Assembly (NCBI RefSeq): GCF_007741495.1
Contig: NZ_CP036262.1
Coordinates: 4,464,001-4,528,000 of the forward strand
DNA from: Roseimaritima multifibrata
GTDB taxonomy: Bacteria; Planctomycetota; Planctomycetia; Pirellulales; Pirellulaceae
Direction of reading: 5' to 3'
Length of the DNA: 64,000 nt
This document shows positions 1 through 64,000 of the stretch, in pieces; within the stretch, counting starts at the first letter, position 1, and the number at the start of each line of letters is the position of its first letter. The position numbers were made by a program, and so were the translations under genes. The notes below the pieces were generated by a model that worked only from the letters and a program-made list of their open reading frames with translations, did no database searches and was not told where the DNA came from.

Positions 1-570
1 GCGACGCACGGTTCGTTCGTCGATGCCAAGCGTCTGGGCCAGTTCTCGTTGCGTCTGGCCTGCCAGGACGCCCTCAACGATTTCCACTAAATCGTCTGGC
101 AATTCTGCCTTCAGAATCGCGAGGAATTCGCCCGCCTGATCATTGGCACTGGAGGTGTTGTCGCTGGCGGCTTGAGGCTGGACATCATCGAGGGCAAATC
201 GGCCCAGATCGCCGCCTCGTTTGAGCGCCGTCTGACGCTCGATGGACCGGGCCATTTTGCGACGTGCAAATGTTGCGAGCAATCGCCACAGCGAAACACT
301 AACACTGACTTGAATGCGACTCTGTCTGGCGGCATCAAAGAAGCTGCCCATTGCGGACTGAACGATTTCGCTCGGATCCATCGAGCCGCGGAAACGTCGG
401 TTCAGGCGACTGGCCACCAAGGCCACCAAACGTATTGCGTAGCGATCGAACAGGACGTTGGCAGCTCGTTCATCACCTGCTTTCCAGGCGTGCAGCAACC
501 AACCATCCGGCCGATCCGTGATCGATTCGAAAATTTCGGTTTCTTTTTCGTGGTTGCTGTCCGGTTCCAA
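1..570 (-). CDS. ECF-type RNA polymerase sigma factor, C-terminus cut by window edge
   Basis: About 190 residues are visible; the 3' end lies outside the window. Sigma-2 features are seen in DGWLLHAWKAGDERA and MDPSEIVQSAMGSFF, and the start of a sigma-4 helix-turn-helix in GQTQRELAQTLGIDERTV. This is the planctomycete style of ECF factor, which redirects RNA polymerase to a small regulon. The frame has no ATG or GTG near the expected N-terminus. A TTG at 568-570 sits just after GGAAGTGAG and gives a sensible start (E-P-D-S-N-H-E-K). The frame also stays open further upstream into the ferredoxin leader, so the start is uncertain. It is divergent from the ferredoxin gene, with about 100 bp between them for both promoters. 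The family is clear; the exact ECF subgroup is not. Confidence 0.85.
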   Translation of the reverse strand, partial: MEPDSNHEKETEIFESITDRPDGWLLHAWKAGDERAANVLFDRYAIRLVALVASRLNRRFRGSMDPSEIVQSAMGSFFDAARQSRIQVSVSVSLWRLLATFARRKMARSIERQTALKRGGDLGRFALDDVQPQAASDNTSSANDQAGEFLAILKAELPDDLVEIVEGVLAGQTQRELAQTLGIDERTVRR

Positions 571-668
571 ACTCGCTTTCTCACTTCCTAGACGACACGG
601 TGCTTCGCCACCGTGATGAACATCTACACCAGCGGTGGCAACACCGTTATACAAGAGGAGAGACAAGA

Positions 669-929
669 ATGGCGATGGTGGTTACCGATCCCTGCATAGG
701 GTGCAAAGACAAAGCATGCCTCCCGGTCTGCCCGGTCGAATGCTTTCACAGCAACGAAGACGAGCCGATGGTCTACATTGATCCGGACGAATGCATCGAC
801 TGCGGAGCCTGCGTGTCGGAGTGCCCGACGGAAGCAATCTTCCACGAAGACGATGTACCGGACCAATGGAAAAGCTTTATCGAACTAAATGCCGTAAAGT
901 CAGCGACGTGTCCGTCTGCACACGAATGA
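669..929 (+). CDS. 7Fe ferredoxin (FdxA-like)
   Basis: Small soluble electron carrier of 86 aa. The first Cys set is C-x2-C-x4-C-x3-CP (CIGCKDKACLPVCP) and the second C-x2-C-x2-C-x3-CP (CIDCGACVSECP). This is the pattern of ferredoxins carrying one [3Fe-4S] and one [4Fe-4S] cluster. The start at 669 was chosen because AGGAG at 655-659 lies about nine bases upstream and the protein then begins MAMVVTDPC like the family; an in-frame start further upstream would add an unrelated leader. It stands alone, divergent from the ECF sigma gene, so its redox partner cannot be told from context. Confidence 0.92.
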   Translation: MAMVVTDPCIGCKDKACLPVCPVECFHSNEDEPMVYIDPDECIDCGACVSECPTEAIFHEDDVPDQWKSFIELNAVKSATCPSAHE

Positions 930-980
930 ACCGACTTCGGCAAGCGACCGCCGAATGCAGGCAGTCGATTTAGTGGATAC

Positions 981-1841
981 TGCAAGAAAGGCCGGACGGC
1001 TTGCGCCGTTCCGCTAAGAAGGGACGTTCGAATTCAAAATCTTAGCGGAAGGGCGCGAGCCCTCCGGCCTGCATACCAATCTGCGAGAAAGGCCGGACGG
1101 CTTGCGCCGTGCCGCTAAGAGGGGACGCTCGAATTCAAATTCTTAGCGGTTGGGCGCGAGCCCTCCGGCCTGCAAACCACTCCGCAAGAAGGGCCGGACG
1201 GCTCGCGCCGTGCCGCTAAGAAGGGACGTTCGAATTCAAATTCTTAGCGGAAGGGCGCGAGCCCTCCGGCCCGGTAACCACTCCGCAAGAAGGGCCGGAC
1301 GGCTTGCGCCGTTCCGCTAAGAAGGGACGCTCGAATTCAAATTCTTAGCGGAAGGGCGCGAGCCCTCCGGCCCGGTAATGACTCCGCAAGAAGGGCCGGA
1401 CGGCTTGCGCCGTGCCGCTAGGAAGGGACACTCGAATTCAAATTCTTAGCGGTTGGGCGCGAGCCCTCCGGCCTGCATACCAATCTGCAAGAAAGGCCGG
1501 ACGGCTTGCGCCGTTCCGCTAAGAAGGGACGCTCGAATTCAAAATCTTAGCGGAAGGGCGCGAGCCCTCCGGCCCGGTATCCAATCTGCAAGAAAGGCCG
1601 GACGGCTTGCGCCGTGCCGCTAAGAAGGGACGTTCGAATTCAAATTCTTAGCGGTTGGGCGCGAGCCCTCCGGCCTGCATACCAATCTGCAAGAAAGGCC
1701 GGACGGCTTGCGCCGTGCCGCTAAGAAGGGACGCTCGAATTCAAATTCTTAGCGGTTGGGCGCGAACCCTCCGGCCCGGTATCCAATCCGCGAGAAAGGC
1801 CGGACGGCTTGCGCCGTGCCGCTAAGAGGGGACACTCGACT
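981..1841. repeat. Tandem array of a 101-bp palindromic unit, nine copies
   Basis: The anchor GCCGGACGGC recurs at 991, 1092, 1193, 1294, 1395, 1496, 1597, 1698 and 1799, a constant step of 101 bp; the last copy is cut off near 1841. Each unit is a long imperfect palindrome. An outer arm GGCCGGACGGCTTGCGCC pairs with GGCGCGAGCCCTCCGGCC. An inner arm CCGCTAAGAA pairs with TTCTTAGCGG around a central GAATTC. Copies differ at few positions, mostly in the ~15-bp linkers between palindromes (CTGCATACCAATCTGC versus CCGGTAACCACTCCGC). There are no variable spacers, so it is not a CRISPR array. It fills the gap between the ferredoxin and the next gene. A solo copy lies near 3655-3765. Confidence 0.95.
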
Positions 1842-1904
1842 GGAATAACTATGTTAAAATCACGACCGTATCCGTTATGAAACTCTTGCCCCCATGGTTC
1901 TGAT

Positions 1905-2468
1905 ATGGCATGGCGACCTGAACGACTTGTGAAGGCTGGCGAACTTGATAACTCCACACTCGGCTGGACGATCGGCTGGCTGGAACTTGAAGGGATCGAC
2001 CAGCGACTACAACTTAAATTGGCCGGCAACTGCCACCCAGACCTGGCTGGCTGGAAATTTCGCATTAATCGCATAGAACCGGAACTGCCTGAACCTGATA
2101 CGTCGCCCGACAATCCGGATATTAGTCTCGACCAATCCGGCCACGTCGGTGACATCACCGCGGACCAGATGGTCAAACACCATGAAATGTCCGACAGCGA
2201 ATTGGTGCGTCGCTTAGTGGCTGGTGAAAAGCCGCCGTTCACTTGGCGCAAGTGTCTGTACTTGGAGTGGTTCAGCAACGCCAACGGCCGCATCGTGATT
2301 CAAAGCACACGACTGGAGGTCGAGCGGATCGGAGAGCGAGCGTTTGAGCTGACCGAGGATGAATGGAAAGAACAGGTACAGCAAAATGCCAACGAACTTG
2401 GCCACTCCATGGTTCAACTTACCGATGCGTTGCAAGAACGCGAAGACGAGGACGAGGACGACGCATGA
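1905..2468 (+). CDS. Conserved-looking hypothetical protein
   Basis: 187 aa, soluble, with no signal peptide or membrane segment. The C-terminal 60 residues are charged and end in an acidic tail (EREDEDEDD). The body contains MSDSELVRRLVAGEKPPFTWRK-like amphipathic sequence. I do not recognise a family. It is accepted as a gene because its codon use and composition are protein-like over the full length and because it lies in line with the following hydrolase, 71 bp downstream on the same strand. It begins about 60 bp after the 101-bp repeat array, so its promoter must lie within or right next to that array. Confidence 0.6.
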   Translation: MAWRPERLVKAGELDNSTLGWTIGWLELEGIDQRLQLKLAGNCHPDLAGWKFRINRIEPELPEPDTSPDNPDISLDQSGHVGDITADQMVKHHEMSDSELVRRLVAGEKPPFTWRKCLYLEWFSNANGRIVIQSTRLEVERIGERAFELTEDEWKEQVQQNANELGHSMVQLTDALQEREDEDEDDA

Positions 2469-2539
2469 AAGATCATGTGAATCGAATCTCAATCGGCATA
2501 TGCAGCGATTTTTAAAGATGAGCACGAAAAAGGGCCGCT

Positions 2540-3259
2540 ATGGTAACTGAACCGAAATCGCCGTTGGTCCTGCTATCAGGGCTTGCCGCGGACGCTCGAA
2601 TCTTTACGCCGCAGAAGGTTGCTTTTCCGCAACTAAATTGCCCGCGTTGGTTGGTTCCAGAACGATCCGAGTCTCTAAACGACTACACCCGACGCTTAGC
2701 AGCAACACTCGACAGCGAGCCTTGCTTCATCGGTGGTGCGTCTTTTGGCGGCATCGTCGCCTTACATCTGGCGGAACATGTCGACGCCAAAGCCGTCATC
2801 CTGATCGGAAGCATTATATCGCCGTCAGAACTACCACTTTACGCCCGCTGTGCTCGACCGTTTCGTTTCCTGGTTCCCGTGATTCCGATCCGGCTTCTGC
2901 AGTTCCTCATTCGACCGCTCACGATCCGAATCGTGCGGCGACATGCACCGATTGTATATGGATTTGCCAGTCAATTTCGCGACTCAGACCCGGTAGTCTT
3001 CAAGTGGTCTTTGTCACGGATCTTGGATTGGTCAATCGCACCGAACGTTTCTTGCCCCGTCTTTCATCTGCATGGCGACCGCGACTGGATACTCCCGCTG
3101 CGATATACCTCCGCCGACAGAATTGTCGCGGGCGGCGGGCATCTGCTTTCGCTAACTCACCCAGACGAGGTGAACTCCTACATCCGGCAAATCGTTAGCC
3201 AGCTTACGTCACCATCGGCTGCTGCAGACGACAGCAACGAACCGGGACAGGATGGGTAG
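2540..3259 (+). CDS. Alpha/beta hydrolase
   Basis: 239 aa, compact alpha/beta-hydrolase fold without signal peptide. Visible landmarks are an oxyanion-side segment LVLLSGLAADARIF near residues 9-22, the nucleophile elbow GGASFGG with Ser68, a strand with the acid residue in HLHGDRDWILP, and a final catalytic His in GGGHLLSLTHPDE. A hydrophobic lid (residues about 105-130) suggests a lipophilic substrate, but this cannot be narrowed down. It follows the hypothetical gene at 1905 on the same strand and is followed by a cluster of hairpins, one of which has the shape of a terminator. Confidence 0.85.
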   Translation: MVTEPKSPLVLLSGLAADARIFTPQKVAFPQLNCPRWLVPERSESLNDYTRRLAATLDSEPCFIGGASFGGIVALHLAEHVDAKAVILIGSIISPSELPLYARCARPFRFLVPVIPIRLLQFLIRPLTIRIVRRHAPIVYGFASQFRDSDPVVFKWSLSRILDWSIAPNVSCPVFHLHGDRDWILPLRYTSADRIVAGGGHLLSLTHPDEVNSYIRQIVSQLTSPSAAADDSNEPGQDG

Positions 3260-3311
3260 GGTGTGAAGGACTGTTAGTGTTCGCGGGGGAGTGAATTTTT
3301 TTGATGACGTC

Positions 3312-3640
3312 ATTGCCGTAGCTCCGCCTCTCCGAGGCGGAGAACTCGGTAACCACGAGTCTCGGAGAGACTCTACTACGTGCCACCGGAATGGGGATCG
3401 CGAAAAGGAAAGCCCAGCGGGCGACAGAACCACCCTTGTCTGTCGCCCGCTGGGCTTTTCTCATGCGCGCGCTCGGGTTTCCGTTGGCTTACGCCAACGG
3501 CAAGTATCTGCCGCCCGCTGGGCTAAAATCACTGCACTCAAACTTGGGTCGGCAGGATTGAATCCTGCCTGTAAGTTTCACGTCCCCCGCGAAGGTAGCT
3601 GCAGGGGAGCGTTCTTTCGCGGGGGCATGTGAAATTTATT
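3312..3640. repeat. Cluster of short perfect hairpins
   Basis: Several independent inverted repeats sit side by side in an otherwise empty stretch. CTCCGCCTC faces GAGGCGGAG near 3321-3343. CCGTTGGC faces GCCAACGG near 3480-3500. GGCAGGATT faces AATCCTGCC near 3551-3569. CCCCCGCGAA faces TTCGCGGGGG near 3584-3625. They have different sequences, so they are not copies of one unit. The stretch looks like a landing site for different REP-type elements between the hydrolase and the 380-aa protein. Confidence 0.7.
3409..3460 (+). terminator. Strong hairpin with T-tract, likely terminator
   Basis: A perfect 20-bp stem (left arm 3409-3428, beginning AAAGCCCAGC; right arm 3439-3458) with a 10-base loop, ending in TTTTC on the plus strand. 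It lies about 150 bp after the alpha/beta hydrolase stop. The stem is longer than a typical intrinsic terminator, so it could instead be one of the palindromic elements of this region. Confidence 0.5.
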
Positions 3641-3654
3641 CGTGACGTATGGCG

Positions 3655-3765
3655 AGCCCTCCGGCCTGCATACCAATCTGCAAGAAAGGCCGGACGGCTT
3701 GCGCCGTGCCGCTAAGAAAGGGACGCTCGAATTCAAAATCTTCGCGGAAGGGCGCCCGCCCTATT
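3655..3765. repeat. Solo copy of the 101-bp palindromic element
   Basis: It carries the end of one unit (GAGCCCTCCGGCCTGC), the ATACCAATCTGC linker and one near-complete unit with GGCCGGACGGCTTGCGCC, CCGCTAAGAAAGGGACGC and the central GAATTC, then a degraded right arm (TTCGCGGAAGGGCGCCCGCC). It matches the array at 981-1841 but has lost perfect pairing in the outer arm. It lies about 95 bp before the 380-aa protein gene. Confidence 0.9.
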
Positions 3766-3859
3766 TCCTGCGTGCCCCCTTCACCGCTGGAGCACAACCT
3801 CGAACAATACGGTTTCGCGAATGTGATACTCCGTTGCAACAAAGTAGGATGAGGCACCG

Positions 3860-5002
3860 ATGTCCGAATACCAATGGGTCGAATTCAGGGCGATCGAATC
3901 ACCGCTTGATCGAGAAGCCATCGAATTCATGCACACGCAGTCTTCGCGGGCGGAGATTGACCAGTGGCGTTTTGCCAACGAGTACCACTATGGCGATTTT
4001 CACGGCGACGCCTTGGAAATGCTCCGTCGAGGCTACGACTTGCACGTGCATTATTCAAACTTCGGCAACCGAACGCTCTATTTTCGGTTTCACGACGGAT
4101 TTCAGTTTGCGGAATTGGTCGATCAGTACACCGATGATGAACAAATATCCTGGCAATCGGATGAGAAGGGTAGCGGCGGTATGCTGATGATCACCCCTGA
4201 TGGCGCCATGGAGATGGCCGAAGAGATCTGGGACCCTGAAACTCTAGCGTCCGATTTTGTTCCACTGTGGGAAATGATCAATCGCGGTGACATGCGACCG
4301 GTGTATTTGGCCTACTTGGCTCTCTGCACTTGGTTTGACGCCGAAGATGACAATGATTTAGAACCGCCCGTTCCTGCTGGATTAAAACAATCCCACCCCA
4401 GCCTAGATCGACTGTGCGTCTATTTGGAAGTGGATATTGATCTACTGGACTTGGCGTCAGAGGCTTCGTCTGAGTTACAGGACCAATCGCTTAATTCAGA
4501 GCGGATTGGTGAATGGTTGAAAAGCCAAGACCACGAACCAATGAGGGCAATGCTACAAAGAGTTTTATGCAATCCACACGAAGAACCGCAACGATTGCTC
4601 CGGGAAATTGCAGCCGAACTGCACTCGCCAATCGCTCCCACTGAGAGTCGCAGGAGTCTGCGTGAGATGCGGCGGCAAGCCGATGAACGGACAATACAGC
4701 GGAAAGAAGCGATAGAAGCTGAGAACGCTCGAAAAAAAGCCGAGGTCGAACGCTTGGCCCGCAAGATTCATGAGAATCAAATTCAATCCATCACGAAAGA
4801 TCCGAATCCAACTCTCCTCCGGATTGAAAAGGCTATCGAAGAGAAGAACCGACCTGCATACGAACGAGCCGCCAGCGATTTGAAACTGCTTCAAGAGGCG
4901 TTTGGTCATGTCTACGCCGGGGCCAAGGCTGACGAGATACGAAGCAAGTACTCCAACCGGCCTGCACTCCTCGCGGAAATCCGAAAAGCCCTCGAGGGTT
5001 GA
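3860..5002 (+). CDS. Unnamed 380-aa protein with N-terminal EYH-GDFHGD motif
   Basis: The start at 3860 has GATGAGG upstream. The N-terminal ~90 residues carry the ordered motifs YQWVEFRAIESPL, SSRAEID, FANEYHYGDFHGD and LYFRFHDGF. I recall this pattern from a widespread uncharacterised family often found beside SWIM zinc-finger genes, but I cannot confirm that here and no SWIM gene is in the window. Residues about 130-215 are helical and acidic. Residues about 255-320 are a charged coiled coil rich in Arg, Glu and Lys. The last 50 residues form another helical unit (PTLLRIEKAIEEKNRPAY). There is no signal peptide. It stands alone between repeat-rich gaps. The function is unknown. Confidence 0.8.
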   Translation: MSEYQWVEFRAIESPLDREAIEFMHTQSSRAEIDQWRFANEYHYGDFHGDALEMLRRGYDLHVHYSNFGNRTLYFRFHDGFQFAELVDQYTDDEQISWQSDEKGSGGMLMITPDGAMEMAEEIWDPETLASDFVPLWEMINRGDMRPVYLAYLALCTWFDAEDDNDLEPPVPAGLKQSHPSLDRLCVYLEVDIDLLDLASEASSELQDQSLNSERIGEWLKSQDHEPMRAMLQRVLCNPHEEPQRLLREIAAELHSPIAPTESRRSLREMRRQADERTIQRKEAIEAENARKKAEVERLARKIHENQIQSITKDPNPTLLRIEKAIEEKNRPAYERAASDLKLLQEAFGHVYAGAKADEIRSKYSNRPALLAEIRKALEG

Positions 5003-5690
5003 CCACGGTGACTGCCGTTCAGGCACAGCCCGGCTGATTCGGTGGCGTCTCTTTTTACGAAGCGACCGGACGGCTGTCGCGTCCGCTTGCGATTTCGGAA
5101 GCCAGAGAGCATACGGACGGGCAAAATGGCCCATGTTAGTTCCCACTGCGATCGGGTCCCAGAGCATCGATGCAAGTCATTCCAGCCTAATCAGGGCGGA
5201 AGCAATCCGAACTGAACCGAAAAATCCATTAGCCTATAGCCCCGTGGGCTGTGGATATATATTGCCCGGATGGAAGATTGTCGTCTTTCGCTCCGCGAGA
5301 GTTCTTTTCAGGGGGCGTTCTTTCGCGAAGCGAAAGGCGACAATCTGAAATTCGTTGCCTTGCTGGGCTCAATACATTTCCGAAAGGTGCCGGACCATTT
5401 GCTCGCATTCGTTTCGAGGCATCGGAAGGAGAGCATTCATCCTTGTTGGCAACCGGAATCGACGCGTTTAGGACTTCCCTCAAACCGGACTGGACGGATG
5501 ACCGCCTGGTAGCTTTCACTGCTGGCGAAAATCCGCGACAATTCCTGTTTGCCTTTGTTGCTGACGCCAAATGCCTGATCCAAAACATCTCGTGACCGAC
5601 GGCGCGGACTTTTAAAAATACGGCGACTCACTAGCCTCGACTTTCAGCCGAAGAACCCGGCATTACCGTATCAAGAGAAAACGCTTCATC
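5003..5690. other. Gap with one inverted repeat and possible coding remnant
   Basis: Apart from the inverted repeat at 5276-5345, the only notable content is a plus-strand frame from about 5383 to 5595 that reads like protein in its second half (FLFAFVADAKCLIQ). It has no recognisable family and no start signal outside the repeat. It may be the tail of a gene interrupted by the repeat, or chance. No promoter or terminator is evident. Confidence 0.3.
5276..5345. repeat. 70-bp inverted repeat, copy 1 (also at 18298)
   Basis: The outer arms GATTGTCGTCTTTCGCTCCG and the complement of AGCGAAAGGCGACAATC pair with few mismatches around a short centre containing GAGTTCTTTTCAGGGGGCG. A second copy with near-perfect arms lies at 18298-18367, in both cases in a gap in front of a gene. 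The size and shape fit a dispersed palindromic (MITE- or REP-like) element. Confidence 0.85.
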
Positions 5691-6665
5691 ATGAAAGCTG
5701 TCTGCGCGAAACAGTATGGTCCTCTCCAAAACTTACAAGTTTGCGATATGCCCAAACCTGAGGTTCAGGCGTCCAAAATATTGGTGCGAGTGCACGCCGC
5801 CGGACTTCACATCGGCGATTGCTTCACGGTTCGTGGGACACCTTTTGTTGTACGAATGGAAACGGGTTGGCGCCGACCGAAAAGCGGGGTTCCTGGCTAC
5901 GACTTTTCCGGCGTGGTCGAAGCGGTCGGCGAAGGTGTCACCGATTTCGCTGTGGGCGACGAAGTTTACGGCGAATGTCCTGGCAGCTGCGCCGAATTTG
6001 TTTTGGTGGCCAAAGACAAGCTGACTGCGAAACCTAATGGCTTGTCACACGTCGAAGCCGCCGCCATGCCCACGTCGGCACTAGCGGCGCTTCATGCTTT
6101 GCGCGATGTCGCCAAATTGCAGGCGAGCGAATCGTTGCTAATCAACGGAGCGTCGGGCGGCATTGGAACTTTTGCCGTTCAGATTGCCAAAGCGTTCGGC
6201 GCCGAAGTGACAGGAGTTTGCAGTGGGAACAATGCGTCACTGGTCAAGTCGCTTGGTGCCGACCATGTGGTCGACTACAACGCAGTCGATTTCACCAACT
6301 CCGGAAACCAATACGACTGTATCTTTGACAATGTAGAGAACCGCAATCTGTCAGATATCCGTCGCGTGCTAAAACCGTCCGGGACACTGATCTGCAATAG
6401 CGGAACCGGAGCGAGCGGATTGGCGTTCTGGATTCGTTTACTGAAACCGCTGGTTCTTTCGCCGTTCAGCAAGCAACGACTTTGCCGATATCTCTCGGTG
6501 CCAACGCGTAAAGACCTGGAAGTGCTTAGCGAAATGGTAAGCGATGAAAAGCTAAGGCCTGTCGTGTCGGAAGTCTACCGGCTCGACTCGGTCGCAAAAG
6601 CGTTGCAGGACCTGGAATCCGGACGCACCGTCGGCAAACGAGTCGTGAGGGTAATCGAAGCATAA
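5691..6665 (+). CDS. Zinc-free MDR-family NAD(P)-dependent oxidoreductase
   Basis: 324 aa medium-chain dehydrogenase/reductase of the quinone-oxidoreductase type. The N-terminal GroES-like domain has VRVHAAGLHIGDCFTVRG and GVPGYDFSGVVEAVGEGV. The Rossmann part has the nucleotide-binding LLINGASGGIGTFAVQIAK and VTGVCSGNNASLVKSLGAD. The Cys/His ligands of zinc-dependent alcohol dehydrogenases are absent, so it should reduce quinones, enones or similar compounds with NAD(P)H in the cytosol. The C-terminus (LESGRTVGKRVVRV) ends like the family. It is a monocistronic-looking gene; the neighbouring gaps give no clue to the substrate. Confidence 0.92.
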   Translation: MKAVCAKQYGPLQNLQVCDMPKPEVQASKILVRVHAAGLHIGDCFTVRGTPFVVRMETGWRRPKSGVPGYDFSGVVEAVGEGVTDFAVGDEVYGECPGSCAEFVLVAKDKLTAKPNGLSHVEAAAMPTSALAALHALRDVAKLQASESLLINGASGGIGTFAVQIAKAFGAEVTGVCSGNNASLVKSLGADHVVDYNAVDFTNSGNQYDCIFDNVENRNLSDIRRVLKPSGTLICNSGTGASGLAFWIRLLKPLVLSPFSKQRLCRYLSVPTRKDLEVLSEMVSDEKLRPVVSEVYRLDSVAKALQDLESGRTVGKRVVRVIEA

Positions 6666-7490
6666 ACGCATCACGCCAGCGATTGGCTCGGGCTTGACTT
6701 GGTGAGCTGAACGAGTTGTCGTTACGACGGCAAGTCACGCTTCGACCAACTGCAGAGCGTAAGAGTTGGTGCACTGGCATTTTTTTGTACCGGCTGCGCT
6801 GAATCGGCTCCGACATAGTTTTGCTTAATGGAACTATCCCAGCACTTGAACCCGAATCGGACCACTGATTCCGATTCACTCTTCATCGCACATGTTTCGA
6901 CGGCGAACCAGAAAGTGCTGGCCGGCCGGACGGCCGGTGAGAAATTTGGATGAATCGACGGCGCGGTCGATGCCAAGGAAATGCGACCAGATTTTAGTCC
7001 GATTTTCTCTTGTTACATGGATCAGTTTCTGGGGTGTAGATCAGTTCGTTATACTCTTACTTAAGGCGTTTCGTTTGCTGCTGGGAACACTGGTTAGCAA
7101 CTCCTCGCCTTCCTACGCAGAATGATTGAAGCTACCTCGATAGAAGCGATCACAAATCGTAATCAACCTTGCTCTATCTGCGACGCTGACTTTCCATGTA
7201 ATCGCAGATGGGATCAAAGCGGCGAAGTGCACCGCGAGAGTTTCAGAGGAACTTTAAAGAGGATCTCATTTGCCGAAACATCAACACTTCAAAGCCGATC
7301 AGTACGCTACAGTGTCGTGTTAGCAAGGACATCGGAATCTAGTGCCGCTGGATGTAGGAACCTAGCTTCACAACGCCAGGCCATTCGCGGAAAATTTCCG
7401 AGAACCACGAACGGCAAGTTGCTCGTAGCCCCAGCAGCCACCTAGAACGGACGTACGAAAACACCCGTTGAGCAATAGAAATTAGTCGCT
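6666..7490. other. 825-bp gap without convincing gene
   Basis: Short open frames exist on both strands, but none has family resemblance, a good ribosome site or consistent codon use. A perfect GC hairpin (CCGGCCG-GA-CGGCCGG, 6922-6937) is present without a T-tract. Nothing else was recognised. Confidence 0.5.
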
Positions 7491-8174
7491 TTAGTTCTTC
7501 GCAGATTGATTTCGGTTTACTCGGCGGTCACGCCCGACAACGAATACCAATGCACCAAATCCTAATATAGCGAGAGAGGTTGGTTCCGGGACTGTTCCCG
7601 GCGCCGACGCCGAATCGACATTCAGAATGTCGAAAGCCCATTCAGCAGTGCGGGCATCTCCGTTGACGTCATTAAAAAATGGGTTGGAGCCATACATTTC
7701 ATCGAACGTAAAGTTGGGATTGCCCTCATGAAGAAAACCTAACGAAATATGGTCCCCGAGTCCGCCAGTGAAGAAATTGTCAAATTGTGAGACGGCTACA
7801 GTATAATCGCCAACCGCCAATGGTATCGACAAGAAAGTGTCATAGTCTGAGCTAGTAACGGGGTCGATCCCAACGTCAGGGAATGAACCGTCGTCGTTTG
7901 TTCCGATAAGGTTTCCACTTGAGTTGAATAGCGAAAGTATGGGGTCGAATCCGCCTGCCGAGATGATGTTCCCCTCTGAATTTGTTCCCCCCGCATAGGA
8001 TAGTGTTTTAAGGGTAACGGTGGACGGTGCACCGACACTAAAATCAAAAAGTAACACGTCATCGTCTTGTCCAAAGACTCCAGTAAATGAGAAATTCATC
8101 AAGCCAGCTTGCACCTGCTCCGCCGAAGTTACAAGCATCGTCAAACACGCAAACGCAAATATAAATCGTTTCAT
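7491..8174 (-). CDS. Exported PEP-CTERM protein, DVUA0089-like
   Basis: 227 aa. It has an N-terminal signal peptide (MKRFIFAFACLTMLVTSAEQ, cleavage near VQA-G), a beta-rich middle and a C-terminal PEP-CTERM sorting signal: VPEPTSLAILGFGALVFVV followed by a basic tail (GRDRRVNRN). The middle carries FSVGAPSTVTLKTLSYAGG, ILSLFNSSGNLIGTNDDG and VGDYTVAVSQF, the pattern of DVUA0089/pre-peptidase-like surface domains. The protein is expected to be exported and processed by an exosortase, probably as a surface or matrix component. No exosortase gene is in the window. It is monocistronic. Confidence 0.9.
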   Translation of the reverse strand: MKRFIFAFACLTMLVTSAEQVQAGLMNFSFTGVFGQDDDVLLFDFSVGAPSTVTLKTLSYAGGTNSEGNIISAGGFDPILSLFNSSGNLIGTNDDGSFPDVGIDPVTSSDYDTFLSIPLAVGDYTVAVSQFDNFFTGGLGDHISLGFLHEGNPNFTFDEMYGSNPFFNDVNGDARTAEWAFDILNVDSASAPGTVPEPTSLAILGFGALVFVVGRDRRVNRNQSAKN

Positions 8175-8315
8175 TTTCGTCCCCTAAAAGCACCTTCTTC
8201 GCGAAGGTTAGATGAGTCGTAGATTAAATTAGATCGAGTGCAACACGCAGCAATCCACGCATCGCATTCGCGGCAATCAGCGTCATGATTTTCAACGGAT
8301 AGAATCGTTGAGTAT

Positions 8316-8675
8316 CTATGAAGGTCTCAAGGGACATAAAGAGTGAGGAGATTGTGCCAGATGAATGTCATGAACTGACAATCGCCATCGCAATTCTGCG
8401 ACGGGCAGTAGTGTCGCCACTCGATCCCACGCGGGAGACGCAAATTCAGCATCCGTGGAGGACAATGAGAGTGCCGCAAGTGCCCCGATGGGTAGAGTGT
8501 ATCGAAGGTGCTCTTTATGTTCCCGGTCTCTTGGGGGAAGTACATCCGGAACTGACACGGCCCCACTTGCCTGTGAGATATGCGGACCTGCCTGTGAATT
8601 GAGCATCACCCCTGCCTTCGCCATCGTCGGACAAAGCATCAACGCACAAACCAGCAGGGGGGCTCGAACATCCAT
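8316..8675 (-). CDS. Possible small secreted protein
   Basis: 119 aa with a believable signal peptide (MDVRAPLLVCALMLCPTMAKAG) and then a Ser/Pro-rich stretch (SQASGAVSVPDVLPP). The C-terminal half (LRWRLSVHDIHLAQSPHSL) has low-complexity features that could be out of frame. No family is recognised. It lies upstream of the PEP-CTERM gene on the same strand with 141 bp between them. It could equally be a decayed gene whose 5' part is intact. Confidence 0.4.
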   Translation of the reverse strand: MDVRAPLLVCALMLCPTMAKAGVMLNSQAGPHISQASGAVSVPDVLPPRDREHKEHLRYTLPIGALAALSLSSTDAEFASPAWDRVATLLPVAELRWRLSVHDIHLAQSPHSLCPLRPS

Positions 8676-8935
8676 ACAACAAAACTAAAGCACCACATGG
8701 GGGGACGCAAGCACCAAGTCTCCGTTAGTCTAAAGAAAATCCAAATTTTCCTTGCCGTCATGATTCACTCGTTTTCTTTCCACCATCAAAGCAAAAGAAA
8801 GGATACACCCCAAGTGGAACTATCTCGTGGCTCAGGGAATGAATACAAATTTATCTAAAATGTCAAACCATTTTTGGTGCCGTAGCACGGTCGGTTGGTT
8901 CGAACTTGATGGGACCGGCAGCAGCAGATAACGGG

Positions 8936-9340
8936 TTACGAAGAGAGGATCTCTGCATTGGGCAGGCGTTCACGCAGTGCTTTTATTCCCTCTGGAGTGA
9001 GCTTCGTGTCGGCGACATCGATGTAGTTGAGGGCCATTGCGATGAGAGTGGGAACCGATGCGTCGGTCACCAGCGTTCCGCACAAGTTAAGTCGCGTGAG
9101 GTTTGGCAGCTGTGCAATCAGCTCGATCGCTCGATCGGTAACGCCGGTTTCCCAGAAGCTGATCCCATCGAGATTTGGCAGCGAAAGCAGCGGCTGGACG
9201 TCTGCGTCGGTAATCTCCATTTTGTTGAAGTCGATATCGACGATGTCCTCGTTCGGAATTTTCTCGCGGCCGCGAAAAGGTTCACCGAGGAACGAGAAGC
9301 GAACTCCTCGGTCCGTCAAAGCGATCATAGCAGCATCCAT
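8936..9340 (-). CDS. Small leucine-rich-repeat protein
   Basis: 134 aa built of bacterial cysteine-containing/internalin-type LRRs: ITDADVQPLLSLPNLDGISF, VTDRAIELIAQLPNLTRLNL, VTDASVPTLIAM and LTPEGIKALRERLPNAE. It has no signal peptide or anchor and is probably a small cytosolic interaction module. The start at 9340 was chosen because GGAGAGAGG ends four bases before this ATG. An ATG at 9353-9355 would place that Shine-Dalgarno sequence inside the gene. It is short compared with most planctomycete LRR proteins, so it may be a single-domain derivative. It has no partner next door. Confidence 0.75.
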   Translation of the reverse strand: MDAAMIALTDRGVRFSFLGEPFRGREKIPNEDIVDIDFNKMEITDADVQPLLSLPNLDGISFWETGVTDRAIELIAQLPNLTRLNLCGTLVTDASVPTLIAMALNYIDVADTKLTPEGIKALRERLPNAEILSS

Positions 9341-9359
9341 TAAACCTCTCTCCATCCTG

Positions 9360-9872
9360 AACCGTTAATGTTTAGCTGGTCGATAAGCGAACGCTCCGTC
9401 TGTGGGCTTCTGACGGATTGCATTCCGCGGCTCCCATGCTTCTCCGGCGATGACGCGTCCCCTCTTCATTCTTTTCCCAATCTCCGGCGGCTCAAGGCAT
9501 GATGCTGTGTTGAAGTTTTGGGCAAGAAAATGGGGGCAAGAAAATGATGTGCGGATCGGGACTGGTCCGGGGCGTCCTGTCACTAAGTCTCTTGTTTAAT
9601 AATAACGTACCGGGAAACCGAAGAGGATGCTGCGGACGCTTCGGGCCACAGCAGTACGGATAGATGCTGGTTGACTTACTTGCTCAGGCGAATCGTGCTA
9701 AGTCGTCGTTAATCGGAACGGTTACTCCCTTTTCCATTCGCTCTAGCGGCTTGACGCCAAATTCGCTTTGGTGTCTTGCTGTACTTACACAGGGAAGGGG
9801 ACTAACGGTAACGCCGAATCTGCCTATAAACGCATTTGCTAAAACCCTGGAAAACCGATCGAAGGAAGATGG
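9360..9872. other. Gap without convincing gene
   Basis: A direct repeat of GGGCAAGAAAATG occurs near 9522-9547. The small open frames here have no family likeness. Nothing regulatory is recognisable except that the promoter of the LRR gene must lie at its left end. Confidence 0.4.
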
Positions 9873-11138
9873 TTAGTACTTGGGAAAGATGGCCGGAGTC
9901 GGAAAGCGGTCTTCGTGGTCGAAGTTGAACAAGTATTCCTCGCGAGGCAATTGCATCTTGGGCCAGCTTTGCGGGCGGACGCGGACGATTCTTGTGGGGC
10001 GGATGCCTTCGATAATCAGGTCGGTCTCATACTGAATTTGGATGCCGCTGCTGCCGAGCGGGATTTTTCCCGTTGCCTGAGTGACGTCAAGGATTTTGCC
10101 GGCGGAAGCCATGTGCGAGGGGCCGTAGTGGCCGGAAGTGTGTTTCAAGGTGTTCTCGGCTGCATTCATTTGTGCCCCGACACCTTTTTGGAAATCGGCG
10201 TAGAGGGAGGGATCCATTCCACCGAACAGTGTCGCGGTGACCGTCGCGCGACCGAACTTTCCATATTCGACCGCATCCACCCAGGCTGGCATCCAGCGGC
10301 TGCGGATGAATACTTTGTGCGTCTCGGTCTGCAATTGGGCGGCGTGTCCGATGGAGGCATCATCCAACCAGATGTCCGAGATGTGGAAGCGTGTGAAAGC
10401 GCCACTCAGGCCATCTCCCGCTGCGGGTTTCCACGTGATTCCAAGCAGAACCGCTTGGCCGCCCAGGTCTTTCTTGCCGCTCGCGGGCCATGCATCTTCG
10501 GCGATCATGTCCGCAACGGTGATGCGTTCGCGTCCGCGCCAGATTCGGGTGGCGGAGTCGAAGGTCAACTCTTCATCGCTGAAGTTGCCGTCTCCGCCTA
10601 CCTTCGGCTGGCGGCTAGCGATGATCCTACCCGTATTGTTCTCAAGCTCCACTTCCTTAAGCTTCCAGACCATTCCCTGGTCCAGGCAGTGGCTGGGTTC
10701 GTCTTCCAGCAGGAGCACATGATTCTCCGCCGGCGTGGTGCCGATGCCTCGATAATGCCCTACGTCTTTCGTCTTGCTATCGACCGGCAATACAGGCACG
10801 GCGGAAATTTTCGGGTCAGGCGGTAGGAAAGCCTGGGCGTGCATCACGGTACCAAGCGGGATGTCGCGAAGATCCGCCGGCGCACCGTGATACCGGATGA
10901 CACCGTAAGGAAGCATTGCAAAAGGCTGCGGATCGTTTCGGTAAAATTTACCGGTCCCTTCCACACGGAGACTACCGCGGCGGTTCGCATGGTCCACGAA
11001 CACAATTTCGCCTCGATAGGCGTGCGCCTTTTCCAATGGCGGAAACTTCCCAGCTTTGGGACGGAACGGTTCATTCGCGATCGTCAAAGTCGGGGTCAAC
11101 ATTAAGAGCGATAGACAGAACGTTGCGGCTGGTCTCAT
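9873..11138 (-). CDS. Secreted planctomycete protein of unknown function
   Basis: 421 aa with a signal peptide (MRPAATFCLSLLMLTPTLTI, cleavage near ANE). The mature part is beta-rich: it begins FRPKAGKFPPLEKAHAYRGE, contains DHANRRGSLRVEG and PEDG-free loops, and ends EEYLFNFDHEDRFPTPAIFP. I do not recognise a Pfam family. It lies 59 bp downstream of the DUF1552 gene on the same strand, and the set DUF1592-DUF1552-this gene looks like one transcriptional unit. By context it may work with those exported proteins at the cell envelope; this is inference. Confidence 0.8.
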   Translation of the reverse strand: MRPAATFCLSLLMLTPTLTIANEPFRPKAGKFPPLEKAHAYRGEIVFVDHANRRGSLRVEGTGKFYRNDPQPFAMLPYGVIRYHGAPADLRDIPLGTVMHAQAFLPPDPKISAVPVLPVDSKTKDVGHYRGIGTTPAENHVLLLEDEPSHCLDQGMVWKLKEVELENNTGRIIASRQPKVGGDGNFSDEELTFDSATRIWRGRERITVADMIAEDAWPASGKKDLGGQAVLLGITWKPAAGDGLSGAFTRFHISDIWLDDASIGHAAQLQTETHKVFIRSRWMPAWVDAVEYGKFGRATVTATLFGGMDPSLYADFQKGVGAQMNAAENTLKHTSGHYGPSHMASAGKILDVTQATGKIPLGSSGIQIQYETDLIIEGIRPTRIVRVRPQSWPKMQLPREEYLFNFDHEDRFPTPAIFPKY

Positions 11139-11197
11139 GTTTGCGGGCGTCGTTAGCGGGTAGCGGGTAGAGTTGAGCGGCTAAAGCTGAAAGCTTC

Positions 11198-12550
11198 TTA
11201 AACTTCAATCACCTGGTTGCTGTCAGCGAATTGGTCGACTTCGACCCCCATCCGCTGAGCCATCATCAGCAACAGGTTACTCATGTGGGCGTCCGGATTC
11301 GCAGGGCGACTACAGAGCCGATAGTGTTCTCCGGGTCGGTCTAGCTGATATCCGTCGAAATGGCCTTGGTTGAAATCGAGATGACTGCCGTGCCGCAGAC
11401 CGAGTTCCGAACCGCCGGCGAGCACCAGAGGGAGATTGGCGTTGCCGTGGCTGTGACCGTAAGACATGCCGCTGCCGAACAACGACATCGTCGAGTCGAG
11501 TAACGGTTTGCCGTTAACGTCCTTGGTCTCGGCAAGCCGGCTGAGGAAATAGCCGAACTGCTCGATGGCGAAGGTGTCGTAGTTGGTCAGTTTCTCCATG
11601 TAGCCCGGATCACCGCCATGGTGGCTAAGTTGATGACGCGACTCGGTGATGCCGATTTCGGGAATGGCAATCGCCTGGCCTTCGCCCCCCATGCTGAAGG
11701 TGGCCACGCGAGTCACATCCGTCTGAAAGGCGAGCACCATCAGGTCGTAGACCGTGCGGAAATAGTCTCCGGCCATGGTGACGGCGATGTCGCGGTCGGT
11801 ACGTTTACGATCATTTTCCGAGATGTCGGGCAGCGGAGTGTCCAGCCACGCATCGGCTCGCCGCGTGCGGATCTCCGCCTCACGCACCGACGTCATATAC
11901 TGTTCCATACGTCCTTTGTCAGCAGCCCCCATCTTCTGCTCCAGTCGCCGCACTTCGGCGAGGTTGTCGTCCAGCACGCTGGCTTTACGACGTAAGGCTC
12001 GACGCTGGGCTGCGACGCCTCCTTTGGGTTTCTCGAATAGCGACGCAAAGATCTCACTGCAGCGACGCAGCGGAGGCAGCCCAACTCCATCGGCCGTCCA
12101 GGCAAGCGATTCCTGGTTGATGGCAATTTCCATCGATGGGTAACGCGTATGCTGGGCCGTGATTTCGGCCATCTTCTGGTCCACCGAGATGGAATTGCGA
12201 TCCGTCGGCCCCAGCTTACCGCCGGTAAGCCAGATCTTAATGCAGTTGTGGTGGTGGCCGAGACCTCCCGGGTGATGCAGACCGCTGATCGGGGTGATGA
12301 CACCGCGATACTTCTCCAAAGGCTTTAGTGATTTGGAGAATTCGTAGCCCTTGCCCGGCGTCGTTATCTGGTAATTCAGCGAATGGACGCCGTTGGCCAG
12401 ATAGATGAAAGCACTGCGCCGCGGTGAGGATACTGGTTCTGACGCACGAAGCGGAATCATGCATTCCAGCATTGGCAGCGAAATGCAAGTACCTAGTGCG
12501 CGTAGAGCGTGGCGACGGTTGATCAGCCAGGATTGGGAGAGGAAAGTCAT
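11198..12550 (-). CDS. DUF1552 family exported protein
   Basis: 450 aa. The N-terminus carries a twin-Arg-like signal ([11 protein letters not shown]), then [20 protein letters not shown]. The body has the DUF1552 hallmarks [84 protein letters not shown] and the final [15 protein letters not shown]. The last of these resembles the alkaline-phosphatase-like DUF1501 group. The family is abundant in planctomycetes, and its enzymatic role is not established. It is usually the immediate partner of a DUF1592 cytochrome. Here that partner is 2.3 kb upstream with a repeat block in between, so the normal co-transcription may be disturbed. Confidence 0.93.
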
Positions 12551-12555
12551 TAGGT

Positions 12556-13735
12556 TTTTCTTGGGCTGGTGGCTTTGGGTTGTGCTGGTGGGCTGCTGCG
12601 TTGCTGGAGGAAAATGATTAAGTAGTAATGGAAATTGGAGAATTCAGAATGGGTGCTTTTGGTTGTGGCTTATTGCGGGGTTTTGTGACTCGGGCTTCGT
12701 GGTTCGGTTTGTTCTGCGGGGAGGAAGCTGCGTTGCTTGGAAAGGAAATGAGTAAGGAGTAATGGAAATTGGAGAATGCTGAATGGGTGGTTTGGTTGCT
12801 GCTTTTTGCGGGGTTGGGCGATTCAGGCTTCGTGGTTCGGTTTGTTCTGCGGGGAGGCTGATGCGTTGCTTGGGGAGGAAATGAGTAAGGAGTAATGGAA
12901 ATTGGAGAATGCAGAATGGGTGGTTTTGGATGTGGCTTTTTGCGGGGTTGGGCGATTCAGGCTTCGTGGTTCGGTTTGTTCTGCGGGCAGGCTGCTGCGT
13001 TGCTTGGAAAGAATGATTAAGGAGTAATGGAAATTGGAGAATGCAGAATGGGTGCTTTTGGTTGCTGCTTTTTGCGGGGTTGGGCGATTCAGGCTTCGTG
13101 GTTCGGTTTGTTCTGCGGGCAGGCTGCTGCGTTGCTTGGAAAGAATGATTAAGGAGTAATGGAAATTGGAGAATGCAGAATGGGTGGTTTTGGTTGCTGC
13201 TTTTTGCGGGGTTGGGCGATTCAGGCTTCGTGGTTCGGTTTGTTCTGCGGGGTGACTGCTGCGTTGCTTGGAAAGAATGATTAAGTAGTAATGGAAATTG
13301 GAGAATGCTGAATGGGTGGTTTGGTTGTTGCTTTTTGCGGGGTTGGGCGATTCAGGCTTCGTGGTTCGGTTTGTTCTGCGGCGAGGCTGCTGCGTTGCTT
13401 GGGGAGGAAATGAGTAAGAAGTAATGGAAATTGGAGAATGCTGAATGGGTGCTTTTGGTTGCTGCTTTTTGCTGGGTTGGGCGACTCAAGCGATTCGACG
13501 TTGGGAGTTGGTTGTGCTGGTGGGTTGATGCGTTGCTTGGTGAGAATGATTAAGGAGTAATGGAAATTGGAGAATGCAGAATGGGTGGTTTTGGTTGTTG
13601 CTTTTTGCGGGGTTTTGCGACTCGGGCTTCGTGGTTCAGTTGGTTGTGCTGGTGGGTTGATGCGTTGCTTGGAAAGAATGATTAAGTAGTAATGGAAATT
13701 GGAAATTGCAGAATGGATGCTTGTAGTTGTGGCTG
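12556..13735. repeat. Tandem array of ~132-bp units (left array), nine copies
   Basis: The motif TAATGGAAATTGGAGAATGC recurs with small changes at 12626, 12760, 12893, 13025, 13157, 13289, 13422, 13558 and 13690, so the spacing is 132-136 bp. The remainder of each unit (TTTTTGCGGGGTTGGGCGAT, TTCGTGGTTCGGTTTGTTCT, GCTGCGTTGCTTGG, AATGATTAAGGAG) is also conserved, with base changes and 1-4 bp indels. The array begins only a few bases from the DUF1552 start codon and ends at the stop codon of the four-helix-bundle gene. The shared motif reads on the plus strand, towards that gene. Confidence 0.95.
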
Positions 13736-14134
13736 TCAGTTTTTGTCGGGCTGTGAATGGTTGGATTTGGCTGTGACTAGTGACTTGGCGATGATCTTGC
13801 AGAGTTGATCGCACTCGTCTCGTAGCTGTTCGAGACGTTGTTCGGGTATTAACTCGGACTTGACAATTAAGCGTATCCAAACGGAGCTTTCTCGCAGTTC
13901 TTTTAGGACGATTGCCAGTTTGTGAATAAAATCCTTCTTGCTTTCCGCGGCACATGCTTCTGCATAATTCGGAGCAGGAGACGTACCCGACCGAACAATC
14001 TGTCCGGCAATGTGCCTTCCCAGCCGGGTGCTTGGCAGCGCATCAACTGCTTTCCCAACTCGAACAGCAAACTCCAGCAATCGTTCTTCAATATCCGCTC
14101 CCTTCCTCTCCACACCTCTCCCTTCATTTTGCAT
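13736..14134 (-). CDS. Four-helix-bundle protein (S23/IVP family)
   Basis: 132 aa, all-helical. Family landmarks are LLEFAVRVGKAVDALPSTRL, GRHIAGQIVRSGTSPAPNYAEA, AESKKDFIHKLAIVLKELRE, SSVWIRLIVKSELIPEQRLE and LRDECDQLCKIIAKSL. These are the proteins first seen as ORFs in 23S rRNA intervening sequences and related in fold to the Avd accessory protein of diversity-generating retroelements. No reverse transcriptase, variable gene or 23S rRNA is nearby. The gene is bounded by two arrays carrying the same motif in opposite orientation. Its own start overlaps a copy (ATGGAGATTGGAAAATGC at the N-terminus, another ATG ten codons off), so the start may be a few codons away. It lies between DUF1592 and DUF1552 on their strand. 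Confidence 0.85.
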   Translation of the reverse strand: MQNEGRGVERKGADIEERLLEFAVRVGKAVDALPSTRLGRHIAGQIVRSGTSPAPNYAEACAAESKKDFIHKLAIVLKELRESSVWIRLIVKSELIPEQRLEQLRDECDQLCKIIAKSLVTAKSNHSQPDKN

Positions 14135-14812
14135 TTTCCAATCTCCATTAAATATTAATCATTCCCACTCCACTTCACTTCGTCGCTTCCCCAAAGCACC
14201 AAAATCCCCACCAAAACCAAACCACCAACAACTCCGCATTCCTTCTCAGTAAAGTCTCCCAAAAAGCCATTCTGCAATCTCCAATTTCCATTACTCCTTA
14301 ACCATTCCCACTTCACCTCACTTCGCCGCTTCCCCAAAACTCCAAAACTCCAAAACTCCAAAACTCCAAAACTCCAAAACTCCAAAACTCCAAAACTCCA
14401 AAACTCCAAAACTCCAAAATCGCCACCACAACCAAACCACCACAAACTCCGCATTCCTTCTCAGTAAAGTCACCCAAAACAGCCATTCTGCATTCTCCAA
14501 TCTCCATTAAATATTAATCATTCCCACTCCACCTCACTTCGCCGCTTCCCCAAAGCTCCAAAATCGCCACCAAAAACAAACCACCAACAACTCCGCGTTC
14601 CTTCTCCGTAAAGTCACCCCAAAAGCCATTCTGCATTTTCCAATTTCCATTACTCCTTAATCATTCACACTCCACCGCACTTCGCCGCTTCCCCCAAGCT
14701 CCAAAATCGCCACCACAATCAAACCACCAGCTCCGCATACCTTCTCCGTAAAGTCTCCCCAAACAGCCATTCTGCATTTTCCAATCTCCAATAAATATTA
14801 ATCATTCAACCA
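14125..14812. repeat. Tandem array of ~143-bp units (right array), five copies
   Basis: CATTCTGCATT-type anchors lie at 14125, 14268, 14484, 14627 and 14768, giving steps of 143, 216, 143 and 141 bp. The long unit is explained by an 8-bp repeat tract inside it (14334-14419). On the minus strand each unit reads GAATGATTAATATTTAATGG then AGATTGGAGAATGCAGAATG, the same motif as in the left array but pointing the other way. The rest of the unit (CTTTACTGAGAAGGAATGCG, GGAAGCGGCGAAGTG) differs from the left array. It runs from the start of the four-helix-bundle gene to the stop of the DUF1592 gene. Confidence 0.93.
14334..14419. repeat. Octanucleotide tract (CCAAAACT)n
   Basis: Ten full copies of CCAAAACT (14334-14413) and six further bases. 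Other units of the same array have a single copy here, so the tract arose by slippage within one unit. The open frames it creates (FWSFGVLE repeats) are artefacts. Confidence 0.95.
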
Positions 14813-14821
14813 CACCTCATT

Positions 14822-17320
14822 TCACCGCTTCCTCAAGAGCTCCGACATCGCCACCGCACGCACAATATCACGGACTCCGTGTTGATTCTCTTTCGCTTCG
14901 TCGAAAATCGCTTGGGTATCTTCTAAATCATCCACGGTCAGTACGCGGCGTAGCGCGTAGGTACTTAGGTGCTCGATGAACGCTTGCAGGAACGCGTCAC
15001 GATCTTCTAGCAGCAATTGTTTAAACTGATCGGAATCGCTGAACTCGCGACCATTGGGCAAAACTCCCGATGCATCGACTTGCGGATCTTTGCCTTTTCC
15101 ACCTTCGACGCGTTCGTGCGTGCGCCACTGGCCTATCGCGTCATATTGTTCGAACGCAAAGCCAAGCGGATCGATGTTTCGATGGCAAGCTGCACAACTG
15201 GCGTTCTGGGCGTGAACCGCCAACCGTTGCCGAATGGTGATCTTATCCCCTTCAGGCGGAACCGGTTCGATCGGCTCCACATTTGCCGGCGGTGGTGGTG
15301 GCGTTTTGTTGAAAATGGATTCACTCAGCCATGCACCGCGGTGAACCGGGCGATGACGGGTGCCGTCGGATGACAAGCCGAGCACTGCCCCCATTGTCAG
15401 CAGACCGCCGCGATGATCGTCCGGCTTAAGCGAAACTCGCTGAAAACCACCCGAAGTCGACTCCGGCAGGCCGTAAAAGTCACCCAATCGAGCATTGGTC
15501 ATCGTCCAGTCCGAATGAATGAACTCATCCAGCGGAAGATTCTTTGCGAACATCTCACGGAAGAATTCAACCGGCTCGTTCCGCATGCTTGTTTCCAACC
15601 AGTCGTCGTAGCCGGGGAAGAGATTCTTATCGGGCGGGAACATGCCGACTCGGTGCAATTGCAACCATTGCCTCGAGAAGTCTTCGATGAATCGATGGAT
15701 TCGAACGTCCGTCAGCATCCGATCGACCTGTTTCGCAAGGACGAAGGATCCTGTCTCTGGAGTTTCGGAATCGCTCGACTGGCGGCCTGGCGCACATAGG
15801 AAACCACTGCCAGCGGCCGCATTAAGATCATCATCGGGCATCGAACTCCAAAGGAAATAAGACAACCGCGAGGCGAGTTCCCAATCCGTCAGCCGTTCGC
15901 GCGCTACCAAATCGCCCTCAACTAGGTAGATAAAGTGCCGTGACGTCAGCACTCCCTTCAACGCGACCTCATAGGCATCGGCCAGGCTTTCGCCCGCATC
16001 GCGTTCGGCTTGGTAGGATTGCAGATAGTTTTGCAACTCTTGCATATTCACCGGACGCCGCCAAGCTCGCTGGGCGAAACGCTGCAGATGCTCCGCAACC
16101 ACTTCGGGCGTCGCGTCTTCTGGAGGGAGCACGCCACTGCGCCGCGATTTCTCCGCGTCCGTTACCAGCGGCCCTTCCCACTCAATCCAATCGAGGATGA
16201 CCGTCGAAAAAAGGCCGTTCCCCTTTTCATCAAACATTTGTGGGGCGTTGGGGTTCAGCAGCAGAGGTTCGCTGCTATGCGTGAAAATGTATCCACCGCC
16301 GCTGGAGAGCACGTTGCGGAAAGCGGAGCCTTTTCTTTCATCGACCATGTCGGTGGCCACGACGCAGAATTCTAAATTCGTTGGCATCTCGAGGAGCGTT
16401 TCGAACTCATAGACCTTTGGAGCGTCCTCCGGTGCAGTGATGTCAAATTCAATCAGCCCGTTGACGTTTTCCCTGCTGGCGCCTGTCACCTTACCGATGC
16501 TTAGGTGTGCCGGTTGGCCGCCGGGGGGCCGAGTTCCGCTGGCCTGGATGCGGACTTTGTAGAGCCCACTATGTTCGGGGCCGGTTCTCCCAAACCACCT
16601 TGACGATAACGCGTTCTGGACTCGACCGGGAAACAGGAGGTACCGCAACGGCCGTTCGATGCCGAGGCGATCCAACGCTTCTTGCTGAGGCTTTCCGCCT
16701 CCGTAACGTAACTCGGCCGCGGTTTTGCGAACCTTGCGAGCCTCGCCGGATGCTTCGGAGAAAGCGCGGTCTAGTACGACTTCCGCGGCGTGATAATAGC
16801 GGTCAACATGCGACGGGGAGAGTGAAAGTTCCGAACCAATCCGTTCGTAACCGTGCCATAAAGTGTCTTCGTTTAACTCACCTGGCTGAGTCGGATCATA
16901 GCGCACGCCCAGTAGGTCATAGACCGTGTTCTGATACTCCTTGCGGCTCAGTCGATAATGAGCCACCGGCGCGCGAGCGGCCATCCGCGCAGCCTTGCCT
17001 TCCTTAATCTGAGAATGGAGCTTCGAGACGAACGCTGCGATCTCATCCTGAGTCGGCTGCGGCTCATCCTCGGGAGGCATCTGTCCGGCGTTGATCCGCT
17101 CAATGACCTCCCCCCAGTGCTGGGCATCAACGCCTGACGAGAAGTCGCGAGAGAGCTGATCAAGACGTACCTCGCCCTCATCCGCTTCCGGCCCATGACA
17201 GCGATTACAGTGCTGCGTAAGAAATGCCTCGAATGGGTCAGCTCCACGAACAGCACCAGCCAAGGAAAAGCTGGCGATCATAAGCACGATTGAACGAGCA
17301 AAGAATTGAAAAACTAACAT
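14822..17320 (-). CDS. DUF1592 exported cytochrome c protein (PSD1-type)
   Basis: 832 aa from the ATG at 17320, chosen because the signal peptide follows directly ([20 protein letters not shown], cleavage near VRG-AD). Domains in order: planctomycete cytochrome c with haem site CNRCH and a distal GQMPP; DUF1587 ([18 protein letters not shown]); a carbohydrate-binding-like insert; DUF1595 ([15 protein letters not shown]); DUF1592 ([31 protein letters not shown]); DUF1588 ([42 protein letters not shown]-like [17 protein letters not shown]); and DUF1585 ([12 protein letters not shown]). It is expected in the periplasm; electron transfer or polymer oxidation is assumed for the family but unproven. 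Its stop abuts the right repeat array. Confidence 0.95.
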
Positions 17321-18415
17321 GGTTGATGAGAAAGCAAATCGCTTATCGGTGGTGGGTGGAGTGTAGTGAGTAGACAAGGTGGAGTCCGTCGCACGACAGG
17401 AGATTAAACACGTTCTGTCATCGCCTCGCCTCCCAGTCGATTCGTGTTGCCTGCAATTTCGACACAAAGTTCGTCGATTGTTTCATCGCATTGCCCTGTC
17501 GGCCAAAAGTCCATTATACGCTCGCAACGCTTGATGCTTTCTCCTAAATCAACCTTTTTGATGGCGTCTTGGAAACTGCCGGAAGAATCCGACCAGCAAC
17601 GCGTTGGAGGCAACAAATCGTCAGCACGCCGCGAGCTCCGATTACAAGCAGTCGAATTCTGCGTCGATCGCGAGACAAGTTTGTAAATCTCGTTCGATAC
17701 GCAGCTGATCGACCAGACCTTGGTTTTGTCAGGATCCACAGGTCTACCAGCATCCGTCGCACGAAATACGGCAACACGTTGGTGTCGATAGTCACGCGAC
17801 CATTGATCACAAATTGCGAATCCGCATCGATCAGGCTGGCGTGAAAGCGACGGCGTTCGGTCCGCTATTTTTTTTCGACCGGTCGGACCGTCGAAGCAGT
17901 GCCAGTCGCACAAAGTTGCCGCCCGCCAAACTCCGGCATCATACCTCTTGATCAAACAGCGCCGCATCTCACTGCCTCCTCAAAACCGATCCCCAGCGAA
18001 CCTAACGAAATGGTACCGCCGTAAGGGCTAAATCGAAGAAGGGTTTACGATGGTAAACAGCTTTGCGACCATAGTTCCCCGGAAGATCCTGGTTGCCATA
18101 CCGGCAACCATCGAACATGTTAAACTCGCCGATTGGAAGCTTAGCCTTGCCCGCGAACGGGTGTCCGGCAATTACTTGTGTTCACGATTTCGCGTCAGAA
18201 AGCGGTCCGTTTAATGAAGCGATTAAAGAGGACAGCTTGGGACCTGCACTGGAAGCAAAGTTGTCACTCACCTGACTGGCCGAGCTGTCGGTTTCGTGAT
18301 TGTCGCCTTTCGCTCCGCGGAAGAACGCTCCGTTAAAGCTAGTTACGCGGAGCGAAAGGCGACAATCTTTCTCCGTTTTCGATTCAATCGACAGCCCGTG
18401 AGGCTTGGAGTTATT
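17321..18415. other. Gap of ~1.1 kb, one doubtful minus-strand frame
   Basis: A minus-strand frame at 17404-17967 (187 codons) ends in a helical, protein-like stretch (DAIKKVDLGESIKRCERIMD). Its first 100 codons are Arg/Ser-rich and look out of frame. An overlapping frame contains VTIDTNVLPYFVRR, which resembles the first strand of PIN-domain toxins but is not continued. This may be a decayed gene; I cannot name it. The rest of the gap holds the inverted repeat at 18298-18367. Confidence 0.3.
18298..18367. repeat. 70-bp inverted repeat, copy 2 (also at 5276)
   Basis: The outer arms GATTGTCGCCTTTCGCTCCG and CGGAGCGAAAGGCGACAATC are perfectly complementary over 20 bp, with a centre containing AGAACGCTCCGTTAAAGCTA. 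It sits about 50 bp upstream of the esterase start, where it could affect the esterase promoter or mRNA leader. Confidence 0.9.
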
Positions 18416-19813
18416 ATGAAAAAGATTCAACTGCAATGGCGGCGTATGGCATGCTCCGGAACCAAAACCTTCGCCTTCGCTGTGTGGATGTTCGCGATGG
18501 TCATGCCCGCCTTTGGGCAAAAGCTGAACACCGAAAATGAACGCGTCATTCAAAGCGAGCGGCCTGACGGTCGACACGTGAGCACGCGAGGATTCCAGCA
18601 GCATCTGCTCCGTAACGCCAAACCGAAACTGGCATTTAATCCGGAATTCACCCCTGAGGAGTTCGAACAGTGGCGGTCCCAGGTACGCGTCAAGCTGCGG
18701 GAATTGATGAACTTCCCCGAACCGGTTCCTCAACCTCCGCCGCGTAAGCTTTGGTCCCAGGAACGCGAAGGTTATGTGCTGGAGAAATGGGAGCTCTATC
18801 CCGAGCACGGCAGCGTGGTTCCGTTTCTGGTGCTGATCCCAGACAACGCCACGCCTGAGAGTCCGGCGCCCGCGATCATGTGTCTGCCGGGTTCCTCAGG
18901 CACCAAAGAGAATCTGGCTGGCGAGCCGCCGCTGGTAGCGGCATTCGAACCGGATGACCGCAATCATGACGGCTGGCTTCACGCACAACGCAATCAGCAG
19001 GCCGTGCAATTCGCCAGAGCTGGGTTCGTTGCGGTAGCGGTCGACCATCCAGGAAACGGCGAACTCTCCGACTTGGCAATGCATCGCGGCAGCACGATGG
19101 ACGATCGCAGCACACTTTCGCGATATCTCATCGACATGGGCCGCAGTTACATTGCTCTCTCCGTGTTTCAAAAGCAGCAGATCCTCACCTGGCTGCGCGA
19201 GCGACCGTACGTCGATGACTCACGTGTTGCCGTAAGTGGTCATTCACTTGGCACGGAGGCTCTGCTGGTGCTGTCCGCACTCGACCCGCAAATTCAAGGC
19301 ATCGTTTGGAATGATTATCTCGCCGCCACGATCGAACGGGCGAAAGTCAGCACCATGCCCAATCAACGCGGTATCAGGCCGACGGCAAACTGGCTGGGCC
19401 ACTGTATTCCGGGGCTATGGGAGTGGTTCGATTACCCTGATTTGGTCGCCGCCTTAGCACCGCGTCCATTGATCGTGACCGAAGGCGGACCGACGCATTC
19501 ACTGAACCTCGTGCGCAAGGCTTATCAGATCGCCAGGGCACCGGAAAAGGTTTCAATTCACTACTATCCCCAATACAGTGATCCGAATGATCGACGTGAT
19601 GGCAAGCCGATTCCAGAGGGTCTGAACGCGACCGAATGGTTGGACCACGCCAACGTGAATGCCGCCCACCACTATTTCAAAGGTTACCTAGCAGTTCCAT
19701 GGCTGAGTCGCCAATTCCAACTGCCTGATCCCGGGGAAGTCTATCCGCCCGCGCCGCCCGAGGCTGTGAGTGGAGGAGTGAAGGAGTGGAGGAGTGAAGG
19801 AGTGAAGGAGTGA
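18416..19813 (+). CDS. Secreted dienelactone-hydrolase/acetyl-xylan-esterase-like protein
   Basis: 465 aa. The start at 18416 has TTGGAG upstream, followed by a signal peptide with a long basic N-region and core FAFAVWMFAMVMPAFGQ. The alpha/beta-hydrolase features are PAIMCLPGSSGTKENLAG, GFVAVAVDHPGNGE, the nucleophile elbow VSGHSLGTEALL, the acid strand APRPLIVTEGG, and a late His in DHANVNAAHHYFKGYLAVPW. It is expected to cleave ester groups, perhaps on polysaccharides, outside the cytosol. The last about 15 residues (GGVKEWRSEGVKE) are encoded by the start of an 8-bp repeat tract, so the present C-terminus is not native and would change with copy number. Confidence 0.85.
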   Translation: MKKIQLQWRRMACSGTKTFAFAVWMFAMVMPAFGQKLNTENERVIQSERPDGRHVSTRGFQQHLLRNAKPKLAFNPEFTPEEFEQWRSQVRVKLRELMNFPEPVPQPPPRKLWSQEREGYVLEKWELYPEHGSVVPFLVLIPDNATPESPAPAIMCLPGSSGTKENLAGEPPLVAAFEPDDRNHDGWLHAQRNQQAVQFARAGFVAVAVDHPGNGELSDLAMHRGSTMDDRSTLSRYLIDMGRSYIALSVFQKQQILTWLRERPYVDDSRVAVSGHSLGTEALLVLSALDPQIQGIVWNDYLAATIERAKVSTMPNQRGIRPTANWLGHCIPGLWEWFDYPDLVAALAPRPLIVTEGGPTHSLNLVRKAYQIARAPEKVSIHYYPQYSDPNDRRDGKPIPEGLNATEWLDHANVNAAHHYFKGYLAVPWLSRQFQLPDPGEVYPPAPPEAVSGGVKEWRSEGVKE

Positions 19814-20070
19814 AGGAGTGAAGGAGTGAAGGAGTGGAGGAGTGGAGGAGTGGAGGAGTGGAGGAGTGGAGGAGTGGAGGAGTGGAGGAGTGGAGGAGTG
19901 GAGGAGTGGAGGAGTGGAGGAGTGGAGGAGTGGAGGAGTGGAGGAGTGGAGGAGTGGAGGAGTGGAGGAGTGGAGGAGTGGAGGAGTGGAGGAGTGGAGG
20001 AGTGGAGGAGTGAAGGAGTGAAGGAGTGGAGGAGTGGAGGAGTGGAGGAGTGGAGGAGTGGAGGAGTGGA
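19768..20070. repeat. Octanucleotide tract (GGAGTGGA)n, about 38 copies
   Basis: About 303 bp of GGAGTGGA, with some GGAGTGAA variants clustered at both ends (19780-19835 and near 20010-20030). Because the unit is 8 bp, adding or losing one copy shifts any reading frame through it. The tract overlaps the end of the esterase gene and abuts the remnant of a CoA-binding-protein gene. Frames across it on both strands (EEWRSGGV and STPPLLHS repeats) are artefacts. Confidence 0.97.
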
Positions 20071-20369
20071 CCTTCGCGGTCGCCGACGCGTCTGCTTGTA
20101 CGGATACAAAGTCTTCAACGCTCTGATTGCGTCCGGCCGCGACACCTATCCCTTCAACCCGATTGCCGAAGAAATTGAAGGGCACAAGGCCTATCTGAAA
20201 ATCGCGGAACTTCCCATTACTTTCGATCATCACGCCACCAGAGGTCACACGCCAAATCATCGCCGATGCAATCGCAGACGGCGTTAAAAGCATCTGGATG
20301 CAAACCGGTTCCAAAGACGAGCAGGCCAGTGCATCGGCGGGCGAACCGTCCGCTGCTCACAAGCCTTAG
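20069..20369 (+). pseudogene. CoA-binding-domain protein remnant (YccU-like)
   Basis: The sequence reads YGYKVFNALIASGRDTYP, then NPIAEEIEGHKAY and IAELP. It then shifts frame and continues ITPPEVTRQIIADAIADG and KSIWMQTGSKDEQASA to a stop at 20367-20369. This is the Rossmann-like CoA-binding fold. The N-terminal strand (expected TFAVVGAS) survives only in another frame as TFAVADAS, right after the octamer tract. At least two frameshifts and loss of the start make it non-functional. The tract has apparently removed or replaced the 5' end. Confidence 0.8.
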
Positions 20370-20533
20370 ACCATTCAAAATACTGGATTGAGTGAGGTTG
20401 CGCCAATATTTTTTTGACAAAAGCGTTGACTTGCGGACCAGTACCTGTAACATACAGCCATCTCGCTCGCGAGACTTTACTTTGCGAGTCAGATGAACAA
20501 ACGTGTAATCTCAACTCGCATGACCCGAGCGAT
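20370..20533 (+). promoter_or_regulatory. Leader of the DoxX-like/MarR/hydrolase operon
   Basis: This short gap precedes three closely spaced plus-strand genes, the second of which encodes a MarR regulator, so the operon promoter and a MarR operator are expected here. I see no clear palindrome that I would call the operator. The assignment rests on position only. Confidence 0.3.
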
Positions 20534-20995
20534 ATGCCTTCATTAGAAAACCGCAGCGTTCGACTCCCACGTCTCGCCTTCGTCGTGCGGCTACTGTTCG
20601 CACTGTTCCTTGTCGGCACCGGGATCATGACGATGGGTTTTGGCGTGAACGGGTATCCGGTTGGTGATCCGCCAAATGAACTCGATCAGTTCATGCTCGC
20701 ACTAGAGAAAACTGGCTATCTGATTTTTTGGGTTGGCTTTCTCAAAACGGTCGCTGGCGGGCTGATGTTCTTCCCAAGGACAACGCCACTTGCAATCCTG
20801 ATGGCGCTTCCCTATGCATTCAATATCTTGCTGTACGTGACCTTCTTTGCTCATCAATACCTTGTTGTCGGGATTCCCGATTTCGCAGCGTGCGTTCTAC
20901 TAATTTACTGCTATTTTGATTGGTATCGCCCGATCTTTGCCGGGCCGACAACCGCCGCGATTCAGGATGCTTCCGGAGACGAACATGCACTTTGA
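20534..20995 (+). CDS. DoxX-like four-helix membrane protein
   Basis: 153 aa with four hydrophobic segments: LAFVVRLLFALFLVGTGIM, YLIFWVGFLKTVAGGLMFF, LAILMALPYAFNILLYVTFF and FAACVLLIYCYF. The arrangement and the phrase KTGYLIFWVGFLKTVAGG resemble DoxX-family inner-membrane proteins, which have been tied to quinone or thiol-stress chemistry in some bacteria. The start at 20534 (MPSLENRSVRLPRLAF) was chosen because the upstream in-frame codons lack membrane-protein character. It overlaps the start of the marR-type gene by 11 bp, so the two are translationally linked. Confidence 0.75.
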   Translation: MPSLENRSVRLPRLAFVVRLLFALFLVGTGIMTMGFGVNGYPVGDPPNELDQFMLALEKTGYLIFWVGFLKTVAGGLMFFPRTTPLAILMALPYAFNILLYVTFFAHQYLVVGIPDFAACVLLIYCYFDWYRPIFAGPTTAAIQDASGDEHAL

Positions 20996-21437
20996 CTCAG
21001 AATCCTCGCCCGGATTCGCAATCGGGCGTGTCGCCTATTTGATTCGTTCGGGAATGTCTGCGGTGCTGAAGAGCAATGGCTGGCCTTTTTCGCCTGAAGA
21101 AACACAGACACTAATTACCTTGTTGGATGCCGGTAAACGGCTCAGCATGAACGAGTTGGCTTCGCTGATGATTCGTGATCCAACGACGGTGAAACGGCAG
21201 TTGGATCGACTTGTTGAACAGAAGTTTGTCGAGCGAAGCGTATCGGAAGAGGACGCTCGGATTGTGATGGTCGGATTGACTCGCCGCGGCGAGCAGAAAC
21301 TTCAAACCGTCCTTCCCCTGCTAGACGACTTGCGAAAAACCACGCTTAAAGGCATCTCGAAGTCGGAACTGGAAGCGACGCAAAACGTTCTGCGAAAGAT
21401 GCAGAAGAACTTGACCAACCACCTTTCAAAGGAATAG
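20985..21437 (+). CDS. MarR-family transcriptional regulator
   Basis: 150 aa winged-helix regulator. Landmarks are FAIGRVAYLIRSGMSAVLKS for the dimer helix, SPEETQTLITLLDAG, the recognition region SMNELASLMIRDPTTVKRQL followed by RLVEQKFVERSVSEEDARIV, the wing VGLTRRGEQKL and a C-terminal dimer helix. The start at 20985 has CCGGAG seven bases upstream. It overlaps the DoxX-like gene by 11 bp and ends 4 bp before the metallo-hydrolase gene, so the three form one operon. It probably represses this operon and responds to a small ligand; the operator was not identified. Confidence 0.9.
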   Translation: MHFDSESSPGFAIGRVAYLIRSGMSAVLKSNGWPFSPEETQTLITLLDAGKRLSMNELASLMIRDPTTVKRQLDRLVEQKFVERSVSEEDARIVMVGLTRRGEQKLQTVLPLLDDLRKTTLKGISKSELEATQNVLRKMQKNLTNHLSKE

Positions 21438-21441
21438 TCAC

Positions 21442-22842
21442 ATGCACAAGATGTTCTTCTCTCTTTGCTTCCGCACAAGCTCGAAAGCAGTCGGTCTACT
21501 TTGCATTCTTTCACTGACCGGCGGACTTGCCAGCGGACAAACGCAGGTCGATCCCGAAACGGCACTTCGAATGCTCAATGCTCAGCAGCAACAGTTCGAC
21601 AAGGGAGTCGTCAAAGTTGCGGACAATGTTTTCACCGCGGTTGGGTTTCACGGAGCGAACACGTCGATGATCGTCGGCACGGACGGCGTCATCATCGTCG
21701 ATACTCTTTTCGGTCCAACCAGTGCGGCCAACGCGGCTGAAGCTTTTCGACAATACAGTGACAAGCCGGTCAAGGCGATCATCTACACCCACAGCCATGG
21801 CGATCATATCGGGGGCGGCAGTGCCTTCGTTGGCGATGAGAAACCGGAGATCTACGCCACCGAAAGTTTTGGCTCTGCCGAAGGCGTCAATAAAGCAGTC
21901 GATCCGGTAAAGCAGAAACGAAACATTCGCCAGTTCGGGCGGCAGCTCTCACCGTCAGAGATTACGAATCGCGGTGTCGCGCCGGCGGGCACAGAGGATA
22001 GCGACCGCGGCAAAGGATTCCTTCCACCGACCGTCACCGTTCCCAGCAGCGGACTTAAAACGACGATCGCGGGTGTCGACATCGAATTCCACATCGGCCC
22101 GGGGGAAACCGACGATGCGATGTTTATTTGGCTGCCCAAGGAAAAAGTGTTGTTTGCGGGCGACAATTTTTACAGCTCCTTTCCAAACCTGTATGCGATT
22201 CGGGGCACGGCCTATCGTGACGTACTGAATTGGTCCGAAAGCGTTGGCAAGATGGCTGCGTTAAAACCACGCGTTGTCGTCCCTGGCCATACGATGCCCA
22301 TTCAAGGATCGCAAGCGGCTACGGAGGCACTGACCGACTACAGCGAAGCGATTCGCAGTGTGTACGAACAAACGGTACGAGGCATCAATGCAGGAAAAGG
22401 TCCCGATCAAATCGCTCACGAAGTCAAACTCCCTGAGCATCTAAAAGACAAACCCTATCTCATCGAGTTCTACGGCACTGTGCCGCATGCGGTCCGAGCA
22501 ATCTATTCAGGTCTGTTGGGCTGGTACGACGGAAACCCAACGACGCTGAGTCCGATGGAACCCAAATTGAAAGCGCGCAAGATTGCCGAACTTGCCGGTG
22601 GCACTCAAAACTTGACCGAGCAAATGAATGTTGCATTGGCGGAGCAAGACTACCAATGGGCACTGGAGTTGTCGGACCATTTGAAATGGTTGGACGACGG
22701 CGACAGTAAACGGGCTCGCAAAGTCAAGATTGAGGCACTCAGAGGACTGGCTGCCCGAGAGTACAACGCGCCGAACCGGAACTACTACCTCAGCTACGCC
22801 AACGAACTCGAATCTGGCAAGTTGAGCGAGCTATGGTTTTAG
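21442..22842 (+). CDS. Exported metallo-beta-lactamase-fold alkylsulfatase-like hydrolase
   Basis: 466 aa with signal peptide (core VGLLCILSLTGGLASGQ). The catalytic domain has the zinc motif YTHSHGDHIGGG, a downstream metal segment HIGPGETDDAMFIWLPKEKV, LFAGDNFYSSFPNLYAIRG and the terminal PGHTMPIQG. The dimerisation domain of the SdsA1/BDS1 type follows (YSGLLGWYDGNPTTLSPME and the helical pair LTEQMNVALAEQDYQWALEL, ending YLSYANELESGKLSELWF). The usual third, SCP2-like domain of about 650-residue alkylsulfatases is absent, so substrate range may differ. It is the last gene of the DoxX-like/MarR operon. Its C-terminal 110 residues are repeated as a fragment at 29650-29979. Confidence 0.88.
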   Translation: MHKMFFSLCFRTSSKAVGLLCILSLTGGLASGQTQVDPETALRMLNAQQQQFDKGVVKVADNVFTAVGFHGANTSMIVGTDGVIIVDTLFGPTSAANAAEAFRQYSDKPVKAIIYTHSHGDHIGGGSAFVGDEKPEIYATESFGSAEGVNKAVDPVKQKRNIRQFGRQLSPSEITNRGVAPAGTEDSDRGKGFLPPTVTVPSSGLKTTIAGVDIEFHIGPGETDDAMFIWLPKEKVLFAGDNFYSSFPNLYAIRGTAYRDVLNWSESVGKMAALKPRVVVPGHTMPIQGSQAATEALTDYSEAIRSVYEQTVRGINAGKGPDQIAHEVKLPEHLKDKPYLIEFYGTVPHAVRAIYSGLLGWYDGNPTTLSPMEPKLKARKIAELAGGTQNLTEQMNVALAEQDYQWALELSDHLKWLDDGDSKRARKVKIEALRGLAAREYNAPNRNYYLSYANELESGKLSELWF

Positions 22843-23036
22843 CCATCGGGTTGAATGCAAAAGTCGTTACGACTTTCTGCGTCGTTGATTTGAACAACGA
22901 TCCAATCGCATCGTCACCCGAGACATCGACGTGATCATGAAGGCCTACACGGAATCACGTCGGTGTTTTTGGGGAACGGACTCCCGCCTCCACGTAAGAA
23001 TTTGATGACTACGGCTACAACCGCTGCGAAAATACG

Positions 23037-23459
23037 ATGGCAAACCAAATGAACGGCGAGGCGAATCTACGGACATTGCTTCAAAACATGCGGCCCGAGC
23101 TGCAAGATGGCGAATACGTGTTTTGCTCACTGGAACCTGCGGTCGTGTCCGAACTTTGCCTTTCTCCCATCGGTCAATTTCTTGAAGAGGAAGGTTTGAC
23201 GCTAATTCTTGCGAAGGACGAAGCGGAAGCGAACCATCTGGACTTCACGTTTCCCTGCAGGAAGATCACTCTCAAAGTGCACTCCAGCCTAGACGCGATC
23301 GGTTTCCTTGCGATCGTAACGGAAAAACTCGCTGAACATGGCATCAGCGTCAACGCAATCTCAGCCTACTTCCATGATCACCTTTTTGTCCCGTCTGAAA
23401 AAGCTGAAGATGCGATACGTGTATTGAGCGACGTCGTCGAGCAATCGCGTCGCTCGTAG
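23037..23459 (+). CDS. ACT-domain protein
   Basis: 140 aa. Sequence landmarks are LRTLLQNMRPELQDGEYVFC near the N-terminus, FTFPCRKITLKVHSSLDAIG in the middle and IVTEKLAEHGISVNAISAYF, then HDHLFVPSEKAEDAI. This matches the two-part ACT-domain proteins of the COG3602 kind, which are stand-alone, probably amino-acid-binding, regulators. The start at 23037 is the only ATG that gives the full N-terminus. It is monocistronic, with no amino-acid biosynthesis gene nearby to suggest a ligand. Confidence 0.85.
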   Translation: MANQMNGEANLRTLLQNMRPELQDGEYVFCSLEPAVVSELCLSPIGQFLEEEGLTLILAKDEAEANHLDFTFPCRKITLKVHSSLDAIGFLAIVTEKLAEHGISVNAISAYFHDHLFVPSEKAEDAIRVLSDVVEQSRRS

Positions 23460-24069
23460 TTCGCGTTCGAGACGTCGTCATGATGGTCGGTGCTGACAAG
23501 ATGCAAACTTTCTACTTCTCGTGATGATTGCTCGCTCCTCAGCGGAGATCGCCAGTTTCGGCATGAAATGCCGTCAACACAAGCACATGGCGCAAGCGAG
23601 TGGGTTTTGACGTAAATGACTCACTGGCTTGTACCACGTGTTTGTATTAGCCACAAAAGCGGCGTTTTCCATCTAGAAATCGTGTTGTAACACCGTCCCT
23701 CAAGGGGCCCACTCGACTTTCGTATTGATTTCGTTCCCCACAGCGAGCCTCCCGCGGCAGAATCCGCATTCCTCCCCGCCTGGCATCCCTAACTTATCCC
23801 TAATCGCTAGTGATGCCTCTCGTTCAAAACCTTTGGACAATGAGTGGGTTGTTTGGCGGAACCACAGCTCGGCGAACGGAGAATCTTGCCATGTCAAAAT
23901 ACAACTGGCCACGGCTTACCCCAAGGGAGCCGGCTAAGGGCTCCACAAGCCATAGCGGCCCAGCGAGTACGAGTTGGTCAAGCCATTGAAGATGCGGACA
24001 CCTCAGGCGCCGCATGCGGCCTCGCGTGCATGCCTTTTGGAAACGAAACAAGCAAACAAGGAACAACTT
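23460..24069. other. Gap of ~610 bp with one palindromic element
   Basis: Apart from the imperfect palindrome at 23577-23645, the small open frames on both strands have no recognisable family. The promoter of the following three-gene operon should lie at its right end. Confidence 0.4.
23577..23645. repeat. Imperfect 69-bp palindrome
   Basis: The left arm contains ACAAGCACATGGCGCAAGCG and the right arm CTTGTACCACGTGTTTGT, complementary at about four of every five positions around a centre GGGTTTTGACGTAAATGAC. This is the form of a dispersed intergenic element. No second copy was seen in the window. Confidence 0.6.
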
Positions 24070-24384
24070 ATGAAAATCTGCGATGATTTTAAAATCATCT
24101 CCACCGGGCCCCTGATCCATGTGCGAGTCCACGACGATTCTCGGCAAGCCGCTCCGCTGGTCCACGCGCAAGCGATCGATCGCCAGGTTCAGGAATTTGG
24201 AAGCGTTTGCGTCCTGATGAAAGTGTGTCTAGCGGCGAAGCGGTCCGCCATGGCCTGGTGGCAAACCTCCCGTGGTGACTTCAAGGCCATTCACTGCGAT
24301 CCCATCAAGCTCGATGAGGCGAAACAGTCGCTTGTGAGTGTTGGGCATCAAGAACGGGAGGAGCGCAACGATGGGATTTCTTGA
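24070..24384 (+). CDS. Small hypothetical protein upstream of DUF3302-HlyD pair
   Basis: 104 aa, soluble and mixed in character. It begins MKICDDFKIISTGPLIHVRV and contains two Cys and a WWQTSRGDF segment. AAGGA stands seven bases upstream of the ATG. Its end overlaps the DUF3302 start by 14 bp, so the two are likely co-translated. No family is recognised. Its place in the operon suggests an accessory role for the membrane-fusion protein below; this is inference only. Confidence 0.6.
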   Translation: MKICDDFKIISTGPLIHVRVHDDSRQAAPLVHAQAIDRQVQEFGSVCVLMKVCLAAKRSAMAWWQTSRGDFKAIHCDPIKLDEAKQSLVSVGHQEREERNDGIS

Positions 24385-24646
24385 TATCTTTGCGATACTC
24401 ATTCTCTTGGTTCTGGGTGTCACGCTGGTTGGCGTTTGGGTCTTGCTGGGGATGATGCCCGGTCGGATTGCCCGCGGGCGGAACCACCCGCAAGCCGACG
24501 CGGTTCGCGTCTGTGGATGGTGGGGCGTCCTCACGATGGGGCTGCTGCTGCCGGTGGCGTTCATCTGGGCCTACTACAAACCGGTGGTCGCCCAAGACAC
24601 CGAAGCTTCCGATGTCGCAACCTCAACCAAAGGAGACGCAGCGTGA
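24371..24646 (+). CDS. DUF3302 inner-membrane protein (YibI-like)
   Basis: 91 aa with two membrane segments, IFAILILLVLGVTLVGVWVL and GVLTMGLLLPVAFIWAYY. The linking loop has ARGRNHPQADAVRVCGWW, which is the DUF3302 signature. GGGAGGAG lies seven bases upstream of the chosen start at 24371. The stop shares bases with the GTG start of the next gene. In enterobacteria the same pair (yibI-yibH) couples a DUF3302 protein with an HlyD-family protein, and this arrangement is repeated here. Confidence 0.85.
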   Translation: MGFLDIFAILILLVLGVTLVGVWVLLGMMPGRIARGRNHPQADAVRVCGWWGVLTMGLLLPVAFIWAYYKPVVAQDTEASDVATSTKGDAA

Positions 24647-25959
24647 TTCTTTTCCTGACCTTGATATACGTGGCGTTCTTGGCCATTCTGGTCAAGTTGA
24701 AAATTGTCTGTTTCAACTTATTCTGGAAACTCTCACCGCTGCTTTGGATGTTGATGCTGACGGTGGTCTTGTTCATACCGATGCAGTGGGGAGCACCCTC
24801 GGGGGCGGTCAACGTCTATCGCATGGTGGTCGAAATCGTTCCCAACGTCAGCGGCGAAGTGATCGAAGTCAACTCGCAGGGCAGCAAGCCGATCCGTAAA
24901 GGTGACGTGTTGTTTCGGCTTGACCCACAGCCTTACCAAATCGAATTGGATCGATTGATGGCGGCTGTCAAGGAAGCTGAGCAGGCAGCCAAAATGCTGC
25001 CCGCTGGCCTCGCGGAAGCGGATGCGAGCGTCGCTCAGGCCGAAGCAGCGATCGTCGCCGCGAAGCAGCAAGCCGCCTCCCTTGAATCCGCGTTTGTTGC
25101 AGCGAACGCCAGCGTTGCGAAGTCTCAGGCTCAGCTGGAGTTGGCTAAAGCGGAAAACAGGCGTGCCCAAGAACTGGTTGTCAGCAAAGCGATCTCAAAA
25201 GAAGAAGCCGAAACCAAGCAACGGAACCTAGAATCGGCAATTGCGTCCGTCAACGCAGCCGAGGCTTCGCGTCAACAGGCACAACTTGCGTTGGAGTCCA
25301 CCATTGAAGGCGTCAACACCAGTGTCATCGAAGCGCAAGAGCGATTGAAGGCGTCTCAAGCAGCAAAGCAGAAAGCGGAGCTTGCGGTTTCGTCCACGAT
25401 CAACGGCGAAAACACGCAAGTGGCCCAGCTTCGAGCTCAATTGGCGACCGCTCAATTCAACCTTGCACAAACCACCGTCGTTGCTCCTTCGGACGGTTCT
25501 GTGATCGGGATGACACTGCAGCCCGGTCAGCGCGTGGCCGCGTTCCCTGTCCGCACGTGGATGGCTTTCGTCGATTCGTCCAGTGCACAAATCGCGGTTG
25601 GCATCGATCAAAATAGGTTGCGTCATGTGAAGCCAGGGCAGAAAGCAGACGTCGTGTTGGAGCTGTACCCAGGTCGGACATTCTCCGCGACGGTGGACCG
25701 GATTGCCTACATCACGCCACAGGGACAACTTCAGCCGACGGGCACGGTGGCCGCTGCGCCGTCAAAAGGTCAGCAGACATCGACTTTCGGTGTCGTGCTA
25801 ACCCTCGACGATGCGGGGCCGGATGTTGACATCCACGAGTTGCCCGGTGGCGCAACTGGAACAGCAGCGATCTACACTGATTCGGTGAAGGCAACGCATC
25901 TGATACGCCGTGTGATGATTCGCATGGAGACTTTCATGAACTACATCATGCCGTCCTAA
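24643..25959 (+). CDS. HlyD/EmrA-family membrane-fusion protein (YibH-like)
   Basis: 438 aa. The start is a GTG at 24643 that overlaps the DUF3302 stop and has AGGAG eight bases upstream. Two hydrophobic segments at the N-terminus (LTLIYVAFLAILVKL and PLLWMLMLTVVLFIPM) are followed by a biotinyl-lipoyl half motif (VVEIVPNVSGEVIEVNSQGS, DVLFRLDPQPYQIELDRL), a long Ala/Gln-rich coiled coil (about residues 105-280), the second lipoyl half (TTVVAPSDGSVIGMTLQPGQ) and a beta-barrel (AQIAVGIDQNRLRHVKPGQK). It should bridge an inner-membrane transporter and the outer layer of the envelope. No transporter gene is adjacent. Confidence 0.9.
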   Translation: MILFLTLIYVAFLAILVKLKIVCFNLFWKLSPLLWMLMLTVVLFIPMQWGAPSGAVNVYRMVVEIVPNVSGEVIEVNSQGSKPIRKGDVLFRLDPQPYQIELDRLMAAVKEAEQAAKMLPAGLAEADASVAQAEAAIVAAKQQAASLESAFVAANASVAKSQAQLELAKAENRRAQELVVSKAISKEEAETKQRNLESAIASVNAAEASRQQAQLALESTIEGVNTSVIEAQERLKASQAAKQKAELAVSSTINGENTQVAQLRAQLATAQFNLAQTTVVAPSDGSVIGMTLQPGQRVAAFPVRTWMAFVDSSSAQIAVGIDQNRLRHVKPGQKADVVLELYPGRTFSATVDRIAYITPQGQLQPTGTVAAAPSKGQQTSTFGVVLTLDDAGPDVDIHELPGGATGTAAIYTDSVKATHLIRRVMIRMETFMNYIMPS

Positions 25960-26024
25960 CTGGCGGTTCCCCCTTCCCCTTAACCATCGACATGAACATT
26001 CTTTCCGAAAGCAGGGACAATACG

Positions 26025-26393
26025 ATGACCACGCGACGAAACCACCACCTGCTAATTCTGGCAGCGATGGCTTTCTGTTCGCTCACAACCAGCGTTCAAG
26101 CACAGCCACCCAAAATGAAATACTCCACCAAGATTCCGGCGAACGTCGTCATCCCCGATCGGACAGAAACACGTCTCGGGGCTTTGGAGTTCGTGGATGG
26201 ATTCCCCACCGAAGCGACTGCGGAGAAGGTGTGGGATCACATCGACTTCTCCCGCGCCATCGAGGCCATGATCATGACCACGCCCGCGGCTTCGCTGCAG
26301 GGATCGCTTACGCATCGGCCGGAGTTACTCGAAAAGAAGGTCAACGGCGAAATCTTACATTCTTGGGATGGTGAATCAACATGGACTTACTGA
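26025..26393 (+). pseudogene. DUF1254 protein, 5' fragment
   Basis: It begins with a signal peptide (LLILAAMAFCSLTTSVQAQ) and the DUF1254 start: KMKYSTKIPANVVIPDRTET, LGALEFVDGFPTEATAEKVW, DFSRAIEAMIMTTPAASLQG. After about 95 residues it leaves the family and runs through an unrelated tail (EKKVNGEILHSWDGESTW) into the start of the ABC1-kinase gene. Full DUF1254-DUF1214 proteins are over 400 residues, so about four fifths are missing. A second, differently broken copy follows at 28085. Confidence 0.8.
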
Positions 26394-28030
26394 ACCTGAA
26401 TCAACATCGTGAAGAAGGGAAGCGTCTGGCGGAAATCGTCCAGGTGCTGGGTCGCTATGGATTGGCAGATTGGTTCGCCAAGGTTCCAGTGCAGTCGGTT
26501 CGTGATCTGTTGGCGAGCAAGGAAACGCAGGCAATTGCGGACTTGCCCATCGGCGAACGACTGCGGTTGGCTCTGACGGAACTGGGGACGACCTATATCA
26601 AACTGGGGCAAGTCCTCAGCACACGAGCCGACCTGGTCGGGCCGGATATCGCAACGGAACTGCGAAAGCTGCAAGCCGATACACCGGCCGACCCGGCGGA
26701 AGTGGTGCGGCAAACGATCATGGAAGAACTGGGACAGGCACCGGAGGAACTGTTTGCGGAGTTTGAAGCGGAGGCGTTTTCTTCCGCATCGGTTGGTCAG
26801 GTGCATCGCGCGAAACTTGCCGACGGACAACAAGTCGTCCTGAAGGTCCAGCACGCTGGCATCCAGGAAACCGTTCGCATCGACCTGGAATTGCTCGGAA
26901 AGCTGGCGAAGCTGATGGAAGAGTACGTTCCGGAGGCCAGGAATTACCAGCCGGAGGCGACGACTCGCGAGTTTCGTCGCACGCTGCTGCGTGAATTGGA
27001 TTTCACTTGCGAACGCAGCAACATGGAGACCTTCACACGCAACTTCGAGGGTGACGAAACGGTTCACATCCCCACGCCGTACAAAGACCGCTCCAGTAAA
27101 CGCGTGCTGACGATGGAATTGCTGGACGGGATTCCAGGGTCAAAACCGGAACGTCTGGCCGAGGCAGGCGTGGATTTGAACCTGCTGGCCAAAGACGCTG
27201 CCACGATCTTTATGAACATGATTTTTCGGGACGGATTCTATCATGCCGACCCGCATCCGGGAAATTTCTTTGTGCTCGATGGTCGCGTGGTCGGACTGCT
27301 CGACTGTGGCATGGTCGGTCGGCTAGATGATTCCACGCGTGAGTTGTTTGAAGACCTGCTATTGATGCTGATGCAGCGAGATGCCGAGGGGCTATCCGAT
27401 ACTTTGTTGCGTGCCGGTTCCGCGCCGGCCGACGTGGATCGAGTGGCCTTTCGAGCCGATGTCAGTGATCTGTTGGTGCAATACGGATCACAGTCGCTGG
27501 AAGACTTTGATATCGGTGGAGCAATAGATCAGTTGATGGACATTGTTCGACGGCACCATATTGTGATGCCATCGGCCGCGTCGCTGCTGCTAAAGACATT
27601 GGTAATGCTGGAAGGGACCGCACGTCTGCTCAGTCCGAACTTCAGCCTCAATGACGTCATCGCACCCTTCAAGAACCAATTGATTCGGTCTCGCCTGGAC
27701 CCCAAACGCTTAGCTCGCCGACTGCAACAGTCGATGCGTGACGTTGATCGCCTGGTGCGAAACGGTCCCCGAAACATCGCCGACATTCTCGATCGTGCGC
27801 AATCCGGCAAGCTGCAGATGACGCACCAGGTAAACAACCTCGAACTGGTCGCCAACCGCATTGTCGGTGGGTTACTGATCGCGTCGTTGCTAATCGCGTC
27901 AGCCATGCTGTTAAGCAACAACGTTCCGCCTCGTCTGTTCGGTGAGTCGATTGCCGGAGGCCTGGGCTTCCTGGTTGCCGCGGGATTCGGCACTCGCCTG
28001 CTTTGGCGAATCAGAAAAGACATCAGGTAA
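26381..28030 (+). CDS. ABC1/UbiB-family atypical kinase
   Basis: 549 aa. Family landmarks are LTELGTTYIKLGQVLSTRAD (the KxGQ motif), the Ala-rich loop SSASVGQVHRAKL, the Lys in QVVLKVQHAG, RRTLLRELDFTCERSNM, the catalytic-loop equivalent FYHADPHPGNFF, and the metal motif VGLLDCGMVGRL. The C-terminus has two membrane helices (ANRIVGGLLIASLLIASAML and GLGFLVAAGFGTRLLW). UbiB-type proteins support quinone biosynthesis or lipid handling at the membrane. The start codon lies inside the tail of the DUF1254 fragment, so the original upstream region has probably been replaced. Confidence 0.92.
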   Translation: MDLLNLNQHREEGKRLAEIVQVLGRYGLADWFAKVPVQSVRDLLASKETQAIADLPIGERLRLALTELGTTYIKLGQVLSTRADLVGPDIATELRKLQADTPADPAEVVRQTIMEELGQAPEELFAEFEAEAFSSASVGQVHRAKLADGQQVVLKVQHAGIQETVRIDLELLGKLAKLMEEYVPEARNYQPEATTREFRRTLLRELDFTCERSNMETFTRNFEGDETVHIPTPYKDRSSKRVLTMELLDGIPGSKPERLAEAGVDLNLLAKDAATIFMNMIFRDGFYHADPHPGNFFVLDGRVVGLLDCGMVGRLDDSTRELFEDLLLMLMQRDAEGLSDTLLRAGSAPADVDRVAFRADVSDLLVQYGSQSLEDFDIGGAIDQLMDIVRRHHIVMPSAASLLLKTLVMLEGTARLLSPNFSLNDVIAPFKNQLIRSRLDPKRLARRLQQSMRDVDRLVRNGPRNIADILDRAQSGKLQMTHQVNNLELVANRIVGGLLIASLLIASAMLLSNNVPPRLFGESIAGGLGFLVAAGFGTRLLWRIRKDIR

Positions 28031-28084
28031 CTTCTAAATCAAAGAAACGAAATGCCAAAAAACCTTTTCTTTAACCACGACTCT

Positions 28085-28472
28085 ATGAGAGGAAAAACGA
28101 TGCTATCGAGACTTCCAATTTCGCGAGTCGCCATTGCGTCCATCGCAATCGCATTTGCCCTGACCACGCACGCCCAGACGCAGTTTCCCAAGATGAAAAT
28201 GACCACCGAGATTCCAAAGTCGATCACGGCTCCGGATAAGGTCGAAACGTCAATTGGCACGCTCGAATACTTCGACGGAGTGCCAAAGCCGAATACGGTG
28301 GAGACGGTTTACGACTATCTACTTTGCCCCCAAAGCGTCTGAAGGACAGGAGGGCAACTGGCTCCAGACCATCCCCGGCAAGAGTTGGTGGATCGGCTTG
28401 CGAATGTATGGTCCCGAGCAGCCATGGATCGACAAGACCTGGCGTCCGGGCGAGATCGAACTGGTGAAGTAA
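28085..28472 (+). pseudogene. DUF1254-DUF1214 protein with internal deletion
   Basis: The 5' part has a signal peptide (ISRVAIASIAIAFALTTHAQ) and the DUF1254 start: FPKMKMTTEIPKSITAPDKV, SIGTLEYFDGVPKPNTVETV. At about 28318 it jumps, one frame off, to the very end of the same family: YFAPKASEGQEGNWLQTIPG, KSWWIGLRMYGPEQPWIDKT, WRPGEIELVK, stop. So about 300 central residues are deleted and the junction is frameshifted. ATG codons at 28085 and 28100 are possible starts; GAGG before 28100 favours the latter. Confidence 0.88.
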
Positions 28473-28579
28473 TCGTGACGGGGGCTTCCACCCCCAGCGA
28501 GAAAGAGCACTGCGGTTCCCGGCGCCAGGACAGCCACATTGGATAGAGCAAAACGACAAACCGTGAAAGAGAGATAAAA

Positions 28580-29611
28580 ATGATTCAACAAGTAATGATG
28601 GGAATCGGCCTGACTCTGATGCTGGCGGTATCGGCAATGGCCCAGGAGCAGCCGCTGGCTAGCAGCATCAGTAGTACACGGCCAACGGATCCGCTGGGAT
28701 CATGGAATGACGGACCGACCAAAGCAGCGATCCTTCAGTTCGTGCAGGATGTCACCAAAGAGGGTGGCCCGAAGTTTGTCCCGCCTGAACAGCGGATCGC
28801 GACCTTCGACAACGACGGAACCTTATGGTGCGAACAACCGGTAGTGCAGTTTGAATTCGCGATTCATCGTATTAAGGCGATGGCAGGCGATCATCCCGAA
28901 TGGAAGGAACTGGAACCGTATAAATCGGTGCTTGCCGGCGACGTGCAACGTCTCGTTGACGATCTGACAAACGGCGGACATGAATTTCTGAAAGTGATCG
29001 AAACGTCCCATGCCGGTATGTCGGTGGAAGAGTTTGATCGCCACGTCAGGGATTTCTTTGCGACCGCCAAACACCCGAAGCTTAAAGTGGCGTACACACA
29101 GCTCGCCTACGTACCGATGGTTGACTTGCTGGCTTATCTGCGTGCCAATGGGTTCAAGACCTATATCTGTTCCGGCGGCGGAATCGATTTCATGCGAGCC
29201 ATCTCGGAAGAGACCTATGGGATTGTTCCGGAAAACGTGATCGGGACTAACGGCCGAAATGTGTTCAAACAGGTCGATGGCCAGTGGCAATTGTTAAAGA
29301 CGGCAGACCACCTGTTCTTCAATGACAAGGCGACCAAGCCCACGGGAATTGATCTGCACATTGGTCGCAAACCGATCTTTGCAGGCGGAAATGTGCGCAG
29401 CGGTGGCGACATCGGAATGTTGACGTATTGCCACAGCAACTCTCTGCCGTCATTCCAATTGCTCGTCAATCACGATGATGCCAAACGCGAATTCGCGTAC
29501 ACGGAAAAAGACAACGCGTCACTCAAGCAGGCGAAGGCACAAGGTTGGAACGTCGTCAACATCAAGTCGGATTGGAAGACCATATTTCCAAACGAACAAA
29601 CAACTCGGTAA
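28580..29611 (+). CDS. Secreted HAD-family hydrolase
   Basis: 343 aa. Signal peptide MMGIGLTLMLAVSAMAQEQ; GAGAG precedes the ATG. The HAD motif I is RIATFDNDGTLWCEQP (nucleophile Asp in DNDGT). Motif II is the Ser/Thr end of GFKTYICSGGGIDFMR. The late Asp motif of DFMR-type enzymes is replaced by GGNVRSGGDIGML. It should be a periplasmic phosphatase. A paralogue sits at 48625-49638 (same AAIL-FVEKV, FDNDGTLW and GGGI-FMR order). In both places the neighbours are sulfatase- or DUF1254-like genes. Confidence 0.88.
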   Translation: MIQQVMMGIGLTLMLAVSAMAQEQPLASSISSTRPTDPLGSWNDGPTKAAILQFVQDVTKEGGPKFVPPEQRIATFDNDGTLWCEQPVVQFEFAIHRIKAMAGDHPEWKELEPYKSVLAGDVQRLVDDLTNGGHEFLKVIETSHAGMSVEEFDRHVRDFFATAKHPKLKVAYTQLAYVPMVDLLAYLRANGFKTYICSGGGIDFMRAISEETYGIVPENVIGTNGRNVFKQVDGQWQLLKTADHLFFNDKATKPTGIDLHIGRKPIFAGGNVRSGGDIGMLTYCHSNSLPSFQLLVNHDDAKREFAYTEKDNASLKQAKAQGWNVVNIKSDWKTIFPNEQTTR

Positions 29612-29649
29612 ATGAGAAGCGGGATGAATAAGAACGAAGTCTAACGCTT

Positions 29650-29979
29650 TTGTTGTGCTGGTATGACGGAAATCCGACCACGCTAAATCCGCTCGAGCCG
29701 AAGCTCAAATCGCGAAAGATGGCCGACTTGGCTGGCGGCACGGAAACGCTAACTCGGCAGATGGAAGCGACTTTGGAGCAAGAAGATTATCAGAGGGCGC
29801 TGGAGCTTTCGGATCACGTGAAGTGGCTTGAGGACGGCGATCGTAAGCTGGCCCGCAAAGTAAAGATCGAGGCACTGCGAGGATTAGCCGCACGCGAATA
29901 CAACGCACCGAATCCCAACTACTATTTGAGTTACGCGAACGATCTGGAGTCCGGCCAGTTAAGTGAAATTTGGTTTTAG
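29650..29979 (+). pseudogene. C-terminal fragment of alkylsulfatase-like protein
   Basis: From CWYDGNPTTLNPLEPKLKSR to YLSYANDLESGQLSEIWF and stop it matches the last 110 residues of the protein at 21442-22842 (WYDGNPTTLSPMEPKLKAR, YLSYANELESGKLSELWF) at most positions. The catalytic domain is absent. No start or ribosome site is evident upstream. It is a remnant of a second alkylsulfatase-like gene or of a partial duplication. Confidence 0.9.
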
Positions 29980-30027
29980 AGTTTGCCCGTAGCGAACCGC
30001 GCGGAGCGTTTCAGTAGTAAACTGTAG

Positions 30028-30114
30028 CGGTGGCATCCTGCCGCCGTCCATGAAACTGTAGCGGTGGCATCCTGCCCCCGTCCATGAAACTGTATCGGTG
30101 GCATCCTGCCGCCG
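30028..30114. repeat. Three REP copies upstream of RAYT 1
   Basis: CGGTGGCATCCTGCCGCCG occurs at 30028, 30062 (with CCCCCG) and 30096, each preceded by ACTGTAG or CTGTAT and separated by TCCATGAAA. Each copy folds as CGGTGGCA-TCC-TGCCGCCG. The spacing is 34 bp. Confidence 0.93.
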
Positions 30115-30171
30115 ATTGATCAAGCATTTCACTCACCGGTGGCTGGAAGCCCCCGATACTACTGAGCTCCT

Positions 30172-30867
30172 ATGAACGTAGAGAAAATACCCTTTCGTGG
30201 TTTCGATGAACGAGGCGAAGTCCGCGTGTACTATCACGGAATTCTTCCCCATTGGCGTCAAGCGAACTGCACCTACTTTGTGACATTCCGACTTGCTGAC
30301 GCGCTCCCAGCCGGTGTCATTCGCGAGTTTGAATACGAGCGTGACCAGTGGTTGCTTCATCGAGGCATCGACCCGAAGCTGCTAAACGCGGAGGGATTCG
30401 ACTGGAAGAACATCGGTGTGCAATTGCCGAAGAACGATCAGCGTCTTTATGAACGGACCATGGCGACGAAGCTCAACAAGTATCTCGACGCGGGACACGG
30501 AAGTTGCGTGTTAAAGCGTCCTGATCTCGCAAAAATCGTCGCGAACTCGCTGACGCATTTTCACGGTGATCGCGTTCTAACCGGTGACTATGTCGTGATG
30601 CCGAATCATGTTCATGTGCTAATGCGACCGATCAATGGCTTCGAGTTGGAAGACATCTTGCAGGCTGTGAAAAGTTTCACTGCGAACGCGATCAATCGGA
30701 AGTTGGGGGTGAATGGACCATTTTGGATGCGAGAGAGTTATGACCACATCGTGCGAGACCCGGAACAATTGGAGGCGTTCCAGAACTACATTCGCGCAAA
30801 TCCGGAGAAGGCAATGTTGACGTCGCACGAATACCTATTTCAAAACGCCACCTACCGCCTCGAATAG
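30172..30867 (+). CDS. REP-associated tyrosine transposase (RAYT), family 1
   Basis: 231 aa Y1-type HUH transposase. The N-terminal strand is YHGILPHWRQANCTYFVTFR. The HUH motif is VVMPNHVHVLMRP. The catalytic-Tyr helix region is DILQAVKSFTANAINR, with PFWMRESYDHIVRD and the final FQNYIRANPEKA, giving the family order. It should nick single-stranded REP hairpins. REP copies of the same sequence flank it on both sides (30028-30114 and 30871-30965), which supports the pairing. The gene appears intact. Confidence 0.93.
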   Translation: MNVEKIPFRGFDERGEVRVYYHGILPHWRQANCTYFVTFRLADALPAGVIREFEYERDQWLLHRGIDPKLLNAEGFDWKNIGVQLPKNDQRLYERTMATKLNKYLDAGHGSCVLKRPDLAKIVANSLTHFHGDRVLTGDYVVMPNHVHVLMRPINGFELEDILQAVKSFTANAINRKLGVNGPFWMRESYDHIVRDPEQLEAFQNYIRANPEKAMLTSHEYLFQNATYRLE

Positions 30868-30870
30868 TAT

Positions 30871-30965
30871 CGGTGGCATCCTGCCGCCGCGAGTGTTAGC
30901 CGTTGGCAAGTGTTAGCCGGTGGCATCCTGCCGCCGGGCCCTTAAGCGGTGGCAGGATGCCCCCG
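30871..30965. repeat. Three REP copies downstream of RAYT 1
   Basis: Copies of CGGTGGCATCCTGCCGCCG at 30871 and 30918, and an inverted copy (CGGTGGCAGGATGCCCCCG) at 30947-30965. The inverted last copy makes a BIME-like pair with the preceding one. Confidence 0.93.
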
Positions 30966-31018
30966 GTACGTCCCTACCTTACCTTGACAAACAGGGGATC
31001 ACCGTGGACGGTTTTTAG

Positions 31019-31423
31019 CGCCAGCTTGGCGTAAACCACTTCGGTCACTTCCTCCTGTGCGAGTCGCTCTTCAATCGGATCGAGCAGTCGGCTGGACGCA
31101 TCGTGGTCGTCGGCAGCGATGTCTACAAAATGGGAGTGAAGAGAATTCAATTTGAGGACCTGAACTTCGACAAAAACTACACCGCCTGGAGTTCCTACGC
31201 CCAAAGCAAACTTGCACAGATGATGTTCGCCTACGAATTGCAGCGGCGTGTTGAATCCGCCGGCAAAAGCGTCACGGTCCAGGTCTGCCATCCCGGCGCC
31301 TCGCGAGCCAATCTGTTGAAGGATACAGCAAGCACCTTCAGCAAGATTCTCTGGTCCATACTCCCAAGAGTCATCGCCCAATCCGCGAAGAAGGAATCGT
31401 GGCCGGAAGTGACCAAAGCGTAG
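31019..31423 (+). pseudogene. Short-chain dehydrogenase fragment
   Basis: The reading frame shows the second half of an SDR: LGVNHFGHFLLCESL, RIVVVGSDVYKMGVKRI, the catalytic YxxxK in SSYAQSKLAQMMFAYEL, VCHPGASRANLL and then a shortened end (QSAKKESWPEVTKA). The N-terminal cofactor-binding part (TGxxxGIG) is missing, and the frame is closed by TAG just upstream. So both ends are lost. It lies directly after the downstream REP copies of RAYT 1. Confidence 0.85.
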
Positions 31424-32187
31424 GCGGCGGAGCGCTGAGTATCCGACGGCTTGCCTCGTCCAACGGTCACCGTGGTAACACTATCGCTAGCCCGGCGAGC
31501 ACGCCGGTGATGATAAGTGCATACTTCATCTGCAAATTCGTTAAAAAGATAAGGTCTGGCGCGGCGCAGGCGATCGAATCGCGATCGTCGAGAGCTCAAA
31601 ACCGTATCGAACGGATGCCGCTCAGAAATCTAGCTTGCCGTAAGCCGACATGACCGATTTTTCGACATCTAGATTTACCCAACGTCGGCGATGTTGAACT
31701 CGCCCCCCAAGGCTCAGAACAACCACGCAAACGTTGCCCCCTTTCTTCAGATAGCCCTGGAGGAATTCATGACCTGAAAGCCAAGAAGTACAGAGACACG
31801 AGAGACCTTTGCTTAAGATCGCCCCGGGGACCGTTTCGGCGTCGGCCGGATAGCACTTTTCCAGAGACACATCGTGAGAACTTTCGCCGGCCAGCGTTGA
31901 CGTAGGTCCTTGCCGGAGCCGCGATAAAAACGAAAAAAGACCGGCATGAAAACCATGCCGGCCTTTTGTTCTTCTGCGCTGCTTTCGCGAGGGACGTGCG
32001 ATAAATAAGTTGACGATTTCCGCTCAGGCTGCTCTTGTTTGTTTCCACCGGGCTCGTCCCGGTCGGTACAACAACTGGCAGCTACCTGAATGCCTTTACT
32101 GACTCGATCCTTCTCCGCCAGCCAGTGGACATTTTCGACTCGCATTCAACTCTGTCCCGACCACAGAAACCTTGCGTCCGGCGTTAA
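31424..32187. other. Gap of ~760 bp after the SDR fragment
   Basis: A minus-strand frame at 31622-31870 (GTG start, 82 codons) has a partly protein-like sequence (GYLKKGGNVCVVVLSLGGRV) but no family and no ribosome site; I do not call it a gene. The only clear signal is the terminator hairpin near 31933-31966. Confidence 0.35.
31933..31966 (-). terminator. Intrinsic terminator, probably for katG
   Basis: The stem CCGGCATG / CATGCCGG (31941-31961) with a 5-base loop is followed on the minus strand by TCTTTTTTCG. On the plus strand it is followed by CCTTTTG, so it may work in both directions. It lies about 225 bp after the katG stop and before any other minus-strand gene. Confidence 0.7.
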
Positions 32188-34800
<2,613 letters not shown>

Positions 34801-35694
34801 TTATTTGTCATTGACGAACGTTTCGCAGTAGGAGTGCAGGAAGCTTCGGAACTCGCGTAGCAGTCGACTTTGGAAGCGATACGGATTCCAAACTGCCGCG
34901 ATGGTCCGTTTTGGTTTGACACCCTCAATTTGCCGATATAGACGCCCGCTACCTCTATCAAGCTTCTGGGCCATTTCAGGAATCATTGATACGCCGTGCC
35001 CAAGTGATACAAGCTCTTGAACCATGACAAGTTGATTGGTGCGTTCGACTGCCACGGGAAGGATCGATCGTTGTCGACAAAACGACGAAATCTGGTCGGT
35101 TAAGCAATGAGCTTCATCAAGCAAGACAAACGGGCAGTTTTTGACATCCGTGAGTTTGATTTTCTTCTTCTTAGAAAGCGGATGCTTTTCGGGGAGGACG
35201 AGCAAGAGTTCCTCATCAAAAAGCGATTCGATCTCCACATATCGAGCGGTTACCGGCAGCGCAAGAATTGCGACATCGATCTCTCCTTGCTTGCAGCACT
35301 TCATCAAGTGGTCGGTCGTGTTCTCCTGGACAATTAGGCTCGCCTTTGGAAACTGGTCCGAGAATTGCCGGAGCAGGTTTGGCAAAAAAAACGGGGCAAT
35401 CGTCGGTATTGCTCCTATTCGGATGCGTCCACTTTGACCGTCATCACAAATCTCTGCTTTGGTATCTTCGATAATGAGCAAAATTTGTTCGGCTCGACTT
35501 TGAAACATCGTCCCAACTTCCGTCAATTCGACGGAACGCGGCTTGCGATCGAACAGCGGTTGCCCCAATTCTTCTTCTAAACGCTGAATCGAGCGACTGA
35601 AGGCGGACTGCGAGATGCTCATTCGCTCAGCTGCCCTGGTGAAGTTCTTTGTGTCCGCCAAGCACTGAAAGAAGCGAAGTTGTTCAGAGTCCAT
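34801..35694 (-). CDS. oxyR: OxyR-like LysR-family peroxide regulator
   Basis: 297 aa. The winged helix-turn-helix is [20 protein letters not shown] and [20 protein letters not shown]. The effector domain has [20 protein letters not shown] and VAILALP. It contains the Cys pair of Oxy[12 protein letters not shown], with nine residues between the two Cys positions as in the C199/C208 disulfide switch. With katG directly downstream, a peroxide-sensing role is well supported. The start at 35694 was preferred over an ATG seven codons upstream because it matches the family N-terminus. It is an unusual layout in that regulator and target are tandem and not divergent. Confidence 0.87.
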
Positions 35695-36226
35695 CGTCAG
35701 TATTATGCTCGGCAATCGAGGAAACCGCTTCGCCAGCGGTCAAACAGGTCGGCTGTAAATCCATCCATCATTGTTGTCCGGAAGGACTGCGACAAAAAGG
35801 CGGCGTTGAGCAAGTCTGTTTTGAGAGCCGGCAAGCTTCTCGCTGGCCGGCCCAAAGACTACCGGCATGTGAAGCGAGTCGGTCGGCCCATTCTCAACAT
35901 CTGGTGAAGCGGTGATTCAACTGTCTGACATCACGTTTTGCGTCAATACGATTCATCGAATCGTGGTCCTGCCATCGTCCTGCCATCGCTTGGTTAAATC
36001 CCTTCACCAACCTATCGCCAATCCCAATATCATCGTGGTAAATGACCGACCATGGCATGTTGGATTTGCCAAAGGGCACCACGCTTGATGCGATTTTGAA
36101 TCCGTCCCAATAAAGTTTTTTTGCCGTTCGCGTTGCATTGAGCGGCGGTTTTCGTCCTTACAGTGTATCGGGATTGCTACGCCGCTTTTCCGTTTCTCTT
36201 TTCGAGCACCGCCGAGGAAACGTCTC
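35695..36226. other. Divergent intergenic region
   Basis: It separates the minus-strand oxyR-like gene from the plus-strand di-haem oxidoreductase and must hold both promoters. A short direct repeat (CCTGCCATCG, near 35968-35990) and an AT-rich stretch (AATAAAGTTTTTTT, near 36109) are present. No gene is supported. Confidence 0.4.
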
Positions 36227-37912
36227 ATGGCTTTCAAGCATCGGTACGGATTGGCTAGGTTTCTGATTTTGGCCCTGATGTTGGCCCTGATCATCGCCCC
36301 TCAAGCAATCGCTCAGGATACAATCGCGGGCCGCGAACTGTTTGAGCGGGAATGGGAATTCGTCGACCGTGCACCAGCATTCACGGAATTGGATTCAACG
36401 CATCTGGAGCCGCAGCGGGGACATCGGGGACGGGGTCGAGGAATGGGGCGAAGTCCCCATCCGCAACACCGCGACAATGGTCAAGAGTTGGCATCCACGC
36501 TCCCAGCTGATGGACTGGGGCCACTGCACAACGCGATCTCTTGTGCAGCGTGTCACCCCGGCGGTGGAGCCTCGGGCGTGAATCACAATGTGACTCAGAT
36601 CACTGTCGACCCGCGCTCGCCATTTCTTAGTCAACCGACTAATCGTGGTGGCCACAGAGATCCCGCAAGTTCAGTCATCGATTTCTTTCCGGGGCTGTTG
36701 TCCGGTAACTGGCTGTCGTTTAACACGGTCGTTCATGACCTTTCCACGCGGCCCGGGTATGAAATCATTCGCCAACGTTTGTCCGTTGGAGTGCCCTCCG
36801 GTTTACAGCCAGAATGGTTCAGTCCTCAAGAGCGAACGGTTGATGCAATCGCAAAGCAACCCGTGGTTGCCGGGAGATATGGAACGCTCGACTATTATCT
36901 CAGCCAACGCAATTCACCGCCGCTTCATGGCATGGGACTAATCGAGCGGATCTCCGTGAATCGGTTGACAGCAATCTCACGTTCCCAGAGTCGATCCTCC
37001 GGTGGTACCATCTCTGGCAGAGTGGCTGGGAAGTATGGCTGGCGGGGCCAAGTCAACACGTTGTCCGACTTTGTTGCAGGAGCTTGCGCGACAGAGATGG
37101 GGCTGAATGTGAGCAACATCGCTCAACAGGCCAATGATCCGGCAGATCCTCACTACGTCAGCTTGGCAGCCGATATTTCAACGAGGCAAGTCGCGGACCT
37201 AACAAGCTACGTCGCCGACTTGCCAGCCCCAGCCAAGCAATTGCTACCTGCGGAAGACCGCAAACGGGTTCGCCGTGGAGAACGTATTTTCAGCTCAGTT
37301 GGATGTGCCGCTTGTCACATCGCTGACATACTGCCAGCACGAGGCATCTTCAGCGATCTATTGTTGCACGACATGGGCTCCGACCTGCAAGATCCATTCC
37401 CGGCTCCTGCGAACCAGTTGACTAGCACCAACTCAACTGCACCTGCGAGTGCTTACCAGAGTCAATACGGCGGCGAAACATCCTCTTATCGTATCGGCTC
37501 TTCACCCAACCGTAGTGGGGCTCCCAACCGTCGCGGGCCGCCGCCCAATCGCCGACGTTCAGCCCCCAGCGTCGTCAGTTCCTTGATACCGGCGGGGACG
37601 CCTCAAGCGATTGCGATGGATTATCCCGAGCAACCACAGTTTCCCCGCGGCGATGTCAGTCAGGCTGAGCTGAATGGCCAACACCGATTCTCATGGGATG
37701 CGCTACAGCGGGAATGGAAAACACCGCCGCTTTGGGGAGTCGCGGACTCGGCACCCTACCTTCACGATGGTCGCGCCGAAACCCTGACCGATGCAATCCA
37801 ATGGCATGGGGGCGAAGCGGATGAATCCAAGCGAAACTTTCTCAAGCTGAATGAAGAGCAAAAGGAATTAATGCTTGCGTTCTTAGAAAGCTTGAAGGCA
37901 CCGTCGGACTGA
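36227..37912 (+). CDS. Di-haem oxidoreductase (DHOR-family, peroxidase-like cytochrome c)
   Basis: 561 aa exported protein; GAGGAAACG precedes the ATG and the signal peptide is LILALMLALIIAPQAIAQ. The first haem site is SCAACHPGG and the second GCAACH (VGCAACHIADILPARG). Other DHOR family marks are DGLGPLHNAISC, GMGLIERISVNRL, GKYGWRGQVNTLSDFVAGA, WKTPPLWGVADSAPYLHDG and RAETLTDAIQWHGGEA. The protein has a low-complexity Arg/Gly/His insert near residues 62-80 and a Ser/Pro/Arg-rich linker near 410-450. It is expected in the periplasm as a redox enzyme. Its position divergent from oxyR suggests peroxide-linked control, which is inference. Confidence 0.88.
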   Translation: MAFKHRYGLARFLILALMLALIIAPQAIAQDTIAGRELFEREWEFVDRAPAFTELDSTHLEPQRGHRGRGRGMGRSPHPQHRDNGQELASTLPADGLGPLHNAISCAACHPGGGASGVNHNVTQITVDPRSPFLSQPTNRGGHRDPASSVIDFFPGLLSGNWLSFNTVVHDLSTRPGYEIIRQRLSVGVPSGLQPEWFSPQERTVDAIAKQPVVAGRYGTLDYYLSQRNSPPLHGMGLIERISVNRLTAISRSQSRSSGGTISGRVAGKYGWRGQVNTLSDFVAGACATEMGLNVSNIAQQANDPADPHYVSLAADISTRQVADLTSYVADLPAPAKQLLPAEDRKRVRRGERIFSSVGCAACHIADILPARGIFSDLLLHDMGSDLQDPFPAPANQLTSTNSTAPASAYQSQYGGETSSYRIGSSPNRSGAPNRRGPPPNRRRSAPSVVSSLIPAGTPQAIAMDYPEQPQFPRGDVSQAELNGQHRFSWDALQREWKTPPLWGVADSAPYLHDGRAETLTDAIQWHGGEADESKRNFLKLNEEQKELMLAFLESLKAPSD

Positions 37913-37973
37913 TCGCCTACTGCGGAATCCCATCGTGAAATGGTGAAAGGATTATGCAACGTCGTGCGGTATG

Positions 37974-38210
37974 CTAAGAATCCGACCGAGCTGCGGGGGC
38001 AACCAACACGAACAGGCTGCTGGCCGGAGACCACTCCAATTGAGCGGGAATGTCAAACCGCAAGCGAACTGCCGTGCAGGACACCGTGATCATCGCGGCG
38101 GAGATGGCGGAGATGGCGGTGAAGATCAGCAGATTGGCCGCGTTGTACAGATCGCTCATCAAGTCGCCCGCGATCTTGTGCAGATAGCGGTTCGATGCAA
38201 GCTGATTCAT
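37974..38210 (-). CDS. Small membrane protein, last gene of sigma-kinase operon
   Basis: 78 aa with one or two hydrophobic segments (LYNAANLLIFTAISAISAAM, ASSLFVLVAPAA). Its start lies 8 bp after the stop of the exported motif protein on the same strand, with AAGG before the ATG. The sequence belongs to no family I know. Membership of the operon is the main support. Confidence 0.55.
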   Translation of the reverse strand: MNQLASNRYLHKIAGDLMSDLYNAANLLIFTAISAISAAMITVSCTAVRLRFDIPAQLEWSPASSLFVLVAPAARSDS

Positions 38211-38218
38211 GTCGTGCC

Positions 38219-39325
38219 TTAGCGGTGTTGGGAAACCTTCGACGCGAGAGGCTCCGGATGTCGATGCTTCCGTCTCGCAGCGATCGCTGCGGCCGTCACA
38301 ATCGCAATCACGGGATAGGTGATCCTTGGAATTTCAAACTGATAGATGCTGTTGATGGGTTGCACTTTCGAGCCTGCAATTTCGCCTAGTGACGCCATGA
38401 TTGCGTCGAGGGCCACATCTGAAATCGGAGGCGTGGTTCCGCTGGCAATCATCTCCAACGAACGATGCAGATTCACCGTTGATTCCAGTTGCACGTCTAA
38501 CCAATCGAGGCCAGCGATGAATGCGTTGGCCGGTAGCAACACTTGGTCGACAGCGATCATTCCCCCTGGCCCACGGAACCAGGCCGCAATCGCTGCGTCA
38601 GTGATTTCAGCCTGATGATTCGACGCTTGCTCGATCACCAATCGGATGTGCGGGGCTACCCCGGAGTCCAGCTGCCACGGTTGGTGGTGTTCGTCGACCG
38701 GATCATCAATCGAAAGCTCCAGGTTCGAGGGTGACAAGTCGATCAATCCATTGGAAGGTTCTTCACTTGCTGCCGAAAGACCAGCGGTAAGCGGCGAAAT
38801 CTGCCGTTGGTTCGAGGCAACGCCGGTGACGGAGTTTCCTAGAGGGCGAGCTAGTGAGTCCTCTGCTACTGGACTCGTCACCTGGTCCACTATGCCGGTG
38901 ACCAGTTCGCTGAAGGTGATTGCCGCGATGGCTGCATCAACTGCCGAGGCAGTCTGTCGGTTTGCAACTTCGGCCGACGACGATTGCTGTGATTGCTGGT
39001 CTTCGATCGGTGTCAGCGTTACAGTTGACTGCGTTACAGTTGACTGCGAATCGAAATCGACTTGCGCGTTCGGCGTAGAGCCGCGCTCATCGTTCGACGG
39101 ATTGGTACGGTCTGATTGCTGGACAATAGGTCCATTGTCGTTTCCTATCGTTCGCACTTCCTGTGTTTGGTTCGCTTCGACGTTCTGCTGTGAACCGCTG
39201 GACGCCGCGCTATCGGCGAAGAGATCAAGTGCAATTGCATCGCCAGCGAACAAATTGCCCGCGAGCAGCGAACGGTTTTCGAGCGGTTCGATGCGAAGCA
39301 TGCGACTTTCGTGGTTCTCTTTCAT
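38219..39325 (-). CDS. Exported or membrane-anchored protein with LExLExRxLLA motif
   Basis: 368 aa. The N-terminus (MLRIEPLENRSLLAGNLFAG) is the planctomycete-specific motif found at the start of many large exported proteins. Residues about 30-200 are low-complexity and Ser/Gln/Asp-rich. The C-terminus has a membrane helix followed by basic residues (YPVIAIVTAAAIAARRKHRH), which could anchor it. Its ATG overlaps the kinase stop by an ATGA at 39322-39325, so translation is coupled. It may be the kinase substrate or envelope partner; nothing in the sequence proves that. Confidence 0.75.
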   Translation of the reverse strand: MKENHESRMLRIEPLENRSLLAGNLFAGDAIALDLFADSAASSGSQQNVEANQTQEVRTIGNDNGPIVQQSDRTNPSNDERGSTPNAQVDFDSQSTVTQSTVTLTPIEDQQSQQSSSAEVANRQTASAVDAAIAAITFSELVTGIVDQVTSPVAEDSLARPLGNSVTGVASNQRQISPLTAGLSAASEEPSNGLIDLSPSNLELSIDDPVDEHHQPWQLDSGVAPHIRLVIEQASNHQAEITDAAIAAWFRGPGGMIAVDQVLLPANAFIAGLDWLDVQLESTVNLHRSLEMIASGTTPPISDVALDAIMASLGEIAGSKVQPINSIYQFEIPRITYPVIAIVTAAAIAARRKHRHPEPLASKVSQHR

Positions 39326-41997
39326 GACTCCCCTCTCAGTTGTTTCAAGTTGATTTGCTGCGTTTTGAGCGATGTTTTGTATTTGATGCTTTTCGGCGCA
39401 AGCTCAATCGCACGCCGTTGATGTGCGATCGCATCTTCGTAAAGAACCGCGGCCTCATGGCGATCGCCGATTCGATCAGTCAAGAACGCGAGATTGTTCA
39501 AGATGCCCCCCAGCATGTTTTGGACCTCTGCGTTTTCGCAGTACACATCCAACAACGCGCGTCCGTGTTGGACCGCTTGCTGTAACACCGTTTGTGCCTG
39601 CTTCAGGTCGCCGCTCGCCGAAAGCGATAGCCCCAAATGGTTCAGGCTGATGACCAAATCGCGGCGGTAAATCGGTTGATCGGGCCAACGGGTGTGGAGC
39701 TGACGTCCAATCTCAACCGCTTGCCGGAGCGATTCGGCTGAGTCGGCGTGATTTCCAGTCTGGGTTTGCGTGTCGGCGAGAGTATTGAGTGTCAGCATGA
39801 CCTGGGTGGCAAGTTTCGGATCGCTTGGGGCTTCTTCCAACAACCCAAGTTGATACTGAAGCGATTGACGCGCTAGTGTTCCCGCTTGGTTAGGATCACG
39901 CTTGGCAAGCAGCCCGGCCAAATTCGATTGAATGGTTGATTCAAGTGCCCGTTCTTCGTAGTGGCCGACTCTGTGAGTCCCCTCGTGCAGCTGGGACTGT
40001 TGACCTCGCCTACTACAGTCAAGCAATCCCAACGCACGCTCATACGCTTGCTGCGACTGCTCAGCCCGGCCCGCGCCGGACAACATGCCTCCCAGGTTAT
40101 TGAGTGTCTTGGCAAGCTCGACGTCGTTTCCAAGTCGCTCCTGCGTGGCGATTGCTTTTGCGAACCACTCGGCGGCTGACTGCCATTCGCCAACGCCGGC
40201 GAGCCTTTCGGCGAGATTGTTCTGACTGATCGACCACTGTAGGTTCACAGCCGCATCATCGGGAACGTCTTGGGCAATCGCTGCGTAGAGTCTTTCGGAT
40301 TCTCGCAGCGAAGCGGTTGCATCGGCCGTTTGACCGAGTTCACTTTGGAACACGCCCATCTTTCCGTACGTCACCGCGAGGTCGATGCGTTGCTGATTGT
40401 CACGATCATCAATGACGCTGGCCGCCGCGATCTGCTTGTAGTAGTCGAGTGTCTGTGAGAGCAATCGTTGTCGCACCGAATTCGCATCGGGAAGGTCAGC
40501 CAACAACTCTGAAATTTGCATTCCCAACAGATCGACGGCTTCTCGCGTGATCTCCCTGTCATGCTGCGCCTGAATCAACAACGCATCAGAGACTTTTTTC
40601 TCTGCAGCCAGCAACGTGGTGCCCACGGCAAGACCGGCGAGAGCCAAACTGCCAACCAAGACGGTGGTGATGACGGCCGTTCGGTGTTTGGCTGCGTGCC
40701 TGACGAGGCGGTCGATAAGCGTCGGAGGACGAGCGATCGTTGGTTCGCCTGTCAGCACGCGCCGCAAGTCATCGGCGAACTCCTTCGCAGTGTCGTAGCG
40801 GTCATCACGACGTGGCGACATCACTTTGGCGACAACCGTTTCAAGATCACGAGGCAGGCCGGGACAAAGCTGGCGCAAGGGCGTGATGTCGTTGTCGTCG
40901 ATCTGGCGAAGGATCGCTGCCGTGTCGTCACCGCCATATGCCGGCCGAAGCGTGAGCATTTCGTACAACGTCGCAGCAAGCGAATAGATATCACTCCGTC
41001 CGTCCACGATCGCCGATTCACCGCGTGCCTGCTCGGGACTCATGTAGCGTGCCGTACCGACGACATCGGATGACCCCGTCAGTGCAGCGTCGTTTTGAAT
41101 TCGCGCGAGTCCGAAATCAGCAATCCAAACATTATCTCGATGATCGAGCAACAGATTCGACGGCTTGATGTCACGATGAACGATGCCGTATTCGTGTGCG
41201 GCCCCGAGTCCTTCAGCGACTTGAATGGCAAACCGTACCGGCGTTCGCCAATCGCTGACATCGTTCTCTTCGTAGCGGAACTCGCCAACAGTTTCGGCGT
41301 TAGGCGTCGTGGACCGAAAATCTTGGCAACGTCCGCTACGGTTGGTTTGGATTTCGCACTGTCGCCGCTCGATCCACTGGTCCAACGATTCGCCGTCGAT
41401 GTAACGCATCGCAAAAAAGTGAACGCCTCGCTCGTAACCGATCGTATGCACAGGGACAATATTGGGGTGCTGCAAGCTAGCCGCCGCCTCCGCCTCGTGC
41501 TGAAATCGCTTCAGTTGCCTTGGATCGAGAACAGAGGCCATCGGAAGAATCTTGACGGCAACGGTACGGTTGAGCGATTTCTGAGTGGCGCGGTAAACGA
41601 CTCCCATCCCGCCGCGTCCGATGATTTCATGAAGCTGGAAATCGCCGAGGCGTGTTGGCTCGGTATCAGACGTAGTGGACGAGGCTACGAGTCCTTCGGT
41701 GCTGGCGGTACTGTCGGCTAGAGACTCGTTGCCTCGTCCACTACCAACCGCCGGTTCGCCGCCCGCCATTCGATGCAGACTCTCCAATCCGCCAACGCAA
41801 ACTCGCAGCGGTTCGCGAAGCTCGGGTGCCGACTTCGTGAGCTGCTCCACCGTCGGCGGAACGCCGGACTCCATGGCGGCGAGATACTGTTCTAGCAGCA
41901 TACCGAGTTTATCTTTCTGGTCGCCCGTCAAACCTTTCATGAAATCAGGTTCGTCATCGTCGTCGACCAATTGGCTGTGACTTCCAAGCCAAATCAT
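39322..41997 (-). CDS. Membrane Ser/Thr protein kinase with TPR domain
   Basis: 891 aa. Planctomycete Hanks-type kinase: glycine loop IIGRGGMGVVYRAT, catalytic Lys in VAVKILPMAS, catalytic loop YGIVHRDIKPSNLLLD, WIADFGLAR, and GTARYMSPEQARGE. The kinase domain (about 115-420) contains an insert of about 40 residues after the hinge. A membrane helix follows (TTVLVGSLALAGLAVGTTLL) and then a large extracytoplasmic TPR region to the C-terminus (for example LAKTLNNLGGMLSGAGRAEQ, LNHLGLSLSASGDLKQAQTV). The ATGA overlap at 41994-41997 couples it to the upstream sigma factor. The two together form the usual planctomycete sigma-kinase cassette. Confidence 0.93.
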   Translation of the reverse strand: MIWLGSHSQLVDDDDEPDFMKGLTGDQKDKLGMLLEQYLAAMESGVPPTVEQLTKSAPELREPLRVCVGGLESLHRMAGGEPAVGSGRGNESLADSTASTEGLVASSTTSDTEPTRLGDFQLHEIIGRGGMGVVYRATQKSLNRTVAVKILPMASVLDPRQLKRFQHEAEAAASLQHPNIVPVHTIGYERGVHFFAMRYIDGESLDQWIERRQCEIQTNRSGRCQDFRSTTPNAETVGEFRYEENDVSDWRTPVRFAIQVAEGLGAAHEYGIVHRDIKPSNLLLDHRDNVWIADFGLARIQNDAALTGSSDVVGTARYMSPEQARGESAIVDGRSDIYSLAATLYEMLTLRPAYGGDDTAAILRQIDDNDITPLRQLCPGLPRDLETVVAKVMSPRRDDRYDTAKEFADDLRRVLTGEPTIARPPTLIDRLVRHAAKHRTAVITTVLVGSLALAGLAVGTTLLAAEKKVSDALLIQAQHDREITREAVDLLGMQISELLADLPDANSVRQRLLSQTLDYYKQIAAASVIDDRDNQQRIDLAVTYGKMGVFQSELGQTADATASLRESERLYAAIAQDVPDDAAVNLQWSISQNNLAERLAGVGEWQSAAEWFAKAIATQERLGNDVELAKTLNNLGGMLSGAGRAEQSQQAYERALGLLDCSRRGQQSQLHEGTHRVGHYEERALESTIQSNLAGLLAKRDPNQAGTLARQSLQYQLGLLEEAPSDPKLATQVMLTLNTLADTQTQTGNHADSAESLRQAVEIGRQLHTRWPDQPIYRRDLVISLNHLGLSLSASGDLKQAQTVLQQAVQHGRALLDVYCENAEVQNMLGGILNNLAFLTDRIGDRHEAAVLYEDAIAHQRRAIELAPKSIKYKTSLKTQQINLKQLRGES

Positions 41998-42653
41998 GTT
42001 GCGTCTCCGTTCTTATCCATCTGACAAACGTCTTTGAATTTGGCAATCGCACGGACCCACAGCATTCGCGCCGCTCCCGACTTGATCTTCATCCGCTCTG
42101 CGATCTCGTCGAACGTTAGCCCCTGGAGATTGCGATAGACAATCACATCGCGGTAGCTATCTTTCATCTTTGCCAATTGGCCGGAAAGCTCGGCAGCCAA
42201 TTCACGCCGCATCATCACTTCGCTCGGCGATGCCGCTTTGTCAGTTGCGATGTGTGCAAGCCTCGCCATGCTGTCGTCCAGACGTTTCGCCATCGTGTCC
42301 AACCCAACCTCACGTCGAATGTCTCGCTTCTTGGCATAGACATTCTTTTCGATCGCATGACTGAGGCAGTTGCTCAGAATCTGACGCAGCCATGCCATCA
42401 GTTCTCCCTCGCTCTTGCCACGAAACTGAGCGAAGTCGCGATGAGCGGCCAGCATGGTTTCTTGAACCAAATCCGACGTACTCAAGCGTCGCCGCAGACG
42501 ATTATCAAGCTGCGTGCTCGCCAGAACTGCCAAATAGTTATGGTAAAGCTGTAGCAAATCCCCAAACGATTCAGCGTTGCCTTCGCGCACTTTGGCGATC
42601 ATCTGCTTAACAGAATGAGCGGCATACGGAGTGTTTTTGAAGTCGCTTGACAT
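41994..42653 (-). CDS. ECF-type sigma factor of kinase cassette
   Basis: 219 aa from the ATG at 42653 (MSSDFKNTPYAAHSVKQMIA). Sigma-2 is AESFGDLLQLYHNYLAVLAS with the planctomycete LSTSDLVQETMLAAHRDFAQ motif. Sigma-4 is YRDVIVYRNLQGLTFDEIAE, RMKIKSGAARMLWVRAI. It resembles the ECF group that accompanies Hanks kinases in planctomycetes, where phosphorylation of the sigma factor is thought to replace an anti-sigma factor. The stop and the kinase start share an ATGA. The operon promoter must lie between 42654 and the csrA stop. Confidence 0.92.
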   Translation of the reverse strand: MSSDFKNTPYAAHSVKQMIAKVREGNAESFGDLLQLYHNYLAVLASTQLDNRLRRRLSTSDLVQETMLAAHRDFAQFRGKSEGELMAWLRQILSNCLSHAIEKNVYAKKRDIRREVGLDTMAKRLDDSMARLAHIATDKAASPSEVMMRRELAAELSGQLAKMKDSYRDVIVYRNLQGLTFDEIAERMKIKSGAARMLWVRAIAKFKDVCQMDKNGDAT

Positions 42654-42865
42654 TGCAGTCTCTAGGAAAGCCCCACTGGGCCAATCCATGGCAATGTGCG
42701 TCGCTGGAATTCGACGGGGAACTTCTTTGTAAGGACGAAACGAACAACAAAATGTCACGCCAAACGAATTCTTTCGAGAATTTTTCGGAGAATCTTTCGG
42801 CCGTCACGCATCCCAAATTGGCAGGAAGGCACCGTACGAGACGGATAAAAGCAAACGTCGTTCCC

Positions 42866-43093
42866 TCACGCGGGGATTTGAAGGCTTTGGCGATCACCGC
42901 GACTGACTTCTGGTTCGGAATGTGCGATTTGGCGATCGATCGGTCGCGACACAAGTTCGTTGCGACGAACAGCAATTTGCTTGGGAGCGTCAATGCCGAT
43001 CGTCACCCGACCGTTGGCGATTCGGGTGATGATGATTCGAATGTCTTCGCCGATTGTGATTCGCTCGCCAATTTTTCGAGATAATACCAACAT
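42866..43093 (-). CDS. csrA: Carbon storage regulator CsrA
   Basis: 75 aa. It begins MLVLSRKIGERITIGEDIRI and continues ITRIANGRVTIGIDAPKQIA, VRRNEL, which is the CsrA/RsmA sequence with the RNA-contact residues near both ends of the beta-strands (Leu4, Arg6 and Arg at the end of the motif). A 25-residue tail follows the core, longer than in E. coli. It is an RNA-binding post-transcriptional regulator. It lies upstream of the sigma-kinase operon on the same strand with about 210 bp between. Confidence 0.95.
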   Translation of the reverse strand: MLVLSRKIGERITIGEDIRIIITRIANGRVTIGIDAPKQIAVRRNELVSRPIDRQIAHSEPEVSRGDRQSLQIPA

Positions 43094-43774
43094 GGTTTCT
43101 TCCTTGAATGAGAATTGGTTAAACAGGTTGCAGATCAGTCCTCTGCAGATAGGAACTCAGGACACTTCTCCATCGCTGGTGTCACAAAAGATTTTTCTTT
43201 TTCATCCCTCGTCTCGATTTTGCAAATAGTCGTCCATGTTGCGAATGCAGTTGTCCAACGGATCGATGTTGATCGAAGAAGGCATCGTTTCGTACGCGGC
43301 AATGCGATTGAATGGGCAAAGTCGATTGACGCTCAGGTTGAGAAACATCGCGTGCCGTGCGTCTTGAGTTTGGTGAATGCCAGCCGTAATCCATACTGGT
43401 CATCCGGAAATTGCTGATCCCCGATAGCGGAGTTACTGGAATGTGATGGTTCAGCGGTTGGTGAATGGTTGGATGTCGGTTCGACATGGTGATTCACCCG
43501 GTGAAAATCTGTGGGCGGCGTCGGCAGTTTGGTTGAGCGAGTTGACTGAAACGTTCCTTGATTGCCGTTACAGCGATGTGGCATTTTTCGATGTTTAGCA
43601 CTGCATCGGGCGAGGTTACTGAAACCGACAAGGGTGACTGCCGGATCGCTGCGTAACAAATAGCGACGTGTTCCGTACCTAAGTAGTACGCCGCTGGTTG
43701 TCGCGAGTGCCGCGTCACGCAACTGGCCCCTCTTCTCTTGAACAACACGCCTCAAACTCGACGTAGGTGATGAC
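43094..43774. other. Divergent region between csrA and haloperoxidase genes
   Basis: It must carry the csrA promoter and that of the plus-strand gene at 43775. Apart from a possible 48-codon minus-strand frame (43202-43348), nothing clear was found. Confidence 0.4.
43202..43348 (-). CDS. Possible 48-aa protein upstream of csrA
   Basis: The frame reads MFLNLSVNRLCPFNRIAAYE, then PSSINIDPLDNCIRNMDDYL, QNRDEG and stop. The composition is more protein-like than in neighbouring frames, and it points the same way as csrA, 108 bp away. There is no good ribosome site and no known family, so it may be chance. Confidence 0.3.
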   Translation of the reverse strand: MFLNLSVNRLCPFNRIAAYETMPSSINIDPLDNCIRNMDDYLQNRDEG

Positions 43775-45724
43775 ATGACATCATTTTGGAATCGCTGGAC
43801 CGGACTTCAGAAATCTTCTCGTCGAAAAAATCGAAAACGAACACCACTGCGGCGACGACCACGTGCCGAGAACTTGGAGACTCGTCAGCTCCTTGCGGCC
43901 AACATCTTTCATAACGAGCCGATGCCTGAGGATGTCGATCAAGATGGGATCGTCCTGGCGGTCGACACTCTGACCATCCTCAACCAAATGAACCGCCAAG
44001 GTGCAAATGCTGGTGGAGAAGTTGACGGCAACGGCCAACAGCGCGGACAAGCCCGCATAACCGACGTGAACAATGACGATCAGGACACCGCGCTCGATGC
44101 GTTGATGGCAGGCAATCGTCTCAACCGCGACCGAGGCGGAGTTGGAGGTTCAACGGATCCCGCAGACAATCCCGTTGACACGCCTGTCGATGATACAACC
44201 GACAACACTACCGAAGATTCCACCGACGTTGTCATTGATGACGACACGACGCCAACATCCCAGACCGAAACCGATGTGGTGCTGGAGTGGAACGATCTCT
44301 TCGGCGAAATCCTGGTCGACGATACGCAGAATCAAAACCCTGGGTACGCCTCGCGTTCCCAGGCGATTTTGAACTTGGCGATCTATGACGCCGTGGCAAT
44401 CGCGACAAGTGGCAATGATGCGGAAACCTTCTATGACTACGACCTCAACCTCAGCCAAACAGATAAAATTTCAGCCGAAGTCGCCGCGTCCCAAGCAGCG
44501 TACACGGTTCTGAGTTCGCTGTATCCCGATCAACAAGGCACGCTCGATGCATTCTTGGAAACTAGCCTTTCTAGCTTGAGCAACGACGGCAATTTTGCAG
44601 ACAGCTTAGAAGTTGGCACTGAAATCGGCAACGAAATTCTCGCCATTCGAGCGAGCGACGGTTCGGACGTCATCGCCGAATACACTTACACCGATGAGGC
44701 CGGCTACTTCCAACCCGATCCATTGAATCCCGATGTTGCCGCATGGGGTCCGACCTGGGGCGACGTCGATACATTCGCCATTTCCTCCAGCGATGACTTT
44801 CGTCCCGAAACCACGCCTGCACTGACCAGTGAAGAATACGCCGCTTCGTACAACGAAGTCCTCGAACTCGGCTCGGCCGACAGCGAGACTCGTACGGCAG
44901 ATCAAACGGAAGCGGGCATTTTCTGGGCTTATGATCGGGAGGGATTAGGAACTCCAATCGCGCTCTTTAACGACGTCCTGCAAACCATCGCCGTGCAAGA
45001 AGGGAACACGATCGAGGAGAACGCTGCGTTGTTCGCTCAAGCCTCGGTTGCGATGGCAGACGCTGGCATCACGGCATGGGATACGAAGTTCACGGAAGAA
45101 TTCTGGCGACCGGTCACCGCGATTCAGGCGGGCGACACCGATGGCAATGACCTAACCGAGGGGGACGCCGACTGGGTCGCCTTGGGAGCCCCCAATGGTG
45201 AAGACACCACCGGCTTCACTCCTCAATTCCCCACCTACATCTCGGGACACGCCACCTTTGGTGCGGCACTGTTCGGCACGCTACAAGAATTCTACGGCAC
45301 CGATGACATCTCTTTTGACGTGACTTCGGCCGAACTGGAAATGCTGCTGGAAAACCCTGAACTGCAAGAAGCCTACGGATTGGACCTTGATGACGCGACT
45401 CGCACGTTCGATTCGTTCAGCGAAGCAATGGCCGAAAACGGAGTGAGCCGTGTCTACCTGGGCATTCACTTCGACTTCGACGATCTCGTCGGTCAAGAAG
45501 TCGGCCAGGCCATTGCGACCAGCGTTGCATCGGAGTTTGTAGTCGCGAGCGATGACGAAAGTGGAGACAGCGGCTTTGTGAACCACAAAGAAGATGGTGG
45601 CAACTTTGCCGGTCAAGGCGGAAACAACAATGGACAACAGGGCCAAGACGATCCGACACGTCGTCGTCAGCGCGACAGCCGTTTTGCTGCCGTCGATTCA
45701 GTCTTTGCGCAGGGACTATTCTGA
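43775..45724 (+). CDS. Exported vanadium-dependent haloperoxidase with dockerin-like EF-hands
   Basis: 649 aa; AGGTGATG precedes the ATG. The N-terminus is basic and then has the planctomycete motif RAENLETRQLLAANIF. Residues about 50-125 carry two calcium-loop/dockerin-like repeats (DVDQDGIVLAVDTLTILNQM and DVNNDDQDTALDALMAGNRL). A Thr/Asp linker follows. The C-terminal PAP2/haloperoxidase domain has the vanadate-site order: KFTEEFWRPVTAI, then FPTYISGHATFGAALFGTL, then GVSRVYLGIHFDFDDLVGQE. The enzyme should oxidise halides with peroxide outside the cytosol. It is divergent from the csrA and sigma-kinase genes. Confidence 0.88.
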   Translation: MTSFWNRWTGLQKSSRRKNRKRTPLRRRPRAENLETRQLLAANIFHNEPMPEDVDQDGIVLAVDTLTILNQMNRQGANAGGEVDGNGQQRGQARITDVNNDDQDTALDALMAGNRLNRDRGGVGGSTDPADNPVDTPVDDTTDNTTEDSTDVVIDDDTTPTSQTETDVVLEWNDLFGEILVDDTQNQNPGYASRSQAILNLAIYDAVAIATSGNDAETFYDYDLNLSQTDKISAEVAASQAAYTVLSSLYPDQQGTLDAFLETSLSSLSNDGNFADSLEVGTEIGNEILAIRASDGSDVIAEYTYTDEAGYFQPDPLNPDVAAWGPTWGDVDTFAISSSDDFRPETTPALTSEEYAASYNEVLELGSADSETRTADQTEAGIFWAYDREGLGTPIALFNDVLQTIAVQEGNTIEENAALFAQASVAMADAGITAWDTKFTEEFWRPVTAIQAGDTDGNDLTEGDADWVALGAPNGEDTTGFTPQFPTYISGHATFGAALFGTLQEFYGTDDISFDVTSAELEMLLENPELQEAYGLDLDDATRTFDSFSEAMAENGVSRVYLGIHFDFDDLVGQEVGQAIATSVASEFVVASDDESGDSGFVNHKEDGGNFAGQGGNNNGQQGQDDPTRRRQRDSRFAAVDSVFAQGLF

Positions 45725-45727
45725 GCC

Positions 45728-46120
45728 CTATAGCGATGAGCTGGATGTGTACGGGGTCACGAGCCTTCCGCCCGCCGCGTCCAAGCGTGCCATCACGTCG
45801 CCGATCAAGTCGGGGTACATTTCACGGAGCTATTGATTGATGTCGACGTACTCGTCGTCACGGTCGGGTTGGTAGCCCCGCACTAGCTTTTTATCTTCAA
45901 ACGGATGCCGCCCCATGCGGATCGTCTTGCACACATTGTGCTCGGTTTCTGTTTGAAGATCCGCAATACCGCCTCGATCCGTCTTCTCGAGAATTCCAGC
46001 CACGTCGAAAAGGATGGAGGTGCCATGTTTTCCATGGATCGCGACGGCCGTGACGTGATGCCACCGACCGTCACTCAAAGTTGTCTGCCCTGGGTGACTC
46101 CTCCCGCAGACAACCGCAGC
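45728..46120 (-). pseudogene. LamG-like domain fragment with internal stop
   Basis: The frame carries TLSDGRWHHVTAVAIHGKHG and ILFDVAGILEKTDRGG, like the DGxWHHVA strand of laminin-G/concanavalin-like domains. It continues RPDRDD-type text to DDEYVDINQ, then a TAG at 45834-45836, and in the same frame on to LREMYPDLIGDVMARLDAAG and a stop at 45728. No start or complete domain exists. The identity rests on one short motif. Confidence 0.45.
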
Positions 46121-46126
46121 AGACTG

Positions 46127-47635
46127 CTATTGCCCTTTCCCAATACTCGACGCTGTTTTCTGAAATTCGAAAGCTCCGATATCGGTGCCGCCGGTATCAA
46201 TAGGTGTTCGCACTAAATCCTTCCCCCCCGAATTCTCGATCACAACCCCGGCATCGACGCACGGAGAGCCGGATCTTAATTGATACCCACGGAGTTCATT
46301 TAACGTCATCAGATCGATAAGGAAACCGGCTTTTCCTGGTCGTTCAAACTCGGGATCGTCCACAATCGCCTGGGTTTCTGAAGGATGCGGTTCAATGTTG
46401 TGGTACACGTTGTTGCGGAACACGGTGTTAATGCCTGTCGCATTGGGCCCCCACTGACCATTCCCTTCAAAAAAGAAAATGTTGTTTTCAAAGGTTGAAT
46501 TTATCGGAGTTCGCCCTTCTGCAAAAACCTCTACGTCCAATCCCTTTCGAACATAGTGCGTGTTGTTGTAGATGTGCACATTCTCCGCCTGTTTCCTTCT
46601 ATCAAATCCGTAAAAGTAAATGCCGTGCTTGTCGTTCTGGCTGATGTTGTAACGAATGACAACATTTCTCGTCGGCTTCTTCATGATGCCGCAGAACCAC
46701 AGATTATCGTGACTGTAGTTATATTGGATGTAGGTGTTGATACAGTTGTAGTCGGCATCGAACCCACCGCGATCCGATTCGCCGCCGCCATCTTTGTTGT
46801 CAGTGTCCCCTACATTGCCATAGGCTTCGTTGTACTGGATCTTAATGCCATCTGTGTTGAAACAAAAAATGCTGTGTCCTGTATCGCGACGGCTGCTATT
46901 GGCAAGGATGTTGCGCTCATAAATCGCATCTTTGCTAGCTCGCGCAATCACATTGTTGCGCCCTGTGGTATCGACTCGATTGCCGGCCACGTAGACTCTG
47001 GTCCAAAGATTTATTGCCTGATACCCGTCCTTCTGGAGGTTGACTTTAGCGCAAGTGGAGTTGTTGCCGATCCCCACGCCGCCAATGTTTTCCACCCGAT
47101 TGTTGGTTATTCGCAGGTCATCGAACTTTGAATTCTTGACCTTTTTCATGTGTACATGGATACCCCCGCGCCCCTTGCCGGCAACCATCCCATTTACATT
47201 GTGGACATAACAGTCGTTGATATGGACATGTCGGTAGGTTCCTTCCACTCTCTCAACCAGCACATAGATACCAAAGAGATTGCCCTGATCCTGATCCGAG
47301 CCGTCGGTATTGGTGACCTCCAGACTATCCACCTCCCAATAGGAAGGATTCTTAAGCATCACGCCGGCCAGGTGGTTCCCCTTGGCATGGATCACCGGCC
47401 GGTTGCCATCACCATACGCGCCGATTCGAACCGGTGCGTCTTCGGAACCATTTCCTCGCGGAGCCAACATCCCGGTAAACGTCATCCCTCGTTTCAGCGA
47501 TATCGTATCGCCCGGCTGCAATTCAATGGTGCGGATCTCATCGAACTTCTTCTGCGTGTCCACGCGATAGTCTTCCGCAAGGCACACAGCTGGAATGAGC
47601 AGCAACAACCCTAGTGTAAATTTAGAGCATTTCAT
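46127..47635 (-). CDS. Secreted right-handed beta-helix protein
   Basis: 502 aa from the ATG at 47635, followed by a signal peptide (FTLGLLLLIPAVCLAEDY). The body is a parallel beta-helix of the pectate-lyase type, seen as repeated short strands: NCINTYIQYNYSHDNLWFCG, RNVVIRYNISQNDKHGIYFY, NVHIYNNTHYVRKGLDVEVF and STFENNIFFFEG. The late PCVDAG-type segment SGSPCVDAGVVIENSGG and GGTDIGAFEFQ end it as in other carbohydrate-active beta-helix proteins. A polysaccharide lyase or hydrolase role is likely but no catalytic residues can be named. It starts just after the broken sulfatase gene, with which it was probably co-transcribed. Confidence 0.85.
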   Translation of the reverse strand: MKCSKFTLGLLLLIPAVCLAEDYRVDTQKKFDEIRTIELQPGDTISLKRGMTFTGMLAPRGNGSEDAPVRIGAYGDGNRPVIHAKGNHLAGVMLKNPSYWEVDSLEVTNTDGSDQDQGNLFGIYVLVERVEGTYRHVHINDCYVHNVNGMVAGKGRGGIHVHMKKVKNSKFDDLRITNNRVENIGGVGIGNNSTCAKVNLQKDGYQAINLWTRVYVAGNRVDTTGRNNVIARASKDAIYERNILANSSRRDTGHSIFCFNTDGIKIQYNEAYGNVGDTDNKDGGGESDRGGFDADYNCINTYIQYNYSHDNLWFCGIMKKPTRNVVIRYNISQNDKHGIYFYGFDRRKQAENVHIYNNTHYVRKGLDVEVFAEGRTPINSTFENNIFFFEGNGQWGPNATGINTVFRNNVYHNIEPHPSETQAIVDDPEFERPGKAGFLIDLMTLNELRGYQLRSGSPCVDAGVVIENSGGKDLVRTPIDTGGTDIGAFEFQKTASSIGKGQ

Positions 47636-47646
47636 GATTGCATCAC

Positions 47647-48500
47647 TCACGGGAATTTCTTGTCGAACGTTTTATATTCGGTGAACATAGCCTTCAGCCG
47701 CTGAAGGACCTGTCTCTGTTCAGGTTTCTCCGCAAGGTTTGTCCACTCATTGGGATTCTTTCGATAGTCTTAGAGGTCCATCGACCCGTCATCATATTCG
47801 ATATAACGGGGAAAGCCAAACTGCACGGATTTGTGGTCGTCCTCCTTGAAGGTGAAAGCCGGGTATTCCCAAGGTTCGGAAGGATTATCCAACAACGGTT
47901 TGAGGCTACTACCGACCACATCGTCATTGGGAGGAAGTCCGCAACGATCCAACAACGTTGGATAGAAATCAGTCAGGCTCACCACCTGATCCCACGCTCC
48001 AGTCTTTACACTGCTATCCGCGGATTTCGGCACCTTGAGAATCAATGGGCCAACCCGGAGCGATTCCACAGGGTGTGCTTCTGAAAAGGTTTTTTATCGC
48101 CCAGGTGATACCTGTGATCCGACCAGAGAATCACGATTGTATTATCACGATACGGACTGGCATCCAGAGCATCCAACACCTCTCCAATCTAAGAATCGGC
48201 AAGCGTGATGCTGGCCCTATAGGCATGAATATTATTCCGCCACTGATTTTTTTGGATTGCCCATTCCGTTCTTGAACAGCCCTCGTTGAACACGCCCAAC
48301 GCTGCCTTCCAAAGATCGTCGAAGTCGTTGGGAATGTAAGACGACAGCCCCCGCTTCTCCTTGCCAGACTGGTGAAAATACTTCTGCGGAACATACCAGG
48401 GAGCATACGGCCGAAGAAGTCGGACCATCAGCATGAAGCGGACATCAGTCGGGCCGATACCAACCGGACCCAGATGTCGTTTGGGTTTTTCTTGCCTTGA
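47647..48500 (-). pseudogene. Sulfatase, C-terminal part with frameshifts and stops
   Basis: Pieces of one sulfatase of the iduronate-2-sulfatase kind lie in shifting frames: YAPWYVPQKYFHQSGKEK, IPNDFDDLWKAALGVF, KNQWRNNIHAYRASITLADS with a stop, [47 protein letters not shown] with a stop, and NLAEKPEQRQVLQRLKAMFT to the end. The N-terminal catalytic part with the formylglycine site is absent. At least two frameshifts and two stops make it non-functional. Confidence 0.88.
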
Positions 48501-48624
48501 TCAAGCATGTCAGCAAATCGATGACGCTTACATCTTGGGCGTTCGAATGAACGTTGCGTTCTGATTAGTGTTCAGATTAATCGAGCGATACATTTCCGTG
48601 TGGCGACGTTGAGCCATGCAGCGA

Positions 48625-49638
48625 CTACTTGTCGGATGTGTTTGTATCCAAAGCATTGTCGATCCATACTCGATTCCAATCCTTTTTCATGTCCGCCACA
48701 ATCCATCCCTTGGACTTCGCATCATCCAGCCCTTTCGAGAGTTGACCGATTTTGGATGTGCGGTCATACGCGTACTCGCGATCAGCATCCGTATGATGAA
48801 CGACGAGGGCAAAGCGTAAACCCTCGCCACTTGTTGTCCACTCAAGCATTTGATAGTCCCCATCGGAATTACCAAACGCCGCAATGGGGCGACGGCCTAT
48901 GTGATGGTTGATGGCGACGGGCTTCCCTTCTTTATCGTCGAAAAAGTTCAAGGCGGGCAGGCGAACGAGAGAAGGTTTTCCATCACGCAATTCGTATTTG
49001 GTCTTGATACTACTGCCGATGACTTGCTCGGGTGGTATGCCATACACGCGCTGAGTCCATGGACGCATGAATTCGATTCCGCCGCCGGAAACAATAAAGA
49101 CCTTGAATTCTTTTGCTTTTAGATAATCGATCAATTCAAGCATCGGTTGATAGACCATCTCCGTATACAGTTTATCTGTTTGGGGATGCCTAGCAGTAGC
49201 GATCCAGTCGACAACAATTTTTTCAAACTCCGCCGTTGTCATGCCAGCATGGGTCGCCATGACAAGTTCGGCGATTGCCTTCTCGCCACCAGCAGCAGCA
49301 GCTTTAAGATCTCCCTTCAATACTGAGGCAAAGGGCTCTTGATTTCGCCACTCTGGATGCTGCGGAGCAATTTCCCTCAAGCGATCAAGCGTAAACAACA
49401 ATTGAACATAGACCGGTTGCTCGGCCCAGAGTGTGCCGTCGTTGTCGAAAGTGGCGATCCGGTCAACGGGGGCTACATAGTCGGGCGAGTCCTTCGCGGT
49501 CACTTTTTCAACGAACGCGATGACTGATTGCTTGGCCGCGGTGTCGTTCCACGACGGCAAGGGGTCGGCGGCACGCGTGCGGGCTGCCAAGCTGGCTATT
49601 ACGAAAACAATCAACAGCGAAAAGGGGTGGTTCTTCAC
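48625..49638 (-). CDS. Secreted HAD-family hydrolase, paralogue of 28580
   Basis: 337 aa. Signal peptide FSLLIVFVIASLAARTRAAD. HAD motif I is RIATFDNDGTLWAEQPVYVQ, with motif II after EFKVFIVSGGGIEFMRPWTQ. Downstream it has INHHIGRRPIAAFGNSDGDY, with the late-motif Asp residues (GNSDGD). That last motif is clearer here than in the paralogue at 28580, where the equivalent reads GGNVRSGGD. It is expected to be a periplasmic phosphatase. It lies between a broken sulfatase and an intact one on the same strand, so a role in organic sulfate or phosphate ester use is plausible but unproven. Confidence 0.9.
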   Translation of the reverse strand: MKNHPFSLLIVFVIASLAARTRAADPLPSWNDTAAKQSVIAFVEKVTAKDSPDYVAPVDRIATFDNDGTLWAEQPVYVQLLFTLDRLREIAPQHPEWRNQEPFASVLKGDLKAAAAGGEKAIAELVMATHAGMTTAEFEKIVVDWIATARHPQTDKLYTEMVYQPMLELIDYLKAKEFKVFIVSGGGIEFMRPWTQRVYGIPPEQVIGSSIKTKYELRDGKPSLVRLPALNFFDDKEGKPVAINHHIGRRPIAAFGNSDGDYQMLEWTTSGEGLRFALVVHHTDADREYAYDRTSKIGQLSKGLDDAKSKGWIVADMKKDWNRVWIDNALDTNTSDK

Positions 49639-49727
49639 AGTTTTTCTTCTACTTTTTCGATATTCAGCCTAGAACTAGAAAATGGCGGGCGCCCCTCAGG
49701 AGGCGCCCGCCAGATGATTCAATCCGA

Positions 49728-51338
49728 TCACTTGCCGCCCGGATTCATGTCCTTGATCTGCTCTTCAAGCGTTGAGAGACTCCAGTCGCCAGGCGTCTGA
49801 CTAGGCGGATAATCTTTCATGGTCATGAGGAACTTGGACGCGACGACCTGCATCGGCGCCAGCAGGTAAACCTTGTCCATATACCAGTCCTCGTAGGTGT
49901 TCGAACCGGCCTGAGCCTTCTCGAAGGGGTCGCGACGCAGATTGTATAAATGCGGCGTCCGCAACTTGATAAAGGGTTCCCGCCAGATCTGCAGGCGATC
50001 GGCCCGGTTCTCTAGGTACGTAGCTTTCCAGTCCTTGACGCGGATGGCGCACACTTCACCGCCGTCGGTCGTATAGATGAACTCTTGGCGGGGGGATGCC
50101 TCGATATCTTCGTCGATGGTCTCAAAAGTTCCAGCCTTCTTGAGGTAGTCGAGCATGTTGTAGCCGTCGATGTAATTCTTGTACTCTCGACCGATCAACT
50201 CAACTCCCTCGCGCAGCTGCTCCTTGATGTCCGGATTGCCCGCTGCGGCGGCGAAAGTGGGAAGCCAGTCCTCGTGCGAGACGATGCCATTGACGGTCGC
50301 GCCGGCGGGCCATTTGCCGGGCCAGCGGACGTAACAGGGAACGCGGAAGGCACCTTCCCAGTTGGAGTTTTTCTCACCGTGGAAGGGAGTCGTCCCCGCA
50401 TCCGGCCAAGTGTTGTAGTGGACCCCGTTATCGGTGGAGTACTGGACGATCGTGTCGTCCGCGATGCCAAGCTCATCGATCAGATCGAGCAATTCTCCGA
50501 CATGGATGTCGTGTTCGACCATGCCGTCGTGGTACTCATCTCCCGTTTTGCCTGCGAGGCCGGTGTGCTCTTCCTTGACGTGGGTGCGGAAGTGCATCCG
50601 GGTTCCATTCCACCAGCACATCCAAGGCTTGCCAGCTTCGTGTTGGCGCTGGATGAAATCTTTGGCGGCGGCGAGAGTTTCCTCGTCGACGGTTTCCATC
50701 CGCTTCTTGGTCAGCGGCCCGGTATCCTCAATCTTGCCGTCAGCGGTGGCCTTGATCACACCGCGGGGACCGAACTTCTTGCGGAAAGTCGAGCCGTCGG
50801 CAAGCTCCATATCGGCTGGATAGTCGCGGTCCTCCGGCTCCTCTTCTGCATTCAGGTGGTAGAGATTGCCCATGAACTCGTCGAAGCCATGGTTGGTCGG
50901 CAGATGCTCGTCTCTGTCGCCTTGGTGGTTCTTGCCGAACTGGCCGGTGGCGTAGCCTTGGCCCTTGAGGACGGCGGCGAAAGTGACGTCCGTCTCCTGC
51001 CAACCTTGCGGAGCTGCAGGCAGGCCGACCTTGGTCATGCCGGTACGGACCGGCACGCTGCCATTGAGGAAGGCCGCGCGACCCGCCGTGCAGGATTGCT
51101 GACCGTAGTAGTCGGTGAAACTAATACCTTCCTTGGCGATGCGGTCGATGTTGGGAGTCTTGTAGCCCATCATGCCACGGTTCATGTGGCTGATGTTCCA
51201 GACTCCGATGTCATCTCCCCAAATAACGAGGATGTTGGGCTTCTTGGAGTCGGTTGACTGGCCATGAGCCATGGTAGAACAGGCGATGCCTACGCTACAT
51301 GCAAGGAAGAACGATAGTAGAGGACGAATTCGAATCAT
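49728..51338 (-). CDS. Secreted arylsulfatase (formylglycine type)
   Basis: 536 aa with signal peptide (PLLSFFLACSVGIACSTMAH). The metal site begins KPNILVIWGDDIGVWNISHM. The formylglycine motif is QQSCTAGRAAFLNG, where Cys is converted by the sulfatase-maturing enzyme. Further marks are TGQFGKNHQGDRDEHLPTNH, YSTDNGVHYNTWPDAG and the C-terminal VCAIRVKDWKATYLENRADR. It should release sulfate from an extracellular ester. No maturase gene is present in the window. It sits 89 bp upstream of the HAD-hydrolase gene on the same strand, so the two may be co-transcribed. Confidence 0.94.
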   Translation of the reverse strand: MIRIRPLLSFFLACSVGIACSTMAHGQSTDSKKPNILVIWGDDIGVWNISHMNRGMMGYKTPNIDRIAKEGISFTDYYGQQSCTAGRAAFLNGSVPVRTGMTKVGLPAAPQGWQETDVTFAAVLKGQGYATGQFGKNHQGDRDEHLPTNHGFDEFMGNLYHLNAEEEPEDRDYPADMELADGSTFRKKFGPRGVIKATADGKIEDTGPLTKKRMETVDEETLAAAKDFIQRQHEAGKPWMCWWNGTRMHFRTHVKEEHTGLAGKTGDEYHDGMVEHDIHVGELLDLIDELGIADDTIVQYSTDNGVHYNTWPDAGTTPFHGEKNSNWEGAFRVPCYVRWPGKWPAGATVNGIVSHEDWLPTFAAAAGNPDIKEQLREGVELIGREYKNYIDGYNMLDYLKKAGTFETIDEDIEASPRQEFIYTTDGGEVCAIRVKDWKATYLENRADRLQIWREPFIKLRTPHLYNLRRDPFEKAQAGSNTYEDWYMDKVYLLAPMQVVASKFLMTMKDYPPSQTPGDWSLSTLEEQIKDMNPGGK

Positions 51339-51383
51339 CTAAATTCTCCGGGTGAAAAGGCAAAATTTGTAAGTGAAGAAGGT

Positions 51384-51782
51384 CTATTCGCCGAGCCTGC
51401 AATTTTCACGAGGAGCCTGCAAGGCTTGCTTGACAGCATCAAGCAGATCTCGTCCAAGGAATGGTTTTTGATGATAACTGCTCGCACCCAGCCTTCCGGC
51501 CCTGTCGCGAAATGCGGAGTTATCAAATGACGTAATAAAAATGGTCGGCGGCGAATCTCCATCGGGCAAGGAGTATTCAAACAGGTCAAGTCCCGACATG
51601 CCCGGCAATTGAATGTCGAGAATCAAGCAGTCTGCAGTTAACAAAACGCCCGCTTCAATAGAGGCTTCTGCCGAACCGAACACGATTGGCCTGAAACCAC
51701 CTACTCGCAGCATTCGTTCAATGGCTCGACGCATACTGGGATCGTCTTCAACAACGACGATTTCGAGTAGGTCGCTCGGCAT
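51384..51782 (-). CDS. Stand-alone response-regulator receiver
   Basis: 132 aa, one receiver domain: MPSDLLEIVVVEDDPSMRRA with the acidic pair, the phosphoacceptor Asp in DCLILDIQLPGMSGLDLFEY, and the Thr-Lys end in TIFITSFDNS and SSYHQKPFLGRDLL. There is no output domain, so it would act by protein contact or as a phosphate sink. The start at 51782 was chosen because longer versions add an unrelated leader. It is 140 bp downstream of the FixJ-like regulator and upstream of the sulfatase, on the same strand. Confidence 0.87.
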   Translation of the reverse strand: MPSDLLEIVVVEDDPSMRRAIERMLRVGGFRPIVFGSAEASIEAGVLLTADCLILDIQLPGMSGLDLFEYSLPDGDSPPTIFITSFDNSAFRDRAGRLGASSYHQKPFLGRDLLDAVKQALQAPRENCRLGE

Positions 51783-51921
51783 TAAAATGCTCCAGCTTGT
51801 GTCAAGGCTATTACCCGAACAGTCTGAGCGAGTTGATGACGATTGCAATTGTCCCTAGGGGCAATTTCAACTGCCCTTTGGTGCAAGTGGCCAAACGTTC
51901 ACATGCATCCGCCGTCCCGAA

Positions 51922-52548
51922 TCAGTTTTTTGGGATCGGCAGATTGAGCTGGACGGCCGACGCGATAAGACCGGCTAGCGAAGTGACTTGAAGCTTTTCC
52001 ATCAGATTGGCTCGGTGCGATTTGACGGTGCGTTCTGAGATACCGAGTTCTGAGGCGATATTTTTGTTGAGCTTTCCATCGACTACGAGTAGAAAAACGG
52101 AGACTTCCCTTTCTGTTAACTTCTGGAACCGAGCACGCCGGAGCTTCAGGCTTTCATAGTTTACCCGGTTCAATGCGTCACTTGAGATTGCATTGCGAAC
52201 GGCAGACAACAGCGAATCCCGCTTGACCGGCTTCGTCAGAAAATCGATCGCTCCCGCCTTGATTGCTCGCACGCTCATTTGAATGTCACCGTGTCCGGTA
52301 AGAAAGATAATGGGAAGCGCATTATCGAAGTCGTTAAGCCCCTTTTGAAGTTCGAGTCCGTTGAGACCGGGCATGCGAATATCCAGTACAACGCAACCAT
52401 GTGTGTGACTTGCCCGCGAGAGTAAGAACTCGGCCGCAGAAGCATGCTCGCAGACTTCGTAACCGGCCGCGCGCAGCAAACGGACTATCGATTTACGGAA
52501 AGAATCGTCATCATCAACAACATGGACTGTCGGGTTCGGTAACGTCAT
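51922..52548 (-). CDS. FixJ-like response regulator with LuxR output domain
   Basis: 208 aa. The receiver has VHVVDDDDSFRKSIVRLLRA, the phosphoacceptor in GCVVLDIRMPGLNGLELQKG, FLTGHGDIQMSVRAIKAGAI and FLTKPVKRD. The output helix-turn-helix is RFQKLTEREVSVFLLVVDGK, NKNIASELGISERTVKSHRA. The start at 52548 overlaps the sensor-kinase stop in an ATGA, so the pair is translationally coupled. It should activate genes when phosphorylated by that kinase; its targets may include the receiver and sulfatase genes just downstream. Confidence 0.92.
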   Translation of the reverse strand: MTLPNPTVHVVDDDDSFRKSIVRLLRAAGYEVCEHASAAEFLLSRASHTHGCVVLDIRMPGLNGLELQKGLNDFDNALPIIFLTGHGDIQMSVRAIKAGAIDFLTKPVKRDSLLSAVRNAISSDALNRVNYESLKLRRARFQKLTEREVSVFLLVVDGKLNKNIASELGISERTVKSHRANLMEKLQVTSLAGLIASAVQLNLPIPKN

Positions 52549-54491
52549 CCGGTTTGCTCCTGAGAGACACATGCGAACGGACTCGTTTCGTTTAATGACT
52601 TTTGCGCGAGCGGAACAGTGAACCGTACACCCAATCCGATGTGGCAGTTATCGTCAACCCAGATGCGACCTTCGTGAGCTTCCACTAGCGTTCGAGCAAT
52701 TGAAAGCCCTAACCCCATGCCCTCCTTCTTGGTTGTGAAGAAAGGATCGAACAAGCGAGAACGCCTTTCCGTTGGAATCCCAGGCCCAGAATCTTGGACC
52801 AAGAATTCCAAATTGTCGCCCTGAAGTTGAGTCTGCACAAACAGCTTCTTCGGCTGGTTCAATTCTGACATTGCTTCCATACCATTCAATAATAGATTGA
52901 GTAGCACCTGCTGTAAGTGCACTTTGTCCGCGATGACTAGCGGCCCGCCAGGAGCGAGTTCCGTGTGGACGGCAACGTCACGCCGCTTCGCCTCACGGTG
53001 GATAAGTCGTATCACGTTTTCGATCAATTCATTCGGTTCAATAGCTTGCAATTCCAGCTCGCGATTTCGCATCAAGGCTCGCAGTCGCTCAATGACCTCG
53101 CAGGCGCGTAAATCGTCCTGGCGAATGTCTACCAAAATTTGCCGCAGTTCATCCATCGATTCAGGCGAAGAATCGATCAGCATCTCTGCGGCGTCCGCAT
53201 TGCTTAAAATAGCACCAAGAGGCTGATGAATCTCGTGCGCAATCGACGCCGTCAGTTCGCCGACGGTAGCAAGTCGTGATGCGTGCGTCAGCTCTCTTCG
53301 CGTCTCATCGGCTTCCAATTCTGCCAGGATGCGATTTCTTCTTTCGAATAACAGACCGATCAGCAGCGCGGCTTGAAGTGCCAAGACGAAAGTTGCTGTT
53401 AGCACCGAGCTGCGGTGTTCTTTCCATAGCGAACTTTGGCGGAACCGCATATCGCTTCGCGCTGGGAGGCGATCTTCACTTAATCCCCAGCGGGCCAATT
53501 GGCGACAATCGACGATTGACAAATCCTTGCCTGGAAAATAGGGCGCGATGTTTTCAGGCTTTTCGCCCGCCAAAATTCGCAGAGCTAAATCTCCCGTCTC
53601 CCGACCGACTTCCTCGAACGTATCCATGCATCCGCCAACAATCCCCGTTCCCATATAAGTGTCGTAGGTTCCATAGACAGGGACAGCGGACGCGTTCGCC
53701 ACTAATTTCGCCGCATCGGCGGAAAGGAAGTATTCTCCCTCCCCGTCGGTGAAGAACGTTAAAAAGATCACCACCGCATCAGACGGGAGGTCACGCAAAC
53801 GCTCCAAAAGCGTTTGCATTGGCAAGCCTGAGAGATAAGTAAATTCAAGCCGAGATTCGTGATTGCGAAATCGTTCTCTCGCTAAATCGTCCCACGCGCG
53901 ATCAAAATCCGAAGCTCCGGAGACAACAACGACTCGTCGCGTTTGAGGTTGCAATTTCATCGCCAACTCTAACGTCGGCAATGGATCAAGCTTCATCAAG
54001 ATCCCAGTTGCACGATTCAGCTCACCCCAGCTGGCACTTTCCTCGCGAACACCCGTAAAGACGACCGGAACATCGGGAAATAGGGCGTGTCGCCGGTCGG
54101 CCAGAAGATTGAGAGCTTGAGGTCCCGCCGAGATAACAAGGTCGAAGTCTCGACCTTTGTATTTTTCCCGGAGCATGTCCGCCGTCCGCGAAAGATGACT
54201 ATCTCCAGGAAACCGTACAAGATCGAGAAACTCGCTATAAAATTCGATGCGATCGGGATAGCCTTGACGCATTTGGTCGACCATAGCGTTGCCGAGCGAG
54301 ATGTTTGCTGGCAAGAAACTCTCGTTCGAATACAGGATCAAGACACTTTTGGTCTCGGCGGCATCTACGGTGATAGGCGAACTTAGGACAATAGCAACAA
54401 CGATGCCCCACGAACTGCCCCCCCATCTAAACTTGCTCCAGGCGTGAAGTAGGAAACCACGATATTTGCTCAATTCCTTTGGATGTATCAT
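52545..54491 (-). CDS. Sensor histidine kinase with periplasmic ABC-substrate-binding-like sensor
   Basis: 648 aa. A signal-anchor region is followed by a periplasmic sensor that resembles the ABC_sub_bind fold (VLILYSNESFLPANISLG, DLVISAGPQALNLLADRRHA, PVVFTGVREESASWGELNRA). Then comes a membrane helix near residue 370 (VLTATFVLALQAALLIGLLF). The HisKA box is THASRLATVGELTASIAHEI with HQPLG directly after. The ATPase domain has VHLQQVLLNLLLNGMEAM, VQDSGPGIP and FFTTKKEGMGLGLSIARTLV. The sensor probably binds a small organic ligand. The stop overlaps the FixJ-like gene by 4 bp. The start at 54491 is one of two nearby ATGs. Confidence 0.9.
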   Translation of the reverse strand: MIHPKELSKYRGFLLHAWSKFRWGGSSWGIVVAIVLSSPITVDAAETKSVLILYSNESFLPANISLGNAMVDQMRQGYPDRIEFYSEFLDLVRFPGDSHLSRTADMLREKYKGRDFDLVISAGPQALNLLADRRHALFPDVPVVFTGVREESASWGELNRATGILMKLDPLPTLELAMKLQPQTRRVVVVSGASDFDRAWDDLARERFRNHESRLEFTYLSGLPMQTLLERLRDLPSDAVVIFLTFFTDGEGEYFLSADAAKLVANASAVPVYGTYDTYMGTGIVGGCMDTFEEVGRETGDLALRILAGEKPENIAPYFPGKDLSIVDCRQLARWGLSEDRLPARSDMRFRQSSLWKEHRSSVLTATFVLALQAALLIGLLFERRNRILAELEADETRRELTHASRLATVGELTASIAHEIHQPLGAILSNADAAEMLIDSSPESMDELRQILVDIRQDDLRACEVIERLRALMRNRELELQAIEPNELIENVIRLIHREAKRRDVAVHTELAPGGPLVIADKVHLQQVLLNLLLNGMEAMSELNQPKKLFVQTQLQGDNLEFLVQDSGPGIPTERRSRLFDPFFTTKKEGMGLGLSIARTLVEAHEGRIWVDDNCHIGLGVRFTVPLAQKSLNETSPFACVSQEQTG

Positions 54492-55327
54492 TCGGTGCCT
54501 AGGGAGTCTCAATTTCAGGACAAGGATTCACACGTTCACGGAAGTCAAATTCGAGTTCCGTTTCTTGAGGAGTAAGGTTCCTAACTTCGCCTTAGTGTGC
54601 ATTTCGTTATTCACGCCTACCGTCGACTTGGAACTCTGGGGAGCACTCGTCGGTTTTCGCTGATTCAGCTGGATTAGTTGAGTTTAATCCCTCACCAGTC
54701 ACACTCGTCACAAAAAATCAGTTCCCAAGAACCCCAAAAGATCGGAGCAAAATTCGTCTGCACGGCGTGGTCTGGACCGTAAATCCGCTGGTTTTATCCA
54801 ATACCCCAGTATTATCGGGCCGCCAGGGGACGCCTGCTTACGCAGTTCAGAGAGCTAGCCCGCGTGGCGATGCGACGACGATCCGTTTCAGAATGCGGCT
54901 AGACATGTTGCGATTCATCGCCGCCCGCGATCGGTGGGGCGCCGCAGGGTGCGGCGTGATGGTTTGGGAGCTTGAAGAGTCGTTCGGACATCGGCTTATT
55001 CGCCCCATGATTTCATTGGGTTGGTGTTTGGTCGTGGCTTGGCGGTGTTGCCTCGCTTTGTTCCGAACCTATCGGGGCGCGTCGGTTTCATCAAGCTTGA
55101 TGTTGGTTTGTGTCCAGATACAAAAAACGCCGTATCAAATCGGAGCCTCCATCAACAGGACAACTGATGTTGCGAAGCAGTGTCGAATTTTCGACGCCCG
55201 GCGAAGAGGGTGGTAAATCCTACGAAAAGGTAAGGCATAATATTACGTTGGTCATGCCCATAAGCGAATCCGCTGACGGACCATAAATCCGATCCTACAC
55301 AGCATCACGGCAATCTCTCGCACTGAT
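54492..55327. other. Gap of ~830 bp without supported gene
   Basis: A plus-strand frame at 54767-55216 is open for 149 codons but has no family likeness or ribosome site, and its composition changes along its length. I do not call it. The promoter of the sensor-kinase operon should be near 54500-54600. Confidence 0.4.
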
Positions 55328-55389
55328 CGTAGTGGATCTTGTTAAAGATCCCTCATCTACTGATCGTAGTGGATCTTGTTAAAGATCCT
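55328..55389. repeat. Two REP copies downstream of RAYT 2
   Basis: GTAGTGGATC followed by TTGTTAAAGATC occurs at about 55329 and 55367, each preceded by CTGATC. The core GATCTTGTTAAAGATC is a near-perfect hairpin. The sequence is unrelated to the REP of RAYT 1. Confidence 0.92.
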
Positions 55390-55417
55390 CATTCCACAAC
55401 ATCCACCCTCAAAATCA

Positions 55418-55999
55418 TTAACAAGACCGACTAGCCATCTCAAACCGCATTAAACCTTTCTTCCTCAAATACGAAACCGTTCGATCAAATTCATCCCAAA
55501 AGCTCGCTTCAAATGGCCGAAGCTGCGGATACCCAGGGACCACGACGCCCGTAAACGGGTAAGTCGCATATCCATCGTCCGGAACCAACCCCGCTCGCTC
55601 TGGATTGCGAGCGATGTAATCACAAACTTCCCGAAACGAATCCTCGCTCCGTTCAGATTCCTTAAGAACATGATCATAAGCTTGATCCTGCAAACCAAAC
55701 TCAATTCGTTTCAATGACTCATTCACCGACTTGCGAAAATGCTTCATCGCCAGCAGTTGATCCGAGCCATCGAACAATCCCATCCAAAGCATATGAAAGT
55801 GGTCCGTCATCAAGCAAAACATCGGGCAAGCGATCCCATAGCGGAACATTGCATGTGCCAACAATTCACGAAAGCGATAGTAAAACGGAGGTGTCAACCA
55901 ACCAGTCTTTCGTTCGCGAATGGTCAGTGACCAATGGACCATCGCAAATCCACGATAATGCTCTGGCGACAGTCGCTTCAAATGATCCCGTTTCGACAT
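55418..55999 (-). CDS. REP-associated tyrosine transposase (RAYT), family 2
   Basis: 193 aa. The start at 55999 has GGGAGGCTGGAG upstream. It begins MSKRDHLKRLSPEHYRGFAM and HWSLTIRERKTGWLTPPFYY. The HUH motif is CLMTDHFHMLWMGL. The Tyr helix follows in KHFRKSVNESLKRIEFGLQD and QAYDHVL, with the closing CDYIARNPERAGLV. This is a different RAYT subgroup from the one at 30172. Copies of its presumed REP flank it on both sides. Confidence 0.9.
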   Translation of the reverse strand: MSKRDHLKRLSPEHYRGFAMVHWSLTIRERKTGWLTPPFYYRFRELLAHAMFRYGIACPMFCLMTDHFHMLWMGLFDGSDQLLAMKHFRKSVNESLKRIEFGLQDQAYDHVLKESERSEDSFREVCDYIARNPERAGLVPDDGYATYPFTGVVVPGYPQLRPFEASFWDEFDRTVSYLRKKGLMRFEMASRSC

Positions 56000-56061
56000 C
56001 TCCAGCCTCCCGAAATACCGACAATTCCCGTAGTTAAAGATCCCACCATCATACAATTCCC

Positions 56062-56137
56062 GTAGTGGATCTTGTTAAAGATCCCATCATCATACCGAAT
56101 CCCACAGCCACAAAGGATCTTTAACAAGATCCACTAC
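56062..56137. repeat. REP copies upstream of RAYT 2, one inverted
   Basis: A direct copy of GTAGTGGATC-TTGTTAAAGATCC at about 56062-56084 and an inverted copy (GGATCTTTAACAAGATCC, ACTAC) at 56115-56137. The two face each other. Confidence 0.92.
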
Positions 56138-56141
56138 CCTG

Positions 56142-56498
56142 ATAATCGGCTACGACAAGATGATGCAGAACGTCAGCGTGCATCATCACCCGCTGCTGTT
56201 CGTTTATCGCGTCCTGTTGACCGGCATCCATCTGATGCGCACCGGCGAAGTCGAAGCCAACCTTGTCAAGCTCAACGAAACCGCAAAGCTACCATTTCTC
56301 GAAGACTTGATTGTCCAAAAGCGAAACCGCCCCGAGAAGGGAACGTTCAACTCGGCTGACCTCGATTTTCACACGGCGCAGTACGAACAATTGACCGCTG
56401 AATTGGAAGCCGCATACGATGAGAGCAAGCTCCCCGACCTGCCATCAGCAAGACCGGCGCCGAACGACCTGCTCGTTCGTCTGCGCCTTGGCAAGTAA
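56142..56498 (+). pseudogene. C-terminal fragment, probably nucleotidyltransferase-family protein
   Basis: The frame reads GYDKMMQNVSVHHHPLLFVY, then VLLTGIHLMRTGEVEANLVK, LNETAKLPFLEDLIVQKRN, and ends SARPAPNDLLVRLRLGK. The order TGxHLMRTGEV to ARPxxNDLLVRLRL is what I remember of predicted nucleotidyltransferases of the pol-beta superfamily (COG3541 type), whose catalytic N-terminus is missing here. The homology begins right at the inverted REP copy, so the REP boundary marks the break. The family call is moderate; that it is a fragment is much surer. Confidence 0.55.
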
Positions 56499-56797
56499 AC
56501 GCGAATCTGTCGGTTCGCTCGCTGTGCCATTGAAGTTGGGTTGCTTAGTAGGCACCCCGACGCCGCTGGCGCCGAATGTCGCATGCACAGACCAATACGT
56601 TGTCAAGGGCGGTAAATTGGTTGCCTACCGCTGAGACAGTGAGTCGGAACTGTAAGGCGACAAGTTCATTTGGGGCGAAACAGAATAAAAATCTATCTCG
56701 ATGATGAACGAACGACGCCTGAAGGCTGGACGCGTGTGTATTGACCCGATGAGACTATCGAGCTACTGACGATCGGGACAGTCATCCACCAAAGGCA
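56499..56797. other. Short gap with possible gene tail
   Basis: A frame ending CTDQYVVKGGKLVAYR at about 56634 looks like the last residues of a protein, but nothing upstream connects to it. Otherwise no feature was seen. Confidence 0.3.
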
Positions 56798-57150
56798 TCA
56801 ACTTATCTCGGTTTTCTTGGAAGGTCCGTAGGCTTGCATTTCCGCGTCCACCTTTGCTCGTAACCACTCAGCTTCTGCTTGCTCTCGTAATCGAAATGCT
56901 TCTGCGTTCGCTTCAGCATCTTGTCGCATGATTCCAACTCGATCTGCTCGACTTCCGGTCACGTTCAAGCCACCACCAACTGGGCTTGGCTTTGTTGCTC
57001 CGCCGCCAACACTCGGTTCATGATCTCCTGCAGGTTTCCTGGGAAGATCAATTCCTTCACGTCAGCTCGACGAATCGCAACACCGTAGTCATTCTCAGAC
57101 TCCATTACGTCCGTAAGGATGAATACCTGGATCTTATCTGGTAGAATCAC
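56798..57150 (-). pseudogene. SPFH/slipin-family fragment with frameshift
   Basis: The 5' part has ESENDYGVAIRRADVKELIF, PGNLQEIMNRVLAAEQQSQA and then a stop after AQLVVA. In the neighbouring frame the protein goes on ADRVGIMRQDAEANAEAFRL, REQAEAEWLRAKVDAEMQAY and ends. This is the end of the SPFH domain and the coiled-coil tail of a slipin/prohibitin homologue. The membrane anchor and most of the SPFH domain are lost at the edge of the helicase gene, and one frameshift separates the two halves. Confidence 0.65.
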
Positions 57151-60100
57151 ATGTCCCTCCCAAAACGACCTGCTACTCCTGCTACTATTGCCTGCTTCAT
57201 GAACGAACTTTTACATTTATCAACCAGAGCATTTGCGGGTTTCTTGTCGATTAACTTGCCGCAGCTCGGTGACAATTGGTGGCAGAAGTTTGTGGTTAGC
57301 GCGCTGAGTTTCCAGCAACAGAGATTGGTCGCAGAAAAACGCATTGACGATGTGAAGCAGTTCGACTTTGCAGCACTTGTAAGGATTGTCGATCAGAATT
57401 GGTACAACCTTGCCAGGTCGCTCAATCTGCCTCGTGAAGGTCGTAGTTGGATTAAGGAACTTCAAACCATTCGCAACCGATGGGCGCACCTGTCGTCGGA
57501 GTCTGTTTCTGCAAGTGATCGCTATCGAGATGCCGATACCCTTGCCCGAGTTCTAGCGATGCTGGACGCCGACGGGGTGTTGCGTGGCGAAGTCGAGAAA
57601 TATAAGAACAAAGCGATTGCTGAAATGTCGTCGCTGAACTCAACCAAAGAACCAACCCCAAAATCAGATCAGAGAGATGCTGTCGACGCCCCTATTTCAA
57701 CACCGGTTGCCGAACCGGATGTCGAGCCAGAGCATGCTACAAAGTTTTTTCGCTTAGGCGATATCGTTGCACTACGGTCAGATTCTTCAGTGTTGGTTCC
57801 CATCATTGGGATCGACACCAGCGGAAGCGAAGTTCGATACAGCGTCTTTCATGAGGGAGCGACCGCTCAGTATTACGAGAGGCAGCTTACGGCAGATCAG
57901 CAGCCCAGCGTCGAATCCTCCGCGTTGACTGCTAAAGAATTGCACGCCCATTTGACTAGCCTGATCCTGCTTTCGCCTTCATCAACGAAGCTGTTCTCTC
58001 TCCGCAGCGGGCGAGTGCAATTTGTTCCATATCAGTACCGGCCAGTCTTAAAGTTGGTCCGTGCTGATCGTCCTCGATTGCTGATCGCCGATGAAGTTGG
58101 GGTCGGTAAGACGATCGAAGCAGGTTTGATTATCAAGGAACTGAAATCGCGGATGGACATTTCATCCGTGCTCATCATTTGCCCAAAGGCGCTGGTTGCG
58201 GAACGTAAATGGTTCTTGGAGATGAAACGATTTGACGAACAGTTCACCGCTCTGGACGGATCAACGCTTCGCCATTGCATTGAGGAAACGGATCTCGAAG
58301 GTGAGTGGCCACAGCAATATGAGAAGGCGATCGTTCCGTTCTCATTGTTTGACTCCAATTTACTGTTCGGAAGTGAGGGGAAGAGTCGCAGGGCAAAAGA
58401 AGGCTTACTTTCCCTCGATCCACCACCAAAATTCGATTTAGTGATCGTGGACGAAGCCCACCATTTGCGAAATCCGCAAACGTTCTTGCACCAAGGAGTT
58501 CGCTACTTTTGCGAGAATGCCGAAGCTGTCGTTTTCTTGTCCGCGACTCCGGTGCAACTTGGCAGCGAAGATTTGTTCACGCTGCTTAACGTCTTGCGAC
58601 CGGACTTGGTTATCGACCATGCCAGTTTCAATCAAATGGCCGCGCCCAACAAACCGATCAACGCCGCGGTAAGTGAGTGCCGTTCCGCAGAAGATGGCTG
58701 GCAAGGCCGCGCAGTTGATCATTTGCAGGAAGCCGCTGATACGCAATGGGGCAAGCTGTTCCTTCGCGAATCGCCTGCATTTCAGTCTGCGTTCGACCTG
58801 CTGCGCAGTGACGAAATTCCGGACCAAAAACGAGTCGCGGTCACTCGAACAATCGAGGAACTTTACACGTTCAGTTCGCTCATCAATCGAACGCGGCGTC
58901 GTGACATCGGCGAGTTCACTGTACGAACCCCTGAAACGCTCAATGCCCAGTTCACAGCCGGGCAACAAGAGCTACACGACAAGCTGCTGGAAACGATCGC
59001 GAACATCCTGTCCGCATCCCATGGTCAACAGAACGTTAAGTTCATGATGACTACCGTTCGTCGACAAGCGGCAAGCTGTTTGTACGGACTTAAACCGCTT
59101 TTGAGCGATATCCTTCGAGGGAAACTGAAAGACTTGGAGGTCACGGACGAGTCAGGTGAAGCACCGACCGAACTTGCGCCTGCGTTATTATCCCAGATCA
59201 AAGCATGCGTCGATGAAATTATTTCGCTCGCTGAAAATCTTGATCATAATGATCGCAAAGCGGATGAGTTACTCAAAGTGCTCCGCGACAAGGGCAAGAT
59301 GCAAAACAACAAATCCCTTCTGTTTACCACGTTTAGACATACGCTGAGCTATCTTGCTGACCGCTGTGAACAGGAGGGTTTGCGTTTCGGCGTGATCCAT
59401 GGCGGCATACCCGACGAGGAACGTGCTAGTCTTCGCAAGCGATTTTCCTTTGACAAGGAACGTGATGATGCGATCGACGTTCTTCTTTCGTCAGAAGTGG
59501 GATGCGAAGGTCTCGACTTCCAGTTCTGTGACTTGCTCGTCAATTATGACTTGCCTTGGAATCCAATGCGGATCGAGCAACGAATCGGTCGCATCGACCG
59601 ATATGGGCAAAAGAGCAAATCGGTTGCAATTGTCAACTTGATCACGCCGGGCACGGTGGACGCAGAGATCTACGAACGGTGCTTGCTTCGTATCGGCGTG
59701 TTCAACCACTCGGTCGGTGGTAGTGAAGAAATACTCGGTGAGATCACGGAACAATTACGGAGCATCGAGGAAAGCTTCGCACTAACCGCTGAGCAACGCG
59801 AGTCGCAGTTGCAGCAGTTGGCCGATAACGGCATTCGGCGAATCCAGGAAGAACAAGCCTTAGAATCGAAGCAAGCCGAACTATTCGGTTTGAATGTACC
59901 GAACCAAACTTGGGAACAGGAAATTGAGGAGGCGGAATCGTTCTGGCTGTCTGCGGAATCGTTGCAGAAGACGGTGGAGGCGTATCTTGCGAGCAAACTC
60001 GAACCGTTAGGAGAATACATCTTGGGCGAGAAGTCGCTCAAGACGCTTCGACTCAATCAAGAAGCTCGGGCAACGCTGCTCGATGCTCTTCGGAGGTCTC

Positions 60101-60801
60101 CGCGTTCAACCGAACCAGTTTGGCGACATTGGGAAAAGTGGCTTAAGGGAGACATGCCTACGCTTTCCGTCACATTTGATCAAAAATCGGCTGCCGAGAA
60201 CAACGGTTCGACCTATCTCAACGTCCTGCATCCCCTGCTGCGACAAGCCGCCGAAGAATTGCAGCGAAATGAAACGCCGACCGTTGGCCTGGAAATCGTC
60301 GATACCACACTCGTTCCAGGAGACTACGCATTCGCTGTTCATCAATGGCGGAACACTGGTGTTAAGCCAGACGAAACACTCGTCGCTGTTTGCGACTCGC
60401 CCGAGATCGAGGCTCGGCTGATGACTTTACTTCAGACTGCGACTGATTCCACCGATGGCACGAGCTTAGAAGCTGAACAGACCAAAGAACTGGACGCCCG
60501 ACATCACTCGAAATGGAGTGACGCTCGCGCTGAACACATCGCTCGCAACGTCGAGTTAGTCCAGCACCGAATTCAGAGTTTACTTGCCAGCGGAACAGCC
60601 CGCTGCCAATTGCTTGAAAATCAAATCAATGCTGCGACGAATGAGAAGATCGCATTGATGAAAAAACGTGAGCTTGCGTCGGCGCAGCGTGATGGTAAAC
60701 GTCGGCTTGAAGAGTTGGAAAAGTCGTCCGAAACGGCGGACATCCACGCGAAGCAAGTCGTTGTCGGTATTTTGCGAGTGAAGTCAGGAGTCGCAAAGTG
60801 A
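57151..60801 (+). CDS. Swt1-type HEPN + SNF2/Rad54-like helicase
   Basis: 1216 aa. Residues about 20-150 are a Swt1-like HEPN domain (ALSFQQQRLVAEKRIDDVKQ, then IKELQTIRNRWAHLSSES; the RNxxxH pair is Arg108-Asn109 to His113). The SNF2 helicase follows: Walker A DEVGVGKTIEAGL near 313, the DEAH box LVIVDEAHHLRNP near 432, SATPVQLG, and motifs V-VI in VLLSSEVGCEGLDFQFCDLL and RIEQRIGRIDRYGQ near 807. The last 350 residues are helical, with a coiled coil. It should be a cytosolic ATP-driven nucleic-acid translocase. The ATG at 57151 has no clear ribosome site; one at 57199 (MNELLHLS) is possible. It overlaps the next gene by 4 bp (GTGA). Confidence 0.88.
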   Translation: MSLPKRPATPATIACFMNELLHLSTRAFAGFLSINLPQLGDNWWQKFVVSALSFQQQRLVAEKRIDDVKQFDFAALVRIVDQNWYNLARSLNLPREGRSWIKELQTIRNRWAHLSSESVSASDRYRDADTLARVLAMLDADGVLRGEVEKYKNKAIAEMSSLNSTKEPTPKSDQRDAVDAPISTPVAEPDVEPEHATKFFRLGDIVALRSDSSVLVPIIGIDTSGSEVRYSVFHEGATAQYYERQLTADQQPSVESSALTAKELHAHLTSLILLSPSSTKLFSLRSGRVQFVPYQYRPVLKLVRADRPRLLIADEVGVGKTIEAGLIIKELKSRMDISSVLIICPKALVAERKWFLEMKRFDEQFTALDGSTLRHCIEETDLEGEWPQQYEKAIVPFSLFDSNLLFGSEGKSRRAKEGLLSLDPPPKFDLVIVDEAHHLRNPQTFLHQGVRYFCENAEAVVFLSATPVQLGSEDLFTLLNVLRPDLVIDHASFNQMAAPNKPINAAVSECRSAEDGWQGRAVDHLQEAADTQWGKLFLRESPAFQSAFDLLRSDEIPDQKRVAVTRTIEELYTFSSLINRTRRRDIGEFTVRTPETLNAQFTAGQQELHDKLLETIANILSASHGQQNVKFMMTTVRRQAASCLYGLKPLLSDILRGKLKDLEVTDESGEAPTELAPALLSQIKACVDEIISLAENLDHNDRKADELLKVLRDKGKMQNNKSLLFTTFRHTLSYLADRCEQEGLRFGVIHGGIPDEERASLRKRFSFDKERDDAIDVLLSSEVGCEGLDFQFCDLLVNYDLPWNPMRIEQRIGRIDRYGQKSKSVAIVNLITPGTVDAEIYERCLLRIGVFNHSVGGSEEILGEITEQLRSIEESFALTAEQRESQLQQLADNGIRRIQEEQALESKQAELFGLNVPNQTWEQEIEEAESFWLSAESLQKTVEAYLASKLEPLGEYILGEKSLKTLRLNQEARATLLDALRRSPRSTEPVWRHWEKWLKGDMPTLSVTFDQKSAAENNGSTYLNVLHPLLRQAAEELQRNETPTVGLEIVDTTLVPGDYAFAVHQWRNTGVKPDETLVAVCDSPEIEARLMTLLQTATDSTDGTSLEAEQTKELDARHHSKWSDARAEHIARNVELVQHRIQSLLASGTARCQLLENQINAATNEKIALMKKRELASAQRDGKRRLEELEKSSETADIHAKQVVVGILRVKSGVAK

Positions 60802-63800
60802 ACTTTATTGAGAGAGTGCGAAGTGAGAACGAGCCTTTGGCGGCGGTCCTGAGAAACGAAAGATTTTCTGGCATTCGTCAGATTGTCGAGCAACTCTACC
60901 CCGATAAGGCACACTTCATCTATGAGTTGCTACAGAACGCCGAAGATACCGGCGCGAGAATTGTTCAGTTCCGATTGGAGAAGAATCGGCTGATTTTTGC
61001 CCACGATGGAAGAACGTTTACTGAGGATGATGTTTGGGGAATCACCAATATTGGCAAAGGAACAAAACAGGACAACGAAGACAAAATTGGTCGTTTTGGT
61101 GTCGGTTTCAAAGCCGTGTTTGCATATTCCGAGACTCCTTCAATCTGGTCGCCAACACATAATTTTAGGATTTCCGATCTCGTTCTTCCCACGGAAATTC
61201 CACCACGCAGTGCAGCAGACAAAGCGACCATTTTTGATTTTCCGTTTAACAACCCGAAGAAGTCAGCCGCATCTGCGTTCGATGAAATTGCCGAAGGGCT
61301 TCAGCTTCTTTCAGAGGAGTTGCTGATTTTCTTGAACCACATCCATCGAGTGAAATGGGAAATTGTCGGTGGCAATCAAGGCGGTCTCAAACGCATCGAC
61401 CGGCCACCGAATTTGATCAAAGTGCAAAAAATTGTGGGCGGTAGAATAATTTCCAGTTCATCGTTCCTGCGATTCATGAAACCTGTTGATGGTTTATCGT
61501 CGCAAAACGTATCGGTTGCGTTCCCATTGGAGGCAAAAGACAGCGAGTCCCCGCAGCGTGATTCAGTCACTATTTCCGAAGTCTTTCGCATTGTTCCTGG
61601 CACACCGGCGCGAGTGTCCGTTTACTTCCCAGCAGAAAAGGAAGTATCGGGCCTGCGTTTTCACATACATGCTCCGTTTGTTCCCGAGTTGAGTCGCGCA
61701 AGTATCAAGGATACGCCTGCGAATGATCCGTTGTTCCACCAACTGGCGAGCCTGATGCCAGAGGCGCTTGAGAAAATTCGAGATCTTGGTTTGTTAACAG
61801 CCGAGTTTCTAAACGTACTCCCACATGACCAGGACGGAATTCCTGCCAACTATCAGCCAGTTCGTGATGCAATCGTCGAGGCGATGAATACAAAGCCGCT
61901 AACACCAACGCAGTCCAAAACTCACTTGCCAGCGAGACAGTTGTTGCAGGCGAAGGCGGTTTTGAAGGAACTATTGCCCAGCGAGGACCTGCGTCAAATC
62001 CAGGAAGATGATGAAGCATTTGATTGGGCAGTAGCCGCTCCACAACGAAACAGCAATGCAGATCGGTTTCTTTCAGGACTTGAAATCAAACGCTGGGACG
62101 TTGATCGTTTCGTGAGCCTTCTTGAGCGACGAAAAGGAGACGGACGGTACTGGAGTCAACACACTTACCGATATCAAACATCAGAACCAGACGAGGGATT
62201 CGACGTATGGCTCGCATCTAAGGATGCAGGTTGGCTTCAGCGATTGTATGCAATGCTGCATCGAGAGTACGGAGAGAATGGGGGCCTTGATCGCTTCAAA
62301 TCAATCCAAGTCGTGCGACTTGCAAATCAGTGCTTCGCGAGACCGGATCAATCGTTCTTCGGCAAAAACGGGATGACGAACGACGATCGATTTCCTCGTG
62401 TCGATTCGCAAGTTTACAAGAGCGGCAAAAGCAAGGCAGACCAAGACGCGGCAAAAAAGTTTTTGGAAGATTCAGGTGTACGAGAAGTTGGTGAAGCGGA
62501 GCAGGTAGAAGCAATTCTGGCTTCATTCTATGTTGGAAAAAGCGAACGCGAGTTTAATGCTCACATCGGTGATCTAAAGCGATTCTTGCAGTTAATTCAT
62601 TCCGACCCCAACGCCGTCAAATTGTTCGCTAAACGTGCTGTCCTGCTTAACATGAGCGGTAAATGGTCAATTCCTTCTGAGATTTACCTTGATGAACCGT
62701 TTCTTAAAACAGGTTTGTCGGATTTTTACAAATCGGTTGATGCTGGCCCCAGGCGAGTCGCTTTGTCACCAAGGTACGCCGATGTCCGGAGCCATGCGGA
62801 AATCCTATGCGAATTTGCTGAGACCGTTGGGGCATTATCTAGCTTGCGGATAAGTCAAGTGAGCTGCGACAGCAATGCGAACGTCGCCTTTTTGGTTCAT
62901 CAGGCACCAGGAAATCCGAGTCGCCACAAGATTGATAAGGACTTTCAGATTATTGGATTGGTCAATGCGTTACAAAACCCAACAGTTGAGTTAGCCAAAC
63001 TACTTTGGACAACACTTGCACGACAAGCGGACACGAACTGGACACGTGCAAAATACCGCAGCAATCAAACTCAGCCACTCCGCGAAGATTTTTCGCAACT
63101 CGCAGTAACCTTGCGAAATGCACAATGGTTGCCCCAGGGTCATGACTTTGTGCGGCCTGCTGAAGCTGATTTCCGCCTACTGCCCGAAGACTTCGAGTAC
63201 GCGCCTGGCTGGAAATGGCTTCCTGCGATTGCGTTCGGCGTAAACGCTAAAAAACGAACCGAGGAGTACAAAAAGAAACAGGAGTTCGCGGCTGAGTTAG
63301 GCTTCAGCGATGATCAGTCGCTCGAGGATGCGAAGTGGTTTGCGGCTCTAGATGCCGAAGCCCGGCAGTTGTTCAAATCGGAGTATCGATCAAGAACAAA
63401 TGTTGAACTGCCTGAACGCTCGCCGTCTAATCCCGAGCGACGCGGCGACAAAGTCGGTCAACTTGCCCTGGACGCACCCGAGGAGGAAAAAGAGATCCGA
63501 CCGAGATCAGTTTCGACCGTCAGCCCAGGCGTCAAAAAAGAAATAAAGCCATATTTACGCGACCAGTATACTAACGCAGATGGAATTATGTTTTGCCAGA
63601 TCTGTCAGAACGCCGTTCCTTTTTCTTTGGCGAACGGTGACCCCTACTTCGAGACGGTTCAGTTCATTCCCAGGACGGCGAAAGTGTACTTCCAAAACTA
63701 TTTGGCTCTCTGCCCGAACCACGCGGCGATGGTTCAGTTCGCAAATGAATCCAAGGATGCAATCGCCGAGCAATTCGCTATCCTTGATGCTGATCGTTTA

Positions 63801-63914
63801 CCGATCGACCTCGCTGGAGAGTCATTTGATGTCTACTTCACCGAAACACATCGGAAAGACCTTCAGGCTGTATTGAAGGCAGACGACAAGTCCGAGAATA
63901 CCTTAGATCGCTGA
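60798..63914 (+). CDS. Sacsin-like GHKL ATPase with C-terminal Cys/His cluster
   Basis: 1038 aa from a GTG that overlaps the helicase stop. The N-terminal HSP90/sacsin-like ATPase has the N-box YELLQNAEDTGARIVQFRLE, the D-x-G loop FAHDGRTFTEDDVWGITNIG and the G-box DKIGRFGVGFKAVFAYSETP (about residues 40-115). The middle 700 residues are a long, mostly helical region with no family I can name. Residues about 930-980 hold GIMFCQICQNAVPFSLANGD and LALCPNHAAMVQFAN, a C-x2-C ... C-P-N-H layout like a zinc-binding or HNH-type finger. There is no signal peptide. The tight coupling to the helicase implies one complex or pathway. Such pairs are found in defence loci, but I do not know a named system with this layout. 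Confidence 0.85.
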   Translation: MNFIERVRSENEPLAAVLRNERFSGIRQIVEQLYPDKAHFIYELLQNAEDTGARIVQFRLEKNRLIFAHDGRTFTEDDVWGITNIGKGTKQDNEDKIGRFGVGFKAVFAYSETPSIWSPTHNFRISDLVLPTEIPPRSAADKATIFDFPFNNPKKSAASAFDEIAEGLQLLSEELLIFLNHIHRVKWEIVGGNQGGLKRIDRPPNLIKVQKIVGGRIISSSSFLRFMKPVDGLSSQNVSVAFPLEAKDSESPQRDSVTISEVFRIVPGTPARVSVYFPAEKEVSGLRFHIHAPFVPELSRASIKDTPANDPLFHQLASLMPEALEKIRDLGLLTAEFLNVLPHDQDGIPANYQPVRDAIVEAMNTKPLTPTQSKTHLPARQLLQAKAVLKELLPSEDLRQIQEDDEAFDWAVAAPQRNSNADRFLSGLEIKRWDVDRFVSLLERRKGDGRYWSQHTYRYQTSEPDEGFDVWLASKDAGWLQRLYAMLHREYGENGGLDRFKSIQVVRLANQCFARPDQSFFGKNGMTNDDRFPRVDSQVYKSGKSKADQDAAKKFLEDSGVREVGEAEQVEAILASFYVGKSEREFNAHIGDLKRFLQLIHSDPNAVKLFAKRAVLLNMSGKWSIPSEIYLDEPFLKTGLSDFYKSVDAGPRRVALSPRYADVRSHAEILCEFAETVGALSSLRISQVSCDSNANVAFLVHQAPGNPSRHKIDKDFQIIGLVNALQNPTVELAKLLWTTLARQADTNWTRAKYRSNQTQPLREDFSQLAVTLRNAQWLPQGHDFVRPAEADFRLLPEDFEYAPGWKWLPAIAFGVNAKKRTEEYKKKQEFAAELGFSDDQSLEDAKWFAALDAEARQLFKSEYRSRTNVELPERSPSNPERRGDKVGQLALDAPEEEKEIRPRSVSTVSPGVKKEIKPYLRDQYTNADGIMFCQICQNAVPFSLANGDPYFETVQFIPRTAKVYFQNYLALCPNHAAMVQFANESKDAIAEQFAILDADRLPIDLAGESFDVYFTETHRKDLQAVLKADDKSENTLDR

Positions 63915-64000
63915 CAGGTCACGGAATCAGCAAGACCAGCTTGTGACAACGCGGGCAACCATCATTCATCACGAAACTCAGCAATCTGGTGGCTGGCCTC
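63915..64000. other. Window end, no feature recognised
   Basis: The 86 bases after the sacsin-like gene show no start, terminator or repeat. A further gene of the same operon could begin beyond the window edge. Confidence 0.5.

Follow-up and report, generated by a model that had tools for sequence, protein, structure and literature searches.

As the available parts of the papers cited here describe them, intervening sequences (IVSs) of 23S rRNA genes, for example that of Coxiella, have terminal inverted repeats and, in the loop that these enclose, an S23p ORF, and earlier authors proposed that IVSs are remnants of transposition or were once mobile (PMC4990558). IVP ORFs are scattered over several rRNA sites (PMC11270868), and the DGR accessory protein Avd is said to resemble PF05635 in both sequence and structure (PMC10053308). 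Heptameric repeats of the GGGAATC and GGGGA(C/T)T types are found in Xanthomonas and Nostoc; two Xanthomonas genomes contain 70 and 75 convergent pairs, and the repeats are generally not associated with mobile elements (PMC4692102). Repeats of TAACTGA are found in Beggiatoaceae (PMC4679880). The available text of PMC4692102 contains no mention of "S23," "four helix," or "XCC0516," and that of PMC4679880 none of "S23" or "four helix." Among open-licence full texts in PubMed Central, we found no paper linking S23 genes to heptameric arms.

The S23 block and its junction in relatives

In a 64,000-nucleotide stretch of the Roseimaritima multifibrata genome (the window), a first-pass annotation had described an S23-type gene with a tandem array on either side, the whole filling the gap between a DUF1592 and a DUF1552 gene. 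This description proved accurate: the gene belongs to PF05635, the arrays comprise 14 motif copies, and the flanking genes border the gap at 12550 and 14822. The features are as follows.

11198 to 12550, minus strand: DUF1552 gene, downstream operon gene and host flank (Pfam)
12591 to 13729, plus strand: 3′ (downstream) arm array, nine motif copies with a period of about 132 bp, inverted relative to the upstream array
13736 to 14134, minus strand: S23 / 23S-rRNA-IVP four-helix-bundle gene, 132 aa (PF05635, E=9.8e-17; TIGR02436, E=3.2e-26; PDB 2rld, E=1.1e-16)
14124 to 14807, minus strand: 5′ (upstream) arm array, five motif copies 141-216 bp apart, the innermost holding the S23 start codon
14334 to 14419, no strand assigned: 8-bp CCAAAACT micro-array within the upstream array (TRF, 10.8 copies)
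14822 to 17467, minus strand: DUF1592/DUF1588/DUF1587/DUF1585 planctomycete protein gene, upstream operon gene and host flank (Pfam)

As the annotation had also claimed, the two arrays share a single motif in convergent orientation. With up to three mismatches, TGGARATTGGARAATGCARAATGR occurs 14 times in the window (mean in shuffled sequence, 0.00; n = 100), nine times on the plus strand at 12629-13716 and five times on the minus strand at 14124-14790, so that all copies are aimed at the S23 gene, the ATG of which falls within the copy at 14124-14147. Read by eye, the motif is made of six 7-nt units, GAATGAT, TAAGGAG, TAATGGA, AATTGGA, GAATGCA, and GAATGG. TRF reported a 132-bp unit repeated 8.6 times at 12591-13729 and a 143-bp unit repeated 3.2 times at 14406-14855, and the 25 longest of the 45 inverted pairs listed are 41-61 nt long with 76-98% identity. 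The genes for the DUF1592-type, S23, and DUF1552 proteins are all on the minus strand; the operon thus runs from right to left, and the S23 gene is codirectional with both of its flanks. Outside the block, the window contains an 8-bp GAGTGGAG-type tandem array of 38 copies at 19768-20070, the start of which overlaps the 3′ end of an Abhydrolase_7 ORF (18296-19813), a tandem repeat at 980-1839 with a 101-bp unit (8.5 copies, 91% matches), and short arrays with units of 34 bp and 37 bp at 30019-30114 and 55322-55392, respectively.

Within the block, only the S23 ORF matches a Pfam family. The eight other ORFs within the block or at its edge matched no Pfam family at E≤0.1, and no transposase family was found among the block ORFs. 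An Rfam search of the window gave no match, and none of the nine reverse transcriptase matches of this genome falls in the window, which rules out both an rRNA insert and a DGR locus, in agreement with the annotation. A scan of viral contigs with the window S23 protein identified no relative. When no more than one mismatch is allowed, the R. multifibrata genome has 15 matches to the motif, 14 of them at this locus, and inverted doublets dispersed through the genome and corresponding to one of its genes were not seen. The target-site duplication that the annotation had proposed to look for at 12551 and 14821 was not seen by eye at either block end.

Relatives provided 20 regions with a DUF1552 homologue, 15 with an adjacent DUF1592-type gene and 5 without. 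The 15 junctions comprise ten close ones (DUF1552 69-87% identical to that of the window) and five that are either paralogous or remote. An S23 gene is present in four close junctions. Two of the encoded proteins are related to the window S23, with 87% (G003, contig 546) and 85% (G013) identity, and two are clearly different, one with 24% identity over 74 residues (G003, contig 188) and one that an HMM detected although a BLAST search with the window protein missed it (G022). At the six remaining close junctions and at four of the five remote or paralogous ones the site is empty, only 15-130 bp separating the two genes; another ORF occupies the last junction. Junctions without an insert therefore exist, and S23 genes unlike each other are found at one and the same junction. 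An unbroken presence of the block in relatives, which the annotation had named as refuting its proposal, was thus not what we observed. Filled and empty junctions are scattered on the gene trees. For example, G013 (filled) is sister to G048 (empty), with support values of 99/98 and 95/89 in the trees of DUF1592 and DUF1552, respectively. Repeated gain and a single old insertion followed by repeated clean losses would both fit this pattern.

In the filled relatives the arms are short, not arrays of 1 kb, and are of the AATGATTAATGAGTAATGGAGA type in G003 and of the GAGTAATG type in G013. GTTAGCT/CTAACCC heptamers surround the different S23 gene of G003, and the arms around that of G022 are weak by eye. 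The 132- and 143-bp units of the window, each made of an arm and a spacer, seem to have arisen by later duplication, given that the arms are short in both relatives that carry a related S23. Of the annotation's proposal of a small, perhaps self-amplifying mobile element with inverted-repeat ends, we thus retain the mobile element as the best reading but not self-amplification of these units, which looks like local tandem duplication. The block has the appearance of a mobile element that inserts between neighbouring genes. The annotation had also named wide occurrence of the motif without the gene as a refutation; G003 has a gene-less inverted pair of the window motif immediately after DUF1552, but this has the look expected of a non-autonomous copy.

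Inverted arms and repeat period around S23 genes

We scored the arms of other S23 loci as the best local alignment of the left flank with the inverted right flank, using cut-offs of 30 and 40. A set of 80 named loci from many phyla was picked by similarity to one S23 subgroup (80 of 585 confirmed, among the matches listed) and is not random; six loci without 300-bp flanks were dropped. Scores of at least 30 were obtained for 55 of the 74 measured loci and of at least 40 for 38, leaving 19 below 30. The corresponding counts were 5 and 0 at 593 offset positions in the same loci, and 7 and 2 for 217 small-ORF controls, and none of 26 DUF1552 control loci reached 30. The same threshold was reached by 21 of 25 loci in relatives (best S23 locus per genome, those cut by contig ends excluded), by 14 of 18 loci of the window-type S23 subfamily (two of 20 being cut by contig ends), and by 9 of the 13 S23 loci of R. 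multifibrata itself, which include tandem near-copies. Of the 55 named loci scoring at least 30, 53 have a left arm whose coding strand is rich in G. A further set of loci was hand-picked from the listed S23 HMM matches and is likewise not a random sample. None of 12 further S23 loci checked for rRNA contains any.

The arms have a characteristic repeat period. It is 7 in 52 of the 74 named loci, 8 in 21, and unclear in one, as compared with 25, 6, and 146 of the 217 small-ORF controls. Period 7 was the best among periods 5-12 in all 18 loci of the window-type subfamily, no clarity cut-off being applied. Among 136 S23 protein rows, which are non-identical although some represent one gene fetched twice, the period is 7 in 91, 8 in 32, 6 in 5, 9 in 1, unclear in 5, and unmeasurable in 2; the period-6 rows all belong to one family in the R. 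multifibrata genome. A reduced set of 109 rows, with a clear period of 6-8 and no pair at 80% identity or more, comprises 84 rows of period 7, 24 of period 8, and 1 of period 6. The period clusters on the S23 protein tree and follows protein kinship: it changes 13 times over 128 rows, near-copies included, versus 33 times with shuffled labels, and 12 times on a quick tree of the 109 rows. The nearest neighbour of a period-8 protein also has period 8 in 15 of 24 cases (5.2 after shuffling; 2 of 5,000 shuffles as high).

S23 genes are patchily distributed among genomes and often multi-copy. Of 18 S23-bearing genomes (some in draft form), 7 gave no reverse transcriptase match, among them genomes with 8, 9, and 12 S23 copies; a reverse transcriptase therefore does not seem to be required. 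The structures PDB 2gsc and 2rld have five chains each. RNA folding was compared with that of shuffled sequences and set aside as evidence because just one of two units was clearly better (z of -3.5 and -1.8).

R. multifibrata has a second S23 family, at 1.40, 2.56, 2.997, 1.22, and 5.72 Mb of contig C1 (L003-L005, L007-L010, L012, and L013). Its units, of about 605 bp, have imperfect inverted arms of up to about 85 bp with GTGCTC hexamers, and the right arm is translated into the protein as EHEHEH. Two to three tandem copies are present at three places, and those at 1.22 and 5.72 Mb are incomplete and have a low inverted-arm score. Reverse transcriptases are encoded at C1 2567022, 2569527, 2990764, and 5730149, 2-7 kb from three places of this family. 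A role as DGR enzymes was considered and rejected: the enzyme at 2569527, the only one tested, combines RVT_1 with GIIM domains and so belongs to a group II intron.

The placement of S23 genes is biased as well. Both neighbours could be assigned for 57 of the 80 named loci, the other 23 lacking two neighbour ORFs of at least 100 aa within 600 bp; two of the 80 S23 matches sat inside a longer ORF. In 38 of these 57 loci the S23 gene shares the orientation of both neighbours, in 16 that of only one, and in 3 that of neither (38 versus 3, p=1e-8). Ordinary neighbour pairs in the named loci are codirectional in 257 of 376 cases. Examples are an S23 gene between carA and carB (L152) and one between accB and accC (L212).

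S23 units and gene-less hairpins in Luteimonas

The accB-accC insertion was followed in 41 genomes from the genus of Luteimonas salinisoli. A 1,300-bp accB-S23-accC probe from this species gave an uninterrupted match in nine of them. Among 25 accB-accC loci, 9 have an S23 gene, 10 have 6-10 bp between the accB stop and the accC start, 3 have gene-less heptamer hairpins, and 3 have other inserts of 90-161 bp. The latter (L254, L259, and L261) are rich in GGCCGGCAGGCC-like stretches that are not obviously of period 7, and they may represent another repeat family. The S23 unit at this site measures 440-461 bp and consists wholly of the S23 frame and the arms. By eye, the hairpin of G109 (L252) retains both ends of the S23 frame as in G085, and it therefore looks like an internally deleted unit. 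On the accC tree, covering 25 of the 41 genomes, S23 presence changes seven times, and 220 of 500 shuffles gave as low a number. The left arms pair equally well with their own right arm and with those of elements of the same arm type. Four further S23 units were found in the genus, two of them with weak arms (G111 and G116, scores of 20 and 23), and the unit of G090 lies immediately before carB. The Luteimonas S23 protein is close to XCC0516 of Xanthomonas campestris (PDB 2gsc, E=1.5e-46).

Arm sequences also occur away from S23 genes. In all seven regions tested of nine fetched (six from G060, one from G105), the arm match was one half of an inverted pair, the halves being 27-168 nt apart, too close to hold an S23 gene. 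We counted such doublets genome-wide as overlapping matches, so that one long array counts several times. By this measure, the GGGAATS doublet GGGAATSGGGAATSG has 240 matches in G060, 216 in G105, 163 in G081, and 137 in G091, which are the four genomes with a GGGAATC-armed S23 unit between accB and accC; the other 37 genomes have 0-41, with none in 27. G090, which has a single S23 gene with GGCCAGR arms, has 3 matches to GGGAATSGGGAATSG and 112 to the GGCCAGR doublet GGCCAGRGGCCAGRG, which matches 18 times in G100 and 0 or 1 time in each of the remaining 39 genomes. The GGCCAGR count was made after two hairpins and the S23 arms of G090 had been seen; as the pattern was chosen from G090, its high count there was expected, but its scarcity elsewhere was not.

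Orthologous hairpin sites were compared. At one of them (site A), G091 has a GGGAATC hairpin and G090 a GGGGTCA/GGGGCCA hairpin between flanks that are 97-99% identical; the two heptamers thus differ, and each matches the S23 of its own genome. G105, G081, and G109 have GTGATTC-type arms at site A, unlike the accB-accC S23 arms of G105 and G081. At a second site (B), the hairpin of G091 is missing in G103, G109, and G099, where 3-9 bp are left, and the arms of G060 are unlike those of its accB-accC S23 unit. G105 and G081 (L338 and L339) have about 455 bp more at site B than the empty genomes, which may be coding sequence. Other exceptions to the match are G109 and G100, in which no S23 gene was found in spite of 26 GGGAATS and 18 GGCCAGR matches, respectively, and G111, with 41 GGGAATS matches though its S23 arms differ. 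Hence, the correspondence is strong but imperfect: in this genus, the hairpin heptamer mostly follows the arms of the resident S23.

Proposed mode of spread and comparison with known systems

We consider it probable that S23 units are small mobile elements that sustain gene-less hairpins as well, in the manner of RAYTs and REPINs but without a transposase; their movement is inferred from filled and empty sites. The window block is best read as a locally over-expanded member of a bacteria-wide class. The typical element would consist of one S23-type gene between two inverted arms of 7-nt, less often 8-nt, tandem repeats, the sequence of which would vary from element to element, with a G-rich coding strand at the 5′ end, and it would settle mostly between codirectional genes, along transcription. 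We propose that an S23 oligomer binds the period-7/8 arm hairpin in RNA or single-stranded DNA, with selectivity for the repeat and period of its own arms. Host enzymes of replication or repair, possibly including RNase III as for rRNA IVSs, would then move or copy the S23 unit, and gene-less hairpins with a matching repeat unit would be mobilised in trans. We know of no catalytic site in the S23 fold, and neither a fixed terminus nor a target-site duplication was recognised at the empty and filled junctions compared (the window junction, accB-accC, and the hairpin sites).

The next best reading, which we regard as unlikely, is that S23 is a sequence-specific chaperone or regulator of RNA (or single-stranded DNA), that the hairpins are selected binding sites in mRNA, and that units and hairpins relocate by ordinary recombination and gene conversion. 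Such a protein could account for the strong codirection with host genes, the tight placement ahead of start codons, the matching of S23 and hairpin heptamers, and the good RNA folding of one unit (the other being at z -1.8 only). Hundreds of dispersed doublet matches in some genomes, gene-less hairpins with empty sites, different S23 types at one junction, and the patchy, often multi-copy occurrence of the gene are harder to reconcile with regulation. It is quite improbable that the units are moved in trans by an unrelated transposase, for example a RAYT/Y1 tyrosine transposase or an IS, with S23 as cargo. The arms keep a period of 7 or 8 while their sequence is free, this period clusters on the S23 tree, and the hairpin type mostly tracks the S23 arm type, all of which argue against a passenger role, even though the element contains no known enzyme and the gene-less inverted doublets are laid out like REPINs (available part of PMC3116915). 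Finally, we give almost no credence to a local accident in which satellite DNA expanded next to an ordinary S23 gene: despite the concentration of 14 of 15 own-genome motif matches (at most one mismatch) at this locus, S23 genes, in planctomycetes as well as across phyla, have inverted period-7/8 arms much more often than controls do, which refutes this explanation for the arms and leaves it standing for the 132/143-bp amplification alone.

A bolder version of the mobile-element reading, to which we commit only tentatively and with somewhat more doubt than belief, is that these units are a categorically new kind of bacterial mobile DNA. Their sole protein, a non-enzymatic S23 that reads both repeat period and sequence, would drive the unit that encodes it and, in trans, gene-less hairpins, and hairpin arms would be rewritten or replaced genome-wide when the resident S23 changes. 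The units would then be the source of many heptameric repeats in bacterial genomes, and rRNA IVSs would be members that landed in ribosomal genes. Mobility of S23 units would suggest, at the level of function, what a widespread protein family that annotations call just "four helix bundle protein" does, would relate rRNA intervening sequences to a far broader range of insertions, and would offer an origin for heptameric repeats, which the available parts of the cited papers leave unexplained.

Among known systems, DGRs differ in that the window S23 gene has no adjacent reverse transcriptase and that none was found in 7 of the 18 S23-bearing genomes. The 23S rRNA IVSs share with the window block and its relatives an S23/23S-IVP ORF and terminal inverted repeats (available part of PMC4990558). 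We align S23 units with IVS elements because of this common protein family and the terminal repeats; the rRNA location fails, since the window block lies between the protein genes DUF1592 and DUF1552. S23 units also differ from IVSs by their period-7/8 array arms and their gene-less families. The REPIN/RAYT system, as described in the available part of PMC3116915, resembles that of Luteimonas in its many gene-less inverted doublets matched, with exceptions in Luteimonas, to one gene of the same genome. Unlike it, the S23 element has no tyrosine transposase, and its arms are short tandem repeats with a unit that differs between related species at one site. As for the GGGAATC repeats of Xanthomonas, S23 units of the L212 type in Luteimonas have GGGAATC arms, and by way of these Luteimonas genomes, on which the link rests, the Xanthomonas repeats look like the same kind of gene-less hairpins.
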